This document shows positions 1-64,000 of a stretch of DNA of 64,000 nt, piece by piece. Source of the DNA: Thermovirga lienii DSM 17291. GTDB taxonomy: Bacteria; Synergistota; Synergistia; Synergistales; Thermovirgaceae. Both the position numbers and the translations under genes were made by a program. The stretch covers positions 1,638,501 to 1,702,500 of the forward strand of contig CP003096.1 in assembly GCA_000233775.1 (NCBI GenBank). The letters are read 5' to 3'. The notes below the pieces were generated by a model. It was not told where the DNA came from. It worked only from the letters and a program-made list of their open reading frames with translations, and did not search any database. The first letter of the stretch is position 1, and each line of letters begins with the position of its first letter.

Positions 1-1099
1 GGATCTCATCCATTATCTCCAGCATCATGTAGGAAATTTCGTTGACGCTGTCTGAACCGTCTGGCAACAACCCGCCGAGGTTTATGTTGGTGAAATCGTT
101 ATAGGTTCCACTCTCAGCAGCCGTGACACCTACCTTAGGAGGCGCAGGATGGTTGTTGAATTTGATCCAGAAAGCAGAGAGGAGTTCCTTGGCCCAATCT
201 CTGGTTATCTTGCCCTCCTCCAGGTCCTTTTTGTAGAAGGGATAGAAATACCTGTCGAGGTGCCCAGGGTTCATAGCATCCCAACCATTGAGTTCCGTAA
301 TAGTGCCGAGGTGCATGAACCAATACATCTGGAGAGCCTCCCAGAAATCTCTGGGAGCGTAGCGTGGAACCCATCTGCAATTTGCGGCTATACGTTCCAG
401 TTCCGCCTTTCGCTTTGGGTCTTTTTCTTCTTTCGCCATCTTTTCGGCTAAATCAGCATGGCGTTCGGCAAACAAGATGACTGCGTCACAAGCTATGCGC
501 ATGCCCTTGAGCTGTTCTCTCTTCTTAGTGGCCTCCGGGTCGTTCAGGAAGTCCAAGGAGGCTATGGACTCGTCTATTTCCTTCTTGAAGTCCTCAAGCC
601 CCTTCTTGTAAAACTTTCCGTCCAAAGTGGTGTGCCCAGGAGCCCTCTGTTCCATGAACTCGGTAAAGATACCTGCCGCGTAGGCATCTTTCCACTCATC
701 GTCAAGCTGCTCAAAAATGCGGTCTCTCATGGAACGACCTTTCCAGAAGGGGATAACCTTTTCCTTGTAAACCCTCTTGCACTCTTCTGAGACCTTATAA
801 GGGTTTTTCTCCCTAGTGTCCAAGATCTCCAGGTCCTCCAGAGTGTGGCATGTAAGCTCCGGATAAGTAGATACACACTTGGGCTTAGGTCCCCTTTCTC
901 CTACTATCAGTTCGTCCTTGCCTATGTAAATGGTCTTTTTCGCACATAGCTCCTTAAACGCCAGGGCCCTCATCACTGGTACCGAGTATTTACCTATGTT
1001 CTCCCTGTAAAAATCGGTTATTATCTCGGCTCTTTCGTAATCCAAAGTAACAGGTGTTTCGTAGCTTTCTTCTCTGAGCCTTTTGATGCGCTCGTTCAT
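1..1099 (-). CDS. hypD: glycyl radical enzyme, probable trans-4-hydroxy-L-proline dehydratase (C-terminal part outside window)
   Basis: The N-terminal 366 residues of a pyruvate-formate-lyase-like glycyl radical enzyme; the frame runs off the window, so the active-site Cys and the C-terminal glycyl-radical motif are not visible. Stretches such as RDFWEALQMYWFMH, FNNHPAPPKVG and NDFTNINLGG are the PFL-like barrel and resemble trans-4-hydroxy-L-proline dehydratase more than PFL or glycerol dehydratase. That enzyme removes water from trans-4-hydroxy-L-proline to give pyrroline-5-carboxylate, which is reduced to proline. ATG at 1099 has GGAGGG 6 bases upstream, inside the stop region of the activase gene, so the two are translationally coupled. 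Proline racemase and imino-acid enzymes nearby support the substrate guess. Assignment of the subclass is from memory of family sequences. The symbol is unrelated to hydrogenase maturation HypD. Confidence 0.8.
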   Translation of the reverse strand, partial: MNERIKRLREESYETPVTLDYERAEIITDFYRENIGKYSVPVMRALAFKELCAKKTIYIGKDELIVGERGPKPKCVSTYPELTCHTLEDLEILDTREKNPYKVSEECKRVYKEKVIPFWKGRSMRDRIFEQLDDEWKDAYAAGIFTEFMEQRAPGHTTLDGKFYKKGLEDFKKEIDESIASLDFLNDPEATKKREQLKGMRIACDAVILFAERHADLAEKMAKEEKDPKRKAELERIAANCRWVPRYAPRDFWEALQMYWFMHLGTITELNGWDAMNPGHLDRYFYPFYKKDLEEGKITRDWAKELLSAFWIKFNNHPAPPKVGVTAAESGTYNDFTNINLGGLLPDGSDSVNEISYMMLEIMDEI

Positions 1100-1103
1100 T
1101 TCC

Positions 1104-2009
1104 TTACCCTCCAATCTTGACCTCAAGGTTTTTGGCCTCAAAGATACGGGAAAAACCTTCCATTTCCTCTTTCGTTGGGGATTTCAAATCCCTCAAAAGG
1201 TAACTCATTCCCAACCTCTCGTATTTGTGGTTCGCTGTACCGTGATACGGAAGGAGACTTACATTCTCTACCCCCCTGAGAGTGCTTATAAATCTCGACA
1301 TGGCCTCAAGCTCCTCGGGGTTGGCGTTTACCCCCGGAATCACCGGTATCCTTATCCAGATCGAAGCTCCCCCTTCCGACAAAGCTTGTAGGTTATAAAG
1401 TATCAACTGGTTGGAAACGCCTGTGTAGAACTGGTGCTTTTCTTCATCCATGAGTTTTAGGTCATACAGAAAAAGGTTGACGTACGGCGCTATCCTCGTG
1501 ATCACTTCAGTTGGAGCATATCCCGAGGTATCTACTGCGGTGTGGATATCTTTCCTTCTGCATTCCATTAGCAGTTCCTCGAGAAAATCCGGCTGCGAAA
1601 GAGGCTCTCCCCCGGAAAAGGTCACCCCTCCCCTGGATTCATCGAAAAACAGCACGTCCTTTTCTATCTCTTCCATGACCCATTGGGTAGTGACCTTTTT
1701 CCCTACGAGCTCTCTCGCCTCCGCCGGGCAAACCTCGACACAAACACCACAGTTGGTGCAAAGATTCGGATCCGCGACAAAACCCCTTTGAGTCAGACGA
1801 ATTGCTTGATTAGGGCAAGCGCTCTCACACGCGCCACACCCTATGCACCGCTCAGGTCGGTAAAGTACCACAGGTTCAAAAGCCTGGCTCTCGGGATTGT
1901 GACACCACCAACACCGCAGGGGACACCCCTTCAAAAAAACCGTATCCCTTATGCCTGGTCCATCGTGTATTGAATATCTTTTGATGTCAAAAACTATTCC
2001 TTTTTTCAA
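1104..2009 (-). CDS. glycyl-radical enzyme activating protein (radical SAM, two extra [4Fe-4S] clusters)
   Basis: Radical SAM activase of 301 residues that should install the glycyl radical on the adjacent dehydratase. The SAM cluster motif CxxxCxxC is at residues 29-36 (GCPLRCWWC), two ferredoxin-type clusters follow at 55-65 (CIGCGACESAC) and 84-94 (CTNCGVCVEVC), and SGGEP is at 132-136. No good ATG exists near the conserved start. I chose TTG at 2009 because AAAGGGG lies 8 bases upstream, directly behind the gntR stop codon, and because it gives the family-typical beginning (KKGIVFDIKRYSIHDGPG). Order gntR-activase-dehydratase implies one transcript. Family function is well established; the specific partner is inferred from adjacency. 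Confidence 0.9.
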   Translation of the reverse strand: MKKGIVFDIKRYSIHDGPGIRDTVFLKGCPLRCWWCHNPESQAFEPVVLYRPERCIGCGACESACPNQAIRLTQRGFVADPNLCTNCGVCVEVCPAEARELVGKKVTTQWVMEEIEKDVLFFDESRGGVTFSGGEPLSQPDFLEELLMECRRKDIHTAVDTSGYAPTEVITRIAPYVNLFLYDLKLMDEEKHQFYTGVSNQLILYNLQALSEGGASIWIRIPVIPGVNANPEELEAMSRFISTLRGVENVSLLPYHGTANHKYERLGMSYLLRDLKSPTKEEMEGFSRIFEAKNLEVKIGG

Positions 2010-2022
2010 ATCATATACCCCT

Positions 2023-2724
2023 TTACTTAACACCTTGGTTTTCCGCCGCCTCTGCTTCCGCATAATACATATGTATGTATTTTTCCTGAACAGCAAAGGA
2101 CCAATGGACGTCTCTCATGTATTCTGCTGCTCCCTTGGCATCTCCGTCTTCAATCAGCTTTATAAATGCATCATGCTCCTCCGTAGAGCGCATCTCCCAT
2201 TCCTTTACGAAACCTTTTCTTCTCGGAAAGTCATAGAGCCTGCTCTTCAACGTCATTACGGTCTTGATCAATGTTTCGTTGTCTGACAAGTCAAGGTAAA
2301 CGTTGTGAAAAGCTATGTTGTGTTCGTAGAAGGTGTCGAAGTCATCTCTCTCTAGAGCTTCGCGCATGAGCCTATTTTCCTCTCTAAGCTTTCGCACGTT
2401 CTCATCGGAGCGTAATTTTTCAAAATTACAAAGGACCACCGAGGCCTCTAGGGCACCTATTATTTCGTAAGCATGCCTGATGTCCTTCTTGGTCAAGGGA
2501 TTGACCATAATGCCCCTTCTGGGGTAAAAGACGACAAACCCTTCCAGCTCAAGCTGAATAAGAGCCTCTCTCAAAGGGGTCTTGCTTATGCCAAGCCTGG
2601 CGCTCAGTTCGTTCAAATTTAAAAACGCTCCAGGCTTGAGCTCCCCAGCATTAAGTTTTCTTCTAAGATAGTCGTAAACTTGCTCCCTCAACGATTTGGT
2701 CATAATCTGCTCTTTGTGCAACAT
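2023..2724 (-). CDS. GntR family transcriptional regulator, FCD (FadR-like) subfamily
   Basis: A 233-residue regulator with an N-terminal winged helix (SLREQVYDYLRRKLNAGEL to LREALIQLELEGFV, about residues 11-65) and an all-helical FCD ligand-binding domain (about 90-220). FCD regulators usually sense a carboxylated catabolite and repress the adjacent operon. It is the first gene of the gntR-activase-dehydratase transcript. ATG at 2724 has GGTGGG 10 bases upstream; an in-frame ATG at 2703 is possible. The 15-base motif TGATATATTAGATAC found just upstream recurs in the control region between dctP and the serine dehydratase gene, suggesting that one regulator acts on both (inference). The ligand is probably hydroxyproline or a breakdown product. 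Confidence 0.88.
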   Translation of the reverse strand: MLHKEQIMTKSLREQVYDYLRRKLNAGELKPGAFLNLNELSARLGISKTPLREALIQLELEGFVVFYPRRGIMVNPLTKKDIRHAYEIIGALEASVVLCNFEKLRSDENVRKLREENRLMREALERDDFDTFYEHNIAFHNVYLDLSDNETLIKTVMTLKSRLYDFPRRKGFVKEWEMRSTEEHDAFIKLIEDGDAKGAAEYMRDVHWSFAVQEKYIHMYYAEAEAAENQGVK

Positions 2725-2746
2725 ATCTATTCATCCCACCCATCTA

Positions 2747-2761
2747 GTATCTAATATATCA
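2747..2761 (-). promoter_or_regulatory. putative GntR operator, copy 1 (upstream of gntR)
   Basis: TGATATATTAGATAC read on the minus strand, 23 bases before the gntR start. The identical 15-mer is at 6243-6257 on the plus strand. Both copies lie in control regions of the same catabolic island, which suggests an autoregulatory operator. No binding data; the role is inferred from repetition and position. Confidence 0.45.
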
Positions 2762-2881
2762 GATATTTTGTTTTAGTCAAACGGCATTGAGCGTTGTTTC
2801 CATAATATTTTAACAAATCGCCATCGCCAAATCTTCTACTCACGTTGAGAAATTGAAGAAACTATAACGCTTCCTCCCAAG

Positions 2882-3088
2882 TTATTCTTCCATAGGACGT
2901 TTATGGAAGACACTGAAGTACTTAGCAACCTTCCGGGCATAGGGTGGGTCTTGCCATTTTTTCTTGACCGCTGTCCTTGAAAAGGCTCCACAAAAAAGGC
3001 ACAGCCAATATGCATGAACCGAAGATGTCACAAGTCCTATCACCAAAAACAAAAAACACAAGGCAGCGAAAAGATTTCTATAGAACAA
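2882..3088 (-). CDS. small membrane protein after the TRAP permease gene, unknown function
   Basis: A 68-residue frame with one strongly hydrophobic N-terminal segment (FAALCFLFLVIGLVTSSVHA) and a basic C-terminal tail ending RPMEE. It could be a signal peptide or a single membrane anchor. TTG at 3088 is preferred because AGGAGG sits exactly 7 bases upstream; GTG at 3094 is only 1 base from that site. It begins 18 bases after dctM, so it is probably the last cistron of dctP-dctQ-dctM-orf. I recognise no family. Real gene status rests on the ribosome binding site and operon position. Confidence 0.5.
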   Translation of the reverse strand: MFYRNLFAALCFLFLVIGLVTSSVHAYWLCLFCGAFSRTAVKKKWQDPPYARKVAKYFSVFHKRPMEE

Positions 3089-3106
3089 CTTCACACCTCC
3101 TAGGCT

Positions 3107-4423
3107 CTACCATGGAGTCCCCAAAATCACGTGGGGCAAGAACAAAACAAGTTTTGGGAAATAGCTCGTAAAAAGAAGAACTGGCCCCCAACACAAAAAC
3201 ATAAAATAAAGGGCAGGCCTCATCATCTCATCTATTGGAGTGTTGTTGAGCCTACCTGCTAGGTAAAGCACCGGCGCAGCCGGAGGGGTAATGCAGCCCA
3301 GTCCAGTGTTGACTCCCACTATGGCTGCGTAGTGTATAGGGCTGAACCCTAGCTCCATAATTATGGGCATCAGTATTGGAGTCGTTAGCACCACCACACT
3401 TATGTCATCCATAAGCATGCCCATTATCACCAAGAATATATTGATCATGAAAAGTATCACCCAGCGGTTCTCCGAAACCGATTTAAAGAGGACCAGCAAC
3501 CTGGAGGGCAAATCCTCCAGCAAGTAGAGACGGCTCAGCATGGAAACGGAAAACAGCATCGCCATGATTACGCCCGTCGTGACCGCCGACTCAACGACAG
3601 GAGCCCACAGCCCCCGCCAGTCGAACCCCTTGTAAACGAACATACCCACGGGAATGGCATAGAGCACCGCTACTGCAGAAGCCTCGGTAACCGTCATTAT
3701 GCCTCCGTATATACCGCCAAGGACTATTATGGGGAGCATAAGAGCTGGAAGGGCAACCTTACCTCTTTCCTTTAGGAGCCGCCATTTTTCGGCATTGGAC
3801 CTTTTATGAGCCACCAAAACCTCTTTATTGTCCCTTAGAAGCCACATGTTGACCAGGCTTATCAAAGTTATTGTCAAAAGACCAGGAACGACAGTGGAGA
3901 GAAAACAAGCCAAAACAGGCTGCCCACTTATCCAAGCAAAAATTATCAATGTTGCATTGGGGGGTATCAAAAGACCTAAAAGAGAGGCATTGGCCATAAG
4001 AGCCGCAGAATGTCCCCTGGGATACCCTTCGGCCTTCAACCTGGGAAACATTATGGTTCCGATACATGAAAGGGTAGCACAGGCTGCGCCCGAAATGGAG
4101 CCAAAGACCGCGCAGGAAATGGTCCCTACCACTCCTAGGCCGCCCTTTATATGCCCCACGAATACATCCACCAAATCTATTAGTTTTTCCCCTATTTTGC
4201 CCCTCTCCATGATACCACCGGCCATTATGAACAAAGCTATGGCTATCAGGGGAACAGAATTTATCTTGCTGAACGCGTACGGCAAAAGCTGCGTCGCCTG
4301 ATATCCAGAACCATCAGGCCCACCAAAGAATATGAGCCACGCTGAGGAGGCCATGAAGCTAACAGGAACAGGAACGCCCAACATAAGACAAAAAAGGAGT
4401 ATGACTATGGCAACATAAATCAT
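3107..4423 (-). CDS. dctM: TRAP transporter large permease subunit DctM
   Basis: The 438-residue large membrane subunit of a tripartite ATP-independent periplasmic transporter, carrying the Na+-coupled transport path. About a dozen hydrophobic segments run through the whole length. Family landmarks include PFALSKINSVPL-like text near residue 50, FGSISGAACATLSCIG, ANASLLGLLIPPN near 140-155, and the mirrored TPPAAPVLYLAG near 380. ATG overlaps the dctQ stop (ATGA) with AGGAGG 7 bases before it. Works with the DctQ and DctP proteins encoded just upstream. The substrate is probably an organic or amino acid; the island suggests hydroxyproline or proline (inference). Confidence 0.95.
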   Translation of the reverse strand: MIYVAIVILLFCLMLGVPVPVSFMASSAWLIFFGGPDGSGYQATQLLPYAFSKINSVPLIAIALFIMAGGIMERGKIGEKLIDLVDVFVGHIKGGLGVVGTISCAVFGSISGAACATLSCIGTIMFPRLKAEGYPRGHSAALMANASLLGLLIPPNATLIIFAWISGQPVLACFLSTVVPGLLTITLISLVNMWLLRDNKEVLVAHKRSNAEKWRLLKERGKVALPALMLPIIVLGGIYGGIMTVTEASAVAVLYAIPVGMFVYKGFDWRGLWAPVVESAVTTGVIMAMLFSVSMLSRLYLLEDLPSRLLVLFKSVSENRWVILFMINIFLVIMGMLMDDISVVVLTTPILMPIIMELGFSPIHYAAIVGVNTGLGCITPPAAPVLYLAGRLNNTPIDEMMRPALYFMFLCWGPVLLFTSYFPKLVLFLPHVILGTPW

Positions 4424-4995
4424 TTTGATCCTCCTAAAAACAGTTCTTTGGCACTTTTAAAAAGATACACAGAAAAGTAATAAAGCATAAAAACCAGCCC
4501 CAAGAAGACAGCAAGGTAGGACCACCACATAGGTATCCGCCATATGGTAGTCATAGGAATTGCAACACCAGTCCCCAAGGGGCCCCTAAAACCGAACATG
4601 AAAAAGTCGTAACCATACCAGACAAACAGGGCAGTAACGCCTACGGTTATCAAATCCTTCAGAAAGACCAAAAATCTTTTTAATGTCCCATTGGGTACGT
4701 AAGATTGAACCAAGTCAGCGGAAACGTGAGTCCCGTTGAAAGCCCCTATGGCTGCCCCCGAAAAATAAAGCCAAAAGGCCAAAAGCTTGACCCACTCCTC
4801 GTAGCCATAAAGGTCTCCCTTTAAGATATATCGAGTAAACGTGGCAAGGGATATCAATATGGTCAACAATATGGACATGCTGAAGGTGACCAAAGAGAAG
4901 GAATTCACTACTATCTTGTCGAAAATGTTGCTTGGCTGTTTGAAACCGACCCTATCTTCGGTCTCCACCACAGCTGCATTCTGTTTTTCTATCAA
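4420..4995 (-). CDS. dctQ: TRAP transporter small permease subunit DctQ
   Basis: A 191-residue small TRAP membrane subunit with four hydrophobic segments: about residues 28-50, 64-85, 106-126 and 146-168. GTHVSADLV after helix 2 is typical of DctQ proteins. TTG at 4995 is the likely start: AGGGGAG lies 8 bases upstream, and the more distal in-frame ATG would add a non-homologous leader crossing a hairpin. Stop overlaps the dctM start by four bases, so the two permease subunits are coupled. A stable hairpin separates it from dctP. Confidence 0.88.
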   Translation of the reverse strand: MIEKQNAAVVETEDRVGFKQPSNIFDKIVVNSFSLVTFSMSILLTILISLATFTRYILKGDLYGYEEWVKLLAFWLYFSGAAIGAFNGTHVSADLVQSYVPNGTLKRFLVFLKDLITVGVTALFVWYGYDFFMFGFRGPLGTGVAIPMTTIWRIPMWWSYLAVFLGLVFMLYYFSVYLFKSAKELFLGGSK

Positions 4996-5036
4996 AATCA
5001 ACACTCCCCTATTGCTTTTTGTACAAACCCCAAATA

Positions 5037-5059
5037 GGGGCCAGAATAACTCTGACCCC
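5037..5059 (-). promoter_or_regulatory. hairpin between dctP and dctQ
   Basis: A 9-bp stem (one G-T pair) with a 5-base loop: GGGGTCAGA, GTTAT, TCTGGCCCC on the minus strand. It follows the dctP stop by 24 bases and has no T-run. Such hairpins behind binding-protein genes commonly protect the upstream message and raise the level of binding protein over permease; that role is inferred here. Confidence 0.5.
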
Positions 5060-5083
5060 TTAAGCACACTTATAGGCAATTAT

Positions 5084-6100
5084 TTAATCTTTAGGAGCGA
5101 GCTCCTTTATAAATTCGTCGATTAGCTCTGGAGTCATCTTGTCTTTTAACTTAGGCCAAGTGCTGGCGCAAGCCTTTGCTATGGGAACGAGTTCTTCCGG
5201 ACTATAAGTATGAACCTCGATACCTTGGTCTCTCATTAGCTGCATATATTTTTCGTCGTTGGCCTTCGCTTCCTCAATACTCTTGGCGCTAGCATGGGCG
5301 ACGGCCTCAGCAATAATCTTCTGGTCTTCTGGGCTCAATTTAGCCCAGGTCTTCATGCTCACCATGTAATTCAAACACTCCAGCGAGTAGTTGGTCATAT
5401 ACCAGTGCTTCAAAACGTCCCTCAACATCGTATAAGCAGCAGCAACGGAGAAGCCGTTGACGCCCTCGCAGACTCCAGTCTGAAGAGACTGATAGACGTC
5501 GGACCAAGGTATGGTGACCGTTCTGTATCCCATGGCCTCAGCAGCAAGTTTGTACACGTCCATATTGGGGACTCGGATGAGAACACCTTTGTCCACGTTT
5601 GGATTAAGAGGTTCGTTGGCAGGTTTCACGGTACCAGTACCGATCATTCCTTCGATGAAGAATCCCAAAAGCTTGACGCCCAACCTCTGGTTCAACTCGT
5701 CCATCTTATTAAAAAGCCAAGTGTTGGGAGCGAATATCCGCTTGACGTCATCATAACCTTTTACGAAGCCGTTGATGTAAACCAACTCAAGTCTGGGGTC
5801 AAACTGACTGGGGACCGACGTACAGGACATATCTATGGTTCCGCGAATCATTTCCTCATAGACCAGTTCATAGTCACCCAACTGGCTAGCGGGATAAACT
5901 TTAATCTCAATACGTCCGTTGGACTTCTCAGCTACTTCCTTCGCAATCTCGTTCATCAACATCGTCGCAGGGTGATCTGAGGGGGATTGACCAGCGAATT
6001 TCAGGGTAATCTCAGGAGCTGCAAAAGCTGCACCTGCCATTAATGTGAAGACTACAACAAAACCTACCACTAAGCTTAAATACATTTTACCTTTGCTCAC
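5084..6100 (-). CDS. dctP: TRAP transporter substrate-binding protein DctP
   Basis: Periplasmic solute receptor of 338 residues. A Sec signal peptide (residues 1-28, ending AGAAFA) precedes a DctP fold. Arg176 in GVLIRVPNM matches the conserved Arg that binds the substrate carboxylate, and QTGVCEGVNG matches the family region before the second lobe. The start is GTG at 6100 with AAAGGAG 10 bases upstream. First gene of dctP-dctQ-dctM. Its control region is shared with the divergent serine dehydratase gene and holds a repeated 15-mer and a perfect inverted repeat. Substrate unknown; carboxylated by family rule, hydroxyproline/proline by context. Confidence 0.93.
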   Translation of the reverse strand: MSKGKMYLSLVVGFVVVFTLMAGAAFAAPEITLKFAGQSPSDHPATMLMNEIAKEVAEKSNGRIEIKVYPASQLGDYELVYEEMIRGTIDMSCTSVPSQFDPRLELVYINGFVKGYDDVKRIFAPNTWLFNKMDELNQRLGVKLLGFFIEGMIGTGTVKPANEPLNPNVDKGVLIRVPNMDVYKLAAEAMGYRTVTIPWSDVYQSLQTGVCEGVNGFSVAAAYTMLRDVLKHWYMTNYSLECLNYMVSMKTWAKLSPEDQKIIAEAVAHASAKSIEEAKANDEKYMQLMRDQGIEVHTYSPEELVPIAKACASTWPKLKDKMTPELIDEFIKELAPKD

Positions 6101-6242
6101 TTGCCTTCAACTCCTTTCGTCTCAAACAGCACAAAATCCCACTTTTCCATTTGCCAACGGAAACACTATATAGCCTCTCGCTCTCTCAACACCTCCTTTT
6201 CTTCTCCAATTTAATCAAAGCTATTAAATCAAACACAAAATA

Positions 6243-6257
6243 TGATATATTAGATAC
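6243..6257 (+). promoter_or_regulatory. putative GntR operator, copy 2 (dctP / serine dehydratase control region)
   Basis: TGATATATTAGATAC, identical over 15 bases to the element upstream of gntR at 2747-2761. It lies midway between two divergent genes, next to a perfect inverted repeat. An identical AT-rich 15-mer in exactly the two control regions of one island is unlikely by chance, though AT bias lowers the weight. Confidence 0.45.
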
Positions 6258-6258
6258 C

Positions 6259-6287
6259 AAATATAGGACATTTCATATCCTATATTT
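6259..6287. promoter_or_regulatory. perfect inverted repeat, candidate operator between divergent genes
   Basis: AAATATAGGA, nine bases, then TCCTATATTT: two perfect 10-base arms. It begins two bases after the shared 15-mer and ends 12 bases before the -35 box of the serine dehydratase promoter. It is too AT-rich to be a terminator and fits a dimeric repressor site (inference). Confidence 0.45.
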
Positions 6288-6299
6288 TACACTCAGATT

Positions 6300-6327
6300 T
6301 TGTCAAGACATTGCGGCGAAATAATAT
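6300..6327 (+). promoter_or_regulatory. sigma-70-type promoter for the serine dehydratase gene
   Basis: TTGTCA at 6300-6305, a 16-base spacer, and TAATAT at 6322-6327. Transcription would begin near 6334, about 55 bases before the preferred start codon. Confidence 0.5.
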
Positions 6328-6389
6328 CTCAAGTTTAATTCTTTAAAATAAAGCTTTATACTATGAGCAAAAGGGAGAGATGGGTAAAG

Positions 6390-7946
6390 ATGAAGCAGGT
6401 AAGCATCCTGAATAATGTAATAGGACCGGTAATGAGAGGGCCATCGAGCTCTCATACGGCAGGTCCCTGGAGAATTGGCAAGTTGGCGGTTGATTTGCTA
6501 GGGGATAAACCAAAGAGCGCTACTTTTTTTATAGACCCCAAAAGCTCTCTTGCTGTCTGCTACCACGACCAGGGAAGCGACCTAGCGTTGGTTTCAGGAA
6601 TCCTAGGCAAAGATTTAACCAATCCCGACTTTTTTAATGCTCTAAAACTGGCTCCAAAGGAAGGCCTTACCGTCTCTTTTAAGCTGGAAAGCTTCCCGGA
6701 GGCCGACCACCCAAACAGCATTTTTGTGATTCTGGAGGGTCATGGCGGTTCCATGGTCAGGATGCACGCCAAATCTATCGGAGGTGGCTCTATTGAGATA
6801 ACATCGGTGGATGATCTTCCCGTATTGATTAAAGGAGACAGCCATGAGGTACTGGTTGAAATGGCACCAAATTCATCGGGCACAGATGCATCGACTATAC
6901 TCAGCAAGTGGGCACAAAAACTAAAGAACATAAAAAAACAAGATAAAAGTGCGCTGCACGGTTCTTCTCCATCAGCTCCTCCAAAGGAGCTCTTAGAGGA
7001 ACTTAAAGGTTCTCCCGAAGTAGAAAGATTAAGGTACGCAAGACCCGTAATGTTCCCCATAGCTGGCAAGGAAATGTTCAAGGACCTTAAAACCCTGCTG
7101 GATTTAGCGAATGAAAACAACTGGACATTGGGAGATGCAGCTTTGTTTTATGAACATAACATTTTACAGATTTCTATAGACACATTGAACGAGGAAATGA
7201 AAAAACGCCTCCACATAATGCTAAATGCCGTCAAAGAAGGGCTAAATCCCGAAAAAATATCTATGAGACTCCTGAAACCTACCGCTCAGAAAATAATGAC
7301 AGCAATAGAATCGGACGGGGTGTTTCTTGGAGGCACTCACCTAAAGGCCGCATCAAGAGCTATGGCAGCCATGCATGTGAGCAGCTCAGGAGGAGTAGTA
7401 TGTGCAGCACCAACTGGTGGCTCCGCCGGCCTTATCCCTGGTGTCATGGCTACTTTGATGGAGGACATGGGCCTATCGGAGGACGATGCGGTGCGATCCC
7501 TGTGGGCCGCTGGTGCCGTTGGCCTACTCCTCGATCAGAGAAGCACCTTCGCCGCTGAGGTAGCAGGATGCCAAGTAGAAATAGGAGCAGCGGGCGCCAT
7601 GGCTGCGGCCGCTGTAGTAGAAGCAGCAAAAGGCAGCGCAGGCCAAGCTTGCGATGCAGCGGCCATCCTTTTTCAAAACGTCATGGGATCGGTGTGCGAC
7701 CTGATTCAAGGAATCGTTGAAATCCCCTGCCACACAAGAAACGCAGCCTTGGCTTCCCAAGCTTTTTTGTGCGCTGATTTGATTTTAGGGGGATATCAAA
7801 ATCCCGTGCCGCTAGATGAAACCATAGATGCAGTAGACAGCGTGGGAAGGATGCTGCCAGAGGAACTGCGCTGCACATCAAGAGGCGGCATCGCTATTTG
7901 CCCCTCCGCTTTAGCCTTACCTCGCCTGGATCTGCAAAAACAATAA
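6390..7946 (+). CDS. L-serine dehydratase (L-serine ammonia-lyase), iron-sulfur type, fused beta-alpha chain
   Basis: A single chain of 518 residues combining the SDH beta domain (starting VIGPVMRGPSSSHTAG, residues 10-25) and the SDH alpha catalytic domain (from about residue 300: SSGGVVCAAPTGGSAG, GCQVEIGAAGAMAAAA, IVEIPCHTRNA). The conserved Cys residues in VVCAAP, AGCQVE and IPCHTR would hold the oxygen-labile [4Fe-4S] cluster that acts as Lewis acid in deaminating serine to pyruvate and ammonia. It is longer than the usual ~455-residue type 2 enzymes because of a longer linker at about 180-300. ATG at 6390 matches the family start (KQVSILNNVIGPV); an upstream ATG at 6363 lacks a ribosome site. 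Another beta-hydroxy or thiol amino acid as substrate cannot be excluded. Confidence 0.85.
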   Translation: MKQVSILNNVIGPVMRGPSSSHTAGPWRIGKLAVDLLGDKPKSATFFIDPKSSLAVCYHDQGSDLALVSGILGKDLTNPDFFNALKLAPKEGLTVSFKLESFPEADHPNSIFVILEGHGGSMVRMHAKSIGGGSIEITSVDDLPVLIKGDSHEVLVEMAPNSSGTDASTILSKWAQKLKNIKKQDKSALHGSSPSAPPKELLEELKGSPEVERLRYARPVMFPIAGKEMFKDLKTLLDLANENNWTLGDAALFYEHNILQISIDTLNEEMKKRLHIMLNAVKEGLNPEKISMRLLKPTAQKIMTAIESDGVFLGGTHLKAASRAMAAMHVSSSGGVVCAAPTGGSAGLIPGVMATLMEDMGLSEDDAVRSLWAAGAVGLLLDQRSTFAAEVAGCQVEIGAAGAMAAAAVVEAAKGSAGQACDAAAILFQNVMGSVCDLIQGIVEIPCHTRNAALASQAFLCADLILGGYQNPVPLDETIDAVDSVGRMLPEELRCTSRGGIAICPSALALPRLDLQKQ

Positions 7947-7974
7947 ATTCCTATAGATAAAGGAGGTAACCATC

Positions 7975-8967
7975 ATGCTTCTCATAAGTGGAGATATGAT
8001 AAGAAAAGTCTACACCATGAAGGAAGCCATTGAGGCCACTAAAAAAGCCTTCATGCTCTTCTCGGAGGGGCTGACCGACGTTCCTTTGAGGACTCACCTG
8101 GCAGTAGAAGAGCACAACGGAAGAGTCCTTTTCATGCCCGCCTACGTAAAAGGGGATTTCGACGCCGTTGGAATGAAGGTGGTCTCCGTCTATTTCGACA
8201 ATCCATCCAAGGGGCTTCCGGCCATACCTTCCATGGTTGTTCTGGTTGATTCCTCAACGGGGATACCCAAGGCCATCTTGAACGGAACGGTCCTCACGCA
8301 GATGCGAACAGGGGCCGCGAGTGGGGCAGCTACCGACCTCTTGGCACGAAAGGACGCAAAGATAGGAGCAATATTTGGAGCAGGAGGTCAGGCCCCCTCA
8401 CAAATAGAGGCGATGATAACCGTAAGGCCCCTTGAGGAAGTTAGGATATACGATCCAAACAAATCAAGAGCTCTTGATTTGATAGACAGAATAGCCTCCA
8501 CTTTCCCCTTCAACCAGGTCCGTCTCGTGGCAACCGCCTCTCCCGAAGAGACCGTAAAAGACGCAGACGTAATAACAACTGTCACCACCGCAAGGGGTCC
8601 GGTCTTCAGCGCCAAAGATATAAAGAAGGGAGTCCACATAAACGCTGTAGGGTCCTATACCCCCGATATGCAGGAACTTGATCCAGCTATCTTCAGCAAA
8701 TGCGACAAACTGTTTTTAGACTCCAAGGATGCCGTACTGGAAGAGTCAGGAGATTTGATAAAACCTTTAAACGAGGGATTGCTCTCGGAAACGCAAATAA
8801 GCGGAGAGATAGGAGAGATCGTAGCGGGCAAAAAACAAGCCAGAGAAAGCGAAGAAGAGACAACCATATTCAAGACAGTTGGAATAGCTGTCCAGGACGT
8901 GGTGGTGGGAGAAGAAATCTACCAAAAGGCAATACAAGCAGGCATAGGAACTAGCTTTGAACTGTAA
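7975..8967 (+). CDS. ornithine cyclodeaminase/mu-crystallin family protein, likely delta-1-pyrroline-2-carboxylate reductase
   Basis: A 330-residue NAD(P)-dependent enzyme of the OCD/mu-crystallin family. The Rossmann motif GAGGQA is near residue 138, the substrate-binding Arg is in QMRTGAASG near 112, and INAVGSYTPDMQELD lies near 225. The text AVGSYTPDMQELD looks like ketimine reductases (LhpI, mu-crystallin) rather than true ornithine cyclodeaminase, which has GGDCPGKTEL there. In this island, reduction of delta-1-pyrroline-2-carboxylate (from D-proline or hydroxyproline oxidation) to L-proline is the best guess. AAAGGAGG precedes the ATG, 28 bases after the serine dehydratase stop, so it is co-transcribed. 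An archaeal-type alanine dehydrogenase activity remains possible. Confidence 0.8.
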   Translation: MLLISGDMIRKVYTMKEAIEATKKAFMLFSEGLTDVPLRTHLAVEEHNGRVLFMPAYVKGDFDAVGMKVVSVYFDNPSKGLPAIPSMVVLVDSSTGIPKAILNGTVLTQMRTGAASGAATDLLARKDAKIGAIFGAGGQAPSQIEAMITVRPLEEVRIYDPNKSRALDLIDRIASTFPFNQVRLVATASPEETVKDADVITTVTTARGPVFSAKDIKKGVHINAVGSYTPDMQELDPAIFSKCDKLFLDSKDAVLEESGDLIKPLNEGLLSETQISGEIGEIVAGKKQARESEEETTIFKTVGIAVQDVVVGEEIYQKAIQAGIGTSFEL

Positions 8968-8996
8968 AAAGAGGGGAGGCCTTGCCTCCCCTCTTT
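8968..8996. terminator. bidirectional intrinsic terminator
   Basis: AAAGAGGGGAGGC, loop CTT, GCCTCCCCTCTTT: a perfect 13-bp stem flanked by A-run and T-run, sitting between two convergent genes and serving both. Confidence 0.9.
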
Positions 8997-9006
8997 TTAC
9001 ACACAC

Positions 9007-10152
9007 TTATATGCACGCCGGCTCGAAGAAGAGCTCTCCCTCCTCGAAACGGGTGAACCTGAAAACCGACACATCTATAAAGGGCTCCTGGCCCATTACG
9101 ATCTCAGACATTATCCTTCCTATCGAAGGAGCGAACTGGAGACCATGGCCACTCCATCCACAATCAAGGTAGAATCCCTCTACGGGAGTGGCTCCCACTA
9201 TTGCCTGTTGGTCAGGAGTTATATCGTATGGGCCCGTCCACTGTCGAACTACCCTCACCTCTGACAGACACGGCATCTTGGCCAGAACTCTACGGGACAC
9301 CTCAAGCAAAAACTCCCATGACGACTCGAAACTGGTGTCCTTTTTTTCGTTAGGATTACCCCAACCAAGCATGAACGTGCCGTTAGGACACTGCTTGAAG
9401 TAACTGCCATCGTCAAGACACAAGGTCATAGGGTGCTTCATTCTCTCTATGGGTTCTGTTATCAATATTTGGTGTCTTTCCGGCACAATGGGAACATCAA
9501 GGCCCACCCATTTAGCCACCTCCACGCTCCAAGGCCCCGCAGCACATACAATGGAACCCACATCCCAGTCTCCCTTCGTGGTTTTTATACCTGTGACCTT
9601 GTTCTCTTTAACTTCAATCCCCGTAACCAAAGTTTGAGTCTGTATCACCGCGCCAAGTCTCTTGGCGGCATCAGCGTAGGCAAACGTGAGAGTGTGGGGG
9701 TTTATGTGTCCGTCTTTCTCGTTCCAGCTTGCCCCCAACATTCCCTCTGTGTTCAATCCTGGAGCAACCTCTTTAATCTCTTCAGGCGTAAGAATTTTGG
9801 AGTTTATACCCAAGGAGTTCTGAAGGGCAACGTTCTTTCTAAGCTGCTCGAGCTGGGATTCACTGTAAGCGATCCACAAATATCCTGATGGATCGTACTC
9901 CAAATCGGCCTCGTACTCCAACTCTTCCTGGAGGACCGGAAACTTCTCCAAATTATATAAAGCCAACCTGCAATTTACTTCCGTTCCAAACTGCTGTCTT
10001 ATGCCGGCAGCACTTCTGCCGCTCCCTCCCGAAGACAAGTAATCCCGCTCGAAAAGCACGACTTTCAAACCCTCTTTTGCAAGGTGCCATGCCACAGAAC
10101 AACCGTGAACTCCCCCTCCTATTATCGCCACATCCGCCGTCTGTCTAGCCAT
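9007..10152 (-). CDS. FAD-dependent amino/imino acid oxidoreductase (DAO family, SoxB/proline dehydrogenase beta-like)
   Basis: A 381-residue flavoprotein. The dinucleotide motif GGGVHGCSVAWHLAKEG is near residues 11-27, FERD follows the second strand, SGRSAAGIRQQFG resembles the sarcosine oxidase/proline dehydrogenase beta family, and DCGWSGHGLQFAPSIG near the C-terminus closes the FAD site. It would oxidise a D- or N-substituted amino acid or imino acid to the imine. Beside a racemase and a pyrroline-2-carboxylate-type reductase, D-proline or cis-4-hydroxy-D-proline are natural candidates (inference). ATG at 10152 is chosen because GGGGGG lies 7 bases upstream; a more distal in-frame start would bury that site in the coding region. 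Divergent from the racemase gene. Confidence 0.85.
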   Translation of the reverse strand: MARQTADVAIIGGGVHGCSVAWHLAKEGLKVVLFERDYLSSGGSGRSAAGIRQQFGTEVNCRLALYNLEKFPVLQEELEYEADLEYDPSGYLWIAYSESQLEQLRKNVALQNSLGINSKILTPEEIKEVAPGLNTEGMLGASWNEKDGHINPHTLTFAYADAAKRLGAVIQTQTLVTGIEVKENKVTGIKTTKGDWDVGSIVCAAGPWSVEVAKWVGLDVPIVPERHQILITEPIERMKHPMTLCLDDGSYFKQCPNGTFMLGWGNPNEKKDTSFESSWEFLLEVSRRVLAKMPCLSEVRVVRQWTGPYDITPDQQAIVGATPVEGFYLDCGWSGHGLQFAPSIGRIMSEIVMGQEPFIDVSVFRFTRFEEGELFFEPACI

Positions 10153-10182
10153 TTCGTACCCCCCGCACATAGACAAAAATTT

Positions 10183-10281
10183 CAAACATGTATATATTTG
10201 TATTTGTGTGTTATTGCTTTATTTTATAACCTTATAAAACTAACTTCAATACAAATTTTCAAATATTGTGTATATTTTGAA
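10183..10281. promoter_or_regulatory. AT-rich divergent control region with two imperfect palindromes
   Basis: Two related palindromic elements, CAAACATGTATATATTTG at 10183-10200 and one with TTCAAA/TTTGAA arms at 10258-10281, lie between the divergent oxidoreductase and racemase genes, each close to one gene. They may be operators for shared control. No convincing -35 box was found. Confidence 0.3.
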
Positions 10282-10321
10282 CTAAAATAACAAACATGAA
10301 ACCATACAAGGAGGGGTTTAA

Positions 10322-11332
10322 ATGGAAATAACCAGGGCCACAGCAGTAGTAGACAGCCATACTGGAGGGGAACCCACTAGAATAATTATCGGAGGTGGTC
10401 CTTGGCTTAAGGGAAAGACCATGCAAGAGCGGTGGAAGTACTTAAATACCCACCTCAAAGACTTCCGGGACTTCGTAATGCACGAACCCCGAGGACACTC
10501 GGACATGTTTGGTGCCTTTCTAACACCACCAGAACGGGAGGATTCTCACTACGGCGTGCTCTTCATGGATTCAGGAGAAGGTGTGGCCATGTGCGGTCAT
10601 GGATCCATAGGAACCGCTTACACGCTGGTAGAACTTGGAATGGTACCCCGAACCGAGCCTGTGACAAAAGTGGTGTTAGACACCCCTGCAGGCCAGATAA
10701 CCTTGGACGTAGAGTACCAGGATGGAAAAGTAGGAGAAGTAACTTTGGCTAACGTTCCAGCCTTCGTATATGCCACCGATGTGGAAATTCCTTTGCCATC
10801 CCTCGGAGGCAAAAAGGTCCGCCTTGACATTTCTTACGGCGGGAACTTCTTCGCTATAGTCAAAGCGGAGGATCTGGGCTTTTCATTGGAAAGGGAGGAA
10901 GCCCCCGAACTTTTGCGCATCGGGCAGGAAATTCTCCAAGTCATAAACGAGCAATACCCGGTAGCGCACCCCACGGAACCCCATATAAACTACGTAGGGC
11001 TTGTTGAGTTCTCTTTGGAGAGAGATGGTGCTCCAACCAAAAACTGTGTGGTCTTCGGAGAAAGCAATGTGGATCGTTCTCCCTGCGGAACAGGCACCTG
11101 CGCGAAAATGGCCCTCCTTGCCTCAAAAGGCAAATTAGCACCTGGCGAAGTTTTCCTCCACGAAAGTATCATAGGGAGCGTATTCAAAGGATATTACAAA
11201 CCTGGCCCCAAAATAGGAGAATTTCAGACCATATATCCCTTCATAAAAGGGCGGGCGAGCATCACCGGATTCAACTTCCTAGTCAAACAAAAAGACGATG
11301 AAGTAGGTAATGGCTTCTTGCTGCCCAGATAA
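10322..11332 (+). CDS. proline racemase / 4-hydroxyproline 2-epimerase family protein
   Basis: A 336-residue cofactor-independent racemase with two catalytic thiols: Cys in AMCGHGSIG (about residue 90) and Cys in RSPCGTGTCAKMA (about 258). Presence of the second Cys excludes trans-3-hydroxy-L-proline dehydratases, which have Thr there. It would interconvert L- and D-proline, or trans-4-hydroxy-L-proline and cis-4-hydroxy-D-proline, feeding the divergent FAD oxidoreductase. AGGAGGGG stands 8 bases before ATG. Sequence alone does not settle proline versus hydroxyproline; the dehydratase in the same island favours hydroxyproline. Confidence 0.88.
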   Translation: MEITRATAVVDSHTGGEPTRIIIGGGPWLKGKTMQERWKYLNTHLKDFRDFVMHEPRGHSDMFGAFLTPPEREDSHYGVLFMDSGEGVAMCGHGSIGTAYTLVELGMVPRTEPVTKVVLDTPAGQITLDVEYQDGKVGEVTLANVPAFVYATDVEIPLPSLGGKKVRLDISYGGNFFAIVKAEDLGFSLEREEAPELLRIGQEILQVINEQYPVAHPTEPHINYVGLVEFSLERDGAPTKNCVVFGESNVDRSPCGTGTCAKMALLASKGKLAPGEVFLHESIIGSVFKGYYKPGPKIGEFQTIYPFIKGRASITGFNFLVKQKDDEVGNGFLLPR

Positions 11333-11340
11333 CATTCCTT

Positions 11341-11382
11341 TTCATGTAGGTTTGCGTCCTGCAGGGCGCAAACCTACATGAA
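11341..11382. terminator. long perfect hairpin between convergent genes
   Basis: A perfect 16-bp stem (TTCATGTAGGTTTGCG and its complement) with a 10-base loop containing CCTGCAGG. It separates the racemase gene from the convergent 3.3-kb gene. There is no T-run on either side, so it is an atypical terminator or RNA 3'-end stabiliser. Confidence 0.5.
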
Positions 11383-11387
11383 GCTCT

Positions 11388-14300
11388 TCAAGGAAGGACC
11401 ACATCTCCGTATATGTTCACTCTCTCCCTGGACTTTCCCACACAGAACCTCCTCATGTTTATACCGTTAGGAAGAATCTTCATGGCCAAAACTGAGTCCT
11501 TGGGGCTTCGAACGTCCATCACAAGGTTTTCACCCAACCTAAGGGGTACCAAAAACACCCCCCTACCCACCCATAATCTGTCTTCGTTCTCACTCTTGAT
11601 CGTGAAGATCTCTCCCTTTATTGGCTTCAATCTCTTGCCAGTTTCTTTATCGTAGAGCGTCAACTCTTCTACGCTATCGCAAAAAACAACTACAAATCCA
11701 TAATCCCCGAAGCCATCCAAAAAAGCCTGTATTATCTTTAGAATTTTTATTTGAGCATTGCTCAATTGTTCCAGAGAGGAGGGAACTTGCCCCGCTCCTC
11801 CAGCATCTTTCAACAGCTCTTCAGCGTACAACCCGCCCACAGTGGCAAGGAAGCTCTCCTTGAACGACCGTAATGACCTTATAATCTCCAAATCCGAGAT
11901 CTCTTCAAAGGGCTTCCCCTCCGCTGCAGCGGCTAAAGTTTTCAACCTCTTCAATTTGGCCTCTGCCGAAGGCGATAATTCCTCCGGCACAGAAAACAAC
12001 TCCGAAAAAGCCTTCCCCAAGAGAAAAGCCCCCTCCTCTATTTTGCCCTCTCTAAAAGCAAGCTCTATGTCATAAGATGGCTCCAACATGTATTCTCTTG
12101 GACAAACTGCTCTGAAGAACACTAAAAGGGGAAGAAGGGAAAGCTTATCCTCTTGATCCTCCAACTGAGGATGGACAGAAACCCTTTCTTCGTAGGTGCT
12201 CATTAACTCATCATATTTGTTGTCTTCGTCCTCAAAATGAAGTGTTATGCGAAACTTGTAATTACCCCAACTCAAGGGGGTAAAACCCGGGAAAACATTG
12301 GCATCCATTTTCTCTTGCATATCCTTGGAATACATGTCCCTTTTCACCAGCACCCATTGAGAGTCCCCTTGTCTTACCAGAGTAAAATCTGTGGGGTCAA
12401 AACTCCATTCACTATTTTCAACCACAACTCCACTAGCCCTATCCAAAAGCCCATTCAATATCCTTTCATTTTTGGGGTTTTCTGAAGGAATAGGCTCAAA
12501 CTCTACAGGTTCTATCTCCAAAACCGGTTTCAATCTGTAGGACTTCAATAAGGAATCCAAATACCCCTGCCCATCCGCATTATCCTCGAGGATCAGTTTC
12601 AAAGGTACGTAGGCCCCTGGAATAGGATTTTCACTTCCAGCAATCTCCACGCGCCCAATATTGGGCTCAGCCCCAACTTTAAAAGTTTGCATGTCGTACA
12701 AATTCATTTCAGGAACCTCAACTATGACGTTTTCCTCAAAAGGAGATTTCAATTCTTCGTCATAGTTACACTTATAAAGAACTACATACTCTTTGCCATA
12801 TTGGACCTCTAGGGATATACGATCCTTTACCCATGGTCCTTCAGAAGAAAGGGAGAACAAACCATTCCCGCTCGTGGCCCGCAAAGCAACCTTGCAAATG
12901 CCTTCCTTAGGCCCCTTACTTCCTCCATCTACGCTAAAATAAATCCTATTGTAAAAAGCCCTGCCTTTCGGAAGAAATTGGTTCTCAACCCTCGCCCTAA
13001 GCACCGATGGAAGCTCAAGCTTGATCTTTATTTCCTTTACTGCTTCAGTCTCCTCTTCCTCCAATAAAATGCTCACCTCATTGACGCCAGGATCATTAAC
13101 TTCCAACTCTTCTGCTTTCGGCGGAGTAAAGATAATGGAACTTCTGCCTAGTGGGTCAGTAGTTATGTAAAGGGTCTCTTCATTGGCAGCAATAGCATTG
13201 GAAGACCAAACTTCTCCTATTTTGGGTTTCCTTACAGCGACTCTAGCGTTGGGAACGGGTTTATCTTTTTCTTTAACCAGAATGTTTATGATCACAAAGG
13301 TTTCACTGTTCAGATTTAAAGCTCCACTCTCACCTTCCCTCAAGCTGCAAGATATTAACAACTCCCTTTTTTCTTTTCCTTCCTTGGAAACACTACCATC
13401 GCCCACCTGCTTTGTGCTCCCTTTAAAGAAAACTTCGGAGGCTGAAACGAAGGCTTCGAAAAACTGGTCGCATATTTCCTTCCTTATCTCCTTGGGTATG
13501 GTCACTTCAGGAAAGATTATGGTTACCTTGTAGGTCCCAACAAGAGAAGATCGCCCGGGAATCGCAACGAAACAAACTTCCTTCCCATTATCGGTTCTTA
13601 AAAAAATCCCATCTTTACCGCTAGCTTCAAAAACTTCTGCACCTTCCTCAATTTGAAAACCATGGACGGAATACTCCCACTTTACACCGAAAGCCTTTCT
13701 CTCTTCGAAAGGGACTTTTTCATCTTCGCTCCTTACCTTATCCGGAGCGCCGTATATATTTACAATGCTGCCCACAAACTCAAAGGTCTTGTCTTCTCCT
13801 CTCGGATCAACGTGTAGTTGTACCTCGGTATAAGGTTCATCCATCCAGGAATAGCTCATGACTGGAAGACGATCGAGGAAGGCTTTCAAAAAGATAGCCT
13901 TCCTTTCCTGAAGAGCTTTGGATGCTATTTTTTCCACTTCCCTTTTATGGGTCTCCAGTTTTTTTTCCACGCTCGCGTCTCCTGGCCAATTGGTATCGAC
14001 AAATCTTGACAGCACCATAAGAAAAGGTAGGTCCATTTCCCTCTCGTAACGTTTGGCCGTCTCTATTATTTTTTCATTATAAGTAAAAACGTCTTCCCTC
14101 CTCTGCAACGCAACCTTCTTGTCGTAAGTGTTGGAGGGCCTAAATTGAGAGTCCTTCAGCTTAAGCATATATTCCTTCGTTCTCAAAGAACCTTTTATAT
14201 CTATCCATGCCAAAGGGAATATATCCTCCATGTAGCGCTCCAAAAGAAAAACAGGCAAGCCCTCCACCGTCAGGTGGGAGGCATCGAACCACTCACCGTA

Positions 14301-14666
14301 GTCCCAACCGTTATATATATTTCTGGCCCAATACTCTGCAGGATTGTTTATCTGAAGAAGCATCTTTTCTTTGATCTCATCATTTAAAACATTTTTGTAA
14401 TATCTACTTTTCATTGCCCTCAAAGACCACTTTACACCTATTTCGTGAATCTTCTTGAAAGGTTCAGGCCATCTGCTGGGATCCCCTCCAAAACGGCTCA
14501 AAAAAGACTTTTTTACGTCTTCAAATTGAACGGTCCTCATTTTGACCAAGCTCTCTTCAATGGGTACTTGAATCATGTTCCCAGGTTTACCCAAACCCCA
14601 TGAAGGGGCCTGGGACACACAAAAAAGGTTCAGAAATACCAAGAAAAAAACTATTACCCTTATCAA
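11388..14666 (-). CDS. large secreted protein of unknown function
   Basis: A 1092-residue protein with a Sec signal peptide (IRVIVFFLVFLNLFCVSQAPSWG, residues 2-24) and no later transmembrane segment, so it is exported. I recognise no catalytic motif. Residues about 470-590 look like a beta-rich, invasin/Ig-like module (KDKPVPNARVAVRKP; TTDPLGRSSIIFTPP), and further beta-rich repeats follow to about residue 850; the last 200 residues are partly helical. The start is TTG at 14666 with AAAGGAGAGG just upstream; a distal ATG would place 33 unrelated residues before the signal peptide. Divergent from two small membrane-associated genes. Possible roles are surface assembly or polymer handling, but no function is claimed. 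Confidence 0.75.
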   Translation of the reverse strand: MIRVIVFFLVFLNLFCVSQAPSWGLGKPGNMIQVPIEESLVKMRTVQFEDVKKSFLSRFGGDPSRWPEPFKKIHEIGVKWSLRAMKSRYYKNVLNDEIKEKMLLQINNPAEYWARNIYNGWDYGEWFDASHLTVEGLPVFLLERYMEDIFPLAWIDIKGSLRTKEYMLKLKDSQFRPSNTYDKKVALQRREDVFTYNEKIIETAKRYEREMDLPFLMVLSRFVDTNWPGDASVEKKLETHKREVEKIASKALQERKAIFLKAFLDRLPVMSYSWMDEPYTEVQLHVDPRGEDKTFEFVGSIVNIYGAPDKVRSEDEKVPFEERKAFGVKWEYSVHGFQIEEGAEVFEASGKDGIFLRTDNGKEVCFVAIPGRSSLVGTYKVTIIFPEVTIPKEIRKEICDQFFEAFVSASEVFFKGSTKQVGDGSVSKEGKEKRELLISCSLREGESGALNLNSETFVIINILVKEKDKPVPNARVAVRKPKIGEVWSSNAIAANEETLYITTDPLGRSSIIFTPPKAEELEVNDPGVNEVSILLEEEETEAVKEIKIKLELPSVLRARVENQFLPKGRAFYNRIYFSVDGGSKGPKEGICKVALRATSGNGLFSLSSEGPWVKDRISLEVQYGKEYVVLYKCNYDEELKSPFEENVIVEVPEMNLYDMQTFKVGAEPNIGRVEIAGSENPIPGAYVPLKLILEDNADGQGYLDSLLKSYRLKPVLEIEPVEFEPIPSENPKNERILNGLLDRASGVVVENSEWSFDPTDFTLVRQGDSQWVLVKRDMYSKDMQEKMDANVFPGFTPLSWGNYKFRITLHFEDEDNKYDELMSTYEERVSVHPQLEDQEDKLSLLPLLVFFRAVCPREYMLEPSYDIELAFREGKIEEGAFLLGKAFSELFSVPEELSPSAEAKLKRLKTLAAAAEGKPFEEISDLEIIRSLRSFKESFLATVGGLYAEELLKDAGGAGQVPSSLEQLSNAQIKILKIIQAFLDGFGDYGFVVVFCDSVEELTLYDKETGKRLKPIKGEIFTIKSENEDRLWVGRGVFLVPLRLGENLVMDVRSPKDSVLAMKILPNGINMRRFCVGKSRERVNIYGDVVLP

Positions 14667-14754
14667 GACGACCTCTCCTTTATGGCATTCCCAAGCTGCC
14701 ACAGAATTATTTTCAATTATATGACATAATATAGTTTGGGAGGTGGGATTAAAC

Positions 14755-15123
14755 ATGGCGCGCAAAACCTATATGTTGATAATTTTACTTTTCGTAATTT
14801 GTCTTGGAGCCTTTTCCTTCTTCTGGTCCCGCATTGAGACCAAAGTCGAGGCTATACAGATAGTGAAGGAACATTACCTCCCAAAGGAACGCCTGGAGAG
14901 TTTCGTCTCAAGGGTAAGCAAAGAAGGAAAGTTTAAGCTCATAGGCTGGGACATAAAACCGACAGAAGAAAAACACACCTTCGTCGTCAGCTACACTCTA
15001 AACCGCCTGGATAAAGAGGGCTTCAAGACTGGGCCCGTTGAAGGATACTGGTTTGAAGTAAACACTCAAAAGGGAACATGTAAACAAATTTTCCCGGAAG
15101 GTACTTTAACTCCTTCGGAATAA
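14755..15123 (+). CDS. small membrane-anchored or exported hypothetical protein
   Basis: A 122-residue protein with one N-terminal hydrophobic segment (MLIILLFVICLGAFSFFW) followed by a soluble domain with alternating strand-like text (FKLIGWDIKPTEEKHTFVVSYTL; VEGYWFEVNTQKGTCKQIF). ATG at 14755 is chosen over GTG 12 bases earlier because GGAGG lies 11 bases upstream of it. Followed after 18 bases by another membrane protein gene, so probably a two-gene operon. No family recognised. Confidence 0.65.
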   Translation: MARKTYMLIILLFVICLGAFSFFWSRIETKVEAIQIVKEHYLPKERLESFVSRVSKEGKFKLIGWDIKPTEEKHTFVVSYTLNRLDKEGFKTGPVEGYWFEVNTQKGTCKQIFPEGTLTPSE

Positions 15124-15141
15124 CCTAAGGGAGGTGGCCGT

Positions 15142-15543
15142 ATGTACTTTTTCAAGTTTATCGCTCTCGTTTTGGGAGTCATAATGATTACTTTGGCCCC
15201 TATAATATGGACACTCAAGGAAAGATTCAGGACTTTTCTGCTTACTCACATCCTGCCGGAAGAACAGCCCTTTTGGCTGTGGGTAAGCGGAGCAATAAGC
15301 GTCCTGATCGTCGCAATAACGTGGTACATGGAAGCTACCACAAAGGTTCCTTTCTCGTGGATCATAACTATACTGGTAACTTTAGCACTGCCCAAGAGCT
15401 ACTTCATGCTTTTTCAATACGAAAAGACACGCAAAAGGATACTTCCATTAATAAAAAATGATGTTCTGTTCTTTTGGGGCTACAGCATTTTTATCTATGT
15501 TCTAGGAGTGATCATTTTATCCCTAGGTATGTTTTCCCTGTAG
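15142..15543 (+). CDS. four-helix membrane protein, unknown function
   Basis: A 133-residue integral membrane protein with hydrophobic segments at about residues 5-24, 47-62, 71-86 and 108-131, separated by short charged loops (TLKERFRTFLLTH; FQYEKTRKRILPLIKND). GGAGGTGG is 5 bases before ATG. It follows the exported hypothetical gene in the same transcript. No family recognised. Confidence 0.65.
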   Translation: MYFFKFIALVLGVIMITLAPIIWTLKERFRTFLLTHILPEEQPFWLWVSGAISVLIVAITWYMEATTKVPFSWIITILVTLALPKSYFMLFQYEKTRKRILPLIKNDVLFFWGYSIFIYVLGVIILSLGMFSL

Positions 15544-15551
15544 CTTGAAAA

Positions 15552-15588
15552 AAGTTGAAGGGCCTATGTTAATTCGGCCCTTCAACTT
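15552..15588 (-). terminator. intrinsic terminator for the 53-residue minus-strand gene
   Basis: A perfect 13-bp stem (AAGTTGAAGGGCC / GGCCCTTCAACTT) with an 11-base loop. On the minus strand it is followed by TTTTTT, so it ends transcription of the small gene at 15631-15792; it also separates it from the convergent plus-strand operon. Confidence 0.8.
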
Positions 15589-15630
15589 GAAGCACAAGAC
15601 CTATATTTTTTTATAAAGGACATAAGAACC

Positions 15631-15792
15631 TTACTGATCCTTCGAGTCAGCCGTTATGGCCATACTCTCCACCCATCCGTCTTCAAGGTCATCCAGTAGA
15701 TTTCTTAGCTCCTCCACTCCGTCCTCCATGAAACACTCCAAGCCTGAAGTACAGTTAAGGTTGGATATTATAACTTTGGTTTCTTCTTTCAT
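15631..15792 (-). CDS. small acidic protein of 53 residues, unknown function
   Basis: A short frame starting MKEETKVIISNLNC, with two Cys in CTSGLEC and an acidic, helical C-terminal half (MEDGVEELRNLLDDLEDGW) ending SKDQ. It has GGGGGG 8 bases before ATG and its own intrinsic terminator downstream, which makes it a convincing small gene. Divergent from another small Cys-rich gene at 15922. No family recognised. The CxxxxxC pair could bind metal or form a disulfide. Confidence 0.6.
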   Translation of the reverse strand: MKEETKVIISNLNCTSGLECFMEDGVEELRNLLDDLEDGWVESMAITADSKDQ

Positions 15793-15921
15793 GAAATGCA
15801 CCCCCCTTGTTCAATATATCCAACATAACTACTAGTCTGAATTTTCAATTTTTGTTATTATATATTTTAGCATACTAATAAGAAAGAGCAAAGAGCTGAG
15901 AAATGAAAGGGGGAGTATAAG

Positions 15922-16107
15922 ATGTCAAAGTTCAATATGCCTCATGAGGATCACGAAAATCACTTGTGCTATCTCCATAATTTAGGCCTACTGGAGGCTA
16001 ACCTAGACCACTACAAGGGGTTGGTAAAGGACGCTCAGTATATATGCAAAAGATGCGGCCGTGCGGCAAAAAGAGCAGAAAACCTATGCGAACCAGAGAA
16101 ACTTTAA
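15922..16107 (+). CDS. small His/Cys-rich protein with CxxC motif
   Basis: A 61-residue protein with a His-rich start (HEDHENHLCYLHN) and CKRCGRAAKRAENLC near the C-terminus, resembling a zinc ribbon or Cys-pair metal site. AAAGGGGGAG lies 8 bases before ATG and an intrinsic terminator follows directly, so it is probably monocistronic. No family recognised; metal binding is an inference from Cys and His spacing. Confidence 0.65.
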   Translation: MSKFNMPHEDHENHLCYLHNLGLLEANLDHYKGLVKDAQYICKRCGRAAKRAENLCEPEKL

Positions 16108-16117
16108 AAAACTCAAA

Positions 16118-16152
16118 TTTTGCGGGAGAAGCTTTGAGCCTCTCCCGCAAAA
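16118..16152. terminator. intrinsic terminator
   Basis: TTTTGCGGGAGA, 11-base loop, TCTCCCGCAAAA: a perfect 12-bp stem just behind the 61-residue gene. Confidence 0.75.
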
Positions 16153-16173
16153 CTCTCATTACATACATGCTTT

Positions 16174-17340
16174 ATGATTAGGACTGAAGAAATACTTACG
16201 TTAAGCGCTAGGCTCTCAGGTATCTTTTGGAAGCTCTGCAACACCTTGGCTGACGCTCCAGAAATTTCATCACAAGAGTACAATGCTTCTAACTTGCACG
16301 CAGAAACCCTAAAGCAATTTGGTTTCACTATAGAAAAACCCTTCGCTGACTCAGAAACAGCCTTCAGGGCGACTTATGGCCAAGGAAGGTTGAATTTTGC
16401 CTTCTTGGTGGAATATGACGCTCTTGAGGGGATAGGCCACGGATGTGGGCATAACCTCAGCGGCGCCATGACCAGTCTTGCAGCTGTATTGCTGTCTTTT
16501 CTTTCTTCCAGCCTTCCTCCTTTTCGGATCACAGTGTTCGGAACCCCCTCGGAGGAAAAAGGCAACTTCAAGGCCCATTTGGTGACCGAAGGACATTTTA
16601 GCGAAACCAACCTAGCCCTTATGTCTCACGCAACCTCCGGAAAAAGCCGCGCACACTTTCGTTCCCTGGCTATGAGCACCAGAGATTTCTCATTTGTCGA
16701 AGGTAAAAAGAAGCCAATTTGGGGGCAGATTAAGGGACCTAATCCCTTAGGAGCAATGGGGGACTTGATCACTACTCTGGAAAAACTTCAGGAACATGGC
16801 CCCCTGGCAAACGGAGTGATATTAAAATGCGGCAAAGACCCTCTTGAAACACTTTCCGAGACAACAGCTCGCTTCGCCTTCTGCTCCACCAAAAAGATAA
16901 AGATCGATGACTTTCTTGAAGAGCTTTATCAAGCGGCCTACCAGATAGCAGAAAAAAGGAACCTTATATTTGTACACAAAATAACAGAAAGGGACATTTG
17001 GGAATTTTTCCCAAACAAACCAGCAGAGGACGCCTTGTTTGAGGTCATGACGTCCTTGCAAATGGACCCAGAAAAATTCCCTCCCGGGGAGTTCGATGGG
17101 GCTTCCGATGTAGGCAACGTTAGCCAAGTTTGCCCCACCGTCCACCCCCTAATATCCATAAGCGGGGGAAAAATCAAAAGACACACTCCCGAGTTCGCCG
17201 CGGCCACCAAGACAAAGGAAGCTCGCAGCGCCCTCGTAAAAGGGGCAGCTGCGTTAGCCCTTTTGGTAGTTCGGTTTCTATCGGACGAAGCCTTACAGAG
17301 AAAAATCAAAGAGCACTTCACAAAGGAGAGAAAGCTCTAA
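16174..17340 (+). CDS. M20 family metal-dependent amidohydrolase/peptidase
   Basis: A 388-residue zinc amidohydrolase of the M20D type (aminobenzoyl-glutamate hydrolase/aminoacylase relatives). Metal and catalytic motifs are visible in order: YDALEGIGHGCGHN (about 83-96), GTPSEEKG (about 125-132), SHAT (about 149), and the C-terminal HTPEF (about 345). A dimerisation domain sits between. It would cleave an N-acyl or peptide-like amide in the cytoplasm. No clear ribosome site precedes ATG at 16174. Convergent with the GlcD gene, ten bases apart. Substrate not predictable. Confidence 0.8.
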   Translation: MIRTEEILTLSARLSGIFWKLCNTLADAPEISSQEYNASNLHAETLKQFGFTIEKPFADSETAFRATYGQGRLNFAFLVEYDALEGIGHGCGHNLSGAMTSLAAVLLSFLSSSLPPFRITVFGTPSEEKGNFKAHLVTEGHFSETNLALMSHATSGKSRAHFRSLAMSTRDFSFVEGKKKPIWGQIKGPNPLGAMGDLITTLEKLQEHGPLANGVILKCGKDPLETLSETTARFAFCSTKKIKIDDFLEELYQAAYQIAEKRNLIFVHKITERDIWEFFPNKPAEDALFEVMTSLQMDPEKFPPGEFDGASDVGNVSQVCPTVHPLISISGGKIKRHTPEFAAATKTKEARSALVKGAAALALLVVRFLSDEALQRKIKEHFTKERKL

Positions 17341-17350
17341 CTCCGGGAAG

Positions 17351-18766
17351 CTACTCCACCAATTTGCCAGGGTTCAATATCCCTTTAGGATCGAAGACCT
17401 GCTTTATACCCTTTATCAACCTTATCTGAGCTTCATCAAGGAACATACCAATGTACTTTTTGCGTTTTAACCCTATTCCATGTTCCCCTGACAGGGTACC
17501 TCCCAGTTTCTTCGTAACTTCGTAGAGGTCTATTCTTGCTCCCTCTATGGCCTCATGCCAATCTACTCGGTCCTCTCCTGCCAAGAGGTTAATATGCACG
17601 TTCCCATCCCCTGCGTGACCATAATTTGCTGCCTCCAGGTCCCACTTTCTGCAGACCTCGTCGACCGCCTTTATAAGTGCAGGAACTTCCTTTATGGGCA
17701 CAGAGATATCCTCTTTTGCATACTTGGTATAGAAGGCCATGACGGCTTCCGCTATACCTTTTCTGGCCTTCCAGAGTTTTTCTCTAAAGTTGCGATTGTC
17801 GGCAACGAAGACTTCAAGAGCACCACTTTCCAGGCACATGTCCCCAACCTTTTCATACTCATCGGCCAATACTTCGGGATCGTTCCCTTCCAATTGTATT
17901 ATCAAATGGGCTCCAGCATCATCGAAAGGCAATGAACTTCCAAGATATCGGGAAACTATCTTGAGCGCCCTTCTATCCATGAACTCCAATGCTACTGGAA
18001 CTATCTTCGCCTCAGTTATGACCTTGGGAACAAAGGATATGGCATCTTCTACCTTTTCGAACGGAACCAAAAGATCCACTATCCGCTCCTGAAGGGGAAC
18101 CAATTTGAGGATAATCTTGGTCACCACACCCAAAGTTCCTTCCGAACCAACCATAAGATGGACCAGGTCCAAACCGGTAACGTCCTTGCGCCTTTTTCCT
18201 CCAAACCAAGTGATCTCCCCAGAGGGCAAGACTACTTCAAGGCCCAAAACGTTCGCCCCAGTGGTTCCATATTTTATGACCTTGTTGCCTCCGGCGTTCT
18301 CGGCCACGTTGCCTCCTATGAAGGATGCGTCTCCACTGCATGGGTCCCCTGCGTACTGAAGGGAATGCTTCATCGCCACCGACTGTATCTCCGAGGTAAC
18401 GACTCCAGGTTCAACTGTAACTGTAAGGTTCTCCAGGTCCAACTCCAAAATGCGGTTCATCTTCTCAAAGGACATAATTATCCCACCAAAAGCGGGAACT
18501 GCCCCTCCAGAAAGGCCTGTGCCTGCCCCCCTCGGAGTCACAGGAATAACTTTATCGTTCGCATATGCCATGATTCTGGAGACATGTTCTGTGCTCTCAG
18601 GGAATACCACAACGTCTGCACAGTACTGGCGGTCCCAAAACTGCACTCCCACTTCGTCCCTGGAATATGCGAGCCTTTTTTCCTCATCTACGGATACGTT
18701 ATGAGGTCCCACTATTGCGCAGAGGTCCTCTATTACTTTGTCGGTTACAGGCATGAAAGCAGTCAC
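17351..18766 (-). CDS. FAD-binding 2-hydroxyacid dehydrogenase, GlcD/D-lactate dehydrogenase family
   Basis: A 471-residue flavoprotein of the GlcD family. PP-loop for FAD: PRGAGTGLSGGAVP (about 74-87). Further family landmarks are GSEGTLGVVTKI (about 203-214), NYGHAGDGNVHIN (about 385-397) and GTLSGEHGIGLKR (about 427-439). It oxidises a 2-hydroxyacid such as lactate or glycolate. GTG at 18766 overlaps the etfA stop by one base with GGGGG 8 bases upstream, so it is the third gene of etfB-etfA-glcD. This arrangement matches Etf-coupled lactate dehydrogenases, including electron-confurcating ones. Substrate and bifurcation are inferred. Confidence 0.88.
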   Translation of the reverse strand: MTAFMPVTDKVIEDLCAIVGPHNVSVDEEKRLAYSRDEVGVQFWDRQYCADVVVFPESTEHVSRIMAYANDKVIPVTPRGAGTGLSGGAVPAFGGIIMSFEKMNRILELDLENLTVTVEPGVVTSEIQSVAMKHSLQYAGDPCSGDASFIGGNVAENAGGNKVIKYGTTGANVLGLEVVLPSGEITWFGGKRRKDVTGLDLVHLMVGSEGTLGVVTKIILKLVPLQERIVDLLVPFEKVEDAISFVPKVITEAKIVPVALEFMDRRALKIVSRYLGSSLPFDDAGAHLIIQLEGNDPEVLADEYEKVGDMCLESGALEVFVADNRNFREKLWKARKGIAEAVMAFYTKYAKEDISVPIKEVPALIKAVDEVCRKWDLEAANYGHAGDGNVHINLLAGEDRVDWHEAIEGARIDLYEVTKKLGGTLSGEHGIGLKRKKYIGMFLDEAQIRLIKGIKQVFDPKGILNPGKLVE

Positions 18767-19779
18767 TACTCTTTCCCCCTTTGCTCTTTTATCTTCTCTA
18801 TTATCCTGGGGACTATATCGAAAAGGTCTCCACAAAGGGCAATGTCTGCAACTCTGAATATAGGAGCCTCGGGATCTTTATTTATGGCCACCACGAAATC
18901 CGCTGTCTGCATTCCTGCAAGGTGCTGAACCGACCCGGAGATCCCCACCGCAAAATAAACCTTAGGAGAGACCACCTTACCGCTCAGACCAACCTGATGA
19001 GGATAGCTTATCCACTTGTTATCTACTGCAGCCCTGCTAGCACCGACGCCTCCACCAAGAAGGGACGCCAACTCCCTCAATAGGTTGAAATTCTCAGCCT
19101 TCTTAAGCCCCTTACCACCAGAGACTACGACATCAAGGTCTTGAATATTGACATCCATTCCCTCCTGGTGTTCCTTGCCCAAGACCTCAATGGAGCTTGT
19201 GAAAACTTCTCCAGGAAGGTCTGGATGCTCAACTCGGGCTTTGCGTCCTCTGTTGGGCTTGGGGACAGGGAAGGTCCTGGGTCTTACCGTCGCCATCTGA
19301 GGCAAGTGGTTGGGCGTTTGGATGGTGGCCATTATGTTGCCTCCAATTGCTGGCCTAGTCTGCAAGAGAAGGCCAGTATCAGCATCTATATCCAGACCCG
19401 TGCAGTCTGCTGTGAGGCCTGTATGAACTTTGGCCGCCACCGCAGGCATGTATGTTCTTCCTGAAGTAGTCGCTGGGGCCAAAACTATCTGGGGGTTCCT
19501 TCCCTTTATCAAGTAGCTTATGACATTCGTATATACCTCTTGATTGAAGTACCTAAACGGCTCCCCTACGACGCACAAAACCACATCGGCTCCCCACCAT
19601 GCAAGGTCTTCCACGTTCATGTCAACGCGGTCGTACATCAGTAGAGTCGTGACCTTTGTTCCTAATCTGTCTGCCAGCTCCCTGGCCTTGGCCGTAAGCT
19701 CTACCGTCGCAGAATGAAGGGTCCCTTCCCTTATCTCTCCTATAACTAGAATCTCACCAGAACGATTACTTCTCTGCAT
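18766..19779 (-). CDS. etfA: electron transfer flavoprotein subunit alpha
   Basis: A 337-residue EtfA. The C-terminal FAD domain is clear: VGASRAAVDNKW, PHQVGLSGKVVSPKVYFA and GISGSVQHLAGMQTADFVVAIN (about 215-285). There is no N-terminal ferredoxin domain, unlike LctC of Acetobacterium. ATG at 19779 has GGAGG 8 bases upstream and overlaps the end of etfB by 14 bases. Pairs with EtfB and passes electrons to or from the GlcD-type dehydrogenase encoded next. Confidence 0.93.
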   Translation of the reverse strand: MQRSNRSGEILVIGEIREGTLHSATVELTAKARELADRLGTKVTTLLMYDRVDMNVEDLAWWGADVVLCVVGEPFRYFNQEVYTNVISYLIKGRNPQIVLAPATTSGRTYMPAVAAKVHTGLTADCTGLDIDADTGLLLQTRPAIGGNIMATIQTPNHLPQMATVRPRTFPVPKPNRGRKARVEHPDLPGEVFTSSIEVLGKEHQEGMDVNIQDLDVVVSGGKGLKKAENFNLLRELASLLGGGVGASRAAVDNKWISYPHQVGLSGKVVSPKVYFAVGISGSVQHLAGMQTADFVVAINKDPEAPIFRVADIALCGDLFDIVPRIIEKIKEQRGKE

Positions 19780-20578
19780 TATCCTTACCTCCATCCAAAA
19801 CTCCCATGGAGTGAAGCTCCTTCAAAAGATGCTCTATCCCCTTGTCGAGATCCTTTCCTTTGTAAAAGGCCCCTTCCCTAGTAACCTTAGGATAGAAGAT
19901 CTTTACTACCCTCGTGGGCGAACCTGAAAGTCCAACCTCCTCAGGATTTAGGCCTACCTTTTCGTGATCCCATTTGACAACGTCGAAACGCCTGGCCTTT
20001 TTCTTACCTGCAAGGGTAGGCATCGAAGGCTCGTTGAGGTCCCTAAGGACCGTAAGTAGGCAGGGCAGGGGTAGTCTCTGTATCTCCACACCATCCTCCA
20101 CAGTTCTTCGAACTACGGCAGAATCCTTTTCGATGTCCAATTGACTCACATACGTGCTGAAGGGAAGGCCCAACATGACAGCCACCTCAGGCCCCACCTG
20201 GCCTGTTTCTCCATCAGTAGCTTTTTCCCCTGCCAAGATCAAGTCGTAGGGCCCCGTTTTAGCTATCGCAGCTGCAAGGGTCTTTGCTGTAGCCCACGTG
20301 TCAGCTGCCGCAAAACAAGGGTCAGTAAGTAAAAACACCTCATCAACCCCAAGGGCAACGGCCTCCCTTAAGGCCTCCTCGGCCTGAGGCGGGCCCATGG
20401 AAAAGACTCTCACCTTGCCTCCAAACTTTTCCCTCAAATCAATAGCGCACTCAATGGCGTGAAGATCCAGAGGATTGATTATGGCTCCGACTCCAGACCT
20501 CACCATAGTACCCTTTTCTTCGTCCATCTTAACTTCGTCTGAATCAGGAACTTGTTTCACCAATACAGCAATAAGCAC
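19766..20578 (-). CDS. etfB: electron transfer flavoprotein subunit beta
   Basis: A 270-residue EtfB beginning with the canonical strand LIAVLVKQVPDSDEVKMD. INPLDLHAIECAIDL and the nucleotide-binding loop AGEKATDGETGQVGPEVA (about 115-132) are as expected. It forms the Etf heterodimer with EtfA. The start is GTG at 20578 with GGAAGTGG upstream. First gene of the etfB-etfA-glcD operon; the promoter lies in the 245-base gap shared with typA. Confidence 0.93.
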   Translation of the reverse strand: MLIAVLVKQVPDSDEVKMDEEKGTMVRSGVGAIINPLDLHAIECAIDLREKFGGKVRVFSMGPPQAEEALREAVALGVDEVFLLTDPCFAAADTWATAKTLAAAIAKTGPYDLILAGEKATDGETGQVGPEVAVMLGLPFSTYVSQLDIEKDSAVVRRTVEDGVEIQRLPLPCLLTVLRDLNEPSMPTLAGKKKARRFDVVKWDHEKVGLNPEEVGLSGSPTRVVKIFYPKVTREGAFYKGKDLDKGIEHLLKELHSMGVLDGGKDNAEK

Positions 20579-20823
20579 TCTACCACTTCCTTTTCTTTGT
20601 TAGCGCTTTCGCCAAATAACCAAAATACTCATCGAGAAAGTATACCTTATTGTCATGCTCCTTGCCATACCCCTCAAGGAAAACCCATTCATTGGGAAAT
20701 TGGTTGAATGCCCGACAACAGGGAGAATATTATGGCCTTTTCTGAAAATTGCAGTATAATACATCTCTGTTTAGTCTTATTTAGGCTTTTGCGCTTGCAG
20801 TACAATCAGGAGGGTAGAATTTA

Positions 20824-22701
20824 ATGAGAGACATATCGAAAATACGAAACGTTGCCATAATAGCCCACATAGACCACGGCAAGACCACGCTGCTTGATTC
20901 GGTCTTCAAGGCCGCAAAGCTCTTCCGGGATAACGCCAGGGTAGAAGAAAGAATAATGGACAACAATGCCCTAGAGAGGGAAAGGGGCATTACCATCCGG
21001 GCAAAACACTGTTCCGTCGAATGGAACGATTACCTGATCAACATAATTGACACGCCAGGACATGCCGACTTCTCCGGAGAAGTAGAGCGCATAATATCCA
21101 TGGTGGACTCCGCCTTGCTCTTGGTAGACGCCAATGAAGGTCCGATGCCTCAAACAAGATACGTGCTAATGCGGGCCTTAAAGGCAGGACTTAAGCCCAT
21201 AGTCGTGGTAAACAAAGTTGACCGCCCAAACGCCGCCATAAACGAGGCCCTGAACGCCACCTTCGACCTGTTCCTTGAGCTAGGGGCAACGGAGGAACAG
21301 GCGGACTTTCCGGTTCTGTACGGCTCAGGACTTCACGGTTGGTTCGTAAGAAACTTGGAAGACGAGCCCAGGGGAATGGATCCCCTGTTTGAAACCATAA
21401 TAGATTTCGTACCTCCCCCAAAAGGAGATCTGGATAAACCCTTTCTCATGCAAGCCACGAGCATAACATGGAACGACTACATAGGCCGGGTAGGATGCGG
21501 CAGGATAGTCCAAGGAAAGATCAAAAAGGGCGACATTATAGTAAGAACAAGCACCGCCTGGACGGACAAGGATAAAAACCAATGGGATATAATAAACCAA
21601 GAGAGGGCAAAGGTCACTCACCTCTGGTTAACCAAAGGCTTCAAGCTCACGGAGGTAGAGGAAGCCTCAGCGGGCGACGTGGTCTGGATAGCCGGTCCGG
21701 AGGATATATCCATAGGTGACACCCTGAGCTTTGAGGAGAACTCCCAAGAACCCCTTTCCCCTCTGGAGATAGAGGAACCCACGGTCTCCATGTTCTTTCT
21801 GGTGAACAACGGCCCCTTCGCGGGAAAAGAAGGCAGAGCTGTGACGCTTAGGCAAATAAAAGAACGCCTACTTCAGGAGGCCAGGGTAAACGTGGCTTTG
21901 AGAGTGGAGGACATAGGAAGGCCTGACGGATTGAAAGTTTCAGGTCGAGGAGAGCTTCACCTTGCGATTCTCATAGAGGAAATGAGAAGAGAGGGCATGG
22001 AGCTATGCGTCTCAAGGCCTGAGGTCATCACTAAACGAGACGAAAATGGAAACCTGCTGGAGCCAATGGAGCAACTGATAGTGGACGTCCCAGAGGAATA
22101 TCAGGGCGTGGTCATAGAAAAAGTTTCAAGGCGGAAAGGAGAGTTTACCAGCGCCCATAATCTGGGTACTGGCCTCATGCGGTTGGAATTTAACATACCT
22201 ACTAGGGGCCTCATCGGCTACAGGACTGAGTTCTTGACGGATACCAGGGGCTTGGGAATCATGTCCTCTCGGTTCATAGGTTACGACCTCTGGAGAGGCG
22301 AAATATCTGGAAGGAACAGAGGTTCCATGGTGAGCATGGATAGCGGCGAAGCCACGAGCTACCAACTAGAGAACCTTCAGCAGAGAGGCGTTCTCTTCAT
22401 ATCACCCATGGACAAGGTCTACGAAGGCATGGTGATAGGAGAACATTCTAGAGGCAATGACCTGCCTTGCAATCCAACCAAGAAAAAACATGTAACCAAC
22501 CATCGTTCCTCTACCAAGGAAAGCACCGTAGTTTTGGATGTACCCAGGAAACTGACCTTGGACGCCGCACTGGAGTGGATAGCCGAAGACGAATTGGTGG
22601 AGGTCACCCCGCTCTCTGTGAGGGTTAGAAAGAGCATATTGAATCATGAAGCAAGGAAGAAGGCAGCAAAGAAAGCAAAGAATCAAGAAAGTGCCGCTTA
22701 A
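20824..22701 (+). CDS. typA: ribosome-associated GTPase TypA/BipA
   Basis: A 625-residue translational GTPase, slightly longer than the usual ~610. G-motifs: [12 protein letters not shown] (about 15-26), RGITI (G2 region, about 57-61), DTPGHADF (about 78-85) and NKVDRP (about 131-136). EF-G-like domains follow, then the TypA-specific C-terminal domain ([39 protein letters not shown]). Acts on the ribosome in stress adaptation and subunit assembly. GGAGGG lies 8 bases before ATG; TATAAT at 20755-20760 is a likely -10 box. Monocistronic, ended by a strong hairpin. Confidence 0.97.
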
Positions 22702-22709
22702 AAGTTCCC

Positions 22710-22740
22710 ATAGGGGCCCTTGTACGTAAAGGGCCCCTAT
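22710..22740. terminator. terminator hairpin between convergent typA and GGDEF genes
   Basis: ATAGGGGCCCTT, short loop, AAGGGCCCCTAT: a GC-rich 12-bp stem covering the end of both convergent genes. T-run is short. Confidence 0.7.
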
Positions 22741-23648
22741 TACCCTACTGTTACCCGATTCCTGCCGGACCTCTTGCTCTCATAGAGGAGATCATCGGCT
22801 CTTTTTATGACGCTCTCCATGGTGTCTTCGTCCTGAAATAACGTAGCCCCTATAGATATGGTAGCACGTAACCTCTTACCCTCGTGTACTATGAAGGACT
22901 TCTCTACCAGCACCCTTATCCTCTCGGCCACCTTTGAGAGTTCCGTTTGATCCACGTTCCTTATTACTCCAAGAAACTCCTCCCCTCCCCAGCGCCCAAA
23001 AACATCGAAGGGCCTGGAGTTGTTTATAAGGGTATTAGACAACATCTTCAGGACCTCGTCCCCCACCTCATGTCCATGGGTATCGTTAAAGCTCTTGAAG
23101 TGATCAATATCCATGAACAAGACGCCGAAAGGCACTTTTAGGCGCTTCCTTTCCTCGATCCTGGTCTTGATCTCATGCTCCATGTACCTCCTGTTTGGTA
23201 AACCTGTCAGGGCATCCAGCATTGCCAATCTCTCAAGCTCCATAAGCCGTAACCTGTTCGCCTCTATGGAGGTCATGTCGCTGAAAAGCTCCACGGCACC
23301 CACTACCTCACCCTCTGAGTTTCTCAGCGCTCCCGCCCTTACCCACACGGGGACCCTGTGGCCCTTTTTGTGATGCAGGTAAACCTCAGCGTCTCTATTT
23401 TTGCCCGTCGCCATGGCCAAAGCTAAAGGACACATGCCCCTGCAAAGATCGTTCCCCTCTTCATCAACGTGCATCAATATATCCTTGGAGCACGGAGTAC
23501 CCAAGACCTCCCAAGCTGCAAAACCTGTTATCCTCTCCGCTGCCTTGTTCCAAAACCTTATTACCCTATCTTTGTCTACGATATATAACCCATCGTTCAG
23601 ACTGTCGATTATCTCCCGATAAAAATCTTCTTCAAAATGCATCTCCAT
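22740..23648 (-). CDS. PAS-GGDEF diguanylate cyclase
   Basis: A 302-residue protein with an N-terminal PAS sensor (EIIDSLNDGLYIVDKDRVIRFWN onward, about 10-120) and a C-terminal GGDEF domain (about 135-300) with active-site GRWGGEEF. The inhibitory c-di-GMP I-site RxxD (RPFD) precedes GGEEF by five residues, so product inhibition is expected. No transmembrane segment is seen; it is cytoplasmic. PAS may bind heme, flavin or another ligand. ATG at 23648 is chosen because GGGGGG is 8 bases upstream. It lies 5 bases after the Fe-S protein gene, so the two are co-transcribed. Confidence 0.92.
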   Translation of the reverse strand: MEMHFEEDFYREIIDSLNDGLYIVDKDRVIRFWNKAAERITGFAAWEVLGTPCSKDILMHVDEEGNDLCRGMCPLALAMATGKNRDAEVYLHHKKGHRVPVWVRAGALRNSEGEVVGAVELFSDMTSIEANRLRLMELERLAMLDALTGLPNRRYMEHEIKTRIEERKRLKVPFGVLFMDIDHFKSFNDTHGHEVGDEVLKMLSNTLINNSRPFDVFGRWGGEEFLGVIRNVDQTELSKVAERIRVLVEKSFIVHEGKRLRATISIGATLFQDEDTMESVIKRADDLLYESKRSGRNRVTVG

Positions 23649-23653
23649 TGGCA

Positions 23654-24334
23654 TCACCCCCCTATATATTTTCTCGTGTAGGGACAGGCAACTATGCACA
23701 TTCCGCATATTAACTTGCCTATGTCGGGTTTTGAGGCTTCTATTTTCGTTCTCTCATAACATTTCCAAACATCGAAGAAATCCTCCCTATCGAGGGCTAC
23801 ATTCCAATTTTTACCTGAAGGAGCAGAGACAGGACAAATTTTGACGCAGCATTTACAGTCACCGCATTTGGATTGGACTACCGGCTTACCGAAGGGTACC
23901 TCAAGGTCAGTTAAAATAGATGTGAAGCGCAGAGCCGATCCATACTCCTCGGTAACAAGTAGGGCGCATTTACCTATCCACCCCAGGCCGCTTCTAGTAG
24001 CCACGGTCTTGTGAGGCAAGGGCATCCTCAAATCTGAGGGAACCTCATGTACCGTGGGAGGTAAACTTTTGGCTTTAGCGCCCATAGAGAGTATCATTTT
24101 CTCCGCCATTGAGCCTAAACGCGACAAGGACTGATTGGCGTGATCGTAGAGTTTCGCGTAATCAGGGGTGGGACCATTTACGATCCCTTTTATGACCTCC
24201 GGATCCAACGGATAGCCGATGGAAACACCATAAGGGAGTTCTGGATATGGTGTAACATCATGCAGATCTGCGAACCCCACGAGAGCAGCTCCGCTATCCA
24301 GCAGGCGTTCTTTGAGTTCCGTAAAGAAATCCAT
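23654..24334 (-). CDS. short QueG-like Fe-S oxidoreductase with 4Fe-4S double cluster
   Basis: A 226-residue protein resembling epoxyqueuosine reductase (QueG) but shorter, without the C-terminal HEAT-like domain. LRMPLPHKTVATRSGLGWIGKCALLVT (about 102-128) corresponds to the cobalamin-binding core, and two [4Fe-4S] clusters are held by CGDCKCCVKICP (about 157-168) and CGMCIVACP (about 210-218). Likely a reductase using cobalamin, but not necessarily queuosine-specific. AAGGAAGGG precedes ATG. Divergent from the Tyr-leader/symporter operon; upstream of the GGDEF gene. Confidence 0.8.
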   Translation of the reverse strand: MDFFTELKERLLDSGAALVGFADLHDVTPYPELPYGVSIGYPLDPEVIKGIVNGPTPDYAKLYDHANQSLSRLGSMAEKMILSMGAKAKSLPPTVHEVPSDLRMPLPHKTVATRSGLGWIGKCALLVTEEYGSALRFTSILTDLEVPFGKPVVQSKCGDCKCCVKICPVSAPSGKNWNVALDREDFFDVWKCYERTKIEASKPDIGKLICGMCIVACPYTRKYIGG

Positions 24335-24361
24335 GGTTTACCCTTCCTTTCCAAAAAGAAG

Positions 24362-24391
24362 TTGACAAACATGGAGCCTTGGTGATATTCT
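24362..24391 (+). promoter_or_regulatory. promoter for the leader-peptide/symporter operon
   Basis: TTGACA at 24362-24367, an 18-base spacer, and TATTCT at 24386-24391. Transcription would start near 24398, about 45 bases before the leader peptide start. Confidence 0.5.
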
Positions 24392-24441
24392 TCCTCATAA
24401 TTTAACACACAATATAAACAAAAGAAAACATGGAGGACAAA

Positions 24442-24546
24442 ATGGCCGCCACTAGATTCTTCGCCCTTGATTACTATTATTACTTGTACTTTACCCCGCA
24501 TCGAACCGATTCGGGCGAGGTCGGCTATTTTGTGAAAGCAGGGTAA
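24442..24546 (+). CDS. candidate attenuator leader peptide, rich in Tyr and Phe
   Basis: A 34-residue frame with its own ribosome site (GGAGG, 5 bases before ATG). It carries Phe-Phe at residues 6-7, four consecutive Tyr at 11-14 (codons TAC TAT TAT TAC, 24472-24483), Tyr16 and Phe17, and again Tyr29-Phe30. Such a run is the hallmark of leader peptides of aromatic-amino-acid operons (compare pheL and pheM of E. coli). It ends 28 bases before an intrinsic terminator and sits ahead of a transporter operon. It is therefore read as a sensor of charged tRNA-Tyr/Phe rather than a functional protein. Confidence 0.65.
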   Translation: MAATRFFALDYYYYLYFTPHRTDSGEVGYFVKAG

Positions 24547-24611
24547 GTGCAAGATTCACAACCTAGGGCTTTCCAATCCGCCTTCCCCGATCGGGGAAGG
24601 CGGATTTTTTT
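24513..24611 (+). terminator. attenuator: antiterminator segment plus intrinsic terminator
   Basis: The terminator is a perfect 14-bp stem, AATCCGCCTTCCCC at 24575-24588 and its complement at 24593-24606, with a T-run to 24611. The upstream segment GGGCGAGGTCGG (24513-24524) can pair with the first terminator arm over 10 of 12 positions including G-U pairs, giving a competing antiterminator. That segment can in turn pair with CCCG/CGAA text just before it (24494-24506). This is the classical 1:2, 2:3, 3:4 layout. Pairings were judged by eye only. Confidence 0.65.
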
Positions 24612-24634
24612 ATTTATAAACGGAGGTGATTAAA

Positions 24635-24742
24635 ATGCATCAGACCGATGGGTTCGTACTATTTTCCATGTTGGCAATTTTGGCTGGCATACTCTTTCCC
24701 ATATGGATACTAATCACAGACAGGGGGGAGAATCATGATTAA
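24635..24742 (+). CDS. very small membrane protein, probable symporter accessory subunit
   Basis: A 35-residue frame with one hydrophobic helix (residues 7-27, VLFSMLAILAGILFPIWILIT) flanked by polar ends. It has a near-perfect ribosome site (GGAGGTGATT, 4 bases before ATG) and overlaps the start of the symporter gene by eight bases, so translation is coupled. Small single-helix partners encoded directly before SSS-family symporters are known in other bacteria, and this fits that pattern (inference). Confidence 0.7.
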   Translation: MHQTDGFVLFSMLAILAGILFPIWILITDRGENHD

Positions 24743-26186
24743 TCTTGCAGTTTGGCTTTTATATGGAGTCATTTTGGTTACGCTAGCGCGATGGTCCAAG
24801 GGAAAGGATGTGTTGCTACCCGGTAAGGTGGGAGTTCTAGTACAGGCTTTGGCGTACGTGGCAACCTACGTATCCGCAGTAGCGCTGGTGGGCTTCTCCG
24901 GCCTATGTTATCGTTACGGCCTGCAGATGCTTCTCATCGCAGCGGGAAACATGTGGCTGGGCACGTGGTTCGTGTACCGGTTCCTGGCTTGGCCCACTAG
25001 GCTTTGGCAACGAAAACTAAAAGCTCGCACCCCTGCAGAGATGCTCGGAACTGCAGCTCGTTCCAAATTGTTCAGAATATACCTTGGGAGCCTTTCCAGC
25101 GCCCTTCTTATCGTATACGCATCGGCAGTATTCAAGGGAGCGGCCTTCATGCTATCTGGAGTGACGGGGATTTCGGTTACCTTCTGCCTCTGGGGGATCA
25201 TAATGATAGTGGCACTTAGCGTATCCTGGGGTGGCTTAAGGGGAGTCTTGTACACCGAGGCCCTTCAGGGAGGCATAATGCTCATAGGCGTCCTGGCGCT
25301 TCTTTTTGCCACCATCCGAGCGGTAGGAGGCCCCATGGAAGGGCTAGAACGCCTCGCAGCGCTGAAAGCCACGGAAACCGCAACCAACGGGTTTACCGCT
25401 CTAAGTTCCGGTCAGGGAGGTTTGTTCATCCTTTCTTTGGTAGCAGTTACCTCCATTGGAGTTTGGGCACAACCTCAGCTCGTTCAGAGGCACTTCGCTC
25501 TTAAGAGCCCCAAAGAGGCAAAAAAAGTAATCCCCTTTGCCATGTTGAGCATTGGGATAGTCATAGGCGGCGCATATTTCTCTGGGGCTCTATCAAGGTT
25601 GGTCCTGGGCCCAGACGTAAAGTCCGTGGATTCAGTCATACCCCTTTTGGTCTCAAAGCTTCTACCTGAAATAGGGGGACAGATATTCGCCATAGCGATA
25701 GTCTCGGCCTCTCTATCGACAGCCTCGGCCCTGCTTCACATCGTTGCAGGATCGATTACCAACGATGTCCTGCGAAGACAACCCAACGACCTGATATGGA
25801 AGGTCCTGGTCGCCTCATGTGCGGTACTCTCAGGCATCTTTGCCACCAAAAACTCCCAAATCATAGCGATGATATGCACTACTAGTTGGACCTTATTGGC
25901 CTCCGCCATTCTCGTGCCTTACCTCGCCCTTTTGGTCTGGGGAGACACTTTAAAGAAGTCAACATTCTGGGGCACCTCATTAAGCGGATTGCTCCCTGCT
26001 TTGACATGGTACATACTGGCCTTTGCACCTACATCTCAGAAGATCACCAACATCAGTGCACCAGGGTTCTGGGGCAGCGTACACCCCTTTTTCGTGGGGA
26101 TTCTCTTCTCCCTTTTGGGATTTGCCTTCTTCCTAACCCTGGAGAGGGCTTCGGAAAAAACATCGTTATTGGACACGGAAGGATAA
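24735..26186 (+). CDS. sodium:solute symporter (SSS family), candidate aromatic amino acid transporter
   Basis: A 483-residue integral membrane protein with about 13 hydrophobic segments. SSS-family landmarks include KARTPAEMLGTA near residue 96, SWGGLRGVLYTEALQGG (about 157-173), and AIVSASLSTASALLHIVAGSITND (about 319-342), which holds the Ser/Thr residues of the second sodium site. It imports a solute with Na+. GGGGGGAG lies just before ATG. Because it follows a leader with tandem Tyr and Phe codons, an aromatic amino acid is the most economical substrate (inference). Ended by a strong bidirectional terminator. Confidence 0.88.
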   Translation: MINLAVWLLYGVILVTLARWSKGKDVLLPGKVGVLVQALAYVATYVSAVALVGFSGLCYRYGLQMLLIAAGNMWLGTWFVYRFLAWPTRLWQRKLKARTPAEMLGTAARSKLFRIYLGSLSSALLIVYASAVFKGAAFMLSGVTGISVTFCLWGIIMIVALSVSWGGLRGVLYTEALQGGIMLIGVLALLFATIRAVGGPMEGLERLAALKATETATNGFTALSSGQGGLFILSLVAVTSIGVWAQPQLVQRHFALKSPKEAKKVIPFAMLSIGIVIGGAYFSGALSRLVLGPDVKSVDSVIPLLVSKLLPEIGGQIFAIAIVSASLSTASALLHIVAGSITNDVLRRQPNDLIWKVLVASCAVLSGIFATKNSQIIAMICTTSWTLLASAILVPYLALLVWGDTLKKSTFWGTSLSGLLPALTWYILAFAPTSQKITNISAPGFWGSVHPFFVGILFSLLGFAFFLTLERASEKTSLLDTEG

Positions 26187-26188
26187 CA

Positions 26189-26227
26189 ATAAAAGGGAAG
26201 ACACCCCCAAGGTGTCTTCCCTTTTAT
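26189..26227. terminator. bidirectional intrinsic terminator (symporter / clpB)
   Basis: A perfect 17-bp stem (arms ATAAAAGGGAAGACACC and complement), 5-base loop, A-run and T-run at the ends. Serves the two convergent operons. Confidence 0.93.
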
Positions 26228-26228
26228 T

Positions 26229-28841
26229 TTATGCAGACACGGAAACGGAGAAGGTCAGTTTTTCTCCATCCGAATCAACGGTAAGCTTGGAGCCTTCGCA
26301 AAGTTCTCCTTTAAGGATCATCCTCGCTATCTTGGTCTCAAGCTCGTGAGCAATGAAGCGCTTCAAAGGCCTCGCACCATACACCGGATCGCTGCCTTCC
26401 CTCGCTATGAAGGTTTTGGCTTCTTGTGTCAGTTCAAGGGTGACGGAGCGCTCCTGTAACCTCTCCTTCAAATCTGCAGTCAACAGATCCACTATCTTCA
26501 CCAATTCCTCTTGTCTCAATGGCTTGAACAGCACCACATCGTCCACCCTGTTGAGGAACTCTGGCCTGAAGTGAAGTCTTAGCTGCCTTGTCACTTCATT
26601 TCGAGCTTCCTCGGTGATCTCTCCACTTTCTGTAATACCCTCCATCAGGGCAGTTGCTCCGATGTTGCTGGTCATGATTATTATGGTGTTTCTAAAATCC
26701 ACAGTCCTTCCGTGGCTGTCAGTGAGGCGTCCATCGTCCAGTACCTGAAGAAGGATGTTGAACACATCCTGATGCGCCTTTTCTATCTCGTCGAATAAGA
26801 TGACCGAGTAGGGCTTCCTTCTGACCCTTTCCGTCAGCTGGCCACCTTCTTCATACCCCACGTAGCCAGGCGGAGCTCCTATCAATCGGGAGACTGCATG
26901 TTTCTCCATGTATTCGGACATATCTATCCTTATCAAGTTATCCTCACTGTCGAACAAGGCCTCCGCCAATGTCTTGGCAAGTTCCGTCTTACCAACCCCA
27001 GTAGGACCCAAGAATATGAAGGAACCTATAGGCCTTCTGGGATCCTTTATTCCAGACCTGGCTCTGAGCACCGCGTCAGCCACAAGTTTTACCGCTTCAT
27101 CCTGACCAACAACCCTCTGGTGCAACACTTCTTCAAGTCTAAGCAACTTTTCTCGTTCTCCCTCCATGAGACGGCTAACAGGAATACCAGTCCACATGGA
27201 GACCACCTTGGCTATCTCTTCCTCGGTTACTTCCTCCCTCAAGAGCCTCTGTCCCGAGTCCTCCAGGCGTTTTTGCGCCTCCTGCAGTTTCATCTCAAGT
27301 TCAGGAAGCTTACCGTGCTTGAGCTCGGCTGCCTTGTTGAGGTCATATTCTCTTTCTGCTTTCTCTATCTCATGTTTTACCTTTTCTATCTCTTCTCGCA
27401 AACTCTGGACCTCAGAGATCAGTTTTTTCTCCACTTCGTACTGGGCCCTCAGGGCATCTGCTTTCTCTCTTGCTTCCTGAAGTTCCTTCCTCAGGTTTTC
27501 AAGTCTCTGCTGACTTGCCTTATCCGTCTCCTTTTTCAAGGCAGCTTCTTCTATCTCAAGCTGCATTATCCTCCTCATTACAGTGTCCAGCTCCGTAGGC
27601 ATGGAGTCGATCTCGGTCCTTACCATGGCGCAAGCTTCATCCACAAGGTCTATGGCTTTGTCGGGCAGGAACCTATCGGTTATGTACCTATGAGATAGGA
27701 CCGCTGCCGCCACAAGAGCGTTATCCTGTATCCGCACGCCATGGTGCACTTCAAAACGTTCCTTAAGCCCCCTGAGGATGGATATGGTATCTTCCACTGA
27801 GGGCTGGTCTACGTACACTGGCTGGAACCTCCGTTCCAGGGCAGCATCCTTTTCTATGTATTTCCTGTACTCGTCAAGAGTAGTAGCACCTATACAGTGA
27901 AGCTCTCCTCTGGCAAGCATGGGTTTCAACATGTTGCCCGCGTCCATAGAACCTTCTGCCCTGCCTGCACCCACAATAGTGTGGATCTCATCTATGAATA
28001 GTATTATGCGACCTTCGCTCCTTTTAACCTCGTTCAATACAGCCTTGAGTCTCTCCTCGAATTCTCCTCTGTACTTGGCACCAGCCACTAGGGCACCCAT
28101 GTCAAGGGCCACAATGCTCCTATCCCTGAGCCCTTCAGGCACATCACCTCTTACGATCCGCTGCGCCAAACCTTCGACTATGGCAGTCTTACCTACGCCA
28201 GGTTCACCTATAAGAACCGGATTGTTCTTGGTTCTCCTGCTCAAGATTCTTATGACTCGCCTTACTTCCTCGTCTCTTCCTATGACAGGATCCAGTTTCC
28301 CTGCCCTCGCAAGAGCCACAAGGTCCCTGCCGTACTTTTCAAGTGCTTCATAGGTACTCTCTGGATCGGCGCTTTGAACCCTCTGGTTCCCCCTGACCTC
28401 CTGGAGAGTTTTGAAGAATCTATCCTCGTCGACCCCAAAATCAGCTAATATCTTTCTGGTTGGTGAGCTGGGATCCGGCTCCTCCATAAGGGCACTGAAA
28501 AGGTGCTCCACCGAAACATATTCGTCCTTCAATTTCTTGGCTTTTTCTTCAGCTGCGACCAAAACAGCCCCCAACCTGCCGGAAATATAAATTTTACCGG
28601 CCTCCAAGGACGCTCCTGCAATGCTTGGTCGCCTCGCCAACTCTTTTTCCACGGCATTTATCATCGCATCCAATGGAACGTCCATCTTCCTCATCAGTCT
28701 CGGTATAAGACCGTTTTCCTGCTTCAGCAACGCGAGCAGCAGGTGCTCGTTATCTACCTCTCTATGGCCTCTTTGGATTGCTTCTTTTTGGGCATCCGCC
28801 AGCGCTTCCTGTGATTTCTGAGTTAATTTATTCATATCCAT
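26229..28841 (-). CDS. clpB: ATP-dependent disaggregase ClpB
   Basis: An 870-residue Hsp100 disaggregase of normal length. N-domain (about 1-145), first AAA+ module with Walker [10 protein letters not shown] (about 205) and Walker B ILFIDEIH, the long coiled-coil M-domain (about 400-530, [18 protein letters not shown] onward) that distinguishes ClpB from ClpA, and the second AAA+ module with GPTGVGKTE (about 605) and [11 protein letters not shown]. With DnaK and a J-protein it re-dissolves aggregates. AAGGGGGG is 7 bases before ATG. Last gene of dnaK-cbpA-clpB, so under the CtsR-type control seen before dnaK. Confidence 0.97.
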
Positions 28842-28858
28842 AACTTATCCCCCCTTAT

Positions 28859-29779
28859 CTACGCCCTGGGATTGAAGGGCGATTCCTTAGCAAGCTCCTC
28901 GAATAGGGCTCTTTCCTTTTCCGTTAGATTTTTGGGAACCACTATCCTCACTGTCGCTAAAAGGTCCCCATTGCCTCCCGTCCTCTTTGGCAAACCTTTT
29001 CCTCTCAGCCTCAATACCTGACCGCTTTGTGTCCCAGGAGGGACTTTGAGCTGTACAGTCCCTGTCAATGTAGGGATGGTCACTGTGCTTCCCAAGGCTG
29101 CCTCCCAAGGCGCCAGATCAAGCCTCATGGTCAAATCGTGGCCATTAACCCCAAACCTTGGGTCAGGCTTGATGTGAACCCTCAAGTACAAATCCCCGGG
29201 TGGGCCGCCAGTAGGTGAAGGTGCCCCTTGAGATGCCAAACGGAGCCTGGAGCCCTCCGTAACCCCCTTAGGTATGGTTACCTCCAAAGTCTTTTGCTGC
29301 CCACCTATGTTTATAGAGATCTTCTTCTTGCCACCCTTTAAGACCTCTTCCAATGTCAGCTCCAACGGAGCTTCTATATCCTGGCCTTTAATGGTAGTCC
29401 TCGTGCTAGTCTCAAAAGGCGACTGAGAGAAGAAAGCCGAATCTCCGAAAAAGGCTTCGAAGAAGTCGCTGAAGAAGCTACCTGCTCCCTTGGAACTCCT
29501 TCTAGTGCCAAAGTTGAATATCTCTTCCCAGCCGGGCGGAGGCGTAAATTCCTGGCCATGCTGCCACCCACTTCCCAAAGCATCGTATCTTTTCCTTTTC
29601 TCAGGATCCTTCAGTACCTCATAAGCTTCATTTATCTCCTTGAACTTTTCGGTTGCAGCAGGGTCTTTGTTGGCATCTGGGTGATATTTTTTTGCCAACT
29701 TCCTGTAAGCTTTCTGTATTTCCTCCTGAGTGGCATTTCTATCCACTCCCAATATCTTGTAGTAATCCTTATATTCCAC
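28859..29779 (-). CDS. cbpA: J-domain co-chaperone of the CbpA type
   Basis: A 306-residue class B J-protein. J-domain 1-70 with the HPD tripeptide ([10 protein letters not shown]), a G/F-rich linker (about 75-125), then two C-terminal beta-sandwich client-binding domains ([20 protein letters not shown] onward). The CxxCxGxG zinc fingers of DnaJ are absent. Stimulates DnaK ATPase and delivers clients. Lies between dnaK and clpB, the place usually held by dnaJ, so it may be a main DnaK partner here. Confidence 0.93.
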
Positions 29780-29822
29780 AGGCCATCGCCTCCCCTCTTA
29801 CGGCCTCTCGCGCCTTCACGAC

Positions 29823-29847
29823 AGGACCCCCCTTTAAGGGGGGTCCT
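29823..29847 (-). promoter_or_regulatory. hairpin between dnaK and cbpA
   Basis: AGGACCCCCC, loop TTTAA, GGGGGGTCCT: a perfect 10-bp GC stem in the 106-base gap of the same operon, without a T-run. Likely an mRNA processing or stabilising element giving more dnaK than downstream message. Confidence 0.55.
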
Positions 29848-29885
29848 GCGCCTTTATAGATGCTCACGGCATCTTAGCAAGCTCC

Positions 29886-31769
29886 TCAGCTTTCGTTGAA
29901 GTCCGCATCGATTACGTCTTCTTCTGAAGAGCTAGAAGGCCCTGAAGATTCTCCCGTACCTTTTGTGGAGCTGGTGCTGCTGTAAGTGCCCAGCTTGCTT
30001 AAGGTATTCATCAGCTGCTTGGCAAGGTCTTCCAACCTTTCCTTTGGCTCCTCTTTCTTGATGGCCTCCTTGGCCTCCTCAATCAACCTCTCAGCAGTAC
30101 CTTTTTCTTCTACCGGAACAGCATCCTTTACTTCATCCAACTTCTTCTCCACCTGATATACGACATTTTCCAGGTTATTGCGGGACTCTACCCATTCTTT
30201 CTTCTTCCTGTCCTCTTCGGCATGAAGCTCGGCTTCCTTGATCATCCGTTCTATTTCTTCCTCTGTAAGGTTCGTAGAGTTGGAGATCACAATCTTCTGT
30301 TCTTTGCCTGTATCCTTGTCCTTGGCAGATACATGTAGTATGCCGTTGGCGTCTATGTCAAAGGTCACCTCTATCTGAGGCACTCCCCTTGGAGCAGGCC
30401 TTATGCCGTCCAGCTTGAATGTCCCAAGGACCCTGTTGTCTTTTGCCATTTCCCTTTCTCCCTGCAAGACCACTATTTCCACTGCAGGCTGATTATCTTC
30501 CGCAGTAGTAAATATCTGAGATTTCCTGCAGGGTATGGTAGTGTTCCTCTCTATCATCTTGGTCATTACTCCACCCAGGGTCTCAATACCCAATGAGAGC
30601 GGCGTAACGTCCAGCAGGAGAACATCCTTTACTTCTCCCTTGATTATTCCGGCCTGCACTGCCGCACCCAATGCAACTACTTCGTCAGGGTTGACGCTCA
30701 TGTTTATCTTCTTGCCACCGGTAAAGTCCGATATCAGCTTGTGGATAGCAGGCATCCTCGTTGAACCACCGACCAAGATAACCTCTGCTATGTCCTCTGG
30801 TTTGAGCTTGGCGTCCTTCAGTGCCTGCTGTACTGGTCCCAGACAACGCTTTACCAGATGCTCCGTAAGCTGTTCAAACTTCGCCCTAGTCAAGGTCATG
30901 TTCAAATGCTTAGGGCCACTGGCATCGGCCGTTATAAAGGGCAAGCTTATTTCTGTACTCGTTCTGGAAGACAGCTCACACTTGGCCTTCTCCGCTGCCT
31001 CGTACAGACGCTGCAGGGCCTGCCTGTCCTTTCTCAAATCTATACCCTGATCCTTGAGGAACTCGTCCGCCATCCAGTCCACTATGCACTTGTCGAAGTT
31101 GTCTCCTCCAAGATGGGTATCTCCAGCCGTAGCCTTGACCTCACACAGTCCATCGCCGACCTCCAATATGGATACGTCGAAAGTACCTCCTCCTAAGTCG
31201 AACACCATGATGATTTCGTTTTCCTTCTTATCCATTCCATAAGCCAAGGCAGCGGCCGTAGGCTCATTGATAACCCTCAATACGTTCAAACCTGCGATCT
31301 TTCCAGCGTTCTTGGTAGCCTGACGCTGAGCATCGTTGAAGTACGCCGGAACGGTTATGACGGCATCAGTTATTTTTTCACCCAAAAATGCCTCAGCGTC
31401 CTGAACTAGCTTCCGCAGGATCATGGCGCTTATCTCTTCGGGCGCGTATTGTTTATCACCCACTACGACCCTCACAGAATTATGAGGCCCTTCCACTACT
31501 TTATAAGGAACCATTTTCATTTCCTCGGCAACTTCACTGTAGTTGCGTCCCATGAACCTCTTTATGGAATAAATGGTTCCTTCCGGGTTCAAAACCGCCT
31601 GCCTTTTCGCTAAGGCTCCTACAAGGCGCTCCCCATTTTTAGTGAAAGCCACCACTGATGGAGTCGTTCTACTTCCTTCAGCGTTGGGTATTACTGTCGG
31701 CTTTCCTCCTTCCATGAAGGCTATAACCGAGTTAGTTGTTCCAAGATCTATTCCGACGGTGCGTCCCAT
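29886..31769 (-). CDS. dnaK: molecular chaperone DnaK (Hsp70)
   Basis: A 627-residue Hsp70. N-terminal ATPase with phosphate-1 motif [33 protein letters not shown] (about 137-157) and [15 protein letters not shown] (about 188-202); interdomain linker [13 protein letters not shown] (about 378-390); substrate domain and helical lid; acidic tail EEDVIDADF. First gene of the dnaK-cbpA-clpB operon. GGGGGG precedes ATG. The upstream region has a good promoter bracketed by two CtsR-type direct repeats; no CIRCE element is present. Confidence 0.98.
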
Positions 31770-31812
31770 CCAAATCCCCCCTCTTTGTTTTCTACAAACA
31801 TGCTTTTATGTT

Positions 31813-31829
31813 TTTGACTTTTTTTGACC
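31813..31829 (-). promoter_or_regulatory. CtsR operator, perfect match (dnaK proximal)
   Basis: GGTCAAAAAAAGTCAAA on the minus strand matches the CtsR consensus RGTCAAANANRGTCAAA at every position. It lies just downstream of the predicted dnaK transcription start, where binding would block initiation. Confidence 0.75.
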
Positions 31830-31841
31830 TTTGCGATGGTT

Positions 31842-31869
31842 ATTATATAACAGAATTCTCAATCCGCAA
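31842..31869 (-). promoter_or_regulatory. dnaK promoter
   Basis: Minus strand: TTGCGG at 31864-31869, 16-base spacer, TATAAT at 31842-31847. Flanked on both sides by CtsR-type repeats. Confidence 0.55.
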
Positions 31870-31878
31870 ATCTAAAAA

Positions 31879-31895
31879 AGTCAAATAAGGTCAGT
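31879..31895 (+). promoter_or_regulatory. CtsR-type operator (dnaK distal)
   Basis: AGTCAAATAAGGTCAGT on the plus strand matches the CtsR consensus except in the last two bases. The two GTCA cores are 10 bases apart. It sits just upstream of the dnaK -35 box and in opposite orientation to the proximal site. Confidence 0.6.
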
Positions 31896-31976
31896 TATAG
31901 ATGATTATTCCAATACAGCCATTAATAAGCCCGTTTTTTTTTATTTTTCTCCATTTTATGTCTCATATCTCAAACT

Positions 31977-32009
31977 TAAGGGGGGAAAGGATAATCCTTT
32001 CCCCCCTTA
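31977..32009. terminator. strong terminator hairpin after the ZraP-like gene
   Basis: A perfect 15-bp stem (TAAGGGGGGAAAGGA and complement) with a 3-base loop, 39 bases past the stop of the minus-strand gene at 32048. It isolates that gene from the dnaK control region. Confidence 0.8.
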
Positions 32010-32047
32010 GGCTTTTCTCTCACTTCATTCGCAGGATCAAATCCAGC

Positions 32048-32488
32048 TTAAAGATTGTCCTGCATGCGGTTTTTCATGAATTGTTCAAAACGCCAGGTAT
32101 GGATTTCTTTCCTAAGCTGCTCCGCCTTTTCGAAGAGGCTTCTTACTTTCCCTTCGTCTGGCTTTTCATCGATCAATGCAAGGCGAAGCTCTAGATTTGT
32201 TCTACGAAGGTCGTTCATCTTTTTGAGTATGTCCTCGGGATAGTTGTTAAGATATTGAGGACCAGCACCCATACCTCTTACGTTTTCTCCATACATTGCG
32301 CCGCATCGGAAACCTCCGCCACCAAATTGCCCGTCCTGATACATCCGAGGGCCAGGGCCTCCGCCCCTGCATCCCCCGAATCGTCCGTCTTGATACATCC
32401 AGGGTGCAGGGCCTCCCCAGTGGGCGAAAGCTGCCCCCGCAACTACCAAAAGCCCTACCAAAGCCATCAATATAATCTTCTTGTTCAT
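32048..32488 (-). CDS. periplasmic ZraP/Spy-like protein with MYQDG repeats
   Basis: A 146-residue exported protein. Signal peptide about 1-22 (LMALVGLLVVAGAAFA). Residues 23-62 are Gly-rich with two near-identical units (PWMYQDGRFGG and PRMYQDGQFGG). The helical C-terminal half (DILKKMNDLRRTNLELRLALIDEKPDEGKV, about 85-115) resembles the LTxxQ-type helices of Spy, CpxP and ZraP, periplasmic chaperones or metal-stress proteins. ATG at 32488 follows GGGAGG. Probably monocistronic, closed by its own terminator. Confidence 0.68.
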   Translation of the reverse strand: MNKKIILMALVGLLVVAGAAFAHWGGPAPWMYQDGRFGGCRGGGPGPRMYQDGQFGGGGFRCGAMYGENVRGMGAGPQYLNNYPEDILKKMNDLRRTNLELRLALIDEKPDEGKVRSLFEKAEQLRKEIHTWRFEQFMKNRMQDNL

Positions 32489-32556
32489 ATCGCTACACCT
32501 CCCGTTTTGCTCTAACAAAATTATACGGGCAATACCAGTGGGAAGTATGAGTAAAT

Positions 32557-34104
32557 TTACTTATTTCCAGCAAAAATCCCTTCCACTTTCTCGACTAAGT
32601 TTTCGACTTGGACCTCTTCCTTGGCTCCATCAGGGTAAGACAGTTCTACGACACCATCAGCAGAACCCTTACCACAAACTATCGTTACAGGTGACCCAAA
32701 CAGCTCTGCATCGGAAAACTTTACCCCTGCTCTCTCATCTCGATCATCCAGCAGGACCTTGAACCCCTTTCCTTCCAAAGATTCTGCTAGCCTTTCCCCC
32801 AATTCCAAAGCCTCTTTATTCCTAACAGAAGGAACTATGACTGCTACATCAAAAGGAGCAACACCCGCAGGCAGTGGCCCATCAGGCCCCACAAGACTCA
32901 AAACCAAGGGCTCCATGTATATTTTTCCTTCCCACAAGTGGGCTTCCTCCAATTTCCCATCCCTTCCCTGGTAAGAAATTTTTCTATCACCAAGGGAAGA
33001 TGTTGCAATCATAGAAAAGGACGCAACCTTTAAAAGAAACTCTGCCTCCAAGGCAGAAGAACATACAGGACACCCCATTTCTTTTTCATACACTATTAGA
33101 TCCTTTACCTCCTTAGCTGAGAAATCCCTTCCCCAGCAGGCATTCATCAAGTGTCTTTCGGGTTGGTTAGCTCCCACAACGGCGTTAACCATACCTTTCA
33201 CATGTCGGTCTGCTATCACCCTTAACCTTTCGGGAAGTCCTACAGGTCCCAAATATCCAGCCAGATCACCAACAGTTTCCTTTATTTCAAGAGGGTCAGC
33301 GAAGCGCACGTTGCGACAGCCCACCACCTTTTTCACCTTTTCTTCACTTATTTTGTGGTCACCTCTCACCAGGACCACGAAAACTTCCTTCTCGCCGTCT
33401 TGGCGCTCAGCAACGTAAAACATGGTCTTGATGGTGTTCTCTGGAGGAACTCCCAGCTGCCGACATAACTCCGCAATGGTGTCCGCTCCCGGCGTGTCCA
33501 CCACCTCTAGGGGACGCGGCTCTTTATCTTGAGGCTTGACCTCTTCTTTTACCGGAGAGTTTTCATCTCCACACCATGCACACTTGGGACAATAATAGCC
33601 CCTCTCCCCATATGGAGAGGTCTTATCAGTAAGGACAACTAAATCAAGGGTGTCAAGTCCATCAGAGACGGAGGCCTTTTCTCTCACAGGAAGCCCCACA
33701 TTGGAAAGTCTGCGAGAGAACTCTCTACACGTTCCCCTTATCAGTTCCTCCCCTTGAGACGAAGACTCCGCAAAGCCTAAAATTCGATAAGAATGCCTTT
33801 CTCTCTGATAAAAGGTCAAGGGCAAGTGTCTATAACTTTTTACGTAACCTGAAGCAACTTCTTTCGCATGGCTGCAAAAGTCAGGAAAATCCACTCTCTG
33901 GAAGGCCATAGCTCTCAGCACTTCTTCGGCTTTACATGAAGTACGCTCAAACAAAAGAACACCCATGGGCAAAAGGTTGAGAGACTCTTGTCCCGCCGCC
34001 AACCTACTTACAAAACCTCCCCTTATGAGCCTCAACATTCTTTGGTCTGCCACACCCTTTGGTGCTTCCTTAACGGTGGGCGCAAAAACACAAGACATCT
34101 TCAT
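32557..34104 (-). CDS. degenerate prolyl-tRNA synthetase paralogue with YbaK-type editing domain
   Basis: A 515-residue protein laid out like bacterial ProRS: class II core, INS/YbaK editing domain (about 200-335), and anticodon-binding domain (about 420-515; APFDVAVIVPSV). The editing domain is well kept (NTIKTMFYVAE, VVLVRGDHKIS, GYLGPVGLP). The synthetase core is not: motif 1 survives as NLLPMGVLLFER, but about 50 residues with the GPTHEE loop are missing, motif 2 (FRDEIRPR in true ProRS) reads YQRERHSYRILGF, and the motif 3 GIGVSR element is absent (YMEPLVLSLVGPDG). It probably cannot make prolyl-adenylate and may be a trans-editing or regulatory factor (inference). ATG at 34104 has GGGGG 8 bases upstream. 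Confidence 0.75.
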   Translation of the reverse strand: MKMSCVFAPTVKEAPKGVADQRMLRLIRGGFVSRLAAGQESLNLLPMGVLLFERTSCKAEEVLRAMAFQRVDFPDFCSHAKEVASGYVKSYRHLPLTFYQRERHSYRILGFAESSSQGEELIRGTCREFSRRLSNVGLPVREKASVSDGLDTLDLVVLTDKTSPYGERGYYCPKCAWCGDENSPVKEEVKPQDKEPRPLEVVDTPGADTIAELCRQLGVPPENTIKTMFYVAERQDGEKEVFVVLVRGDHKISEEKVKKVVGCRNVRFADPLEIKETVGDLAGYLGPVGLPERLRVIADRHVKGMVNAVVGANQPERHLMNACWGRDFSAKEVKDLIVYEKEMGCPVCSSALEAEFLLKVASFSMIATSSLGDRKISYQGRDGKLEEAHLWEGKIYMEPLVLSLVGPDGPLPAGVAPFDVAVIVPSVRNKEALELGERLAESLEGKGFKVLLDDRDERAGVKFSDAELFGSPVTIVCGKGSADGVVELSYPDGAKEEVQVENLVEKVEGIFAGNK

Positions 34105-34292
34105 TATCCATACCCCCAATGTCAGGATCCAAGTAGTCCCAAAACTAGTATTTTTATGTAGTATACAGCACCATCAATATTACAGAAAGGCCTGTTTGGT
34201 GCCTTGCACTAAATAAACTTAGAGGCTAATCTTTAAAGGAGCAACATTTTTTGCACTATAAAATAAGTAAATCTGTTTAGGTGATGCAAATC

Positions 34293-34793
34293 ATGGATCC
34301 TTTGGCTTTTTTAAGCAAGCTCTTTAGACGCAGGAAGCTCGAATTAACCCCTAAAGACATAGCTCTTAGAGCGCCCAGATTGGATGAATACGAAGAGTGG
34401 AGCAAAAACAAGAGGCTTTTGATCTTCAATCCTCCCTTTTGGGGATTTCACGATATCTTCATTGACGATGAGCTAAATCATGCCCTTATATGCATAAAGG
34501 AAACCAGGGAGGCCTTCGTTATATCAGGGAACACAAAAGGAGGAGAAAAGGTACTAAAATATGGGCCAAACCTTGATCTGGAGTCGGAAGAAGATCTAGA
34601 TCCAGGATTACTGGAGTGGATAGTATATGACGACTTCGTGGTATACAGAGGACCCTTCTTGCCGATAGGACGAGCCCCTTACTACATTGGCAAGGTCGCA
34701 GCAACTTTTCCCTTTAATAAAAAAATTGAACCTAGCATTTATCCCGGCCTGATATCTTATCTAACAGAGTGGTACATAAAAAATAGAAGTTAA
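34293..34793 (+). CDS. hypothetical soluble protein
   Basis: A 166-residue protein with no signal peptide or membrane segment. An N-terminal basic stretch (LFRRRKLELTPKD) is followed by a mixed alpha/beta domain (RLLIFNPPFWGFHDIFIDDELNHALIC) and acidic middle (DLESEEDLDPG). ATG at 34293 is preferred since AGGTGA lies about 8 bases before it. It ends 20 bases before the PucR regulator gene, so the two are probably co-transcribed. No family recognised. Confidence 0.6.
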   Translation: MDPLAFLSKLFRRRKLELTPKDIALRAPRLDEYEEWSKNKRLLIFNPPFWGFHDIFIDDELNHALICIKETREAFVISGNTKGGEKVLKYGPNLDLESEEDLDPGLLEWIVYDDFVVYRGPFLPIGRAPYYIGKVAATFPFNKKIEPSIYPGLISYLTEWYIKNRS

Positions 34794-34813
34794 AAGCCCA
34801 GTGAGGTGTTCTA

Positions 34814-36382
34814 ATGAAAGTTGCAGATCTCTTCAAAAAAAGCAATTTCCCTGATTTCCGTCTTCTAGGGGGAGCAGAAGGTGTATCAAACAAGATAACC
34901 TCTGTCTCCGTCATAGATTCGCCGGATGTCTTCAGGTGGATGCGAGGAGGCGAGTTCCTAATAGGGAGCGGTTACATCTTCAAGGAAGCCCCGGACAGCA
35001 TGGCAGAGTTCATGCGCCTGGTGGCTGAAAGGGAAATAGCTGCCCTGGGGATCAAAATAGATAGATACCACTCCAAAATTCCGGAAAGCTGCATAAAGGA
35101 AGCAGACAAGCTGGGACTCCCCTTGATAGAGATTCCCCTTAAATACCGTTGGATAGACATAAACGAGATAGTTTACGGATACATACTGAAGGAAAAGGAA
35201 GGGAACAAAAACCAAAAGGGTGTAGCTTTACAGGAGATATTCAGCGAGACTTGGGATAACCACTCATTGCTTGCCAACCTGGCTTCCAGTATCAACTGTC
35301 CCTTGGCGATTAAGGCTTTCGACCTCAACATAAATAACTACTACGAAATCGATGGCTCCGTACATGACTCGGAAAGATCCGAGGCTGTTTTCTCCCTCCC
35401 ACCTCTGAGCGAAAAAGAGATGCCCTCCCAAGGTGCAGTGACCATACATGTAAGGGAGACATTGATAGAGGGAGAAAAAAGGCATGTAGCTCTATTTACT
35501 TTGAGCTCCCAGCCTCCAATTGAGATGGCCCTCATCTTACCTCCAGGAGAACAGTACCCATCGATCAAACATGAAAGGATGGCCATAAGGGCCTTAGGGA
35601 TCCTAAGGGGTAACAGTTTCGAGGCAAGATTGCACAACAACGCCCTATCAGCCCAAAGGGACCAGTTCCTGCAAAACCTGTGCCTAGGAACCTACAACAA
35701 CGAGGAGATGGTTATGCATAGGGCCAAGGAACTCAAGATAGACATGCCAGAGGAGGCAATTGTCCTTCTAACGTGCTCAACAAAGGACACTTACGCTCCC
35801 CCTCTGTGGCGTCCCCCTTTTCCTTTGAGCTACAAACATGCCAACCAATGGATAAGCATCGCAAGCACCACAGAGTACAAAGCATACCGGGAGGATCTGC
35901 AAAAAGCCGCCAAAGACGAAAGGCTATGGATCGCAGCGGGGAGCACGGTTAAAAAATGGGACAACATAAAGCTATCCTATGAAGAGGCCAAAAGGGCTAT
36001 TGATTGGCTGAGAAAATTTAAACCTGTCCCAGGAATATACATATACGGAGAACTGGCCATGCACACCCTACTCAATCGGCTGGCTTCTCTTCCTGAGGCA
36101 AAAGGCCTTTGGAAGCGGTATTGGGCCCCAGTCCTTTACGAGAACTCTGCAAGACGAGCAGTACCTCTGTCGGAAGTGGCAAAAGCCCTGATATCCTCCG
36201 ACTTTAACATAAAGGAGTGCGCAAGCTCACTGCACCTTCACTACAACACGGTGAGAAACTACATCAAGGAACTTGAGGATGTGCTTCAGGTAGACTTGAA
36301 CAATAGGCTCCACAGGTTGGCCATAACCTTGGGTTACTACATCCACACTTTACGGGACAATACCCCATGGGATGATACGTAA
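34814..36382 (+). CDS. PucR family transcriptional regulator
   Basis: A 522-residue regulator with the PucR N-terminal domain (about 1-125; TSVSVIDSPDVFRWMRGGEFLIGSGY), a variable central region, and a C-terminal helix-turn-helix of the PucR/CdaR type (about 455-515; FNIKECASSLHLHYNTVRNYIKELED). PucR proteins activate purine or amino-acid catabolism in response to a small-molecule ligand. The convergent nitrilase and AtoE-family transporter genes are natural targets (inference). AGGTG precedes ATG. A strong terminator follows. Confidence 0.85.
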   Translation: MKVADLFKKSNFPDFRLLGGAEGVSNKITSVSVIDSPDVFRWMRGGEFLIGSGYIFKEAPDSMAEFMRLVAEREIAALGIKIDRYHSKIPESCIKEADKLGLPLIEIPLKYRWIDINEIVYGYILKEKEGNKNQKGVALQEIFSETWDNHSLLANLASSINCPLAIKAFDLNINNYYEIDGSVHDSERSEAVFSLPPLSEKEMPSQGAVTIHVRETLIEGEKRHVALFTLSSQPPIEMALILPPGEQYPSIKHERMAIRALGILRGNSFEARLHNNALSAQRDQFLQNLCLGTYNNEEMVMHRAKELKIDMPEEAIVLLTCSTKDTYAPPLWRPPFPLSYKHANQWISIASTTEYKAYREDLQKAAKDERLWIAAGSTVKKWDNIKLSYEEAKRAIDWLRKFKPVPGIYIYGELAMHTLLNRLASLPEAKGLWKRYWAPVLYENSARRAVPLSEVAKALISSDFNIKECASSLHLHYNTVRNYIKELEDVLQVDLNNRLHRLAITLGYYIHTLRDNTPWDDT

Positions 36383-36397
36383 TATTTATCGAGACAA

Positions 36398-36424
36398 CAA
36401 ATGGGGGGCTATGCCCCCCATTTG
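36398..36424. terminator. bidirectional terminator (pucR / nitrilase)
   Basis: CAAATGGGGGGC, loop TAT, GCCCCCCATTTG then TTT: a perfect 12-bp stem between convergent genes. Confidence 0.9.
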
Positions 36425-36433
36425 TTTGACGAA

Positions 36434-37357
36434 TTAAGAACTTTTCTTCTTATAAGGGATTCGCTTTGCAGGCTCAAAGGGGCATTTGCCTTCCTTCAAT
36501 ATCCAATCCTTGTAAACGCCCACGTTTCGATCCTCTATATGATCGAATATCATGGGGGATTTGGTGCCGTGGCTGACATATTTTATTGGATCTGGATCCA
36601 GCTTTGCGGAGATTATTTCATCATTACCTCTGGCCTGTGCCAATTTCCATCCCGTGGGGTCTATTATCATGGAGCTACCGAAGAAGCTGTTGCCCGAACC
36701 ATCCACTCCCACCGAGTTGATGGCCACATAATACACGTGATTGTCGTAGGCCCTGGCCTGGTTCACAAACTGCCAAATATCGTAAGTGCGAAGCAAGGCA
36801 GAAGGTCTCACTATGACCTCGGCCCCCATGAGGGTCTCCGTTGTCGCAAGATCGGGAAAATCACCATCATAGCATATGGTAAGTCCTATCTTGGCAAATT
36901 TGGTCTCCACAACTACAGGTTTGTCTCCAGCTGTGGTCCACCCTCCACCTTCCTTTCTCTCCGTTGGGAAGGGATGGGTCTTGTCATAGATGTCACCCAC
37001 TATGTTGCCGTTATCGTCTATAACCATGCAGGAATTGTAAACTATATCCTTGGAAGGCCCCCTCCGATAAGTGGGCCAAACCACATGAACGCCTAACTTA
37101 GCTGCCGCTTCCTGGATTGGCTCGGTTATAGGACCTGGAACGTCGCTTACGGCCTCCCAGAGAGATTCGATAGTCTCTTCCTGTGTAGCCTTGGGAAGAG
37201 GAGTAAAGCCCGTGGTTATGGTCTCTGGAAAGACCACTAGATCTGCTTCATGTTCCTTGACTGCCTTCTCAAGGAAGACTAAGGCCTTTTCTATGTTGGC
37301 CTTGACATCCATGGGCTTTATGGTGAACTGGCATCCTGCAACTATAAATTCCTTCAC
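36434..37357 (-). CDS. carbon-nitrogen hydrolase (nitrilase superfamily amidohydrolase)
   Basis: A 307-residue nitrilase-superfamily enzyme with the complete catalytic triad: Glu45 (VVFPETI), Lys126 (YDKTHPF) and Cys162 (ICYDGDFPD). The text around Cys (CYDGDFPD) fits amidases or carbamoylases rather than true nitrilases. It should hydrolyse a small amide or N-carbamoyl compound. Forms an operon with the transporter gene 36 bases upstream. Substrate unknown; a PucR regulator next door hints at a nitrogenous compound. Confidence 0.88.
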   Translation of the reverse strand: MKEFIVAGCQFTIKPMDVKANIEKALVFLEKAVKEHEADLVVFPETITTGFTPLPKATQEETIESLWEAVSDVPGPITEPIQEAAAKLGVHVVWPTYRRGPSKDIVYNSCMVIDDNGNIVGDIYDKTHPFPTERKEGGGWTTAGDKPVVVETKFAKIGLTICYDGDFPDLATTETLMGAEVIVRPSALLRTYDIWQFVNQARAYDNHVYYVAINSVGVDGSGNSFFGSSMIIDPTGWKLAQARGNDEIISAKLDPDPIKYVSHGTKSPMIFDHIEDRNVGVYKDWILKEGKCPFEPAKRIPYKKKSS

Positions 37358-37393
37358 TTACCTTTCCTCCCTTCAAAGTGAAAACACATAGTC

Positions 37394-38746
37394 TTAGAAA
37401 CTAACCGGCAGGTAGGAGCCGATTATGTATATGATGCCCACCACGAGCATGACCGCCGTGGAATAACCGATAATGTCTCTTGCCTTCAGCCCCGTGATTC
37501 CGAGCAGCGCTATGGCCCAGAAGGGCTGAAGCATGTTGGACCAACAGTTACCCCAAGCCTGGGTAGTAGCGACCTTGACAACGTCGACGCCCAACATCTG
37601 GGCAGACTTTACAGCAATGGGACCTTGCACCGCCCACTGACCGCCGCCGCTGGGCACGAAGAGGTTTACTATGGATGAGGTTATGAAGGTCCACATGGGC
37701 AACGTCCTGGGAGTGGAGAAGGAAACGATCCAACCTGCAAACACGTCCACAAGTCCGCTGTGTCGGATCATGCCCATGATCCCAGCATAGAATGGGAACT
37801 GCAGAATGATTCCGGCTACGCTTTTGGCGGAATCCGATACGGCCTTTACGTAGCTGGCTACGGTCCTGTGAAGTATCATGCCCAGGAACAGGAAGATGGC
37901 GTTTACTATGTTAAGATTCAGGTCGAAGCCCTTGGTAGCGAAGTGATAGACTATGTAAGCCACGCCCAAGGCACAGATTAGGTAGTTCACTATGATACTG
38001 TGATTCAAACGGTCGCCTATTGTTGGATTTTGAGGCTTCTTGACGTGAGTCACATGCTGTTCCTTCAAAAATTTAACCGTTTCGGTATCCAGTTCCTGAA
38101 GCTCCTCCTCTTTAGGAGCCATTTTCGCTATGATGAACGCGGGCAGAAAGGCCGTCAGTATCATCACGAACAGGTTCATGGGGGTAAGTATACTTTGAGA
38201 TACGGGAATTACGCCTATTTCTTTCTCCAAGAAGTGGCCAGGTGTAGCTATAAGCAGCTGAACAGAACCGGAAAAACCAGCATGCCATACCATCTGGCCA
38301 AGGTATGCAGCGGCGCCCAGAAGACCGTAGCTGAACTTGACTCCTTTAGCATACAGCTTTTTCGCAACCTCTCTAGCGAATATTGAAGCAAGGATCAAGG
38401 ACAGTCCCCAATGTACCATGGCGGAGACACACGCCAGCATTGCAACCCAAAATGCACCGGATTTTCCGTCTTTTGGCTTGTCTGCCAGCTTATCGACGAA
38501 CTTATGGACGCTGGGTGCAGCAACAAGCGCCGCAGGAGTAATGACCATTAGGCACATTTGCATGGAGAAGGGCAATAAACTCCAAAATCCCTTGTACCAG
38601 TTTATCACCATTTGCATTACTGATTGATGGGTTATGGTCACACCCAATATGAAAGAAATAAACGTCAGTATGACCGCAAAAATGAACGGGTCTGGAAGAT
38701 ATTTCATAGAAAGCCTTGCTAGCACATCTCCTAGCCTTTTAATCAT
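37394..38746 (-). CDS. short-chain fatty acid transporter, AtoE family
   Basis: A 450-residue membrane protein with about 12 hydrophobic segments. Family motifs include MKYLPDPFIFAVILTF at the start, VHWGLSLILASIFA (about 111-124), YLGQMVWHAGFSGS (about 150-163), and PSGGGQWAVQGPIAV near residue 350. AtoE proteins carry short-chain fatty acids; relatives move other carboxylates. ATG at 38746 has GGAGG 12 bases before it. Transcribed with the nitrilase gene, so it may import the nitrilase substrate or export its acid product (inference). Confidence 0.88.
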   Translation of the reverse strand: MIKRLGDVLARLSMKYLPDPFIFAVILTFISFILGVTITHQSVMQMVINWYKGFWSLLPFSMQMCLMVITPAALVAAPSVHKFVDKLADKPKDGKSGAFWVAMLACVSAMVHWGLSLILASIFAREVAKKLYAKGVKFSYGLLGAAAYLGQMVWHAGFSGSVQLLIATPGHFLEKEIGVIPVSQSILTPMNLFVMILTAFLPAFIIAKMAPKEEELQELDTETVKFLKEQHVTHVKKPQNPTIGDRLNHSIIVNYLICALGVAYIVYHFATKGFDLNLNIVNAIFLFLGMILHRTVASYVKAVSDSAKSVAGIILQFPFYAGIMGMIRHSGLVDVFAGWIVSFSTPRTLPMWTFITSSIVNLFVPSGGGQWAVQGPIAVKSAQMLGVDVVKVATTQAWGNCWSNMLQPFWAIALLGITGLKARDIIGYSTAVMLVVGIIYIIGSYLPVSF

Positions 38747-38957
38747 AACAACATTCCACCTCCGTCTGAATATTTAGCCTAAAACCCAAGCCGCAACCTT
38801 TCCTTTTTAATTTGCTCCCCACTTGACCTCCTTTCCAGTTTTTTTGCATACCAAACAACTCCCCACCTTCATTCTATAGAGAAACACCACCTCATTGACT
38901 GTCATCCCTTGACATGCTCAGGGTTTGTTTGTTGTCAACCTTATTAGGCAATTAAAA

Positions 38958-38987
38958 AAGGGCGAGCCTACTCTTAGGCTCGCCCTT
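38958..38987 (-). terminator. intrinsic terminator of the CoA-transferase gene
   Basis: AAGGGCGAGCCTA, 4-base loop, TAGGCTCGCCCTT: a perfect 13-bp stem followed by TTTTTT on the minus strand, 22 bases past the stop codon. Confidence 0.92.
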
Positions 38988-39008
38988 ACTCTCTCTGATC
39001 TCTTGGGC

Positions 39009-40193
39009 TTATATAACATTCTCCTCTTTTAAGGTCTTTATTTCCTCAACGGACAAACCAGCGTAAAGACCTAAAACATTTTCATTGTCCTCTCCGAGAA
39101 CTGGAGCAGGTTTTTCTATCTTGCCAGGGGTCTTTGACAGCTTAATGGGACAACCAGGCATCTTCAAGCTGCCTGCGACAGGATGTTCTACTTCCACTAT
39201 CATTTCCCTCTCGAGTACTTGTGGATCCTTTACGACCTGCTCTATGTTGTTGATGGGCCCACAAGGCACCCCGACAGCCCGCAGCCTCTCTATCCAGGCC
39301 GAAGTGGTATCTTGGGCCATTATATCTTCAAGAATTGGCTCCAACTCCTCCCAATTGTCATTCCTCGCTGCGTTACTTTCGAAACGGCTGTCCTTCGCCA
39401 GTTCGGGACGATCCACCAGCTCACAGAAACGCCTCCAAATGTCGTCGTTCCCCACAGCGATGTTTACGAAGCCGTCACTGGTTTTGAATGTAGCGAAAGG
39501 AGCAATGGAAGGATGCCTATTTCCTATGGGAGTGGGAACCTTACCTGTCACAAAGTAACGGGATATGGCGTTCTCCAATATGGCAACCTGACAGTCAAGC
39601 ATGGCGACATCGACCATCTGACCTTCGTCCGTCTTTTCACGGTGATGGAGAGCAGCAAGTATTCCAATGGCACAAAATACCCCTGCAAAAATATCTGCGA
39701 TGGAACTTCCTACCTTGGTAGGGTGTTGAGCGTCAGGTCCCGTGATGCTCATGATTCCCCCCATTCCTTGAACTATAAGGTCATAAGCAGGAAGCTGGGA
39801 ATAAGGCCCTGTATATCCAAAACCGCTGGAAGAAGCGTAAATAAGCCTAGGATTTAGCTCCTTCAAAGTTTCGTAGCCCAGCCCTAATTTATCCATGACG
39901 CCTGGCCTGAAGTTCTCCACCACCACGTCGAAATGGGGGACCATCTTCTTGACGATCTCAACAGCCCTTTTATCCTTCAGGTTCAGAGTTATACTCTTTT
40001 TGTTCCTGTTTATGCTCATGAAATAAGCGCTTTCCTCACCAATGAACGGCCCAAAGGCTCTGGAATCATCTCCTGCACCAGGCCTTTCTACTTTGACAAC
40101 TTCTGCACCCAAATCAGCTAAAATCATTGTGCAGAATGGACCAGCCAAAACTCGCGTGAAATCAAGTATCCTTATGCCCTCCAAAGCCTTCAA
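39009..40193 (-). CDS. CaiB/BaiF family (class III) CoA-transferase
   Basis: A 394-residue class III CoA-transferase. N-terminal RILDFTRVLAGPFCTMILADLGAEVVKVE (about 7-35) is diagnostic; the catalytic Asp lies in SSIADIFAG (about 167-175), and MDKLGLGYETLKELNPRLIYAS is typical. It swaps CoA between carboxylic acids. TTG at 40193 starts the family-typical KALEGIRILDF and has GAAGGGTG 6 bases before it; further upstream GTG codons exist. Single-gene unit with its own terminator. Substrates unknown; linked by position to the AtoE transporter. Confidence 0.88.
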   Translation of the reverse strand: MKALEGIRILDFTRVLAGPFCTMILADLGAEVVKVERPGAGDDSRAFGPFIGEESAYFMSINRNKKSITLNLKDKRAVEIVKKMVPHFDVVVENFRPGVMDKLGLGYETLKELNPRLIYASSSGFGYTGPYSQLPAYDLIVQGMGGIMSITGPDAQHPTKVGSSIADIFAGVFCAIGILAALHHREKTDEGQMVDVAMLDCQVAILENAISRYFVTGKVPTPIGNRHPSIAPFATFKTSDGFVNIAVGNDDIWRRFCELVDRPELAKDSRFESNAARNDNWEELEPILEDIMAQDTTSAWIERLRAVGVPCGPINNIEQVVKDPQVLEREMIVEVEHPVAGSLKMPGCPIKLSKTPGKIEKPAPVLGEDNENVLGLYAGLSVEEIKTLKEENVI

Positions 40194-40289
40194 AGAAATC
40201 ACCCTTCCCCCGTAAGATTTCACCACCTAAACATTTTAGCGACCCATTCTGGCGTTGTAGCTGTCAAATCCTAACAAAAAAATGTCTTT

Positions 40290-40754
40290 TTACTTGTTGC
40301 CCCGAATCATATCAACCCTCTCGTTGATAGCCTCCCAAAGAGACCTAGCTTCCTTTATACCCACGATGTAGCGCCTTCCATCCGTCATTCGTATATCCAA
40401 GGCCTCGGTTACGCCCACGCTGTAGAGCCACCCCTTGTATATCCTCTTCAAACCCACAGAGTGCCAAGGTATCTTGGTTAAAGATACCGATTGGATCTCC
40501 GACAAAGGAATGCAGCGCTTGACCAATCCAGGCCCCATACGAACCTCTAAAGCATCCTCAGCCAATGTTACCTTTATAGAAGTAAAAAACACCAATGTGA
40601 AGCCTAAAAGAGCTGCTGAGACCACTAAAACTGCGTAAGGAAAACTGTCATCAGAAGTTTTCAGTGCCCAAGCCTGTATTACAATGGCGACGAAAACGAG
40701 CACAAGAACAGCCCTAAGTCCCCATCCTTGCTGAACATATGTGCGCTTTCCCAT
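40290..40754 (-). CDS. membrane protein with bacterial PH-like domain
   Basis: A 154-residue protein with two hydrophobic segments (about 13-29 and 39-58) and a C-terminal beta-rich domain (VTLAEDALEVRMGPGLVKRCIPLSEIQSV onward) like bPH/YdbT-type proteins. GGAGGG lies 6 bases before ATG. Function unknown; such proteins are membrane-associated scaffolds. Appears monocistronic. Confidence 0.7.
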   Translation of the reverse strand: MGKRTYVQQGWGLRAVLVLVFVAIVIQAWALKTSDDSFPYAVLVVSAALLGFTLVFFTSIKVTLAEDALEVRMGPGLVKRCIPLSEIQSVSLTKIPWHSVGLKRIYKGWLYSVGVTEALDIRMTDGRRYIVGIKEARSLWEAINERVDMIRGNK

Positions 40755-40903
40755 GTTAATCCCTCCACAAGTGCATAGTTAGAGTATTTTACCATAGGAA
40801 CAAAACGAGAGATAAGAAAGGATTGCAATCTCACGCCCTGCAATCAATAGCAGTGTGATATAATTTTATCGTGCTAAACACTAAGAAGAGGAGGAAAGCA
40901 AAG

Positions 40904-41107
40904 ATGAGCGGAGTCTACAAAATAATAGAAATAATAGGTTGCAGCAGCACATCCTGGGAAGACGCAGTAAAGACGGCCGTGGAAACTGCATCCAAAAGCC
41001 TTCAAGACCTCAGGATTGCTGAAGTGGTAGCGCAAGACGTAACCATAAAGGACGGAAAGGTGGACCAATATCGGGTAAAAATTAAACTATCTTTCAAATA
41101 CCACTAA
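40904..41107 (+). CDS. dodecin-like protein lacking the flavin-binding residues
   Basis: A 67-residue dodecin (YKIIEIIGCSSTSWEDAVKTAV, then LRIAEVVAQDVTIKDGKV and a C-terminal strand). Dodecins form hollow dodecamers that bind flavins. Here the flavin-stacking Trp of LRWFEVV is replaced (LRIAEVV) and the following Gln (HYQV) is Arg (QYRV), so it may bind another ligand or metal, as some non-flavin dodecins do. ATG at 40904 has GGAGG 9 bases before it. TATAAT at 40859-40864 is a likely -10 box. Convergent, with a 4-base overlap, with the TGA-containing gene. Confidence 0.85.
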   Translation: MSGVYKIIEIIGCSSTSWEDAVKTAVETASKSLQDLRIAEVVAQDVTIKDGKVDQYRVKIKLSFKYH

Positions 41108-41457
41108 CAATCAACAATGACATTGGTACCCAACAATAAGTATCCAAGGGTGGTAGGCACCTTATCGATGTAGAGGGCCTCTCCTTCATATTTGAGTCCC
41201 TTCTGGACCCATAGTTTTATCTCCTGTGACTTCACAAGAGAATAGTTTTCTGTGTCTTTTGGCTTGCCACCCTGCACGAGGGCTACATAGTTGGCCCTTC
41301 AACCAGAACCTATATTCTGCAAACTAATGTAACCTTCGTTCCCCATCTTGGCCATCGCTTTCCTGGCCTCGTCGGAAAAAACGACCTCCTGCGCCAAGAC
41401 AGGAGACACGAAAACAAGAACGAAAGCGAACATCAATATAACGGCCTTCAACTTCAT
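41104..41457 (-). CDS. exported protein with in-frame TGA: candidate selenoprotein, HesB-like
   Basis: The frame starts at ATG 41457 (AGGTGG 9 bases upstream) with a clear signal peptide (AVILMFAFVLVFVSPVLA) and runs to TGA at 41299-41301 after NIGSG. Read through that single TGA, it continues 64 more codons without a stop, with coding character (RANYVALVQGGKPKDTENYS; KLWVQKGLKYEGEALYID), to TAG at 41104. The context GSG-U-RANYVALVQGG resembles the GxGC/GxGU site of HesB/IscA-like proteins, in which bacterial selenocysteine members are known. Total 117 residues. A small stem-loop follows the TGA. Alternatives are a point-mutated pseudogene or two products. Selenocysteine is an inference. Confidence 0.6.
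41270..41301 (-). promoter_or_regulatory. candidate bacterial SECIS element next to the in-frame TGA
   Basis: On the minus strand the TGA is followed after 16 bases by CCCT, loop CGTGC, AGGG (41270-41282). A competing pairing AGGGC/GCCCT begins directly after the TGA. Distance and a G-containing apical loop are compatible with a bacterial SECIS, but such stems are short and occur by chance. Confidence 0.35.
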
Positions 41458-41491
41458 GAACCATTGCCACCTACCTCTCAACAAATCTCCA

Positions 41492-41878
41492 TCAAAAACG
41501 CCTTTCTTTCCTTATCTCCTCATATGCGGCCTGAATATCTTGGAACTTCTTCGTGGCTAGCTCAATAAATTCTTCGTCAAAATCCTGACCTATGAACCTA
41601 TCGGGATGATATTTGGCCACAAGCTCCTTGTAACGCTTCTTTATTGTCTCTACGTCCGCACTTCTGGAAAGTCCCATAACTTGGTAAGGATCTCTAAAAG
41701 AGTGCCTACTGCCTGTGGAGCTATTTCCTCCATTTTCGTGACCTTCATTCCAAGCTCTTCGGTAGGCTCCACCGGCATTGACCCGTGCCTGCCTCAATAT
41801 GGCAGCCAGTACCTTGAAGCCAAAAAACAACAATAAAATGGGAAAGGCCAACCTCAAAAGCCTTAAAACAAACAGCAT
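41492..41878 (-). CDS. membrane-anchored J-domain protein
   Basis: A 128-residue protein with an N-terminal membrane helix (about 8-27, LLRLAFPILLLFFGFKVLAA) and a C-terminal J-domain (about 63-128: DPYQVMGLSRSADVETIKKRYKELVAKYHPDRF) containing HPD. DjlA-like in plan but much shorter. It would recruit DnaK to the inner membrane. GGAGGG is 7 bases before ATG. Lies upstream of the TGA-containing exported protein gene, 34 bases apart, probably in one transcript. Confidence 0.85.
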   Translation of the reverse strand: MLFVLRLLRLAFPILLLFFGFKVLAAILRQARVNAGGAYRRAWNEGHENGGNSSTGSRHSFRDPYQVMGLSRSADVETIKKRYKELVAKYHPDRFIGQDFDEEFIELATKKFQDIQAAYEEIRKERRF

Positions 41879-41898
41879 CCTTTACCCTCCAGGCACTA

Positions 41899-42153
41899 TT
41901 ACTCTTTTTGGAGCTCCCTTATCTCCTTGCGAAGTTTCTCGATCTGCTCCGTGGTATCCTCTATATCCTTTTTGATCTTCTGCAGCCATTCTTTTCTCTT
42001 AGTTTTGTCGATCTCACCAGCTTTTTCCCCACTCTCAAGGAGGGAAAGCTTCTTTTCCTGTATTTTTAGCCAATCCATTAACTTCTTCTCTCTATCGATC
42101 AGTTCCTTGATTCTTTCTGCATCTTCATCGTCTCTTACAAACGCTCTGCTCAT
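41899..42153 (-). CDS. small coiled-coil protein
   Basis: An 84-residue, highly charged protein, almost all helical heptads (LKIQEKKLSLLESGEKAG; IKKDIEDTTEQIEKLRKEIRELQKE). Its start MSRAFVRDDEDAE resembles the beginning of some GreA/GreB-type proteins, whose first domain is also a coiled coil, but the C-terminal FKBP-like domain is missing. ATG at 42153 has GGAGGGGG upstream; a longer start is unlikely. First gene before the J-domain gene. Function unknown. Confidence 0.65.
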   Translation of the reverse strand: MSRAFVRDDEDAERIKELIDREKKLMDWLKIQEKKLSLLESGEKAGEIDKTKRKEWLQKIKKDIEDTTEQIEKLRKEIRELQKE

Positions 42154-42252
42154 GGCTTCCCCCTCCTCTCCCGGAATTTTATCATCTAAAAACACATTGT
42201 GTGGTAGCTTTTACTGCATTTATTCCCATTGAAATTATAGGATATCCAATTA

Positions 42253-42717
42253 TTACAGACCGCAGGAAAGATTGTTCCAAAAGGTTCGGAAGACCCTTGC
42301 AGCTTTTTTTATCCTAGCCTTGCATTCTGGGGTAATTCGATAGGAAAAATCAAAGGATTCCCCTGTAACGGATATCAACCATCCCTCGGGGGCCTGGCCG
42401 ACCAACTGTTCAGCCAAGGAGAGCACATTAGCTGGGCCAAAAGTGTGCATGTTCAGCCCCTCAGCTTTCATGTCCTTAGGGATTACCTTCTCGAAAAGGA
42501 ACCCTTCGGGATAGGACTTCAAAGATGCATCACAAAAAAACAACATCTGGTACCCTTGAACCTCTAGAAGCACCTCAGGGACCAATTGATGTCCTCTCCA
42601 CAACCTTACTTCCGCTCCACTGCTTTTGATGATGCGGGCCACAAGCCCTGCAAGCAAGTGGCCCGCTCCATCATCCTGCCTGGAGACGTTTCCGTATCCC
42701 AGGACGAAAACCTTCAT
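42253..42717 (-). CDS. [NiFe] hydrogenase maturation protease (HybD/HoxW family)
   Basis: A 154-residue endopeptidase. GYGNVSRQDDGAG at the N-terminus is the family signature; the three nickel ligands are Glu in LVPEVLLE (about 47), Asp in FCDASL (about 62) and His in NMHTFGP (about 90). It removes the C-terminal peptide of the large subunit after nickel insertion. Lies directly downstream of the large subunit gene, 15 bases away, which fits its dedicated role. Confidence 0.93.
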   Translation of the reverse strand: MKVFVLGYGNVSRQDDGAGHLLAGLVARIIKSSGAEVRLWRGHQLVPEVLLEVQGYQMLFFCDASLKSYPEGFLFEKVIPKDMKAEGLNMHTFGPANVLSLAEQLVGQAPEGWLISVTGESFDFSYRITPECKARIKKAARVFRTFWNNLSCGL

Positions 42718-42732
42718 GTTCTTACCCTCAGG

Positions 42733-44160
42733 TTAACCCTTGTAAACCTTGCGGAGAACATCTCCATTATCATCCACTATTGAAAGCTCCAAAGGCATCT
42801 TGCCCACCGCATGAGTGGAGCAAGAGAGACAAGGATCATAACACCTGATCAAGTGCTCCATCCTGTTCATTACACCCTCTGGAACGTTGTCTCCCTTTAT
42901 GTGTGCCTTTGCAATGGCCTCTACTCCCTTGTTCATTGCAAAATTGTTGTGTCCTGTGGCTACTATTAGGTTGACATCTGTTATGGCTCCGCTCTCGTCC
43001 ACCTTGTAGTGATGGATCAACGTTCCTCTGGGAGCCTCTATGACGCCAATACCTTCAGGGTAGAGCTCATTGGACGTTATCCTTAGGTCGCTTCCGGTTA
43101 TATCCGGATCTTGCAGCAGTTCCTCAATGCGCTCTACGCCGTAAAGCGCCTCGATCAGCCTGGCGTAGTGATAGTAGAGGACATCGTGAACCATGCCTTC
43201 TTCTCCAGCCTGCCTATAGAGGCTAAGCTCTTCAGAGGCCTCAGGAGTTGAGATGTCATCGCACACGTTGAGCCTACCTAGAGGACCTACCCTGTAGCTT
43301 CCGTTGGGGTACCCCAATGGACGGTAGAAGGGGAACTTAAGGTAGCTCCACGGCTCCACGTGTTCTCCGATGTATTCTGCGTACGCCCAATCGGGAAATT
43401 CATCGATTATTCTTCCTCTTGCTCCCTTGAGCCTTATATCTCCATCGTAAAGTTCAAGGAATCCATCGGCAACCAGTCCCATGTAGGAGGTTTTCATGGG
43501 CGCAAAATTGGATACCTCTTCCTTGTGTTCCTCAAGGTAACCCTTGACCAAGCTCAAGGCATCCTTCACGTATCCTTTCATAACAGGGATCTCTTTGAGG
43601 TAGAAGTCCCTTTCGCTCTCCTTTAGGCTCCTGTTGACTCCACCTGGAATGCTGTGCCAGGGATGAACCTTCTTACCTCCCAAGGTCTTTATTATCTCCT
43701 GGCCAAACTTCCTGAGCATAATGCCTTTAGTGGCTATCTCAGGAAACTTCGCTGCCACGCCTGCAACGTTCCTTATGGCTGGGTCTGCATCGAAACCAAA
43801 GAGAAGATCGGGACTCGAAAGATGGAAGAAGCTCAGCGCATGGGACTGCACAAACTGCCCCATGTGAAGTAGTTCCCTCAGCTTGTGAGCCGTCGGAGTA
43901 ATCTGCACACCCAAAATTGCATCGCAAGCCTTCGCTGAAGCCAAGTGATGGCTGACCGGGCATATGCCGCATATCCTAGGAGTAATCTCTGGCATCTCCC
44001 TGAAATCTCGCCCCTTAGTAAAGGCTTCGAAGCCTCGGAACTGTGTTACATGAAACCGGGCCGTTGTGACGTTTCCATTCTCATCAAGATGTACCGTAAT
44101 CTTTCCGTGCCCTTCTATCCTCGTAATGGGATTAACTTCTATTTTACGAACCGTACCCAT
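42733..44160 (-). CDS. hydL: [NiFe] hydrogenase large subunit (group 3, HydL/HoxH-like)
   Basis: A 475-residue catalytic subunit. Nickel ligands: Cys64 and Cys67 in RICGICPVSH and Cys444 and Cys447 in DPCLSCSTH. Cleavage after His450 would remove 25 residues. NPITRIEGHGKI at residues 10-21 is the canonical L0 motif. It belongs to the cytoplasmic bidirectional group 3. With HydS and the NuoE/F/G-like subunits it forms a soluble NAD(P)- and perhaps ferredoxin-linked hydrogenase. Followed by its maturation protease; Hyp assembly genes are not in this window. Confidence 0.96.
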   Translation of the reverse strand: MGTVRKIEVNPITRIEGHGKITVHLDENGNVTTARFHVTQFRGFEAFTKGRDFREMPEITPRICGICPVSHHLASAKACDAILGVQITPTAHKLRELLHMGQFVQSHALSFFHLSSPDLLFGFDADPAIRNVAGVAAKFPEIATKGIMLRKFGQEIIKTLGGKKVHPWHSIPGGVNRSLKESERDFYLKEIPVMKGYVKDALSLVKGYLEEHKEEVSNFAPMKTSYMGLVADGFLELYDGDIRLKGARGRIIDEFPDWAYAEYIGEHVEPWSYLKFPFYRPLGYPNGSYRVGPLGRLNVCDDISTPEASEELSLYRQAGEEGMVHDVLYYHYARLIEALYGVERIEELLQDPDITGSDLRITSNELYPEGIGVIEAPRGTLIHHYKVDESGAITDVNLIVATGHNNFAMNKGVEAIAKAHIKGDNVPEGVMNRMEHLIRCYDPCLSCSTHAVGKMPLELSIVDDNGDVLRKVYKG

Positions 44161-44174
44161 TTTAACAGCCCCCT

Positions 44175-44714
44175 TTAGTCATACCGCATCATGTCTGCGG
44201 GCACTTTAGGAATCCTACCCTCAAGCAACTCCTGGAAAACCCACAGTATGGTATCCGCATCGGGCGGGCATCCTGGGACATAAACGTCCACCTTTACCAC
44301 TTGGTCAATAGGAATGGCCTTGGGCAGCAGTTCAGGAATGTCCTCTCCCGGGATCACTCCTTTGGGATTAACGGTGCTAACCGTATCTATGTACGCTTTT
44401 TCAAGGACTTCCTTAGTGGGCATGAAGTTACGCATGGTGTTGATGCCTCCAAAGACAGCGCAGTCTCCCCATGCCACCAATATATCACACTGTTCCCGCA
44501 TCTTCTTTGCCAAGTGGACTTCCTCGTCGTTTCCCAGAGCTCCGGAGATGACACCCACATCTACTTTAGGTATCTCCTTGGAATCCACTACAGGAGAATA
44601 CATTATATCTACCTTCTCCAACAAACTCACGATTCTCTCGTCGACATCGAGAAAGGACATGTGGCAGCCCGCACAGGCCTCCAACCAAACGGTAGCAAGC
44701 TTAGCCTTGGCCAT
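44175..44714 (-). CDS. hydS: [NiFe] hydrogenase small subunit (HydS/HoxY-like)
   Basis: A 179-residue short small subunit carrying only the proximal [4Fe-4S] cluster: CAGCHMS (Cys14 and Cys17), WGDCAVFGG (about 82-90) and PGCPPDAD (about 149-156). Homologous to the NuoB-like HoxY. It links the NiFe centre to the HydA electron chain. ATG overlaps the hydA stop by one base (TAATG), so translation is coupled. Confidence 0.95.
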   Translation of the reverse strand: MAKAKLATVWLEACAGCHMSFLDVDERIVSLLEKVDIMYSPVVDSKEIPKVDVGVISGALGNDEEVHLAKKMREQCDILVAWGDCAVFGGINTMRNFMPTKEVLEKAYIDTVSTVNPKGVIPGEDIPELLPKAIPIDQVVKVDVYVPGCPPDADTILWVFQELLEGRIPKVPADMMRYD

Positions 44715-46786
44715 TACAAAGACACCTCCTCCAGCTCAACTATTTGAGCATTCTGGGGAGCTTTCTCACTCCCGAAAAGTTGCTCACAGGGAACAGCCTT
44801 AGGGCTGCCCAACTCCACACCAAGGGCAGATGCAAATTCCTGGATGACCGAAGCCAGGCCTCGTACCTCACCCTTGGGAGGAACCACTACATTCAATCTT
44901 CTTCTCTCACCCTCGATGGTGCAGAAGTGACCGCTTCTTTCGTACCATGCAGGCGCAGGAAGGAGCACGTCGGCCATATTCACTAGGGGATGGACCAAGT
45001 AAGGCGTCTGCACCACCACGAACTTAGTCCTGGATATTGCCGCTAGGGAATCTTCGTCCTCTGGGATCATTCCCGTAGAGAACACGTACATGAAGTCCAG
45101 ATCTTCCTTGCCCAACCAAGCTTCATCGGCCAAAACGGTATTGACCGTACCCAAGCTGTTGCTGCTGACGACCAGAGGAACCACGCCTATGCCGTCCTCA
45201 AAGAAAGCCTTGGATGCTATGGCAAGGTTTACCGCCGCCTGGACCACCAAGGGATTCTTTGAAACGTTGCTTCCTAGGACAAATACTGGCTTTTCAGCCT
45301 TCGAGAGCTTGAGGACCAGCTGTTCTACCTCATCTACGTCCATGTCCACCAAGGACGCAGTCTGCTGGACGTATTTCCTGTAATCATTCAATGCCTCAGT
45401 CCCTTTGCCAAGGTCCTCTTCGGACATCCTCAAAGCGATTATTGCCTTGGTAAGGGAGTCAAGCAAGGCCGGATCCCCACATTCTGAGAGCAGCCTTATA
45501 TCTACATCGGTGATACCTTCGAAGGGGTTATCCCAGCTGGAGACGTTGATTAGGGAGGCTTCGTTCTTTAGAACTCCTACCCTCATGTAGCTTGCAACCA
45601 CCGGTGCCTCCTCGTCGGGATTGGCACATAGATTGACTATACAGTCGCTTTCCAGGATGTTATGAGCTGCAGTAAATGGTCTCACTCCCTGTTTCCTGAA
45701 GGGCTCAAACCCTTTCATGAAACCTCTCAATATGTCACCGTCAAAAGTGTCCAGTCTCTTCATTCCAAGGGAATCCCTGAAGAGAGCACTGAATACAGAA
45801 AGCTCCTCGTCAGTGCATATGCTTGAGACCAAGGCTCCTGCCTTGTCAGCTTCGTGAGCCGCCTTGAAGTTTTCTGCCACCAGAGAGAGAGCTTCCTCCC
45901 AAGTTGCCTCTCTGTAGTGGACGCCTTCCCTTATCATGGGAACGTGGATCCGGTCTCTTTCAGTGGACCTGGGCAGCTCCAATCTTCCCTTGTAACAAAG
46001 CTGGCCACCGTCGGGTTGGTCAGTTGTAGTGCCCTCTACACGAACTACGCTACCAGTTCTCACGTATGCCTTTATCTTGCAACCTACTCCGCACAAGGGA
46101 CATACGCTTTCTACTATGTCATCGCAGTCGCTACGCCGCCCCCTGTAAGCAAATTCCCTTATGGTAATGGTTCCGGTGGGGCAGACCTGGGCACAGGCCC
46201 CGCAGCTAACACAGGTATCGCTCTCTCCCAGTTTTTTACCCAAATCGGAAATAACCTTGGCGTTCCAACCCCTGTCCTTCAAGTCAAGGGTGTGAGCACC
46301 TACTTTTTCTGCACAAACTCTTATACAGCGCAGGCAGAGAATGCAGCGGTTGTGGTCCACCTGGTACTCGGGGTGGGTAGCGTCATTTTCAAAATCCGAG
46401 TAGAGGAAGGGGTACCTAACATGATCCATACCGTGCTCTATGGCCAAACGCTGGAGTTCACAGTCTCCGCTCTGGGAACAGTACATGCAGAAGTGGTTTC
46501 TGCCCGCAAAGAGGAGTTCCAAAACCTGCCTCCTATAGTTGTGCAGGGTCTCGGTCTTGGTGTGCACCACCATGCCGTCTTGAGCAGGAGTGGTGCAAGC
46601 GGTAAGGAGCTTGGGATTCTTCTCAACCTCGACAACACACATTCTGCACGATCCTATGGGAGTCAAGCCCTCAAGGAAACAAAGGGTTGGTATGTCTATG
46701 CCATTTTTCCTTGCAACCCCAAGGATGGTATCTCCATGGGTGCCTTTGCAAACCTTTCCATCTATGGTTAAGGTAATCTCTTTCAT
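44714..46786 (-). CDS. hydA: NuoG-like Fe-S hydrogenase subunit HydA
   Basis: A 690-residue subunit. Clusters in order: plant-type [2Fe-2S] (Cys36, 47, 50, 64), His-ligated [4Fe-4S] (His98, Cys100, 103, 109), two ferredoxin clusters (Cys148-158 and Cys192-202), and a fourth [4Fe-4S] near Cys229-236. A molybdopterin-oxidoreductase-like domain (about 255-690) follows, shorter than in formate dehydrogenases and probably without a metal cofactor. It wires HydB to the NiFe module (HydSL). This NuoG-type HydA with HydB, HydC, HydS and HydL matches the electron-bifurcating NiFe-HydABCSL plan known from Acetomicrobium mobile. Confidence 0.93.
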   Translation of the reverse strand: MKEITLTIDGKVCKGTHGDTILGVARKNGIDIPTLCFLEGLTPIGSCRMCVVEVEKNPKLLTACTTPAQDGMVVHTKTETLHNYRRQVLELLFAGRNHFCMYCSQSGDCELQRLAIEHGMDHVRYPFLYSDFENDATHPEYQVDHNRCILCLRCIRVCAEKVGAHTLDLKDRGWNAKVISDLGKKLGESDTCVSCGACAQVCPTGTITIREFAYRGRRSDCDDIVESVCPLCGVGCKIKAYVRTGSVVRVEGTTTDQPDGGQLCYKGRLELPRSTERDRIHVPMIREGVHYREATWEEALSLVAENFKAAHEADKAGALVSSICTDEELSVFSALFRDSLGMKRLDTFDGDILRGFMKGFEPFRKQGVRPFTAAHNILESDCIVNLCANPDEEAPVVASYMRVGVLKNEASLINVSSWDNPFEGITDVDIRLLSECGDPALLDSLTKAIIALRMSEEDLGKGTEALNDYRKYVQQTASLVDMDVDEVEQLVLKLSKAEKPVFVLGSNVSKNPLVVQAAVNLAIASKAFFEDGIGVVPLVVSSNSLGTVNTVLADEAWLGKEDLDFMYVFSTGMIPEDEDSLAAISRTKFVVVQTPYLVHPLVNMADVLLPAPAWYERSGHFCTIEGERRRLNVVVPPKGEVRGLASVIQEFASALGVELGSPKAVPCEQLFGSEKAPQNAQIVELEEVSL

Positions 46787-46807
46787 AATTTCTTCCTCCC
46801 CGCTGCC

Positions 46808-48601
46808 TCAGTCTTTATATACCGCATTGAACGGGCAAACCTCTAAACAAGAACCACACTTTATGCAGCGCTCCTGATCGATCTCGTAGGGCGTCTGGCG
46901 ATCGCCGGAAATGCAGTTGACAGGACAGTTCTTGGCGCAAAGGCCACACCTTCTGCACTTCTCGCTCTCTATGTTGTAGGTTATGAGAGCCGTGCAAACC
47001 TTGGCCGGACACTTCTTGTCCCTTATGTGCGCTTCGTATTCATGACGGAAGTACTTAAGGGTAGTAAGTACTGGGTTGGGCGCCGTCTGCCCTAGGCCGC
47101 AGAGGGACATCCTTCTTACCATGTGGGCGAGTTCCTCAAGAGTATTGAGGTCTTCCATGGTGCCTTCCCCATTGGTGATCTTTTCCAATAGAAGGAGCAT
47201 CTGCTTGGTACCCTCTCTACAAGGAACACATTTACCGCAGGACTCCCTCTGGGTAAATTCCAGGAAGAACTTGGCAACATCCACCATACAAGTATCTTCG
47301 TCCATTACCACAAGACCACCTGATCCCATTATGGCTCCCGCGCCAGTCAGAGATTCGTAATCCACTGGAAGGTCTAGATGGTCCTTGGTCAAGCATCCTC
47401 CGGAGGGTCCACCTATCTGGACCGCCTTGAACTCTTTGTCGCCGAGAATTCCTCCGCCGAGTTCGAAGACGATCTCTCTTATGGTTATACCCATGGGAAC
47501 CTCTATCAGACCAGTGTTCTTGACTTTACCTGTGAGGGCGAACACCTTGGTTCCCTTGGAGCTCTCGGTACCTATGGAGCTGTACCAATCAGCACCGTTC
47601 AATATTATCTGGGGTACGTTTGCCCATGTCTCAACGTTGTTTATGTTGGTAGGCTTGCCCCACAATCCTGCCTGGGCAGGGAATGGCGGCCTTGGGCGAG
47701 GCATCCCGCGCTTACCTTCAATGGACGCCATAAGGGCCGTCTCCTCTCCGCAAACGAAAGCCCCCGCCCCTTCCTTGATGTGAAGATGGAAGGAAAAGCC
47801 AGTGTTCATAATGTTGTCCCCAAGCAGTCCATACTCTTCCGCCTGCTTTATGGCATTCTTTAGCCTCTTTATGGCAAGAGGATATTCAGCTCGGCAGTAG
47901 ATATATCCTTCATCGGCGCCGATGGCGTATGCACCAAGAAGCATACCCTCTATGACAGCGTGAGGGTCCCCTTCCAACACTGAACGATCCATGAAGGCCC
48001 CTGGGTCTCCCTCGTCAGCGTTACAGATTATGTACTTTTTGTCTCCTGCAGCCTTCCTAGCAAACTCCCACTTAAGCCCAGTGGGGAATCCAGCGCCACC
48101 TCTCCCTCGCAAACCTGAACGCTTCACCTCTTCCAGAACCTCTTCAGGGGTCATCTGCGTCAAGGCCTTGGCCAAAGCCTGGTAGCCGTCCCTTGCAATG
48201 TACTCCTCAATGTGGTCTGGATTTATGTAACCGCAGTTTTTGAGAACTATTCTGTGTTGCTTGCTGTAGAAAGGTATATCTTTGTAATGAGGAACCTTGG
48301 TCATATCCGTGGGAACAGTGTAAAGGAGCCTCTCCACTATCCTTCCCTTGTAGAGGTGCTCTTCAACTATCTCCGGAACGTCCTCTGCGGTTACCCTACA
48401 GTAGAAAGCACCCTCAGGATAGATAACCACGATGGGTCCCATCTCGCACATCCCGTGACACCCGGTCTCCACCAGCATTATCTCGCTATCAAGTTTGCGC
48501 TTTGCCAGTTCCTCCTTGAAAGCGCTGAAGACAGAAGGGGCGCCACTTGCGGTACATCCCGTTCCCTTACAAACCAATACGTGAGCACGATACATGGACA
48601 T
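46808..48601 (-). CDS. hydB: NuoF-like NADH/FMN subunit HydB
   Basis: A 597-residue subunit. N-terminal thioredoxin-like [2Fe-2S] domain (about 5-95; CKGTGC, then TGCHGMCEMGP), NADH/FMN Rossmann-like core (LRGRGGAGFPTGLKW about 162-176; NADEGDPGAF; GAGAFVCGEETAL), SLBB domain, [4Fe-4S] site CGKCVPCREG (about 470), and two C-terminal ferredoxin clusters (CRRCGLCAKNCP; CIKCGSCLEVCP). This is the plan of HydB in bifurcating hydrogenases, where FMN is the bifurcation site. ATG at 48601 has GGGGGG 8 bases upstream. Confidence 0.95.
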   Translation of the reverse strand: MSMYRAHVLVCKGTGCTASGAPSVFSAFKEELAKRKLDSEIMLVETGCHGMCEMGPIVVIYPEGAFYCRVTAEDVPEIVEEHLYKGRIVERLLYTVPTDMTKVPHYKDIPFYSKQHRIVLKNCGYINPDHIEEYIARDGYQALAKALTQMTPEEVLEEVKRSGLRGRGGAGFPTGLKWEFARKAAGDKKYIICNADEGDPGAFMDRSVLEGDPHAVIEGMLLGAYAIGADEGYIYCRAEYPLAIKRLKNAIKQAEEYGLLGDNIMNTGFSFHLHIKEGAGAFVCGEETALMASIEGKRGMPRPRPPFPAQAGLWGKPTNINNVETWANVPQIILNGADWYSSIGTESSKGTKVFALTGKVKNTGLIEVPMGITIREIVFELGGGILGDKEFKAVQIGGPSGGCLTKDHLDLPVDYESLTGAGAIMGSGGLVVMDEDTCMVDVAKFFLEFTQRESCGKCVPCREGTKQMLLLLEKITNGEGTMEDLNTLEELAHMVRRMSLCGLGQTAPNPVLTTLKYFRHEYEAHIRDKKCPAKVCTALITYNIESEKCRRCGLCAKNCPVNCISGDRQTPYEIDQERCIKCGSCLEVCPFNAVYKD

Positions 48602-48615
48602 CTCTCTTGCCCCCC

Positions 48616-48996
48616 CTATTCCGTTCTTCCCACGACTTTTTCTTCCACGACGCTGCCGTTGACCACGTGCTCTGCGATTATTTTGGGCACGTCCTTGACC
48701 TCTACGTTGCCGTAAGTAATGCGAGGCTCACCTGGCCTTATAACGTCCAACAACGGCTCCTTCTGACACATCCCTATGCACCCTGTGGTCTCCACTACCA
48801 CGTCCTTGAGGCCTCTTTTGTCCAATTCCTCCAGGACGGCTGTCATGATGTCCCTAGCACCTGCCGCTATTCCGCAGGTTCCCATACCGATTATGATCTT
48901 GACCTTCCCACCGCTTCTTGCAGCTGTAAGGTCCCTGGCCTGTTCCTTTATCTTCCTCAAATCTTCCAAGCTGGTAATTTTAGGCAATTCGATCAC
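48616..48996 (-). CDS. thioredoxin-like [2Fe-2S] ferredoxin
   Basis: A 126-residue ferredoxin of the thioredoxin-like fold: GMGTCGIAAGA (first Cys) and TTGCIGMCQKEP (Cys pair) hold a [2Fe-2S] cluster; the other ligand position is weak. Similar genes sit between hydC and hydB in anaerobes with bifurcating hydrogenases. GTG at 48996 overlaps the ATPase stop (GTGA). It may be an extra electron carrier or assembly subunit. Confidence 0.85.
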   Translation of the reverse strand: MIELPKITSLEDLRKIKEQARDLTAARSGGKVKIIIGMGTCGIAAGARDIMTAVLEELDKRGLKDVVVETTGCIGMCQKEPLLDVIRPGEPRITYGNVEVKDVPKIIAEHVVNGSVVEEKVVGRTE

Positions 48997-49550
48997 TTCC
49001 TCCCCGTATGGAGTTTTTCTATCTGTTCATTCAAATATTTTTTAAGCCACATAGCCACCTCGGGCAGCACAAAGAAGTTCCTGTCCTCAAGAACCTCCAG
49101 GAGCTGGTGGGTACTCAATTCCAGCGTCCTTCCATTCACCACGTACCTGAAAACCAAGTCCCTGTCGGGCCAACCAACCACCAGCGCAACCAAAGTCGAT
49201 GCAAGGTCCCCTGTAGGAGGGCAGTCTATATGGCTTTTCCTAAACGAGGCCTCTACTTTGGTTCCCTTCCCCTTTGTCGAGTCTATCCGTAGGAAGCCCT
49301 CACTCGCTTCCGCTGCCTGCTTAAGGAAGGGAATCCCGAGCCCTACCCTTCTCTCCTGTCTGGTGGTGCAAAAGGGATCAGCCACCATCTTTAACAGCTC
49401 TTCGTCCATTCCTGGACCGTTATCTTCAACGATTAGGCTGACTAGGTCCTTCTTATCGTCAACACTCAGCTCGATCTTGACCTCGGTCGCTCCGGCCTTA
49501 AGTGAGTTCTCCGCTATATCCAAGACGTATTGGGAAAGGTCCTGCAGCAT
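48993..49550 (-). CDS. GHKL-type ATP-binding protein in the hydrogenase operon
   Basis: A 185-residue protein with the HATPase_c fold: N-box DIAENSLKAGATEVKIE (about 11-27), G1 VEDNGPGMDEELL (about 42-54), and G2-like VGLGIPFLKQAAEAS (about 69-83). There is no phospho-acceptor domain, so it resembles anti-sigma-factor kinases. Same gene order (hydC, ATPase, 2Fe-2S, hydB) recurs in other fermenters (known to me for [FeFe] types). Probably regulatory; target unknown. Confidence 0.85.
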   Translation of the reverse strand: MLQDLSQYVLDIAENSLKAGATEVKIELSVDDKKDLVSLIVEDNGPGMDEELLKMVADPFCTTRQERRVGLGIPFLKQAAEASEGFLRIDSTKGKGTKVEASFRKSHIDCPPTGDLASTLVALVVGWPDRDLVFRYVVNGRTLELSTHQLLEVLEDRNFFVLPEVAMWLKKYLNEQIEKLHTGRK

Positions 49551-49554
49551 CGGG

Positions 49555-50025
49555 CTATTCGTACTTGTTCAATATAGATTGCACCTTATCGGGCGTTAGC
49601 CTTCCGTGAGTGTCATCGTCGATCATGATGACAGGAGCTAGCCCACAGGCGCCTATACAGGCCACTGGTTCCAAAGTGAAGCGCAAATCCTCGGTAGTGT
49701 CGTTCTCATTGACCCCAAGAATCTGTTTGATTTTCTCCATTATCTTCAAGCTGCCCCTTACGTGACAAGCCGTTCCCCGGCATACCCTTATTACGTGCCT
49801 TCCTCTGGGTTTCAAATGGAACTGCGCGTAAAAGGTAGCAACACCGTAAATATCTGCCTTAGGAATCTTTAGCTCCTTTGATACGGTAACCAAAGCTTCT
49901 TCCGGCAGATAGCCGAACTCCTGCTGGATCGCCTGGAGTATGGGAATAAGGCCACCATGCTTGCCCTTCCAAGGCGCCACTATCTCCTTGGTCTTTTCCG
50001 CTATCTCCGCCGCCTTCACTACCAC
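49555..50025 (-). CDS. hydC: NuoE-like [2Fe-2S] subunit HydC
   Basis: A 156-residue NuoE-family subunit. Helical N-terminal part (GLIPILQAIQQEFGYLPEEAL) and a thioredoxin-like domain with [2Fe-2S] ligands in CRGTACHVRG and ACIGACGLAP. Partner of HydB. The frame opens with several GTG codons; GTG at 50025 has AGGTGG 8 bases upstream and is preferred over 50037. First gene of the hydrogenase operon hydC-ATPase-2Fe2S-hydB-hydA-hydS-hydL-protease. Confidence 0.93.
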   Translation of the reverse strand: MVVKAAEIAEKTKEIVAPWKGKHGGLIPILQAIQQEFGYLPEEALVTVSKELKIPKADIYGVATFYAQFHLKPRGRHVIRVCRGTACHVRGSLKIMEKIKQILGVNENDTTEDLRFTLEPVACIGACGLAPVIMIDDDTHGRLTPDKVQSILNKYE

Positions 50026-50081
50026 TATCACCACCACCTACTTTCAATTTTTTTCAATGCACATCGCCACTACTTCGCTAT

Positions 50082-50108
50082 AGTGAGCACAATCACAAAT
50101 ATTGACAA
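50082..50108 (-). promoter_or_regulatory. hydrogenase operon control region with CRP/FNR-type site
   Basis: On the minus strand, TTGTCA at 50103-50108 is a plausible -35 box. Overlapping the spacer is TGTGATTGTGCTCACT (50082-50097), one base from the CRP/FNR-family consensus TGTGA-N6-TCACA. Lying between -35 and -10, a bound regulator would repress. The hydC start is 57 bases further. Confidence 0.4.
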
Positions 50109-50412
50109 AAAACAACACCTCTAGCTCTTATAACATCGAAAAAGACATGCCGCAATAGAGTCGGGGGGTATTTAATTAGAATATTCACTCCCAGCGATCC
50201 CCATTGAGAGGTCTTCCTGCATCTACGTTTTAATTTTAAAACTCTGCTTCAGCTGCAAGTCTCACCTTCAATAGGCTCTTTTCTCCCATTACGGTCAAAA
50301 TGGTTTCATGTGGTCTCATAAGCTTCACCGTTTAGGTCATTTTTTCGCCTAGCAAGTTCAGCTGTGCTGCTTTTTCAATGCGCTTAAGACTGTTTCACAG
50401 GTGATGCCATTG
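50109..50412. other. non-coding gap between mobA-like gene and hydrogenase promoter
   Basis: About 300 bases with no convincing gene on either strand. A 6-bp hairpin GGTGAT/ATCACC at 50400-50421 overlaps the end of the mobA-like gene. I see no riboswitch-like or tRNA-like fold. Confidence 0.6.
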
Positions 50413-51057
50413 CTAATCACCGGTTGAACTATGCAAATCTAGAAATCTTGATAGATCTTCCTTAGTATTTATGCCCATGAAGGAAATTTCATAGTCTTTT
50501 AGTTGGGCAAGTTTTTCTTCCTCCACCACGGAAACCCTTGCATCACCATAAAAACTTTTCAATGAAAGAGCTCCTTTGGCCATGGCCCTTTCCACAGCAG
50601 GCAGACATGAAGGCGAATAAAAGGCATGAAGGGGTTCCAAAAAACCTCGGAGCCTTGCACAGACCACATCTGATCCTTCTTTGCAGAATTGCCATAGGAG
50701 AGTTACAACTTCCTCTTTAATATAGGGCATGTCACACCCCATTACAAAAGCCCAAGGAGTTCCCTGGGCCCGCAAAGCACATCGGAGCCCCTCCAAGGGG
50801 CCCCGACCTTCAAAATCGTCTTCCACAAATTTAACATGCCTGCAAGAATTTGGCTTTTTCAGTATCCTCTCAGCAATGGTGGTTTGTCCCACCCCCACAG
50901 ATACAATGACCTCCTTAAACAAAGGGGACAACCTGCTGATAATCTTCTCAATCATAAAAGAACCATCTACTGCCAAAAGGAGCTTCCCAACCCCTATTCT
51001 CCGGCCTTTCCCTCCGGCCAATATTACCAAAGAGGCGGGCAGTACTCCTTTATGCAT
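50413..51057 (-). CDS. MobA-like molybdenum cofactor nucleotidyltransferase
   Basis: A 214-residue NTP transferase-like protein. VILAGGKGRRIGVGK (about 10-24) is the nucleotide-binding loop; VMGCDMPYI (about 100-108) holds the metal-binding Asp. MobA attaches GMP to molybdopterin for Mo/W enzymes such as formate dehydrogenase. ATG at 51057 lies 2 bases after the focA stop; the frame is open further upstream but overlaps focA. Paired with FocA, it suggests a formate or molybdoenzyme link. Confidence 0.82.
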   Translation of the reverse strand: MHKGVLPASLVILAGGKGRRIGVGKLLLAVDGSFMIEKIISRLSPLFKEVIVSVGVGQTTIAERILKKPNSCRHVKFVEDDFEGRGPLEGLRCALRAQGTPWAFVMGCDMPYIKEEVVTLLWQFCKEGSDVVCARLRGFLEPLHAFYSPSCLPAVERAMAKGALSLKSFYGDARVSVVEEEKLAQLKDYEISFMGINTKEDLSRFLDLHSSTGD

Positions 51058-51059
51058 CT

Positions 51060-51884
51060 TTAGTTTTCCTTTAGCTTGTCTTTGAATACTACAAAATACA
51101 GGATTGCGACGAAAAAGACTCCTCCAATCACATTGCCAATGGTTACAGGGATCAGATTGTGGAAAAAGCCTTCCCATCCCACGTAGGCTAGTTTCCCCTC
51201 AGGAATATTGGCCAAACCTGCCACTTTTTCGCTACCTTTGAGCAACATGCCCAAGAACATGAAGTACATATTTGCGATACTGTGCTCAAAGCCCGAAGCC
51301 ACGAAGGCCATTATGGGGAAAAATATGGCAAATATCTTGCCCACTACGTCCGTCGCAGCCATGCTCATCCAAACCGCAAGAACCACAAGCCAGTTGCATA
51401 GGATCCCCCTTACTAGGGCTTCCTTGAAGGTGAGGCTCATCTTGCCTGCAGCTATTTTCAGAGCATGGGCTCCTACCGGCCCTGCAGCAAGGCCGCTATG
51501 AAAAACCAAAAAAGCGACCAAAACGGAGCCCAAAAAGTTGGCCAAATATACCCAAAGCCAGTTTCGAAGCACCTGGCCTGTAGTAACACACCCAGACAAG
51601 ATTCCCATGGGCATCATGCAGTTACCAGTAAAAAGCTCACCACCTGCTATAACCACCAGCATAAGGCCGACAGAGAACACGGCTCCACCCAAAAATTTGG
51701 TAAACCCAACACCTGCAAAGCCAACCAAATCATGGGTTACTACCGTATACAAAAAACCGGCAAACCCAATGTACGCTCCGGCAAAGATCCCAAGTATAAG
51801 CATTTGGACCACAGACCACCTGCTTTTAGATACGGCGACGCTGCAAGCCCCTTGAGCAAGCTCTGAAGGCGTCTTGAAGCTCAT
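51060..51884 (-). CDS. formate/nitrite transporter family protein (FocA/NirC)
   Basis: A 274-residue channel of six membrane helices. Landmarks: KSRWSVVQMLILGIFAGAYIGFAG (about 20-43), AGGELFTGNC (about 80-89), and GILCNWLVVLAVWMS (about 160-174), where Asn-Trp text is conserved in the pore. Formate is the usual cargo; nitrite or hydrosulfide are alternatives. AAGGGGGAA precedes ATG. Upstream of the mobA-like gene in the same transcript. Confidence 0.9.
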   Translation of the reverse strand: MSFKTPSELAQGACSVAVSKSRWSVVQMLILGIFAGAYIGFAGFLYTVVTHDLVGFAGVGFTKFLGGAVFSVGLMLVVIAGGELFTGNCMMPMGILSGCVTTGQVLRNWLWVYLANFLGSVLVAFLVFHSGLAAGPVGAHALKIAAGKMSLTFKEALVRGILCNWLVVLAVWMSMAATDVVGKIFAIFFPIMAFVASGFEHSIANMYFMFLGMLLKGSEKVAGLANIPEGKLAYVGWEGFFHNLIPVTIGNVIGGVFFVAILYFVVFKDKLKEN

Positions 51885-51989
51885 ATGATTTTCCCCCTTT
51901 TTTGCTTAATCATCTCTTTGGCGCGCCTTTTTTTCGTCACAAACTGAAAGGATGGTACCGTAACATAAAAATTAAATCAAGCAACAGGA

Positions 51990-52739
51990 TCAAAAGTACG
52001 GCCATAGGACTTTTCTGCCACTTGCACCTCTAAACGCCATGACTATTTCCTCAAGGGTGGGCGATTCAAGTAAAACTGGGGTAGCATGTTCCTTTTTCAG
52101 ATCAGAAAGCCTGTGGGCATCTGAAGATCTGATCACCGGTCGGCCTTTTACTTTTCTCTTCCAATCTAAAGCTTCTGCTTTGGTCAAATATTTGGATACC
52201 TCTACTGCATCTACTTCCAGGTCGTCCGGCAAGAAGCCCAAAACGGACATGTATGAAAAGGCCTCTCTGTCGATATGGGCCAAGACGCACACTCCCCCAA
52301 GGGTTTTGGCTTTGTGGATTATTTCATCCGCGGTTTTTGTAATCCCCTGAAGAAGAAACTTGGACTCCTGACCTTTTATCCTGTTTCTTTCGTCTATAAT
52401 CAGCTGCATTCCAAACTTTTCTGGTATATTGTCAACGGGTGGCAAATGATCCCATACCCAAGCTTCAAACTCTGCTGTTTCTTTCCATTCTTCAAAGTAA
52501 CAGAGCACATGGACGTCCTCGACAGATTGCACCTCAAGGCCAAATATCACCTCAACGCCCGTTCCAGATGCGGCCTTCTTCACCGCTAGGGAGTTCTTTG
52601 CGGCATTATGGTCCGTTATAGCTATGATGTTAATTCCTTCCTTTATGCACCTGTCAACTATGTCCGGTGCTCCCATATCAAGCTCCGCACAAGGAGAAAG
52701 GACCGTATGTACATGAAGGTCCATATAATAAACTTTCAT
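51990..52739 (-). CDS. PHP domain metal-dependent phosphoesterase
   Basis: A 249-residue PHP-fold protein: DLHVHTVLSPC (about 7-17), AITDHNAAKN (about 40-49), and IRSSDAHRL near 210 supply the metal-binding His and Asp residues. Related to YciV/TrpH-type phosphoesterases. It is the last gene of the DRTGG-ATPase-sensor-DRTGG-PHP cluster that accompanies bifurcating hydrogenases in several fermenters; its nucleotide or phosphate substrate is unknown. Confidence 0.85.
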   Translation of the reverse strand: MKVYYMDLHVHTVLSPCAELDMGAPDIVDRCIKEGINIIAITDHNAAKNSLAVKKAASGTGVEVIFGLEVQSVEDVHVLCYFEEWKETAEFEAWVWDHLPPVDNIPEKFGMQLIIDERNRIKGQESKFLLQGITKTADEIIHKAKTLGGVCVLAHIDREAFSYMSVLGFLPDDLEVDAVEVSKYLTKAEALDWKRKVKGRPVIRSSDAHRLSDLKKEHATPVLLESPTLEEIVMAFRGASGRKVLWPYF

Positions 52740-52752
52740 CGTTCCATGACTT

Positions 52753-53091
52753 TTATTCGTTTCTTATTCCCATGGCATACAGCTTTCCGCATATAGTGAA
52801 GGAGTCCATGTCCGTAGAGGCCAGTGCTATATTCTCGCTTTTGCATTTTTCCAAAAGCTCGGGCGTAGGTTCTTTGCCGGAAGCCAGTATAACAAGAGGA
52901 ATTTCCTTGAGTACCGCTACTGCGGCGACGTTGAGATGGTTCTGAATAGTAACCCATAAGCAACCGGACGGCGCGCTACCCATAACGAAACTCAAAAGAT
53001 CACCAACGGCTGCACCTTTTACCTCCTTGTCCTCTTGGAGCTCAACGTGAACCTTAAGACCTAGGTTTTTACATATCTCGCTTATCTTCAT
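52753..53091 (-). CDS. DRTGG domain protein (second copy)
   Basis: A 112-residue single-domain protein with alternating strands and helices (GAAVGDLLSFVM; IPLVILASGKEPTPELLEKC; NIALASTDMDSFTICGKLYAMGI). DRTGG domains are found in pyruvate-formate and phosphotransacetylase proteins and are presumed ligand sensors. Homologous to the protein at 54849-55214. GGAGG precedes ATG inside the end of the H-cluster sensor gene. Confidence 0.82.
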   Translation of the reverse strand: MKISEICKNLGLKVHVELQEDKEVKGAAVGDLLSFVMGSAPSGCLWVTIQNHLNVAAVAVLKEIPLVILASGKEPTPELLEKCKSENIALASTDMDSFTICGKLYAMGIRNE

Positions 53092-54403
53092 TTTTCTCCT
53101 CCGGAGTCATGGTATGAACAAGCTTTCTAGACAAAACATTTATCTCTTCAGAAAGTTCCGCGATCCTTTCTCTTACTCGGAAAACACAATCCTCCAACGA
53201 ACCTTCCCCTTTGACTATATCTTCGGCCATGACCCTGCAGGTGGGTCTTCCACAGGTTCCACAATCCAGATGGGGAAGCTCAGCATAAACAGAGTGGAGC
53301 TCTTCCAGCTTCTCCATGGCCTTGGCCAACCCCTTGCCTAAAGGAGTCTGCTCCACTGGCGCTATGATCTCCTGGAGCCTCCATATATCGGCCTCGTAGA
53401 GCTCTTCAAGAAGCTCTATTTCTTCCTTTGCTGGTTCTGGAGGGTTCAACATTTTGAGCTTCTGAAAAGCTATGAAACGAGACTCCACGTTAGCAATTCC
53501 ACCTATACAGCCGAAATTGCACGCCCTGGCCTCAACGAAATCGACACCCTTCAACCTTCCCAATTCAAGCTCTTGAAGCAAGTCTATTACGTTCCGCATT
53601 CCTGATACAGTAAGGGAGCGAACTGGCTTTTGGGCAAACTTTTCGATACAAGCCGATTCTCCTCCTAGGGACGCCCAAGTGACCCAACGAGAGGCAAGCC
53701 CATCCGGTGAGTTACTCATATGGGCCACGTTTCGGCTTCCAACCAATATCTCCCTTGCCATACGGGTAACGGAAATCACATAATCAGCGGAACTGGTATC
53801 CCTACCCACCGGGTCCTCCACCATGGCTATGCGGGCAGGACAAGGAGCCACAAGTGCAGCAGGCACATTGTGCTTCATGTGTCTTGCCCTCCAAAGGTCA
53901 ATACTAACTTCCAAGGGGTTTTCCACAGGAGAAAGGTGGGGTATAAGCTCTTGAAACTTTATCTGAATCAGCCTAACTACAGCGGGGCAGTAAGTGGATA
54001 TCACAGGACCCGTCTTCTCCGAATTGTTATCTAGATGCCTTGCCTCCGCCAAAGCCGTAAGGTCGTAAGCCAAGGCACATTCGTTGAATATGGGGTCGAA
54101 GCCCATATTTCTCAGCACCTGGGCTAAAACATCGGGATAAGGTCCCCACGGGAACTGAAAACATAGTGCAGGATCAGCCACTACAGCCAGAGATCGTTTA
54201 TTGGCCAGAAAATCCCAATCTCCTTCTTTCAAGGAGAGAGCCCTATGTCTACAACTCCTAAGACACTCCCCGCATCCTATACATCGCTCCTCCATTATGC
54301 GCACCTTGCCATTTATAACCCTCATCGCCTCGGTTGGGCAGGTCTTTATGCAGTTCACACACCCCTTACAGGCTTCTTTGCTTATTCTTATCCCATGGGA
54401 CAT
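53069..54403 (-). CDS. sensory [FeFe]-hydrogenase-like (HydS-type) Fe-S protein
   Basis: A 444-residue protein: two ferredoxin clusters (Cys12-22, CKGCVNCIKTC; Cys41-51, CIGCGECLRSC), an H-cluster domain, and a C-terminal [4Fe-4S] FeS motif (LDCGTCGRPTCRVMAEDIV, last Cys in LEDC, about 370-400). All four H-cluster ligand cysteines are present (Cys139 STYCPAV, Cys188 APCPAR, Cys295 and Cys299 ACNFGC), but the proton-transfer Cys before Cys139 is Tyr138. So it is probably a redox or H2 sensor rather than a turnover enzyme. AGGAGG precedes ATG. Confidence 0.88.
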   Translation of the reverse strand: MSHGIRISKEACKGCVNCIKTCPTEAMRVINGKVRIMEERCIGCGECLRSCRHRALSLKEGDWDFLANKRSLAVVADPALCFQFPWGPYPDVLAQVLRNMGFDPIFNECALAYDLTALAEARHLDNNSEKTGPVISTYCPAVVRLIQIKFQELIPHLSPVENPLEVSIDLWRARHMKHNVPAALVAPCPARIAMVEDPVGRDTSSADYVISVTRMAREILVGSRNVAHMSNSPDGLASRWVTWASLGGESACIEKFAQKPVRSLTVSGMRNVIDLLQELELGRLKGVDFVEARACNFGCIGGIANVESRFIAFQKLKMLNPPEPAKEEIELLEELYEADIWRLQEIIAPVEQTPLGKGLAKAMEKLEELHSVYAELPHLDCGTCGRPTCRVMAEDIVKGEGSLEDCVFRVRERIAELSEEINVLSRKLVHTMTPEEKNEDKRDM

Positions 54404-54405
54404 CT

Positions 54406-54852
54406 TTATTCCTCCTGTTTGCCTTCGAGAAAAATATAGGCCTTAAGCGTCGTTCCCCTTCCTACTTCCGTATCTATCTCCAGTTTGTCAGAGTACTTCT
54501 TTATGTTGGGGAGCCCCATACCTGCACCGAATCCCATCTCTCTAACGAAATCCGGAGCCGTCGAATAACCTTCTTGCATGGCCATCTCAAGGTCCTCTAT
54601 CCCTGGCCCCTGGTCCTCTGCAACTATTATGATAGCATCGTCCTCAAGTCTCAAGCTCATTATTCCTCCGCCACCGTGAATTACGGTGTTCATCTCCGCC
54701 TCATAGGTGACTATGGAAGCCCTTCTGCATATGTCCGTAGGAATGCCCAGAGATTTCAAGAGTTCCTTGAACTCCGAAGCGGTCTCCCCTGCCGCTAAAA
54801 AGTCCAAGGGTTTAACCTCCCTTTGGACTATAAGTGGTTCTCCTGTGCTCAT
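54406..54852 (-). CDS. anti-sigma-type serine kinase / GHKL ATP-binding protein
   Basis: A 148-residue single HATPase_c domain protein (SpoIIAB/RsbW-like): N-box IVTYEAEMNTVIHGG (about 52-66), G1 VAEDQGPGIEDLE (about 77-89) and G2 GFGAGMGLPNIKKYSD (about 107-122). ATG at 54852 overlaps the upstream DRTGG stop (ATGA). Together with the DRTGG and H-cluster proteins it forms a signalling module; its target is unknown. Confidence 0.88.
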   Translation of the reverse strand: MSTGEPLIVQREVKPLDFLAAGETASEFKELLKSLGIPTDICRRASIVTYEAEMNTVIHGGGGIMSLRLEDDAIIIVAEDQGPGIEDLEMAMQEGYSTAPDFVREMGFGAGMGLPNIKKYSDKLEIDTEVGRGTTLKAYIFLEGKQEE

Positions 54853-55214
54853 CTTTCGCCCCTCTTTGGACATTTACAAGGTCTTATACCCGCAGAATAC
54901 AACATTCCACAGGTTTCGAACATGGTCTTGTCCGTCAGTATGATGGGAAGGCCTATCTTGTCCGCTAGCTCTATAGTCTCTTTAGCCGGTTTTTTGCCCC
55001 GTACAAAAACCACCCCAGGCATATCCAGCATGCTGGCGGTCCTGACTATTTGTATGTTGGTAAGACCGGTAATCAAAAGGGAACCTGGGCTAGCAAGGGC
55101 TAACACGTCGCTCATCAGGTCAGACGCAAAGGCACATTCTATATTAGCGGAAAGATCCTCACATCTACCAACTTTCTCCGCTTCCAAAATCTTTAGTATT
55201 TCATTCAAAACCAT
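54849..55214 (-). CDS. DRTGG domain protein (first copy)
   Basis: A 121-residue DRTGG-domain protein (ASDLMSDVLALASPGSLLITG; MPGVVFVRGKKPAKETIELA; LPIILTDKTMFETCGMLYSAGI). The C-terminal pattern ILTDKTMFETCGMLYSAGI is shared with the copy at 52753, showing duplication. ATG at 55214 has GGGGGGG 7 bases upstream. First gene of the sensory operon. Confidence 0.85.
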   Translation of the reverse strand: MVLNEILKILEAEKVGRCEDLSANIECAFASDLMSDVLALASPGSLLITGLTNIQIVRTASMLDMPGVVFVRGKKPAKETIELADKIGLPIILTDKTMFETCGMLYSAGIRPCKCPKRGER

Positions 55215-55292
55215 CAAAAGGCCCCCCCACAAATAATTAGTGATTATATTAACTATATCATGTTTTTATCTTTATGTTGACTCCTGTAAATG

Positions 55293-55338
55293 GCATAAAA
55301 AAGAGGGGGGCTTTCGAAAGCCCCCCTCTTTTTTATGC
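55293..55338 (-). terminator. hsp20 terminator, 46-base perfect palindrome
   Basis: Two perfect 23-base arms meeting at TTTCGAAA, with core AAGAGGGGGGC/GCCCCCCTCTT and a built-in T-run. It lies 17 bases past the hsp20 stop. Confidence 0.93.
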
Positions 55339-55354
55339 TGCGTTGTTAGGCATA

Positions 55355-55786
55355 TTATTCTTTCTCGATGGGTATTACCCTGCCTTCCACGGCCTCGCTC
55401 TTTGGAAGCCTTATAGTTATGACTCCATTCTTGAAGGAAGCCTTAGCTTTGGACGGATCCACTTCGTAAGGCAAGTTGATGCTGTAGTTCATCGCTTGAG
55501 ACCTTCGCTTGATGTAGTAAGTTCTCCCTTCTTCCTTCTCCTCTTTCTGCTCAACCTTGGACTGGACCACAACCCTGTCGGCAAAGGTCTTTATCTCCAC
55601 ATCTGAAGGCTCAAAGCCCGGAGCGTCGACTTTGAGTACTAGCTCGCTACCTTCCTCGTACATCTCAACAGGAGCATATCTGCTCGTCATAGGCCTCAGC
55701 GCCTCAGAGAAACCACGGAAGAATTCATCCATTTCATCAAAAATGCTTCTCGTTCCATTCCAGGGCATCATGTACCTTCCAGTCAT
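55355..55786 (-). CDS. Hsp20/alpha-crystallin family small heat shock protein
   Basis: A 143-residue small heat shock protein. Variable N-terminal arm (FDEMDEFFRGFSEAL), alpha-crystallin domain (about 43-130; VEMYEEGSELVLKVDAPGF) with the conserved RRSQAMNYSINLP strand and KNGVITIRLPK, and the C-terminal I-x-I-like tail GRVIPIEKE. It holds unfolding proteins for DnaK/ClpB. ATG at 55786 has AGAGGGGGG upstream. The promoter carries CtsR-type repeats. Confidence 0.95.
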   Translation of the reverse strand: MTGRYMMPWNGTRSIFDEMDEFFRGFSEALRPMTSRYAPVEMYEEGSELVLKVDAPGFEPSDVEIKTFADRVVVQSKVEQKEEKEEGRTYYIKRRSQAMNYSINLPYEVDPSKAKASFKNGVITIRLPKSEAVEGRVIPIEKE

Positions 55787-55851
55787 CTTATCCACCCCCC
55801 TCTAAGATTTATGAAGTTTTTTCATTATTTCCTCTTGTTTGCGCTTCAAAG

Positions 55852-55903
55852 TTTATAGGTATGGTCAACAATAGTCAAACAATAAAGGTCAGTAAAAGTC
55901 AGT
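55852..55903 (-). promoter_or_regulatory. hsp20 promoter with two CtsR-type operators
   Basis: Minus-strand promoter: TTGACT at 55873-55878 and TATAAA at 55852-55857, spacer 15. CtsR-type repeat 1, GGTCAACAATAGTCAAA (55863-55879), covers the -35 box. Repeat 2, GGTCAGTAAAAGTCAGT (55887-55903), lies just upstream. In both, the GTCA cores are 10 bases apart as in the CtsR consensus. The remaining gap to 56070 shows nothing else certain. Confidence 0.65.
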
Positions 55904-56070
55904 AATACATGGACTTAACGCAATTTATTTTGAATTTTAGACCATTTCCTCTACATATTTTTTCTTATCTGCTCTTTTCATATGCACCCTAAATGCCAAA
56001 TAAGTCTGCCACAATCCAAGTTGTAGTATTATAAACAAGCAAAATTCTACAACCCAGGAGGAGTAAAACC

Positions 56071-56436
56071 ATGGAGTGCAAAGAAAAGGCCTTTGCTGGT
56101 TCCATCGATTCTTTGGAAAGCGTACCTGCGGACGGCGTTTGTGGCGTGGACAAGAAGATCGTCTTTGGCCCCAAGAGATTTTGGAACGATTACGTAATGA
56201 GGTACTTCACCTTGGATGAGGCCATGCAGACACCGCTGCACGCCCACGAGTGGCCCCACTACGTGGTGATCCTGTCAGGAAAGGTGGAATTCGTGCTGAA
56301 AGATCAGTCATACATCCTGGAGGGATTATCCTGGGCATATGTACCTCCGGGAGAAACCCACTGTTTCAAAAACATAGGAGACGACACGCTGAGCTTTCTC
56401 TGCACAGTCCCATTGGAGGGTGACCCTGAAGCCTAA
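56071..56436 (+). CDS. single-domain cupin protein
   Basis: A 121-residue cupin. Motif 1 TPLHAHEWPHYVVILSGKVEF (about 51-71, split His residues for metal) and motif 2 PPGETHCFKN (about 91-100). Such proteins bind a divalent metal and act as isomerases, dioxygenases or sensors. AGGAGGAG precedes ATG. Followed 15 bases later by a deacetylase gene. Function not predictable. Confidence 0.85.
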   Translation: MECKEKAFAGSIDSLESVPADGVCGVDKKIVFGPKRFWNDYVMRYFTLDEAMQTPLHAHEWPHYVVILSGKVEFVLKDQSYILEGLSWAYVPPGETHCFKNIGDDTLSFLCTVPLEGDPEA

Positions 56437-56451
56437 AATGAACAAAAACTC

Positions 56452-57171
56452 ATGAGCCCGCCCCTTTGCTTATGTAAGAAGCTTATTACCTTAGTGATTG
56501 TAATGGCTCTGCTAATAGCAGAGCCATCGTGTCCTGCTTTGGCTCTTAACCCCATATCCCACGGACCCAATCTGGCAAAAACTGTAGCGCTGACGTTCGA
56601 TGACGGACCTCACCCCTGGCACACCCCCCAACTACTTGACATGTTGGAAACCTTTCAAGTAAGGGCCACTTTCTTCGTCGTTGGGATAAAATGTGCGGAA
56701 AATCCCCTTCTCCTCAAAGAGATTGCAGAAAGAGGCCACACCATCGCCAACCACTCATGGAGCCACCCAAACCTTGTGGAACTCGAGGACGAAAAGATCG
56801 AAGAACAGATACGGCTCTGCAATCAAGCCATAGAAGGAATAACCGGTAGAAGTTGCCATTTTTTCCGCCCCCCTGGTGGCAATTGGGACAGCCGCACTCT
56901 CAAAATAGCAGAAAAGATGGGATTAAGGACCGTTCTTTGGACCATAAACAGCTATGACACCGGAGACAAAAGCCTAACCGCTGTGGAGGAGGCCCAAATG
57001 GTGACACGAAAAACGACACCTGGTGCGATAATCCTCCTGCACGACGGTGGGAACTTCACTTTAGAGGCCTTACCCCACATAATAACCACACTAACAAGGA
57101 AGGGGTACTCTTTCGTTACCTTGGAAGAAATGTTTCAGGATCCACCAAAGCCCATAAACCTTAACTTTTAA
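56452..57171 (+). CDS. polysaccharide deacetylase (NodB/CE4 family), exported
   Basis: A 239-residue CE4 deacetylase with a probable signal peptide (about 1-32, LITLVIVMALLIAEPS). Catalytic motifs: TFDDGPHPWHT (about 47-57) with the Asp base and metal Asp, HSWSHPNL (about 99-106) with metal His residues, RPPGGNWDS (about 138-146), and LLHDGG (about 198-203). It deacetylates peptidoglycan or another N-acetylhexosamine polymer outside the membrane. Ribosome site is weak. Next to a cupin gene. Confidence 0.88.
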   Translation: MSPPLCLCKKLITLVIVMALLIAEPSCPALALNPISHGPNLAKTVALTFDDGPHPWHTPQLLDMLETFQVRATFFVVGIKCAENPLLLKEIAERGHTIANHSWSHPNLVELEDEKIEEQIRLCNQAIEGITGRSCHFFRPPGGNWDSRTLKIAEKMGLRTVLWTINSYDTGDKSLTAVEEAQMVTRKTTPGAIILLHDGGNFTLEALPHIITTLTRKGYSFVTLEEMFQDPPKPINLNF

Positions 57172-57217
57172 ATCCATTGATGTATAATGCAAGTGATGCA
57201 AAGGAGGGGGGAATATC

Positions 57218-58120
57218 ATGCCCCTAGTAGGCTTGGCACTTGGCGGAGGAGGAGCAAGAGGATTAGTCCACCTCGGAGTCATAAAGGTATTGGAGGAAGA
57301 AGGCATTCCAATCGATCTGATCTGCGGCACCTCTATGGGAGCCATAATAGGCGCCATCTACGCGCAGCGAGGTAACATATCTGAGACAATACAGGTGGTA
57401 AAAGACTACCTTGCCTCTGAAAGGCACAAGGACCTTGAGCTACCCTTAATAAGCGAAGAAGAGCAGGAAGACTCCACTCCTCTAAGCAGGCTGGCAAGGA
57501 CGCTAGCAAAGCGAGTATATGCCATATCTTTGGGTGCCAAGAGGTCTTTCTTCAAATCCCACGTCCTGGAGGAAGCCATCAACTTCTTGATCAAAGAGGG
57601 TAGGATAGAAGATACCCAGATTCCTTTCGCCGCGGTAGCAACGGACTTAAATTCCGGCAAAACCTTGATATTCTCCAAAGGAGATATCCGGCAAGGGGTA
57701 AAACGGAGCTCTCTGGTGCCAGGATTTTTGCCTCCGGAAAAAGAAAAAGACCTGTTAATAACCGACGGTGGGGTCACTCAACTAATACCTGTCGAAAGCA
57801 CCCAAAAACTAGGTGCCGAAATGGTAATAGCGGTCTCAGCCAACCCATCAAAACTTCCCCCGCTGAAGGACCCAGCCATGATGGACATCATAGAACGATG
57901 CCAGCTGATAATGGGCCTTGAGGTTTCCAGGCTCCAAGCAGAGAAGGCTGACGTGCTGATAAATCCTCCCCTTCCCTACGTCCCGTGGTCAAATTTCTCG
58001 GAGTGTGACAGATTCATAAGGGCAGGAATAGACTCGGCAAAAGAGCAACTGCCACAGATAAAGAAGGTCCTGAAACTTAAAAGAAGTTGGTTTTTCCGCC
58101 TGGTCTCCCGTTTCAACTAA
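57218..58120 (+). CDS. patatin-like phospholipase
   Basis: A 300-residue patatin-family hydrolase. Oxyanion motif GGGGARGLVHLGV (about 8-20), nucleophile elbow GTSMG (about 39-43, Ser41), and catalytic Asp in DGGV (about 185). Related to RssA/NTE-type acyl hydrolases that cleave acyl chains from membrane lipids. GGAGGGGGG lies 5 bases before ATG. Its end overlaps the convergent DraG-like gene by four bases. Confidence 0.92.
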   Translation: MPLVGLALGGGGARGLVHLGVIKVLEEEGIPIDLICGTSMGAIIGAIYAQRGNISETIQVVKDYLASERHKDLELPLISEEEQEDSTPLSRLARTLAKRVYAISLGAKRSFFKSHVLEEAINFLIKEGRIEDTQIPFAAVATDLNSGKTLIFSKGDIRQGVKRSSLVPGFLPPEKEKDLLITDGGVTQLIPVESTQKLGAEMVIAVSANPSKLPPLKDPAMMDIIERCQLIMGLEVSRLQAEKADVLINPPLPYVPWSNFSECDRFIRAGIDSAKEQLPQIKKVLKLKRSWFFRLVSRFN

Positions 58121-59043
58121 AGATCGCCCTCAATCAGCTTTTGCGCCAACTCCAGGATATCAACAGGCCAGTACTCTAGCGGCCTCGGCTTAATAACTCC
58201 CTTTCGTCCAACTTCAAGGCGCATATCAAGAATGGATTTTACCCAATCACTAGGCACCCCTTGAATTCCGTAGACCGCTCCCAAAAGGGCACCGCAAACG
58301 GCCGCGTTGGTGTCTGCGTCCCCTCCCTTTTTTGCGGTATTTATCACTCCCTCTTCCAAACTTTCAGCGTGAACTAGCTGCCAAAGGGCGTTGTGCAGAG
58401 CTATCAAAACCCAACCCTGATGTGTGTAATAATCCTTGGGAGGCTCTTGGGCCCCTTTACTTACGACCTCCAACAACAAAGGCTCTTTTAGCCTCTCTTT
58501 AGCCCATCGAGAGATCTGTTCATATAATGCGCTGGCACTTGGGCCGGTTCTTACGGTAAAAGCCAAGGCCATGGCAAAAAGTTCATTGGCCTCCAGGCAC
58601 ACGGGATTCGGATGGGTTATTGAAGCATCCTCTCTGGCCCACGATGCCACAAGATCCAACTGGAACTTTGCTCCGAATATCCCCAAAGGTGCAACGCGCA
58701 TGAGGGCCCCATTGGCCTGACTTTCAGGGATGAAGTGTCCCCTCAGGGCTGAGGCTATGGTCATGCCGCAATCAATGGGGTCTGAATTCAACCATTTTAC
58801 GTAAGCAGCCTTGACATATTCCCTGTCGTAGTAACCTTTCTGAACTAGAGTCCTGGCAAGAGCCAAAGCCATCTCCGTGTCATCAGTAGGCTGACCTGTA
58901 AGGTCCTTCAGCTTACCAAGAAACAGAGCCTCTGCCTCCTCCTCTTGTTTGAACTCGGCAATGCTTCCAATCACATCCCCCGCTACAAGCCCCACGAGGC
59001 AACCTTGGGCACGGCTTAAAGCTTCTCCATTGCAATTATCCAT
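58117..59043 (-). CDS. ADP-ribosylglycohydrolase family protein (DraG-like)
   Basis: A 308-residue all-helical ADP-ribosyl hydrolase. GCLVGLVAGDVIGS at the start, metal-binding TDDTEMALALA (about 54-64), and GGDADTNAAVCGALLGAVYG (about 238-257). It removes ADP-ribose from protein or releases it from small molecules. No ADP-ribosyltransferase is visible nearby, so its target is unknown; nitrogenase control as in DraG need not apply. Confidence 0.9.
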   Translation of the reverse strand: MDNCNGEALSRAQGCLVGLVAGDVIGSIAEFKQEEEAEALFLGKLKDLTGQPTDDTEMALALARTLVQKGYYDREYVKAAYVKWLNSDPIDCGMTIASALRGHFIPESQANGALMRVAPLGIFGAKFQLDLVASWAREDASITHPNPVCLEANELFAMALAFTVRTGPSASALYEQISRWAKERLKEPLLLEVVSKGAQEPPKDYYTHQGWVLIALHNALWQLVHAESLEEGVINTAKKGGDADTNAAVCGALLGAVYGIQGVPSDWVKSILDMRLEVGRKGVIKPRPLEYWPVDILELAQKLIEGDL

Positions 59044-59180
59044 TTTTCACACCTGCCTTTCACAGCATGATCATCCTAACAAGATAATATCACCAAGAAC
59101 CTTCAGAACAAGAAGGCTCTTGAAGTATTTAAGTATTGTGGTACCATATATATATAAATATCCTAAGGGAGGAATGTTCC

Positions 59181-60827
59181 ATGTTTTGTTATCAATGTGA
59201 GCAGACTGCAAAAGGAGCAGGATGCACTGTAGCAGGAGTTTGCGGCAAAAGTCCCGCGGTTTCAGACATGCAGGACCTTTTAGTCCACATCACCAAGGGA
59301 ATTTCCATGTATGCCCACCGAGCAAGAGAGTTTGGAGTAAAAGACAAAGAAATAGACACCTTCGTGGTTGAGGCACTCTTCTCTACAATAACTAACGTAA
59401 ATTTCGACGAAGACAGGATGGAGGGGCTGATCAAAAAGGCCGTAGAGCTGAGAGAAAAAGCCAAAAAGCTCTATGAAGAATCCTGCAAAAAAGCCGGCAC
59501 CTCCCCCGAAGAGTTAACCGGACCAGCAACCTTCGATCCAGGAACTACCAAAACAGAGATGATCTCCAAGGGAGAGGAAGTAACTCCAGCAAAGGGAGCA
59601 GAAAAGCGCGGAGAAGTAATACAGGGAATGCATGACCTTGTTCTTTTCGGCCTGAAAGGAAGCGCAGCCTACGCTGACCATGCTCGAATCTTGGGACAAG
59701 AAGATGACGAGGTGTACGGATTTTTCCATGACTTCTTGAATTTCCTTTCCAAGGATTCCTTCGAGCTGGACGAGTTAGTCTCCAGGACGTTGGAGGCAGG
59801 GAAATGGAACATAAGGGTTATGGAGCTTTTGGACAAGGCAAACACTGGAGGATACGGCGATCCTGTACCCACCAAGGTCCGTATAACCCCCGTAAAGGGC
59901 AAGGCCATACTGGTATCTGGCCACGACCTTAAGGACCTGGAGCTGCTCCTCAAACAAACGGAAGGAAAAGGAATAAACATATACACCCACGGTGAGATGT
60001 TACCGTGCCATGGTTACCCCGAACTCAAAAAGTACCCCCACCTGGTAGGTAACTACGGAGGAGCTTGGCAGGATCAGCAGAAGGAATTCGACGAGTTCCC
60101 CGGGGCCATACTCATGACGACCAACTGCATTCAGAAACCAAAAGAATCTTACAAACACCGAATCTTCACAACGGGCCTGGTGGCTTGGCCTGGTGTGCGC
60201 CACATAGGTCCGGACAAGGACTTTACTCCCGTGATAGAAGCGGCCTTGGCCGAAGAAGGCTTCAAAGAAGATGCCCCAGAAAAAACTATCATGGTTGGTT
60301 TTGCCCGTAACGCCGTTCTTTCCGTTGCTCCTCAGGTCATAGAGAACGTAAAAGAGGGGAAGATCAGGCATTTCTTCCTGATAGGAGGTTGCGATGGCGC
60401 AAAGAGTGGGCGCAACTACTACACTGATCTGGCTCTTAAGGTACCCAAAGACTGCGTTATCCTCACCTTGGCCTGCGGCAAGTATCGCTTCAACAAATTA
60501 GATTTTGGAGACATAGACGGAATACCTCGCTTGCTCGACGTTGGGCAGTGCAATGACGCTTTCTCTGCCGTCAAAATAGCTCAAGCCCTAGCAGAGGCAT
60601 TCGAAACGGACATAAACAGCCTGCCTCTTTCCCTGATCCTCTCCTGGTACGAACAAAAGGCTGTGTGCATCCTTCTTTCTCTGCTCTACTTGGGCATCAG
60701 GAACATGCGCCTTGGGCCATCCCTTCCTGCGTTCGTGAAACCACCAGTGCTGGAATTTTTGCAGAAGGAATTCAATCTAATGCCTATAACCACCCCAGAG
60801 GAAGACCTCAAGTCCATACTGGGATAA
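59181..60827 (+). CDS. hcp: hydroxylamine reductase / hybrid cluster protein
   Basis: A 548-residue class I hybrid cluster protein. The N-terminal cluster ligands Cys3, Cys6, Cys15 and Cys21 (CYQCEQTAKGAGCTVAGVC) show the C-x2-C-x8-C-x5-C spacing. Downstream the hybrid cluster ligands lie in HGEMLPCHGYPELKKYP, NCIQKP and GGCDGAKSGRNYY. It reduces hydroxylamine or NO and protects anaerobes from nitrosative stress. ATG at 59181 has GGGAGG 8 bases before it. Downstream rrf2-type gene probably regulates it. Confidence 0.96.
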   Translation: MFCYQCEQTAKGAGCTVAGVCGKSPAVSDMQDLLVHITKGISMYAHRAREFGVKDKEIDTFVVEALFSTITNVNFDEDRMEGLIKKAVELREKAKKLYEESCKKAGTSPEELTGPATFDPGTTKTEMISKGEEVTPAKGAEKRGEVIQGMHDLVLFGLKGSAAYADHARILGQEDDEVYGFFHDFLNFLSKDSFELDELVSRTLEAGKWNIRVMELLDKANTGGYGDPVPTKVRITPVKGKAILVSGHDLKDLELLLKQTEGKGINIYTHGEMLPCHGYPELKKYPHLVGNYGGAWQDQQKEFDEFPGAILMTTNCIQKPKESYKHRIFTTGLVAWPGVRHIGPDKDFTPVIEAALAEEGFKEDAPEKTIMVGFARNAVLSVAPQVIENVKEGKIRHFFLIGGCDGAKSGRNYYTDLALKVPKDCVILTLACGKYRFNKLDFGDIDGIPRLLDVGQCNDAFSAVKIAQALAEAFETDINSLPLSLILSWYEQKAVCILLSLLYLGIRNMRLGPSLPAFVKPPVLEFLQKEFNLMPITTPEEDLKSILG

Positions 60828-60839
60828 AATATCAATGCG

Positions 60840-60871
60840 GGGCCGGAAAGCCGCCAAAGGGTTTCCGGCCC
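60840..60871 (+). terminator. hairpin between hcp and the Rrf2 gene
   Basis: GGGCCGGAAA, 12-base loop, TTTCCGGCCC: a perfect 10-bp stem with no T-run. Either a weak terminator allowing low read-through into the regulator, or an RNA stabiliser. Confidence 0.5.
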
Positions 60872-60902
60872 GAAATACGAACAGAAAAGGTAGGATTAGA
60901 CT

Positions 60903-61328
60903 ATGAAGAAAATAATACAAATATCCGAAGCAGTATCTTTAGCTCTCCACGGAATGGGAATCCTTGCATCGTCGGAGACAGGCAGAGTAACGGTGAAGGA
61001 AATAGCTGAAATAACCCAAACTTCTGAGGCTCATCTTTCCAAGGTCTTCCAAAGACTAGCAAAAGGAGGGCTCGTCCTCTCCATTAGGGGACCCAAAGGA
61101 GGGTTTGAACTAGCGAAACCCCCTGAAGAAATAACCCTGCTGGACATATACAAGGCCATAGAAGGCGAGCTTACGACAGAAACCTGCTTCCTCCAAAGTG
61201 GAACACCCTGTCCCTTTGGAAGGTGTATTTTCGGAAACCTCGTTGAAGACCTGACGAGACAATTCCTGGAACACCTAGAGAAGACGACCCTTCGCGGCAT
61301 TAAAAACAACTTAAGCTATAAACAATAA
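60903..61328 (+). CDS. Rrf2 family Fe-S transcriptional regulator
   Basis: A 141-residue Rrf2 protein. Winged helix about 1-75 (VTVKEIAEITQTSEAHLSKVFQRLAKGGLV) and three cysteines at 95, 103 and 108 (CFLQSGTPCPFGRC) for a redox- or NO-sensitive Fe-S cluster, as in NsrR. It follows hcp by 75 bases, a pairing typical of NO-stress control. AGGTAGG lies upstream of ATG. Confidence 0.92.
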   Translation: MKKIIQISEAVSLALHGMGILASSETGRVTVKEIAEITQTSEAHLSKVFQRLAKGGLVLSIRGPKGGFELAKPPEEITLLDIYKAIEGELTTETCFLQSGTPCPFGRCIFGNLVEDLTRQFLEHLEKTTLRGIKNNLSYKQ

Positions 61329-61708
61329 ATAAGAGCAGGTAATCATCAGTACTTTCCCCTAAATACATAGACCACATGCGTGGCCCATCAAGAAAAACGA
61401 AGGATGTGCCGCTCTAAAGACCACTACAGCAATCGGTGTATTGGTTGTTGCACCATGCAAAGGAAATGGTTAAGACAGCAAGCATATCCGGCTCTAAAAT
61501 TAAATATAAACGAAACACATTAACGGTTACAAAAAAACAATCCTCTTTCTCTTGACAGCATCACACCAAGGTCAAGTCTTCCAAGAGCTTGTAGGTTACA
61601 AACCTTCAATAATCTTTACGTTTCTTAACAACTCCTAAACCCTTCCTTTACTTGTTTTGTTCTAGACTTCTTTTCAGCAACAACATTCCTCAAAAGGAGT
61701 GAACACAC
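61329..61708 (+). other. intergenic region, one doubtful Cys-rich short frame
   Basis: A 380-base gap. A 47-codon frame (GTG 61380 to TAA 61521-61523) encodes a basic, Cys-rich peptide (MCRSKDHYSNRCIGCC), but lacks a good ribosome site. The region is AT-rich toward the TolC gene and should hold its promoter; TTGACA at 61553-61558 is a candidate -35 box without a clear -10. No gene is claimed. Confidence 0.4.
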
Positions 61709-62974
61709 TTGAAGAGAAACCTAGCTTTCATGGCCCTCTTGATCGTTCTAGTGATGATACCTTCCGCAGCGAAGGCAAAGGAAGCCTTGACCTTGGAAAG
61801 GTGCATCGCCATAGCTTTAGCCAATCATCCCGAGTTGGCTGAGTACAACGCCCAAGTAAAAGCCAAAGAAGGCGCGGTGGAACAGAATGCAGCTCAATTG
61901 CGGCCTACGCTTTCCATCGCCTCAAACATCGCCGAAGAAAAGAACAATGATTACTCCTCGGTGAACATATCTGTAAACCAACTTCTTTGGGACGGCAATC
62001 AGTCCCAAAAGGCCATGGAAGCTTCAATGGCTCAAAAGTATGCTGCCTCTTGCCAACTCGAAAGGAAAAGGCAGGAGATCGTTTACTTGGTCAAACAGGC
62101 CTTTTTTGAAACCCTAAAGGCTGAAAAAGCTCTCGATGTGGCAAATATTAGCATGGCATATTACGAAAAAAATCTAAAACAGGCTAAATCCTATCATGAA
62201 GCGGGATTAGCAGCCAAATCCGATGTCACCTCTGCCCAGGTAGACCTAAGCCAAGCGAAGATGGAGCTAATAGAAGCTCAAAGTAACTTCAAAGAAGCGA
62301 TGGCAAACCTACAAAACGTCCTTGGAATCCAATCACCTCTCAGCGAAATGGAAATAAAAGATTCAGTCCAAGGGAAAGAACTCTCTTCTCTATTGATCTC
62401 CAATGAGACCAAAACAATCACACAAGTCATAGAAAACAGACCGGACATAGTTGCCCAAAAGCACTACATTGAGGCAGCAAAACACAATCTAGATCTTCAG
62501 GCTCGATCCAACAACATTTCCCTCTCTGCTTATGCCGATTATGGCTTGGACCTTTCTGGAGAAGACCAAGAAGACTACAGTCTAGGAGTAGAACTTTCTG
62601 CGACCCTCTGGGACGGAGGGACTCTATCAGGAAAAATCAAAGAGGCAAGGGGGGAACTAGAGTCCGCAATAGCTTCCTACAGAAGTCAGGTAAATTCAGC
62701 CTTACTGGAGATAAAAACTTCCTTGTTGGAGCTCGAGGAAGAAAGGCACAACGTGGAGCTTACCAGCCTATTGGTAGAACAGGCCAAGGAAAACCTGGAT
62801 TTGGCCTTGGGAAGGTACAAAGCCGAAGTTGGAAGTTCGTTGGAAGTAAGCAAGGCCTTGAAAGATTACCATGAGGCCCTAAAGGAACACAATGAGGCCA
62901 TATATAACCTTCGCATAGCTGAAGCGCAGTTGGAATACGCAGCAGGGTTGTGGAAAGGAGCAAATTCAAAATGA
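61709..62974 (+). CDS. TolC family outer membrane efflux protein
   Basis: A 421-residue outer membrane factor. Signal peptide about 1-24 (LAFMALLIVLVMIPSAAKA). Two homologous OEP halves with long coiled-coil helices (from LTLERCIAIALANHPELAEYNAQVKA and again from about residue 225, ENRPDIVAQKHYIEAAKHNL). Forms a trimeric outer membrane tunnel. The start is TTG at 61709 with AAAGGAG 9 bases upstream. Overlaps the adaptor gene start (ATGA), giving a tolC-macA order. Supports a diderm envelope. Confidence 0.9.
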   Translation: MKRNLAFMALLIVLVMIPSAAKAKEALTLERCIAIALANHPELAEYNAQVKAKEGAVEQNAAQLRPTLSIASNIAEEKNNDYSSVNISVNQLLWDGNQSQKAMEASMAQKYAASCQLERKRQEIVYLVKQAFFETLKAEKALDVANISMAYYEKNLKQAKSYHEAGLAAKSDVTSAQVDLSQAKMELIEAQSNFKEAMANLQNVLGIQSPLSEMEIKDSVQGKELSSLLISNETKTITQVIENRPDIVAQKHYIEAAKHNLDLQARSNNISLSAYADYGLDLSGEDQEDYSLGVELSATLWDGGTLSGKIKEARGELESAIASYRSQVNSALLEIKTSLLELEEERHNVELTSLLVEQAKENLDLALGRYKAEVGSSLEVSKALKDYHEALKEHNEAIYNLRIAEAQLEYAAGLWKGANSK

Positions 62975-64000
62975 AAAAAAAGCTATTTTTTTGTGGAACT
63001 TTTATAGTGATTGCAACGATCACGTTGGTTTTTGGGAGTTTTATCAAGGCATCTGACAAAAAAGAAACCTCCTACATTACAGCCACTGTAACCCGAGGCG
63101 ACATAATCCAAAGGGTATCCGCAACCGGCACACTGCAAGCTATTAATACGGTCGAGGTCGGAAGTCAAATATCGGGCACCATAGAGAAAATCTTTGTAGA
63201 CTACAACTCCACCGTCAAGGCAGGACAAGTTCTTGCGCAAATAGATCCTTCAACCTTGGAGGCCGCAGTTTTGGAAGCTCAGGCTACACTTGATTCAGCT
63301 GTGGCTGCGCTGACTGAGGCCGAAGCGAAGGATGCTTTGGCCAGAAAAAATTACGAGCGAAAAAAGAAACTCCTGGAGCAAGATTTTATCGCACAGAGTG
63401 ACGTCGACGAGACATATGCAGAATGGCAAAGTGCAAAGGCTGCAGTAGCGTCAGCCAAAGCGAGCATAAAAGGGGCAAAAGCCGCCCTTGAAAAAGCAAA
63501 GAGGAACTTAACCTATGCAACTATAAAATCCCCGGTCAGCGGAGTGGTAATAGATAAGGCAGTAAGTGAAGGCCAAACCGTGGCTGCAAGTCTTGAAGCC
63601 CCTACCCTTTTCACTATAGCAGAAGACTTGACTAACATGCAGGTTGAGGTAACCGTGGATGAGGCGGACATAGGTCAAGTAAAGGAAGGACAGATTGCGA
63701 AGTTCTTCGTGGACTCCTTCCCTGAGGAGACATACTTCGGGAAAGTTCGTCAGATTCGTCTATCTCCAACAGAAGAAGAAAACGTGGTGACCTATACCGT
63801 GATAGTAGATGTACAAAACCCACAACTCAAACTGCTGCCAGGAATGACAGCTAATGTGACCATAGAAATAGCATCCGCAAAGAACGTACTTAAGGTCCCT
63901 TCTGCCGCCTTAACTTTTTCCCCTCAAGACTCACAAAACAACACAACTTTGAGCACCTACACAATCGAACCTAGTCACGTGATATGGGTGCTTGATGAAG
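62971..64000 (+). CDS. macA: MacA/HlyD-type periplasmic adaptor (runs off window)
   Basis: 343 residues are visible, the C-terminus lies beyond the window. N-terminal membrane anchor (FFCGTFIVIATITLVFGSF), beta-barrel and lipoyl halves (VEVGSQISGTIEKIFVDYNS; VLAQID and YATIKSPVSGVVIDKAVSEGQTV), a coiled-coil hairpin of about 80 residues between, and then the membrane-proximal domain. This matches MacA, which pairs with the ABC transporter MacB; a macB gene would be expected downstream. ATG overlaps the tolC stop. Confidence 0.88.
   Translation, partial: MKKKLFFCGTFIVIATITLVFGSFIKASDKKETSYITATVTRGDIIQRVSATGTLQAINTVEVGSQISGTIEKIFVDYNSTVKAGQVLAQIDPSTLEAAVLEAQATLDSAVAALTEAEAKDALARKNYERKKKLLEQDFIAQSDVDETYAEWQSAKAAVASAKASIKGAKAALEKAKRNLTYATIKSPVSGVVIDKAVSEGQTVAASLEAPTLFTIAEDLTNMQVEVTVDEADIGQVKEGQIAKFFVDSFPEETYFGKVRQIRLSPTEEENVVTYTVIVDVQNPQLKLLPGMTANVTIEIASAKNVLKVPSAALTFSPQDSQNNTTLSTYTIEPSHVIWVLDE

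Follow-up and report, generated by a model that had tools for sequence, protein, structure and literature searches.

Thermovirga lienii DSM 17291 is a heat-loving anaerobic bacterium with a genome of 2.0 Mb in two contigs. In a stretch of 64,000 nt of this genome (contig CP003096.1, positions 1,638,501 to 1,702,500; the window), a frame on the minus strand, 41457 to 41104, is broken once, by a TGA at 41301-41299. The question was whether this TGA is a stop, a defect or a selenocysteine (Sec) codon and, in the last case, what kind of protein the gene encodes. The frame consists of an ATG (41457-41455) and 51 further codons, the TGA, 64 codons and a TAG (41106-41104). Translation through the TGA as Sec gives a protein of 117 amino acids, with Sec at position 53. 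The plus strand over the same interval contained ordinary stops. The initial annotation had described a signal-peptide protein that stops at the TGA and a frame that stays open for 64 more codons beyond it. Both points were borne out, for the minus strand.

The genome possesses the machinery for Sec insertion. The genes for tRNA-Sec (anticodon tca), selA, selB and selD all scored above the curated cut-offs, so that the search for selA, selB, selC and selD proposed with the annotation found them all. selA adjoins selB, and the selD of the host itself carries one in-frame TGA. In a further sequence (L119:8119-10113), selA-selB are separated by a transposase from a YedF-like TusA-domain gene, the latter named by sequence resemblance.

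Homologues were found in 72 of 188 Synergistota genomes, most of them with one TGA. Of 76 Synergistota frames extracted, 69 had TGA at the column in question and four had Cys, the replacement that the annotation had proposed to look for; the remaining three had Trp, Ser and Arg. Three paralogues in the same genome, cytosolic and 33-35% identical to the read-through protein, each contain one in-frame TGA, and these fall in one alignment column with the TGA of the window gene. The orthologue of a sister Thermovirga (L055), independently assembled, has the same TGA. A sequencing error or decayed gene at 41299-41301, which has nothing in its favour besides the interruption itself, is already refuted by this recurrence in the sister orthologue and the three paralogues, and we give it practically no credence. 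The window protein as the sole query gave no match in the close-relative scan of genome contigs, and no relatives were found in the viral contigs searched. The 33-sequence homologue alignment was too diverse for a pattern search.

Comparison of the two Thermovirga orthologues gave 12, 10 and 27 differences at codon positions 1, 2 and 3 before the TGA (dN 0.24), and 17, 11 and 35 after it (dN 0.23; dS saturated). As judged from these substitutions, the frame downstream of the TGA is under purifying selection. The open frame is, on the same grounds, not due to chance, because the TGA column is identical in 69 of the 76 frames and third-position changes predominate after the TGA.

The annotation had also placed a small stem-loop 17 bases after the TGA. 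A hairpin is indeed present, but it starts 15 nt after the TGA, at 41283-41269 of the minus strand. Its core is GCCCT-CGTGC-AGGGT, with G at loop position 2. The model of bacterial SECIS elements specifies a loop of 3-9 nt, a stem of at least 4 bp, a G in the first two loop positions, 16-37 nt from the UGA to the loop, and a minimum free energy of at most -7.5 (PMC13188914). The window hairpin fits this model, with the loop CGUGC, a 5-bp stem, 20 nt from the UGA to the loop, and -8.6 to -10.6 kcal/mol. The Rfam gathering scan of the window gave no match. Folded alone, the hairpin was no more stable than shuffled sequence (z = 0.66). The stem-loop of this one sequence was thus weak evidence. 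The comparative test is strong.

For the comparative test, six pairs were scored in 58 distinct sequences, the first at nucleotide 18 when the U of the UGA is number 1. The pairs were formed in 87% of the cells. The same geometry at other starts, from 3 to 79, gave at most 67%, making start 18 a unique peak, and sliding the partners by 1-3 bases gave at most 62%. When synonymous codons were shuffled with the protein kept, 59% were paired (sd 2, maximum 65% in 1000 shuffles), and the real value was above all 1000. The stem, at 87% against 59%, is thus maintained by codon choice. The clearest covarying pair joins the third base of a (mostly) Ala codon to the first base of a Gly/Ser codon, with 32 C-G, 21 T-A, two G-C and three mismatches. 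The Fisher value of 4e-14 for this pair overstates the evidence, because related sequences were treated as independent; yet the base-pair switch recurs across paralogues and genera. In the orthologues without Sec, the protein sequence itself favours the stem at this place, hence they are no clean control for the hairpin.

The Sec machinery, the 69 TGA and four Cys homologues, the hairpin maintained by codon choice at one fixed distance, and the purifying selection after the TGA together indicate that the gene encodes a selenoprotein, as the annotation had proposed. On this sequence evidence, the UGA at 41301-41299 is almost certainly decoded as Sec. If the TGA were a plain stop, the product would be an exported peptide of 52 residues and the downstream frame a relic, and a standard gene caller would list just such a short signal-peptide ORF. 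The TGA column shared by 69 homologues, with Cys in four, the selection beyond the TGA and the codon-maintained stem make this reading exceedingly improbable. Such genes are truncated by gene callers that end at TGA, and exported selenoproteins as a group are thus easily overlooked in this phylum, which is rich in selenoproteins.

Judged by eye and by its hydrophobicity, the N-terminus (MKLKAVILMFAFVLVFVSPVLA followed by QE) has the look of a type I signal peptide. The predicted peptide spans 22 codons (41457-41392, minus strand), with VLA before the cleavage site and QE after it. The sister species (L055) has the same start and a similar leader. This signal-peptide-like N-terminus is kept across the group of syntenic orthologues, and its low pLDDT in the structural model is expected of a leader. 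A signal peptide of this Sec-pathway type would carry the protein to the periplasm. The export noted in the annotation, a prediction, is supported by this conservation, and the window selenoprotein is very probably exported.

In a tree built on 101 columns, signal-peptide-like leaders were found in 17 of 74 rows, in two groups. The first consists of eight Thermovirgaceae rows (support 100/99), and the second of nine rows elsewhere, tandem pairs among them (support 99/94). The exported form would have arisen at least once and perhaps twice. Tandem pairs of exported family members are seen at L078:977-1853 and L082:965-1857, each member with its own TGA and hairpin. Of 58 cytosolic forms in Synergistota, 51 lie downstream of an RluA-family pseudouridine synthase gene of the same strand (for example, L013:407-1709); none of 18 exported forms does. 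The exported forms may be duplicates of the second gene of this pair that have moved elsewhere.

The neighbours of the window gene are of a different kind. Immediately upstream, on the same strand, is a gene for a J-domain protein with a hydrophobic N-terminus (41492-41878; PF00226, E 1.2e-13), and next to it one for a small coiled-coil-like protein without a family (MSRAF..., 41899-42153). In all eight genomes of the window's clade that were checked, the order is MSRAF protein, J-domain protein and the exported orthologue. Farther upstream, also on the minus strand, are [NiFe] hydrogenase genes (large, small and NADH-dehydrogenase-like subunits) with a likely maturation protease (42253-46786); the protease had no Pfam match, and we infer its name. 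Hydrogenase genes were found near the selenoprotein gene in Thermovirga and one other genus only, with some of the contigs compared being short. This restriction to two genera, against J-domain and MSRAF neighbours in all eight genomes, weakens the case for a hydrogenase-specific role. On the other side of the gene, a dodecin gene on the plus strand (40904-41107; PF07311, E 1.6e-26) converges on it, and the two overlap by four bases at the selenoprotein stop (41104-41107).

The eight genomes include two of one genus (L083 and L085) in which the syntenic orthologue has lost Sec and lacks Cys there as well, the aligned residue being Trp or Gly, and Ser. This suggested that the genus can do without the residue, or that the role of the protein has changed there. 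Such orthologues offer a natural test of the purpose of Sec.

NF041239, 'CC/Se motif family (seleno)protein' (NCBIfam; Moor_selen_rel), was the one family with a significant match. The window protein scored 35.7 bits, below the cut-off of 40, and the paralogues P0002, P0003 and P0004 scored 45.2, 39.7 and 32.6. The profile was matched at E < 0.01 by 32 of 33 diverse aligned homologues. This poorly known family is by sequence the closest named one, and the window protein appears to belong with it although its own score is under the cut-off. A 2026 review lists the Moorella family, with the motif CxxU, as hypothetical (PMC13188914). The window protein has G-S-G-U at this place instead, and GxGU, sometimes with Cys next, is found across most Synergistota; homologues outside Synergistota have Cys shortly before Sec. 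One genus outside the phylum (L115, L116, L120-L133; genomes of 1.8-2.0 Mb) has three or four copies; among these are two with TGA in tandem and one with Cys. Within this family, which is known but uncharacterised, the window gene represents an unusual variant. A literature search of partial coverage found no description of exported members or of a link to the IscA/HesB fold, and the novelty of these two points is not established.

The annotation had called the protein HesB-like, with the TGA at the Cys of a GxGC motif. Membership in the families of that name did not hold. A canonical HesB/IscA protein (PF01521, Fe-S_biosyn) was rejected for lack of a significant Pfam match: the window protein had none, and the best paralogue scored 12.5 bits against 26.3. 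Of the three ligands Cys35, Cys99 and Cys101, the first is Sec, and the C-terminal pair is absent in the exported forms and partly kept, as Cys tails, in the cytosolic paralogues. The catalogued HesB-like selenoproteins, TIGR01911 (HesB_rel_seleno), are in the literature likewise IscA/HesB-related proteins with Sec, and the position of Sec53, at the first ligand Cys, would suit membership. On the other hand, the window protein did not match the profile at E up to 10, none of 188 Synergistota had a match above the cut-off, the family being essentially absent from the phylum, and the TIGR01911 motif UxGP (PMC13188914) is replaced by U-R-A-N. We rejected this assignment as highly unlikely.

What did stand was the fold and the position of Sec. 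AlphaFold2 models had a mean pLDDT of 85.7 for the window protein, with the mature part mostly above 90, and 80.8 for a cytosolic relative. With both models, the best eight PDB matches in Foldseek were AQ_1857, IscA, SufA and HI1723, which share the IscA/HesB fold, with probabilities up to 1.00 for IscA, SufA and AQ_1857 from predicted structures only. TM-scores to IscA were mostly 0.4-0.5, and no E-value was under 0.001, which indicated that the shared fold is distant. A search of solved structures by sequence profile found none. In profile-profile alignment (hhalign) with E. coli IscA, SufA and ErpA, the probability was 92; the Sec column fell on the first ligand Cys (IscA Cys35), and the CGC motif was matched by the C-terminal Cys of the cytosolic forms. 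A smaller, narrower alignment lowered the probability to 46 and left the register of the Sec column unchanged. This suggested that the GxGC guess was right about the position. The protein is predicted to have an IscA/SufA/HesB-like fold, distantly related, with Sec53 probably at the place of the first metal-ligand Cys of IscA. Taken jointly, and apart from its chemistry, we regard the identity of the gene as an exported selenoprotein of IscA/HesB-like fold as highly probable. With NF041239 tied to a fold and its Sec to a known ligand position, the chemistry of the family becomes open to test.

In most mature proteins of the window's Thermovirgaceae clade, Sec is the only Cys/Sec residue. The window protein has one added Cys, at the last position; the sister species lacks it and has no Cys in its mature protein. 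No intramolecular Se-S bond can therefore form in most of these orthologues, and a same-chain resolving cysteine is, as read from their sequences, not part of the conserved mechanism. For this clade we therefore discarded the idea of a Cys-Sec redox pair within one chain.

The possible function may be outlined as follows. On the comparative evidence, the hairpin 15 nt downstream directs the decoding of UGA as Sec; the Sec-pathway leader would take the protein to the periplasm. There Sec53, presumably exposed, would occupy the position of the first metal ligand of IscA. From sequence and model, a one-selenolate redox or soft-metal site appears most likely. The selenolate may have an oxidised or sulfur-rich compound as its substrate, with an external thiol restoring the selenolate after the reaction; alternatively, selenolates paired in a dimer may hold a soft metal or a cluster. 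The redox version is favoured, tentatively and at something under even chances.

The same identity of the gene would also allow a metal or Fe-S binder that acts like an A-type carrier, with Sec as a ligand. A dimer would provide two selenolates, and the other ligands would come from a partner or from small thiols. The IscA-like fold with Sec on Cys35 is consistent with this, and so are the Cys-rich tails (GGCGCA, GCGSCSCH) in which the cytosolic relatives end where IscA has CGC. A search of 121 Synergistota genomes found no canonical PF01521 carriers, so that a substitute would have a place; for the cytosolic form, this absence is suggestive but not decisive. On the other hand, the exported forms of the window's clade have no tail cysteines, and the mature protein of the sister species is free of Cys. 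Nor is a substitute carrier obligatory, as many Synergistota are without either family. We consider a carrier doubtful, its chances being well below even. A more far-reaching reading is that an exported one-Sec protein on the Fe-S-carrier fold handles sulfur, peroxide or soft metals in the periplasm by a selenolate chemistry not yet described, with no partner cysteine of its own chain. In this reading the protein arose in Synergistota, once at least and perhaps twice, when the cytosolic RluA-adjacent selenoprotein was duplicated. We rate the reading as coming close to an even chance.

Among selenoproteins, formate dehydrogenase N and [NiFeSe] hydrogenase are known from the periplasm. These and the predicted secreted proteases are large cofactor enzymes or proteases, partly exported by the Tat pathway. 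The statement in the annotation that bacterial selenoproteins are mostly cytoplasmic needs softening, since exported ones are known and others were predicted earlier, such as secreted protease families (PMC2398784).

The window protein is homologous to the NF041239 family along residues 25-98, with Sec or Cys at the same site; it differs in its predicted export, in the lack of a Cys-rich tail and in its score under the cut-off. The A-type carriers IscA, SufA, ErpA and HesB are its best fold matches and align their first ligand Cys with Sec, whereas they are cytosolic and have the C-terminal CGC ligands that it lacks. With formate dehydrogenase N, [NiFeSe] hydrogenase and the predicted secreted proteases (PMC2398784), it would share the placing of Sec outside the cytoplasm. 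In contrast to these, it is a protein of 95 residues with a single Sec and a leader of the Sec-pathway type.
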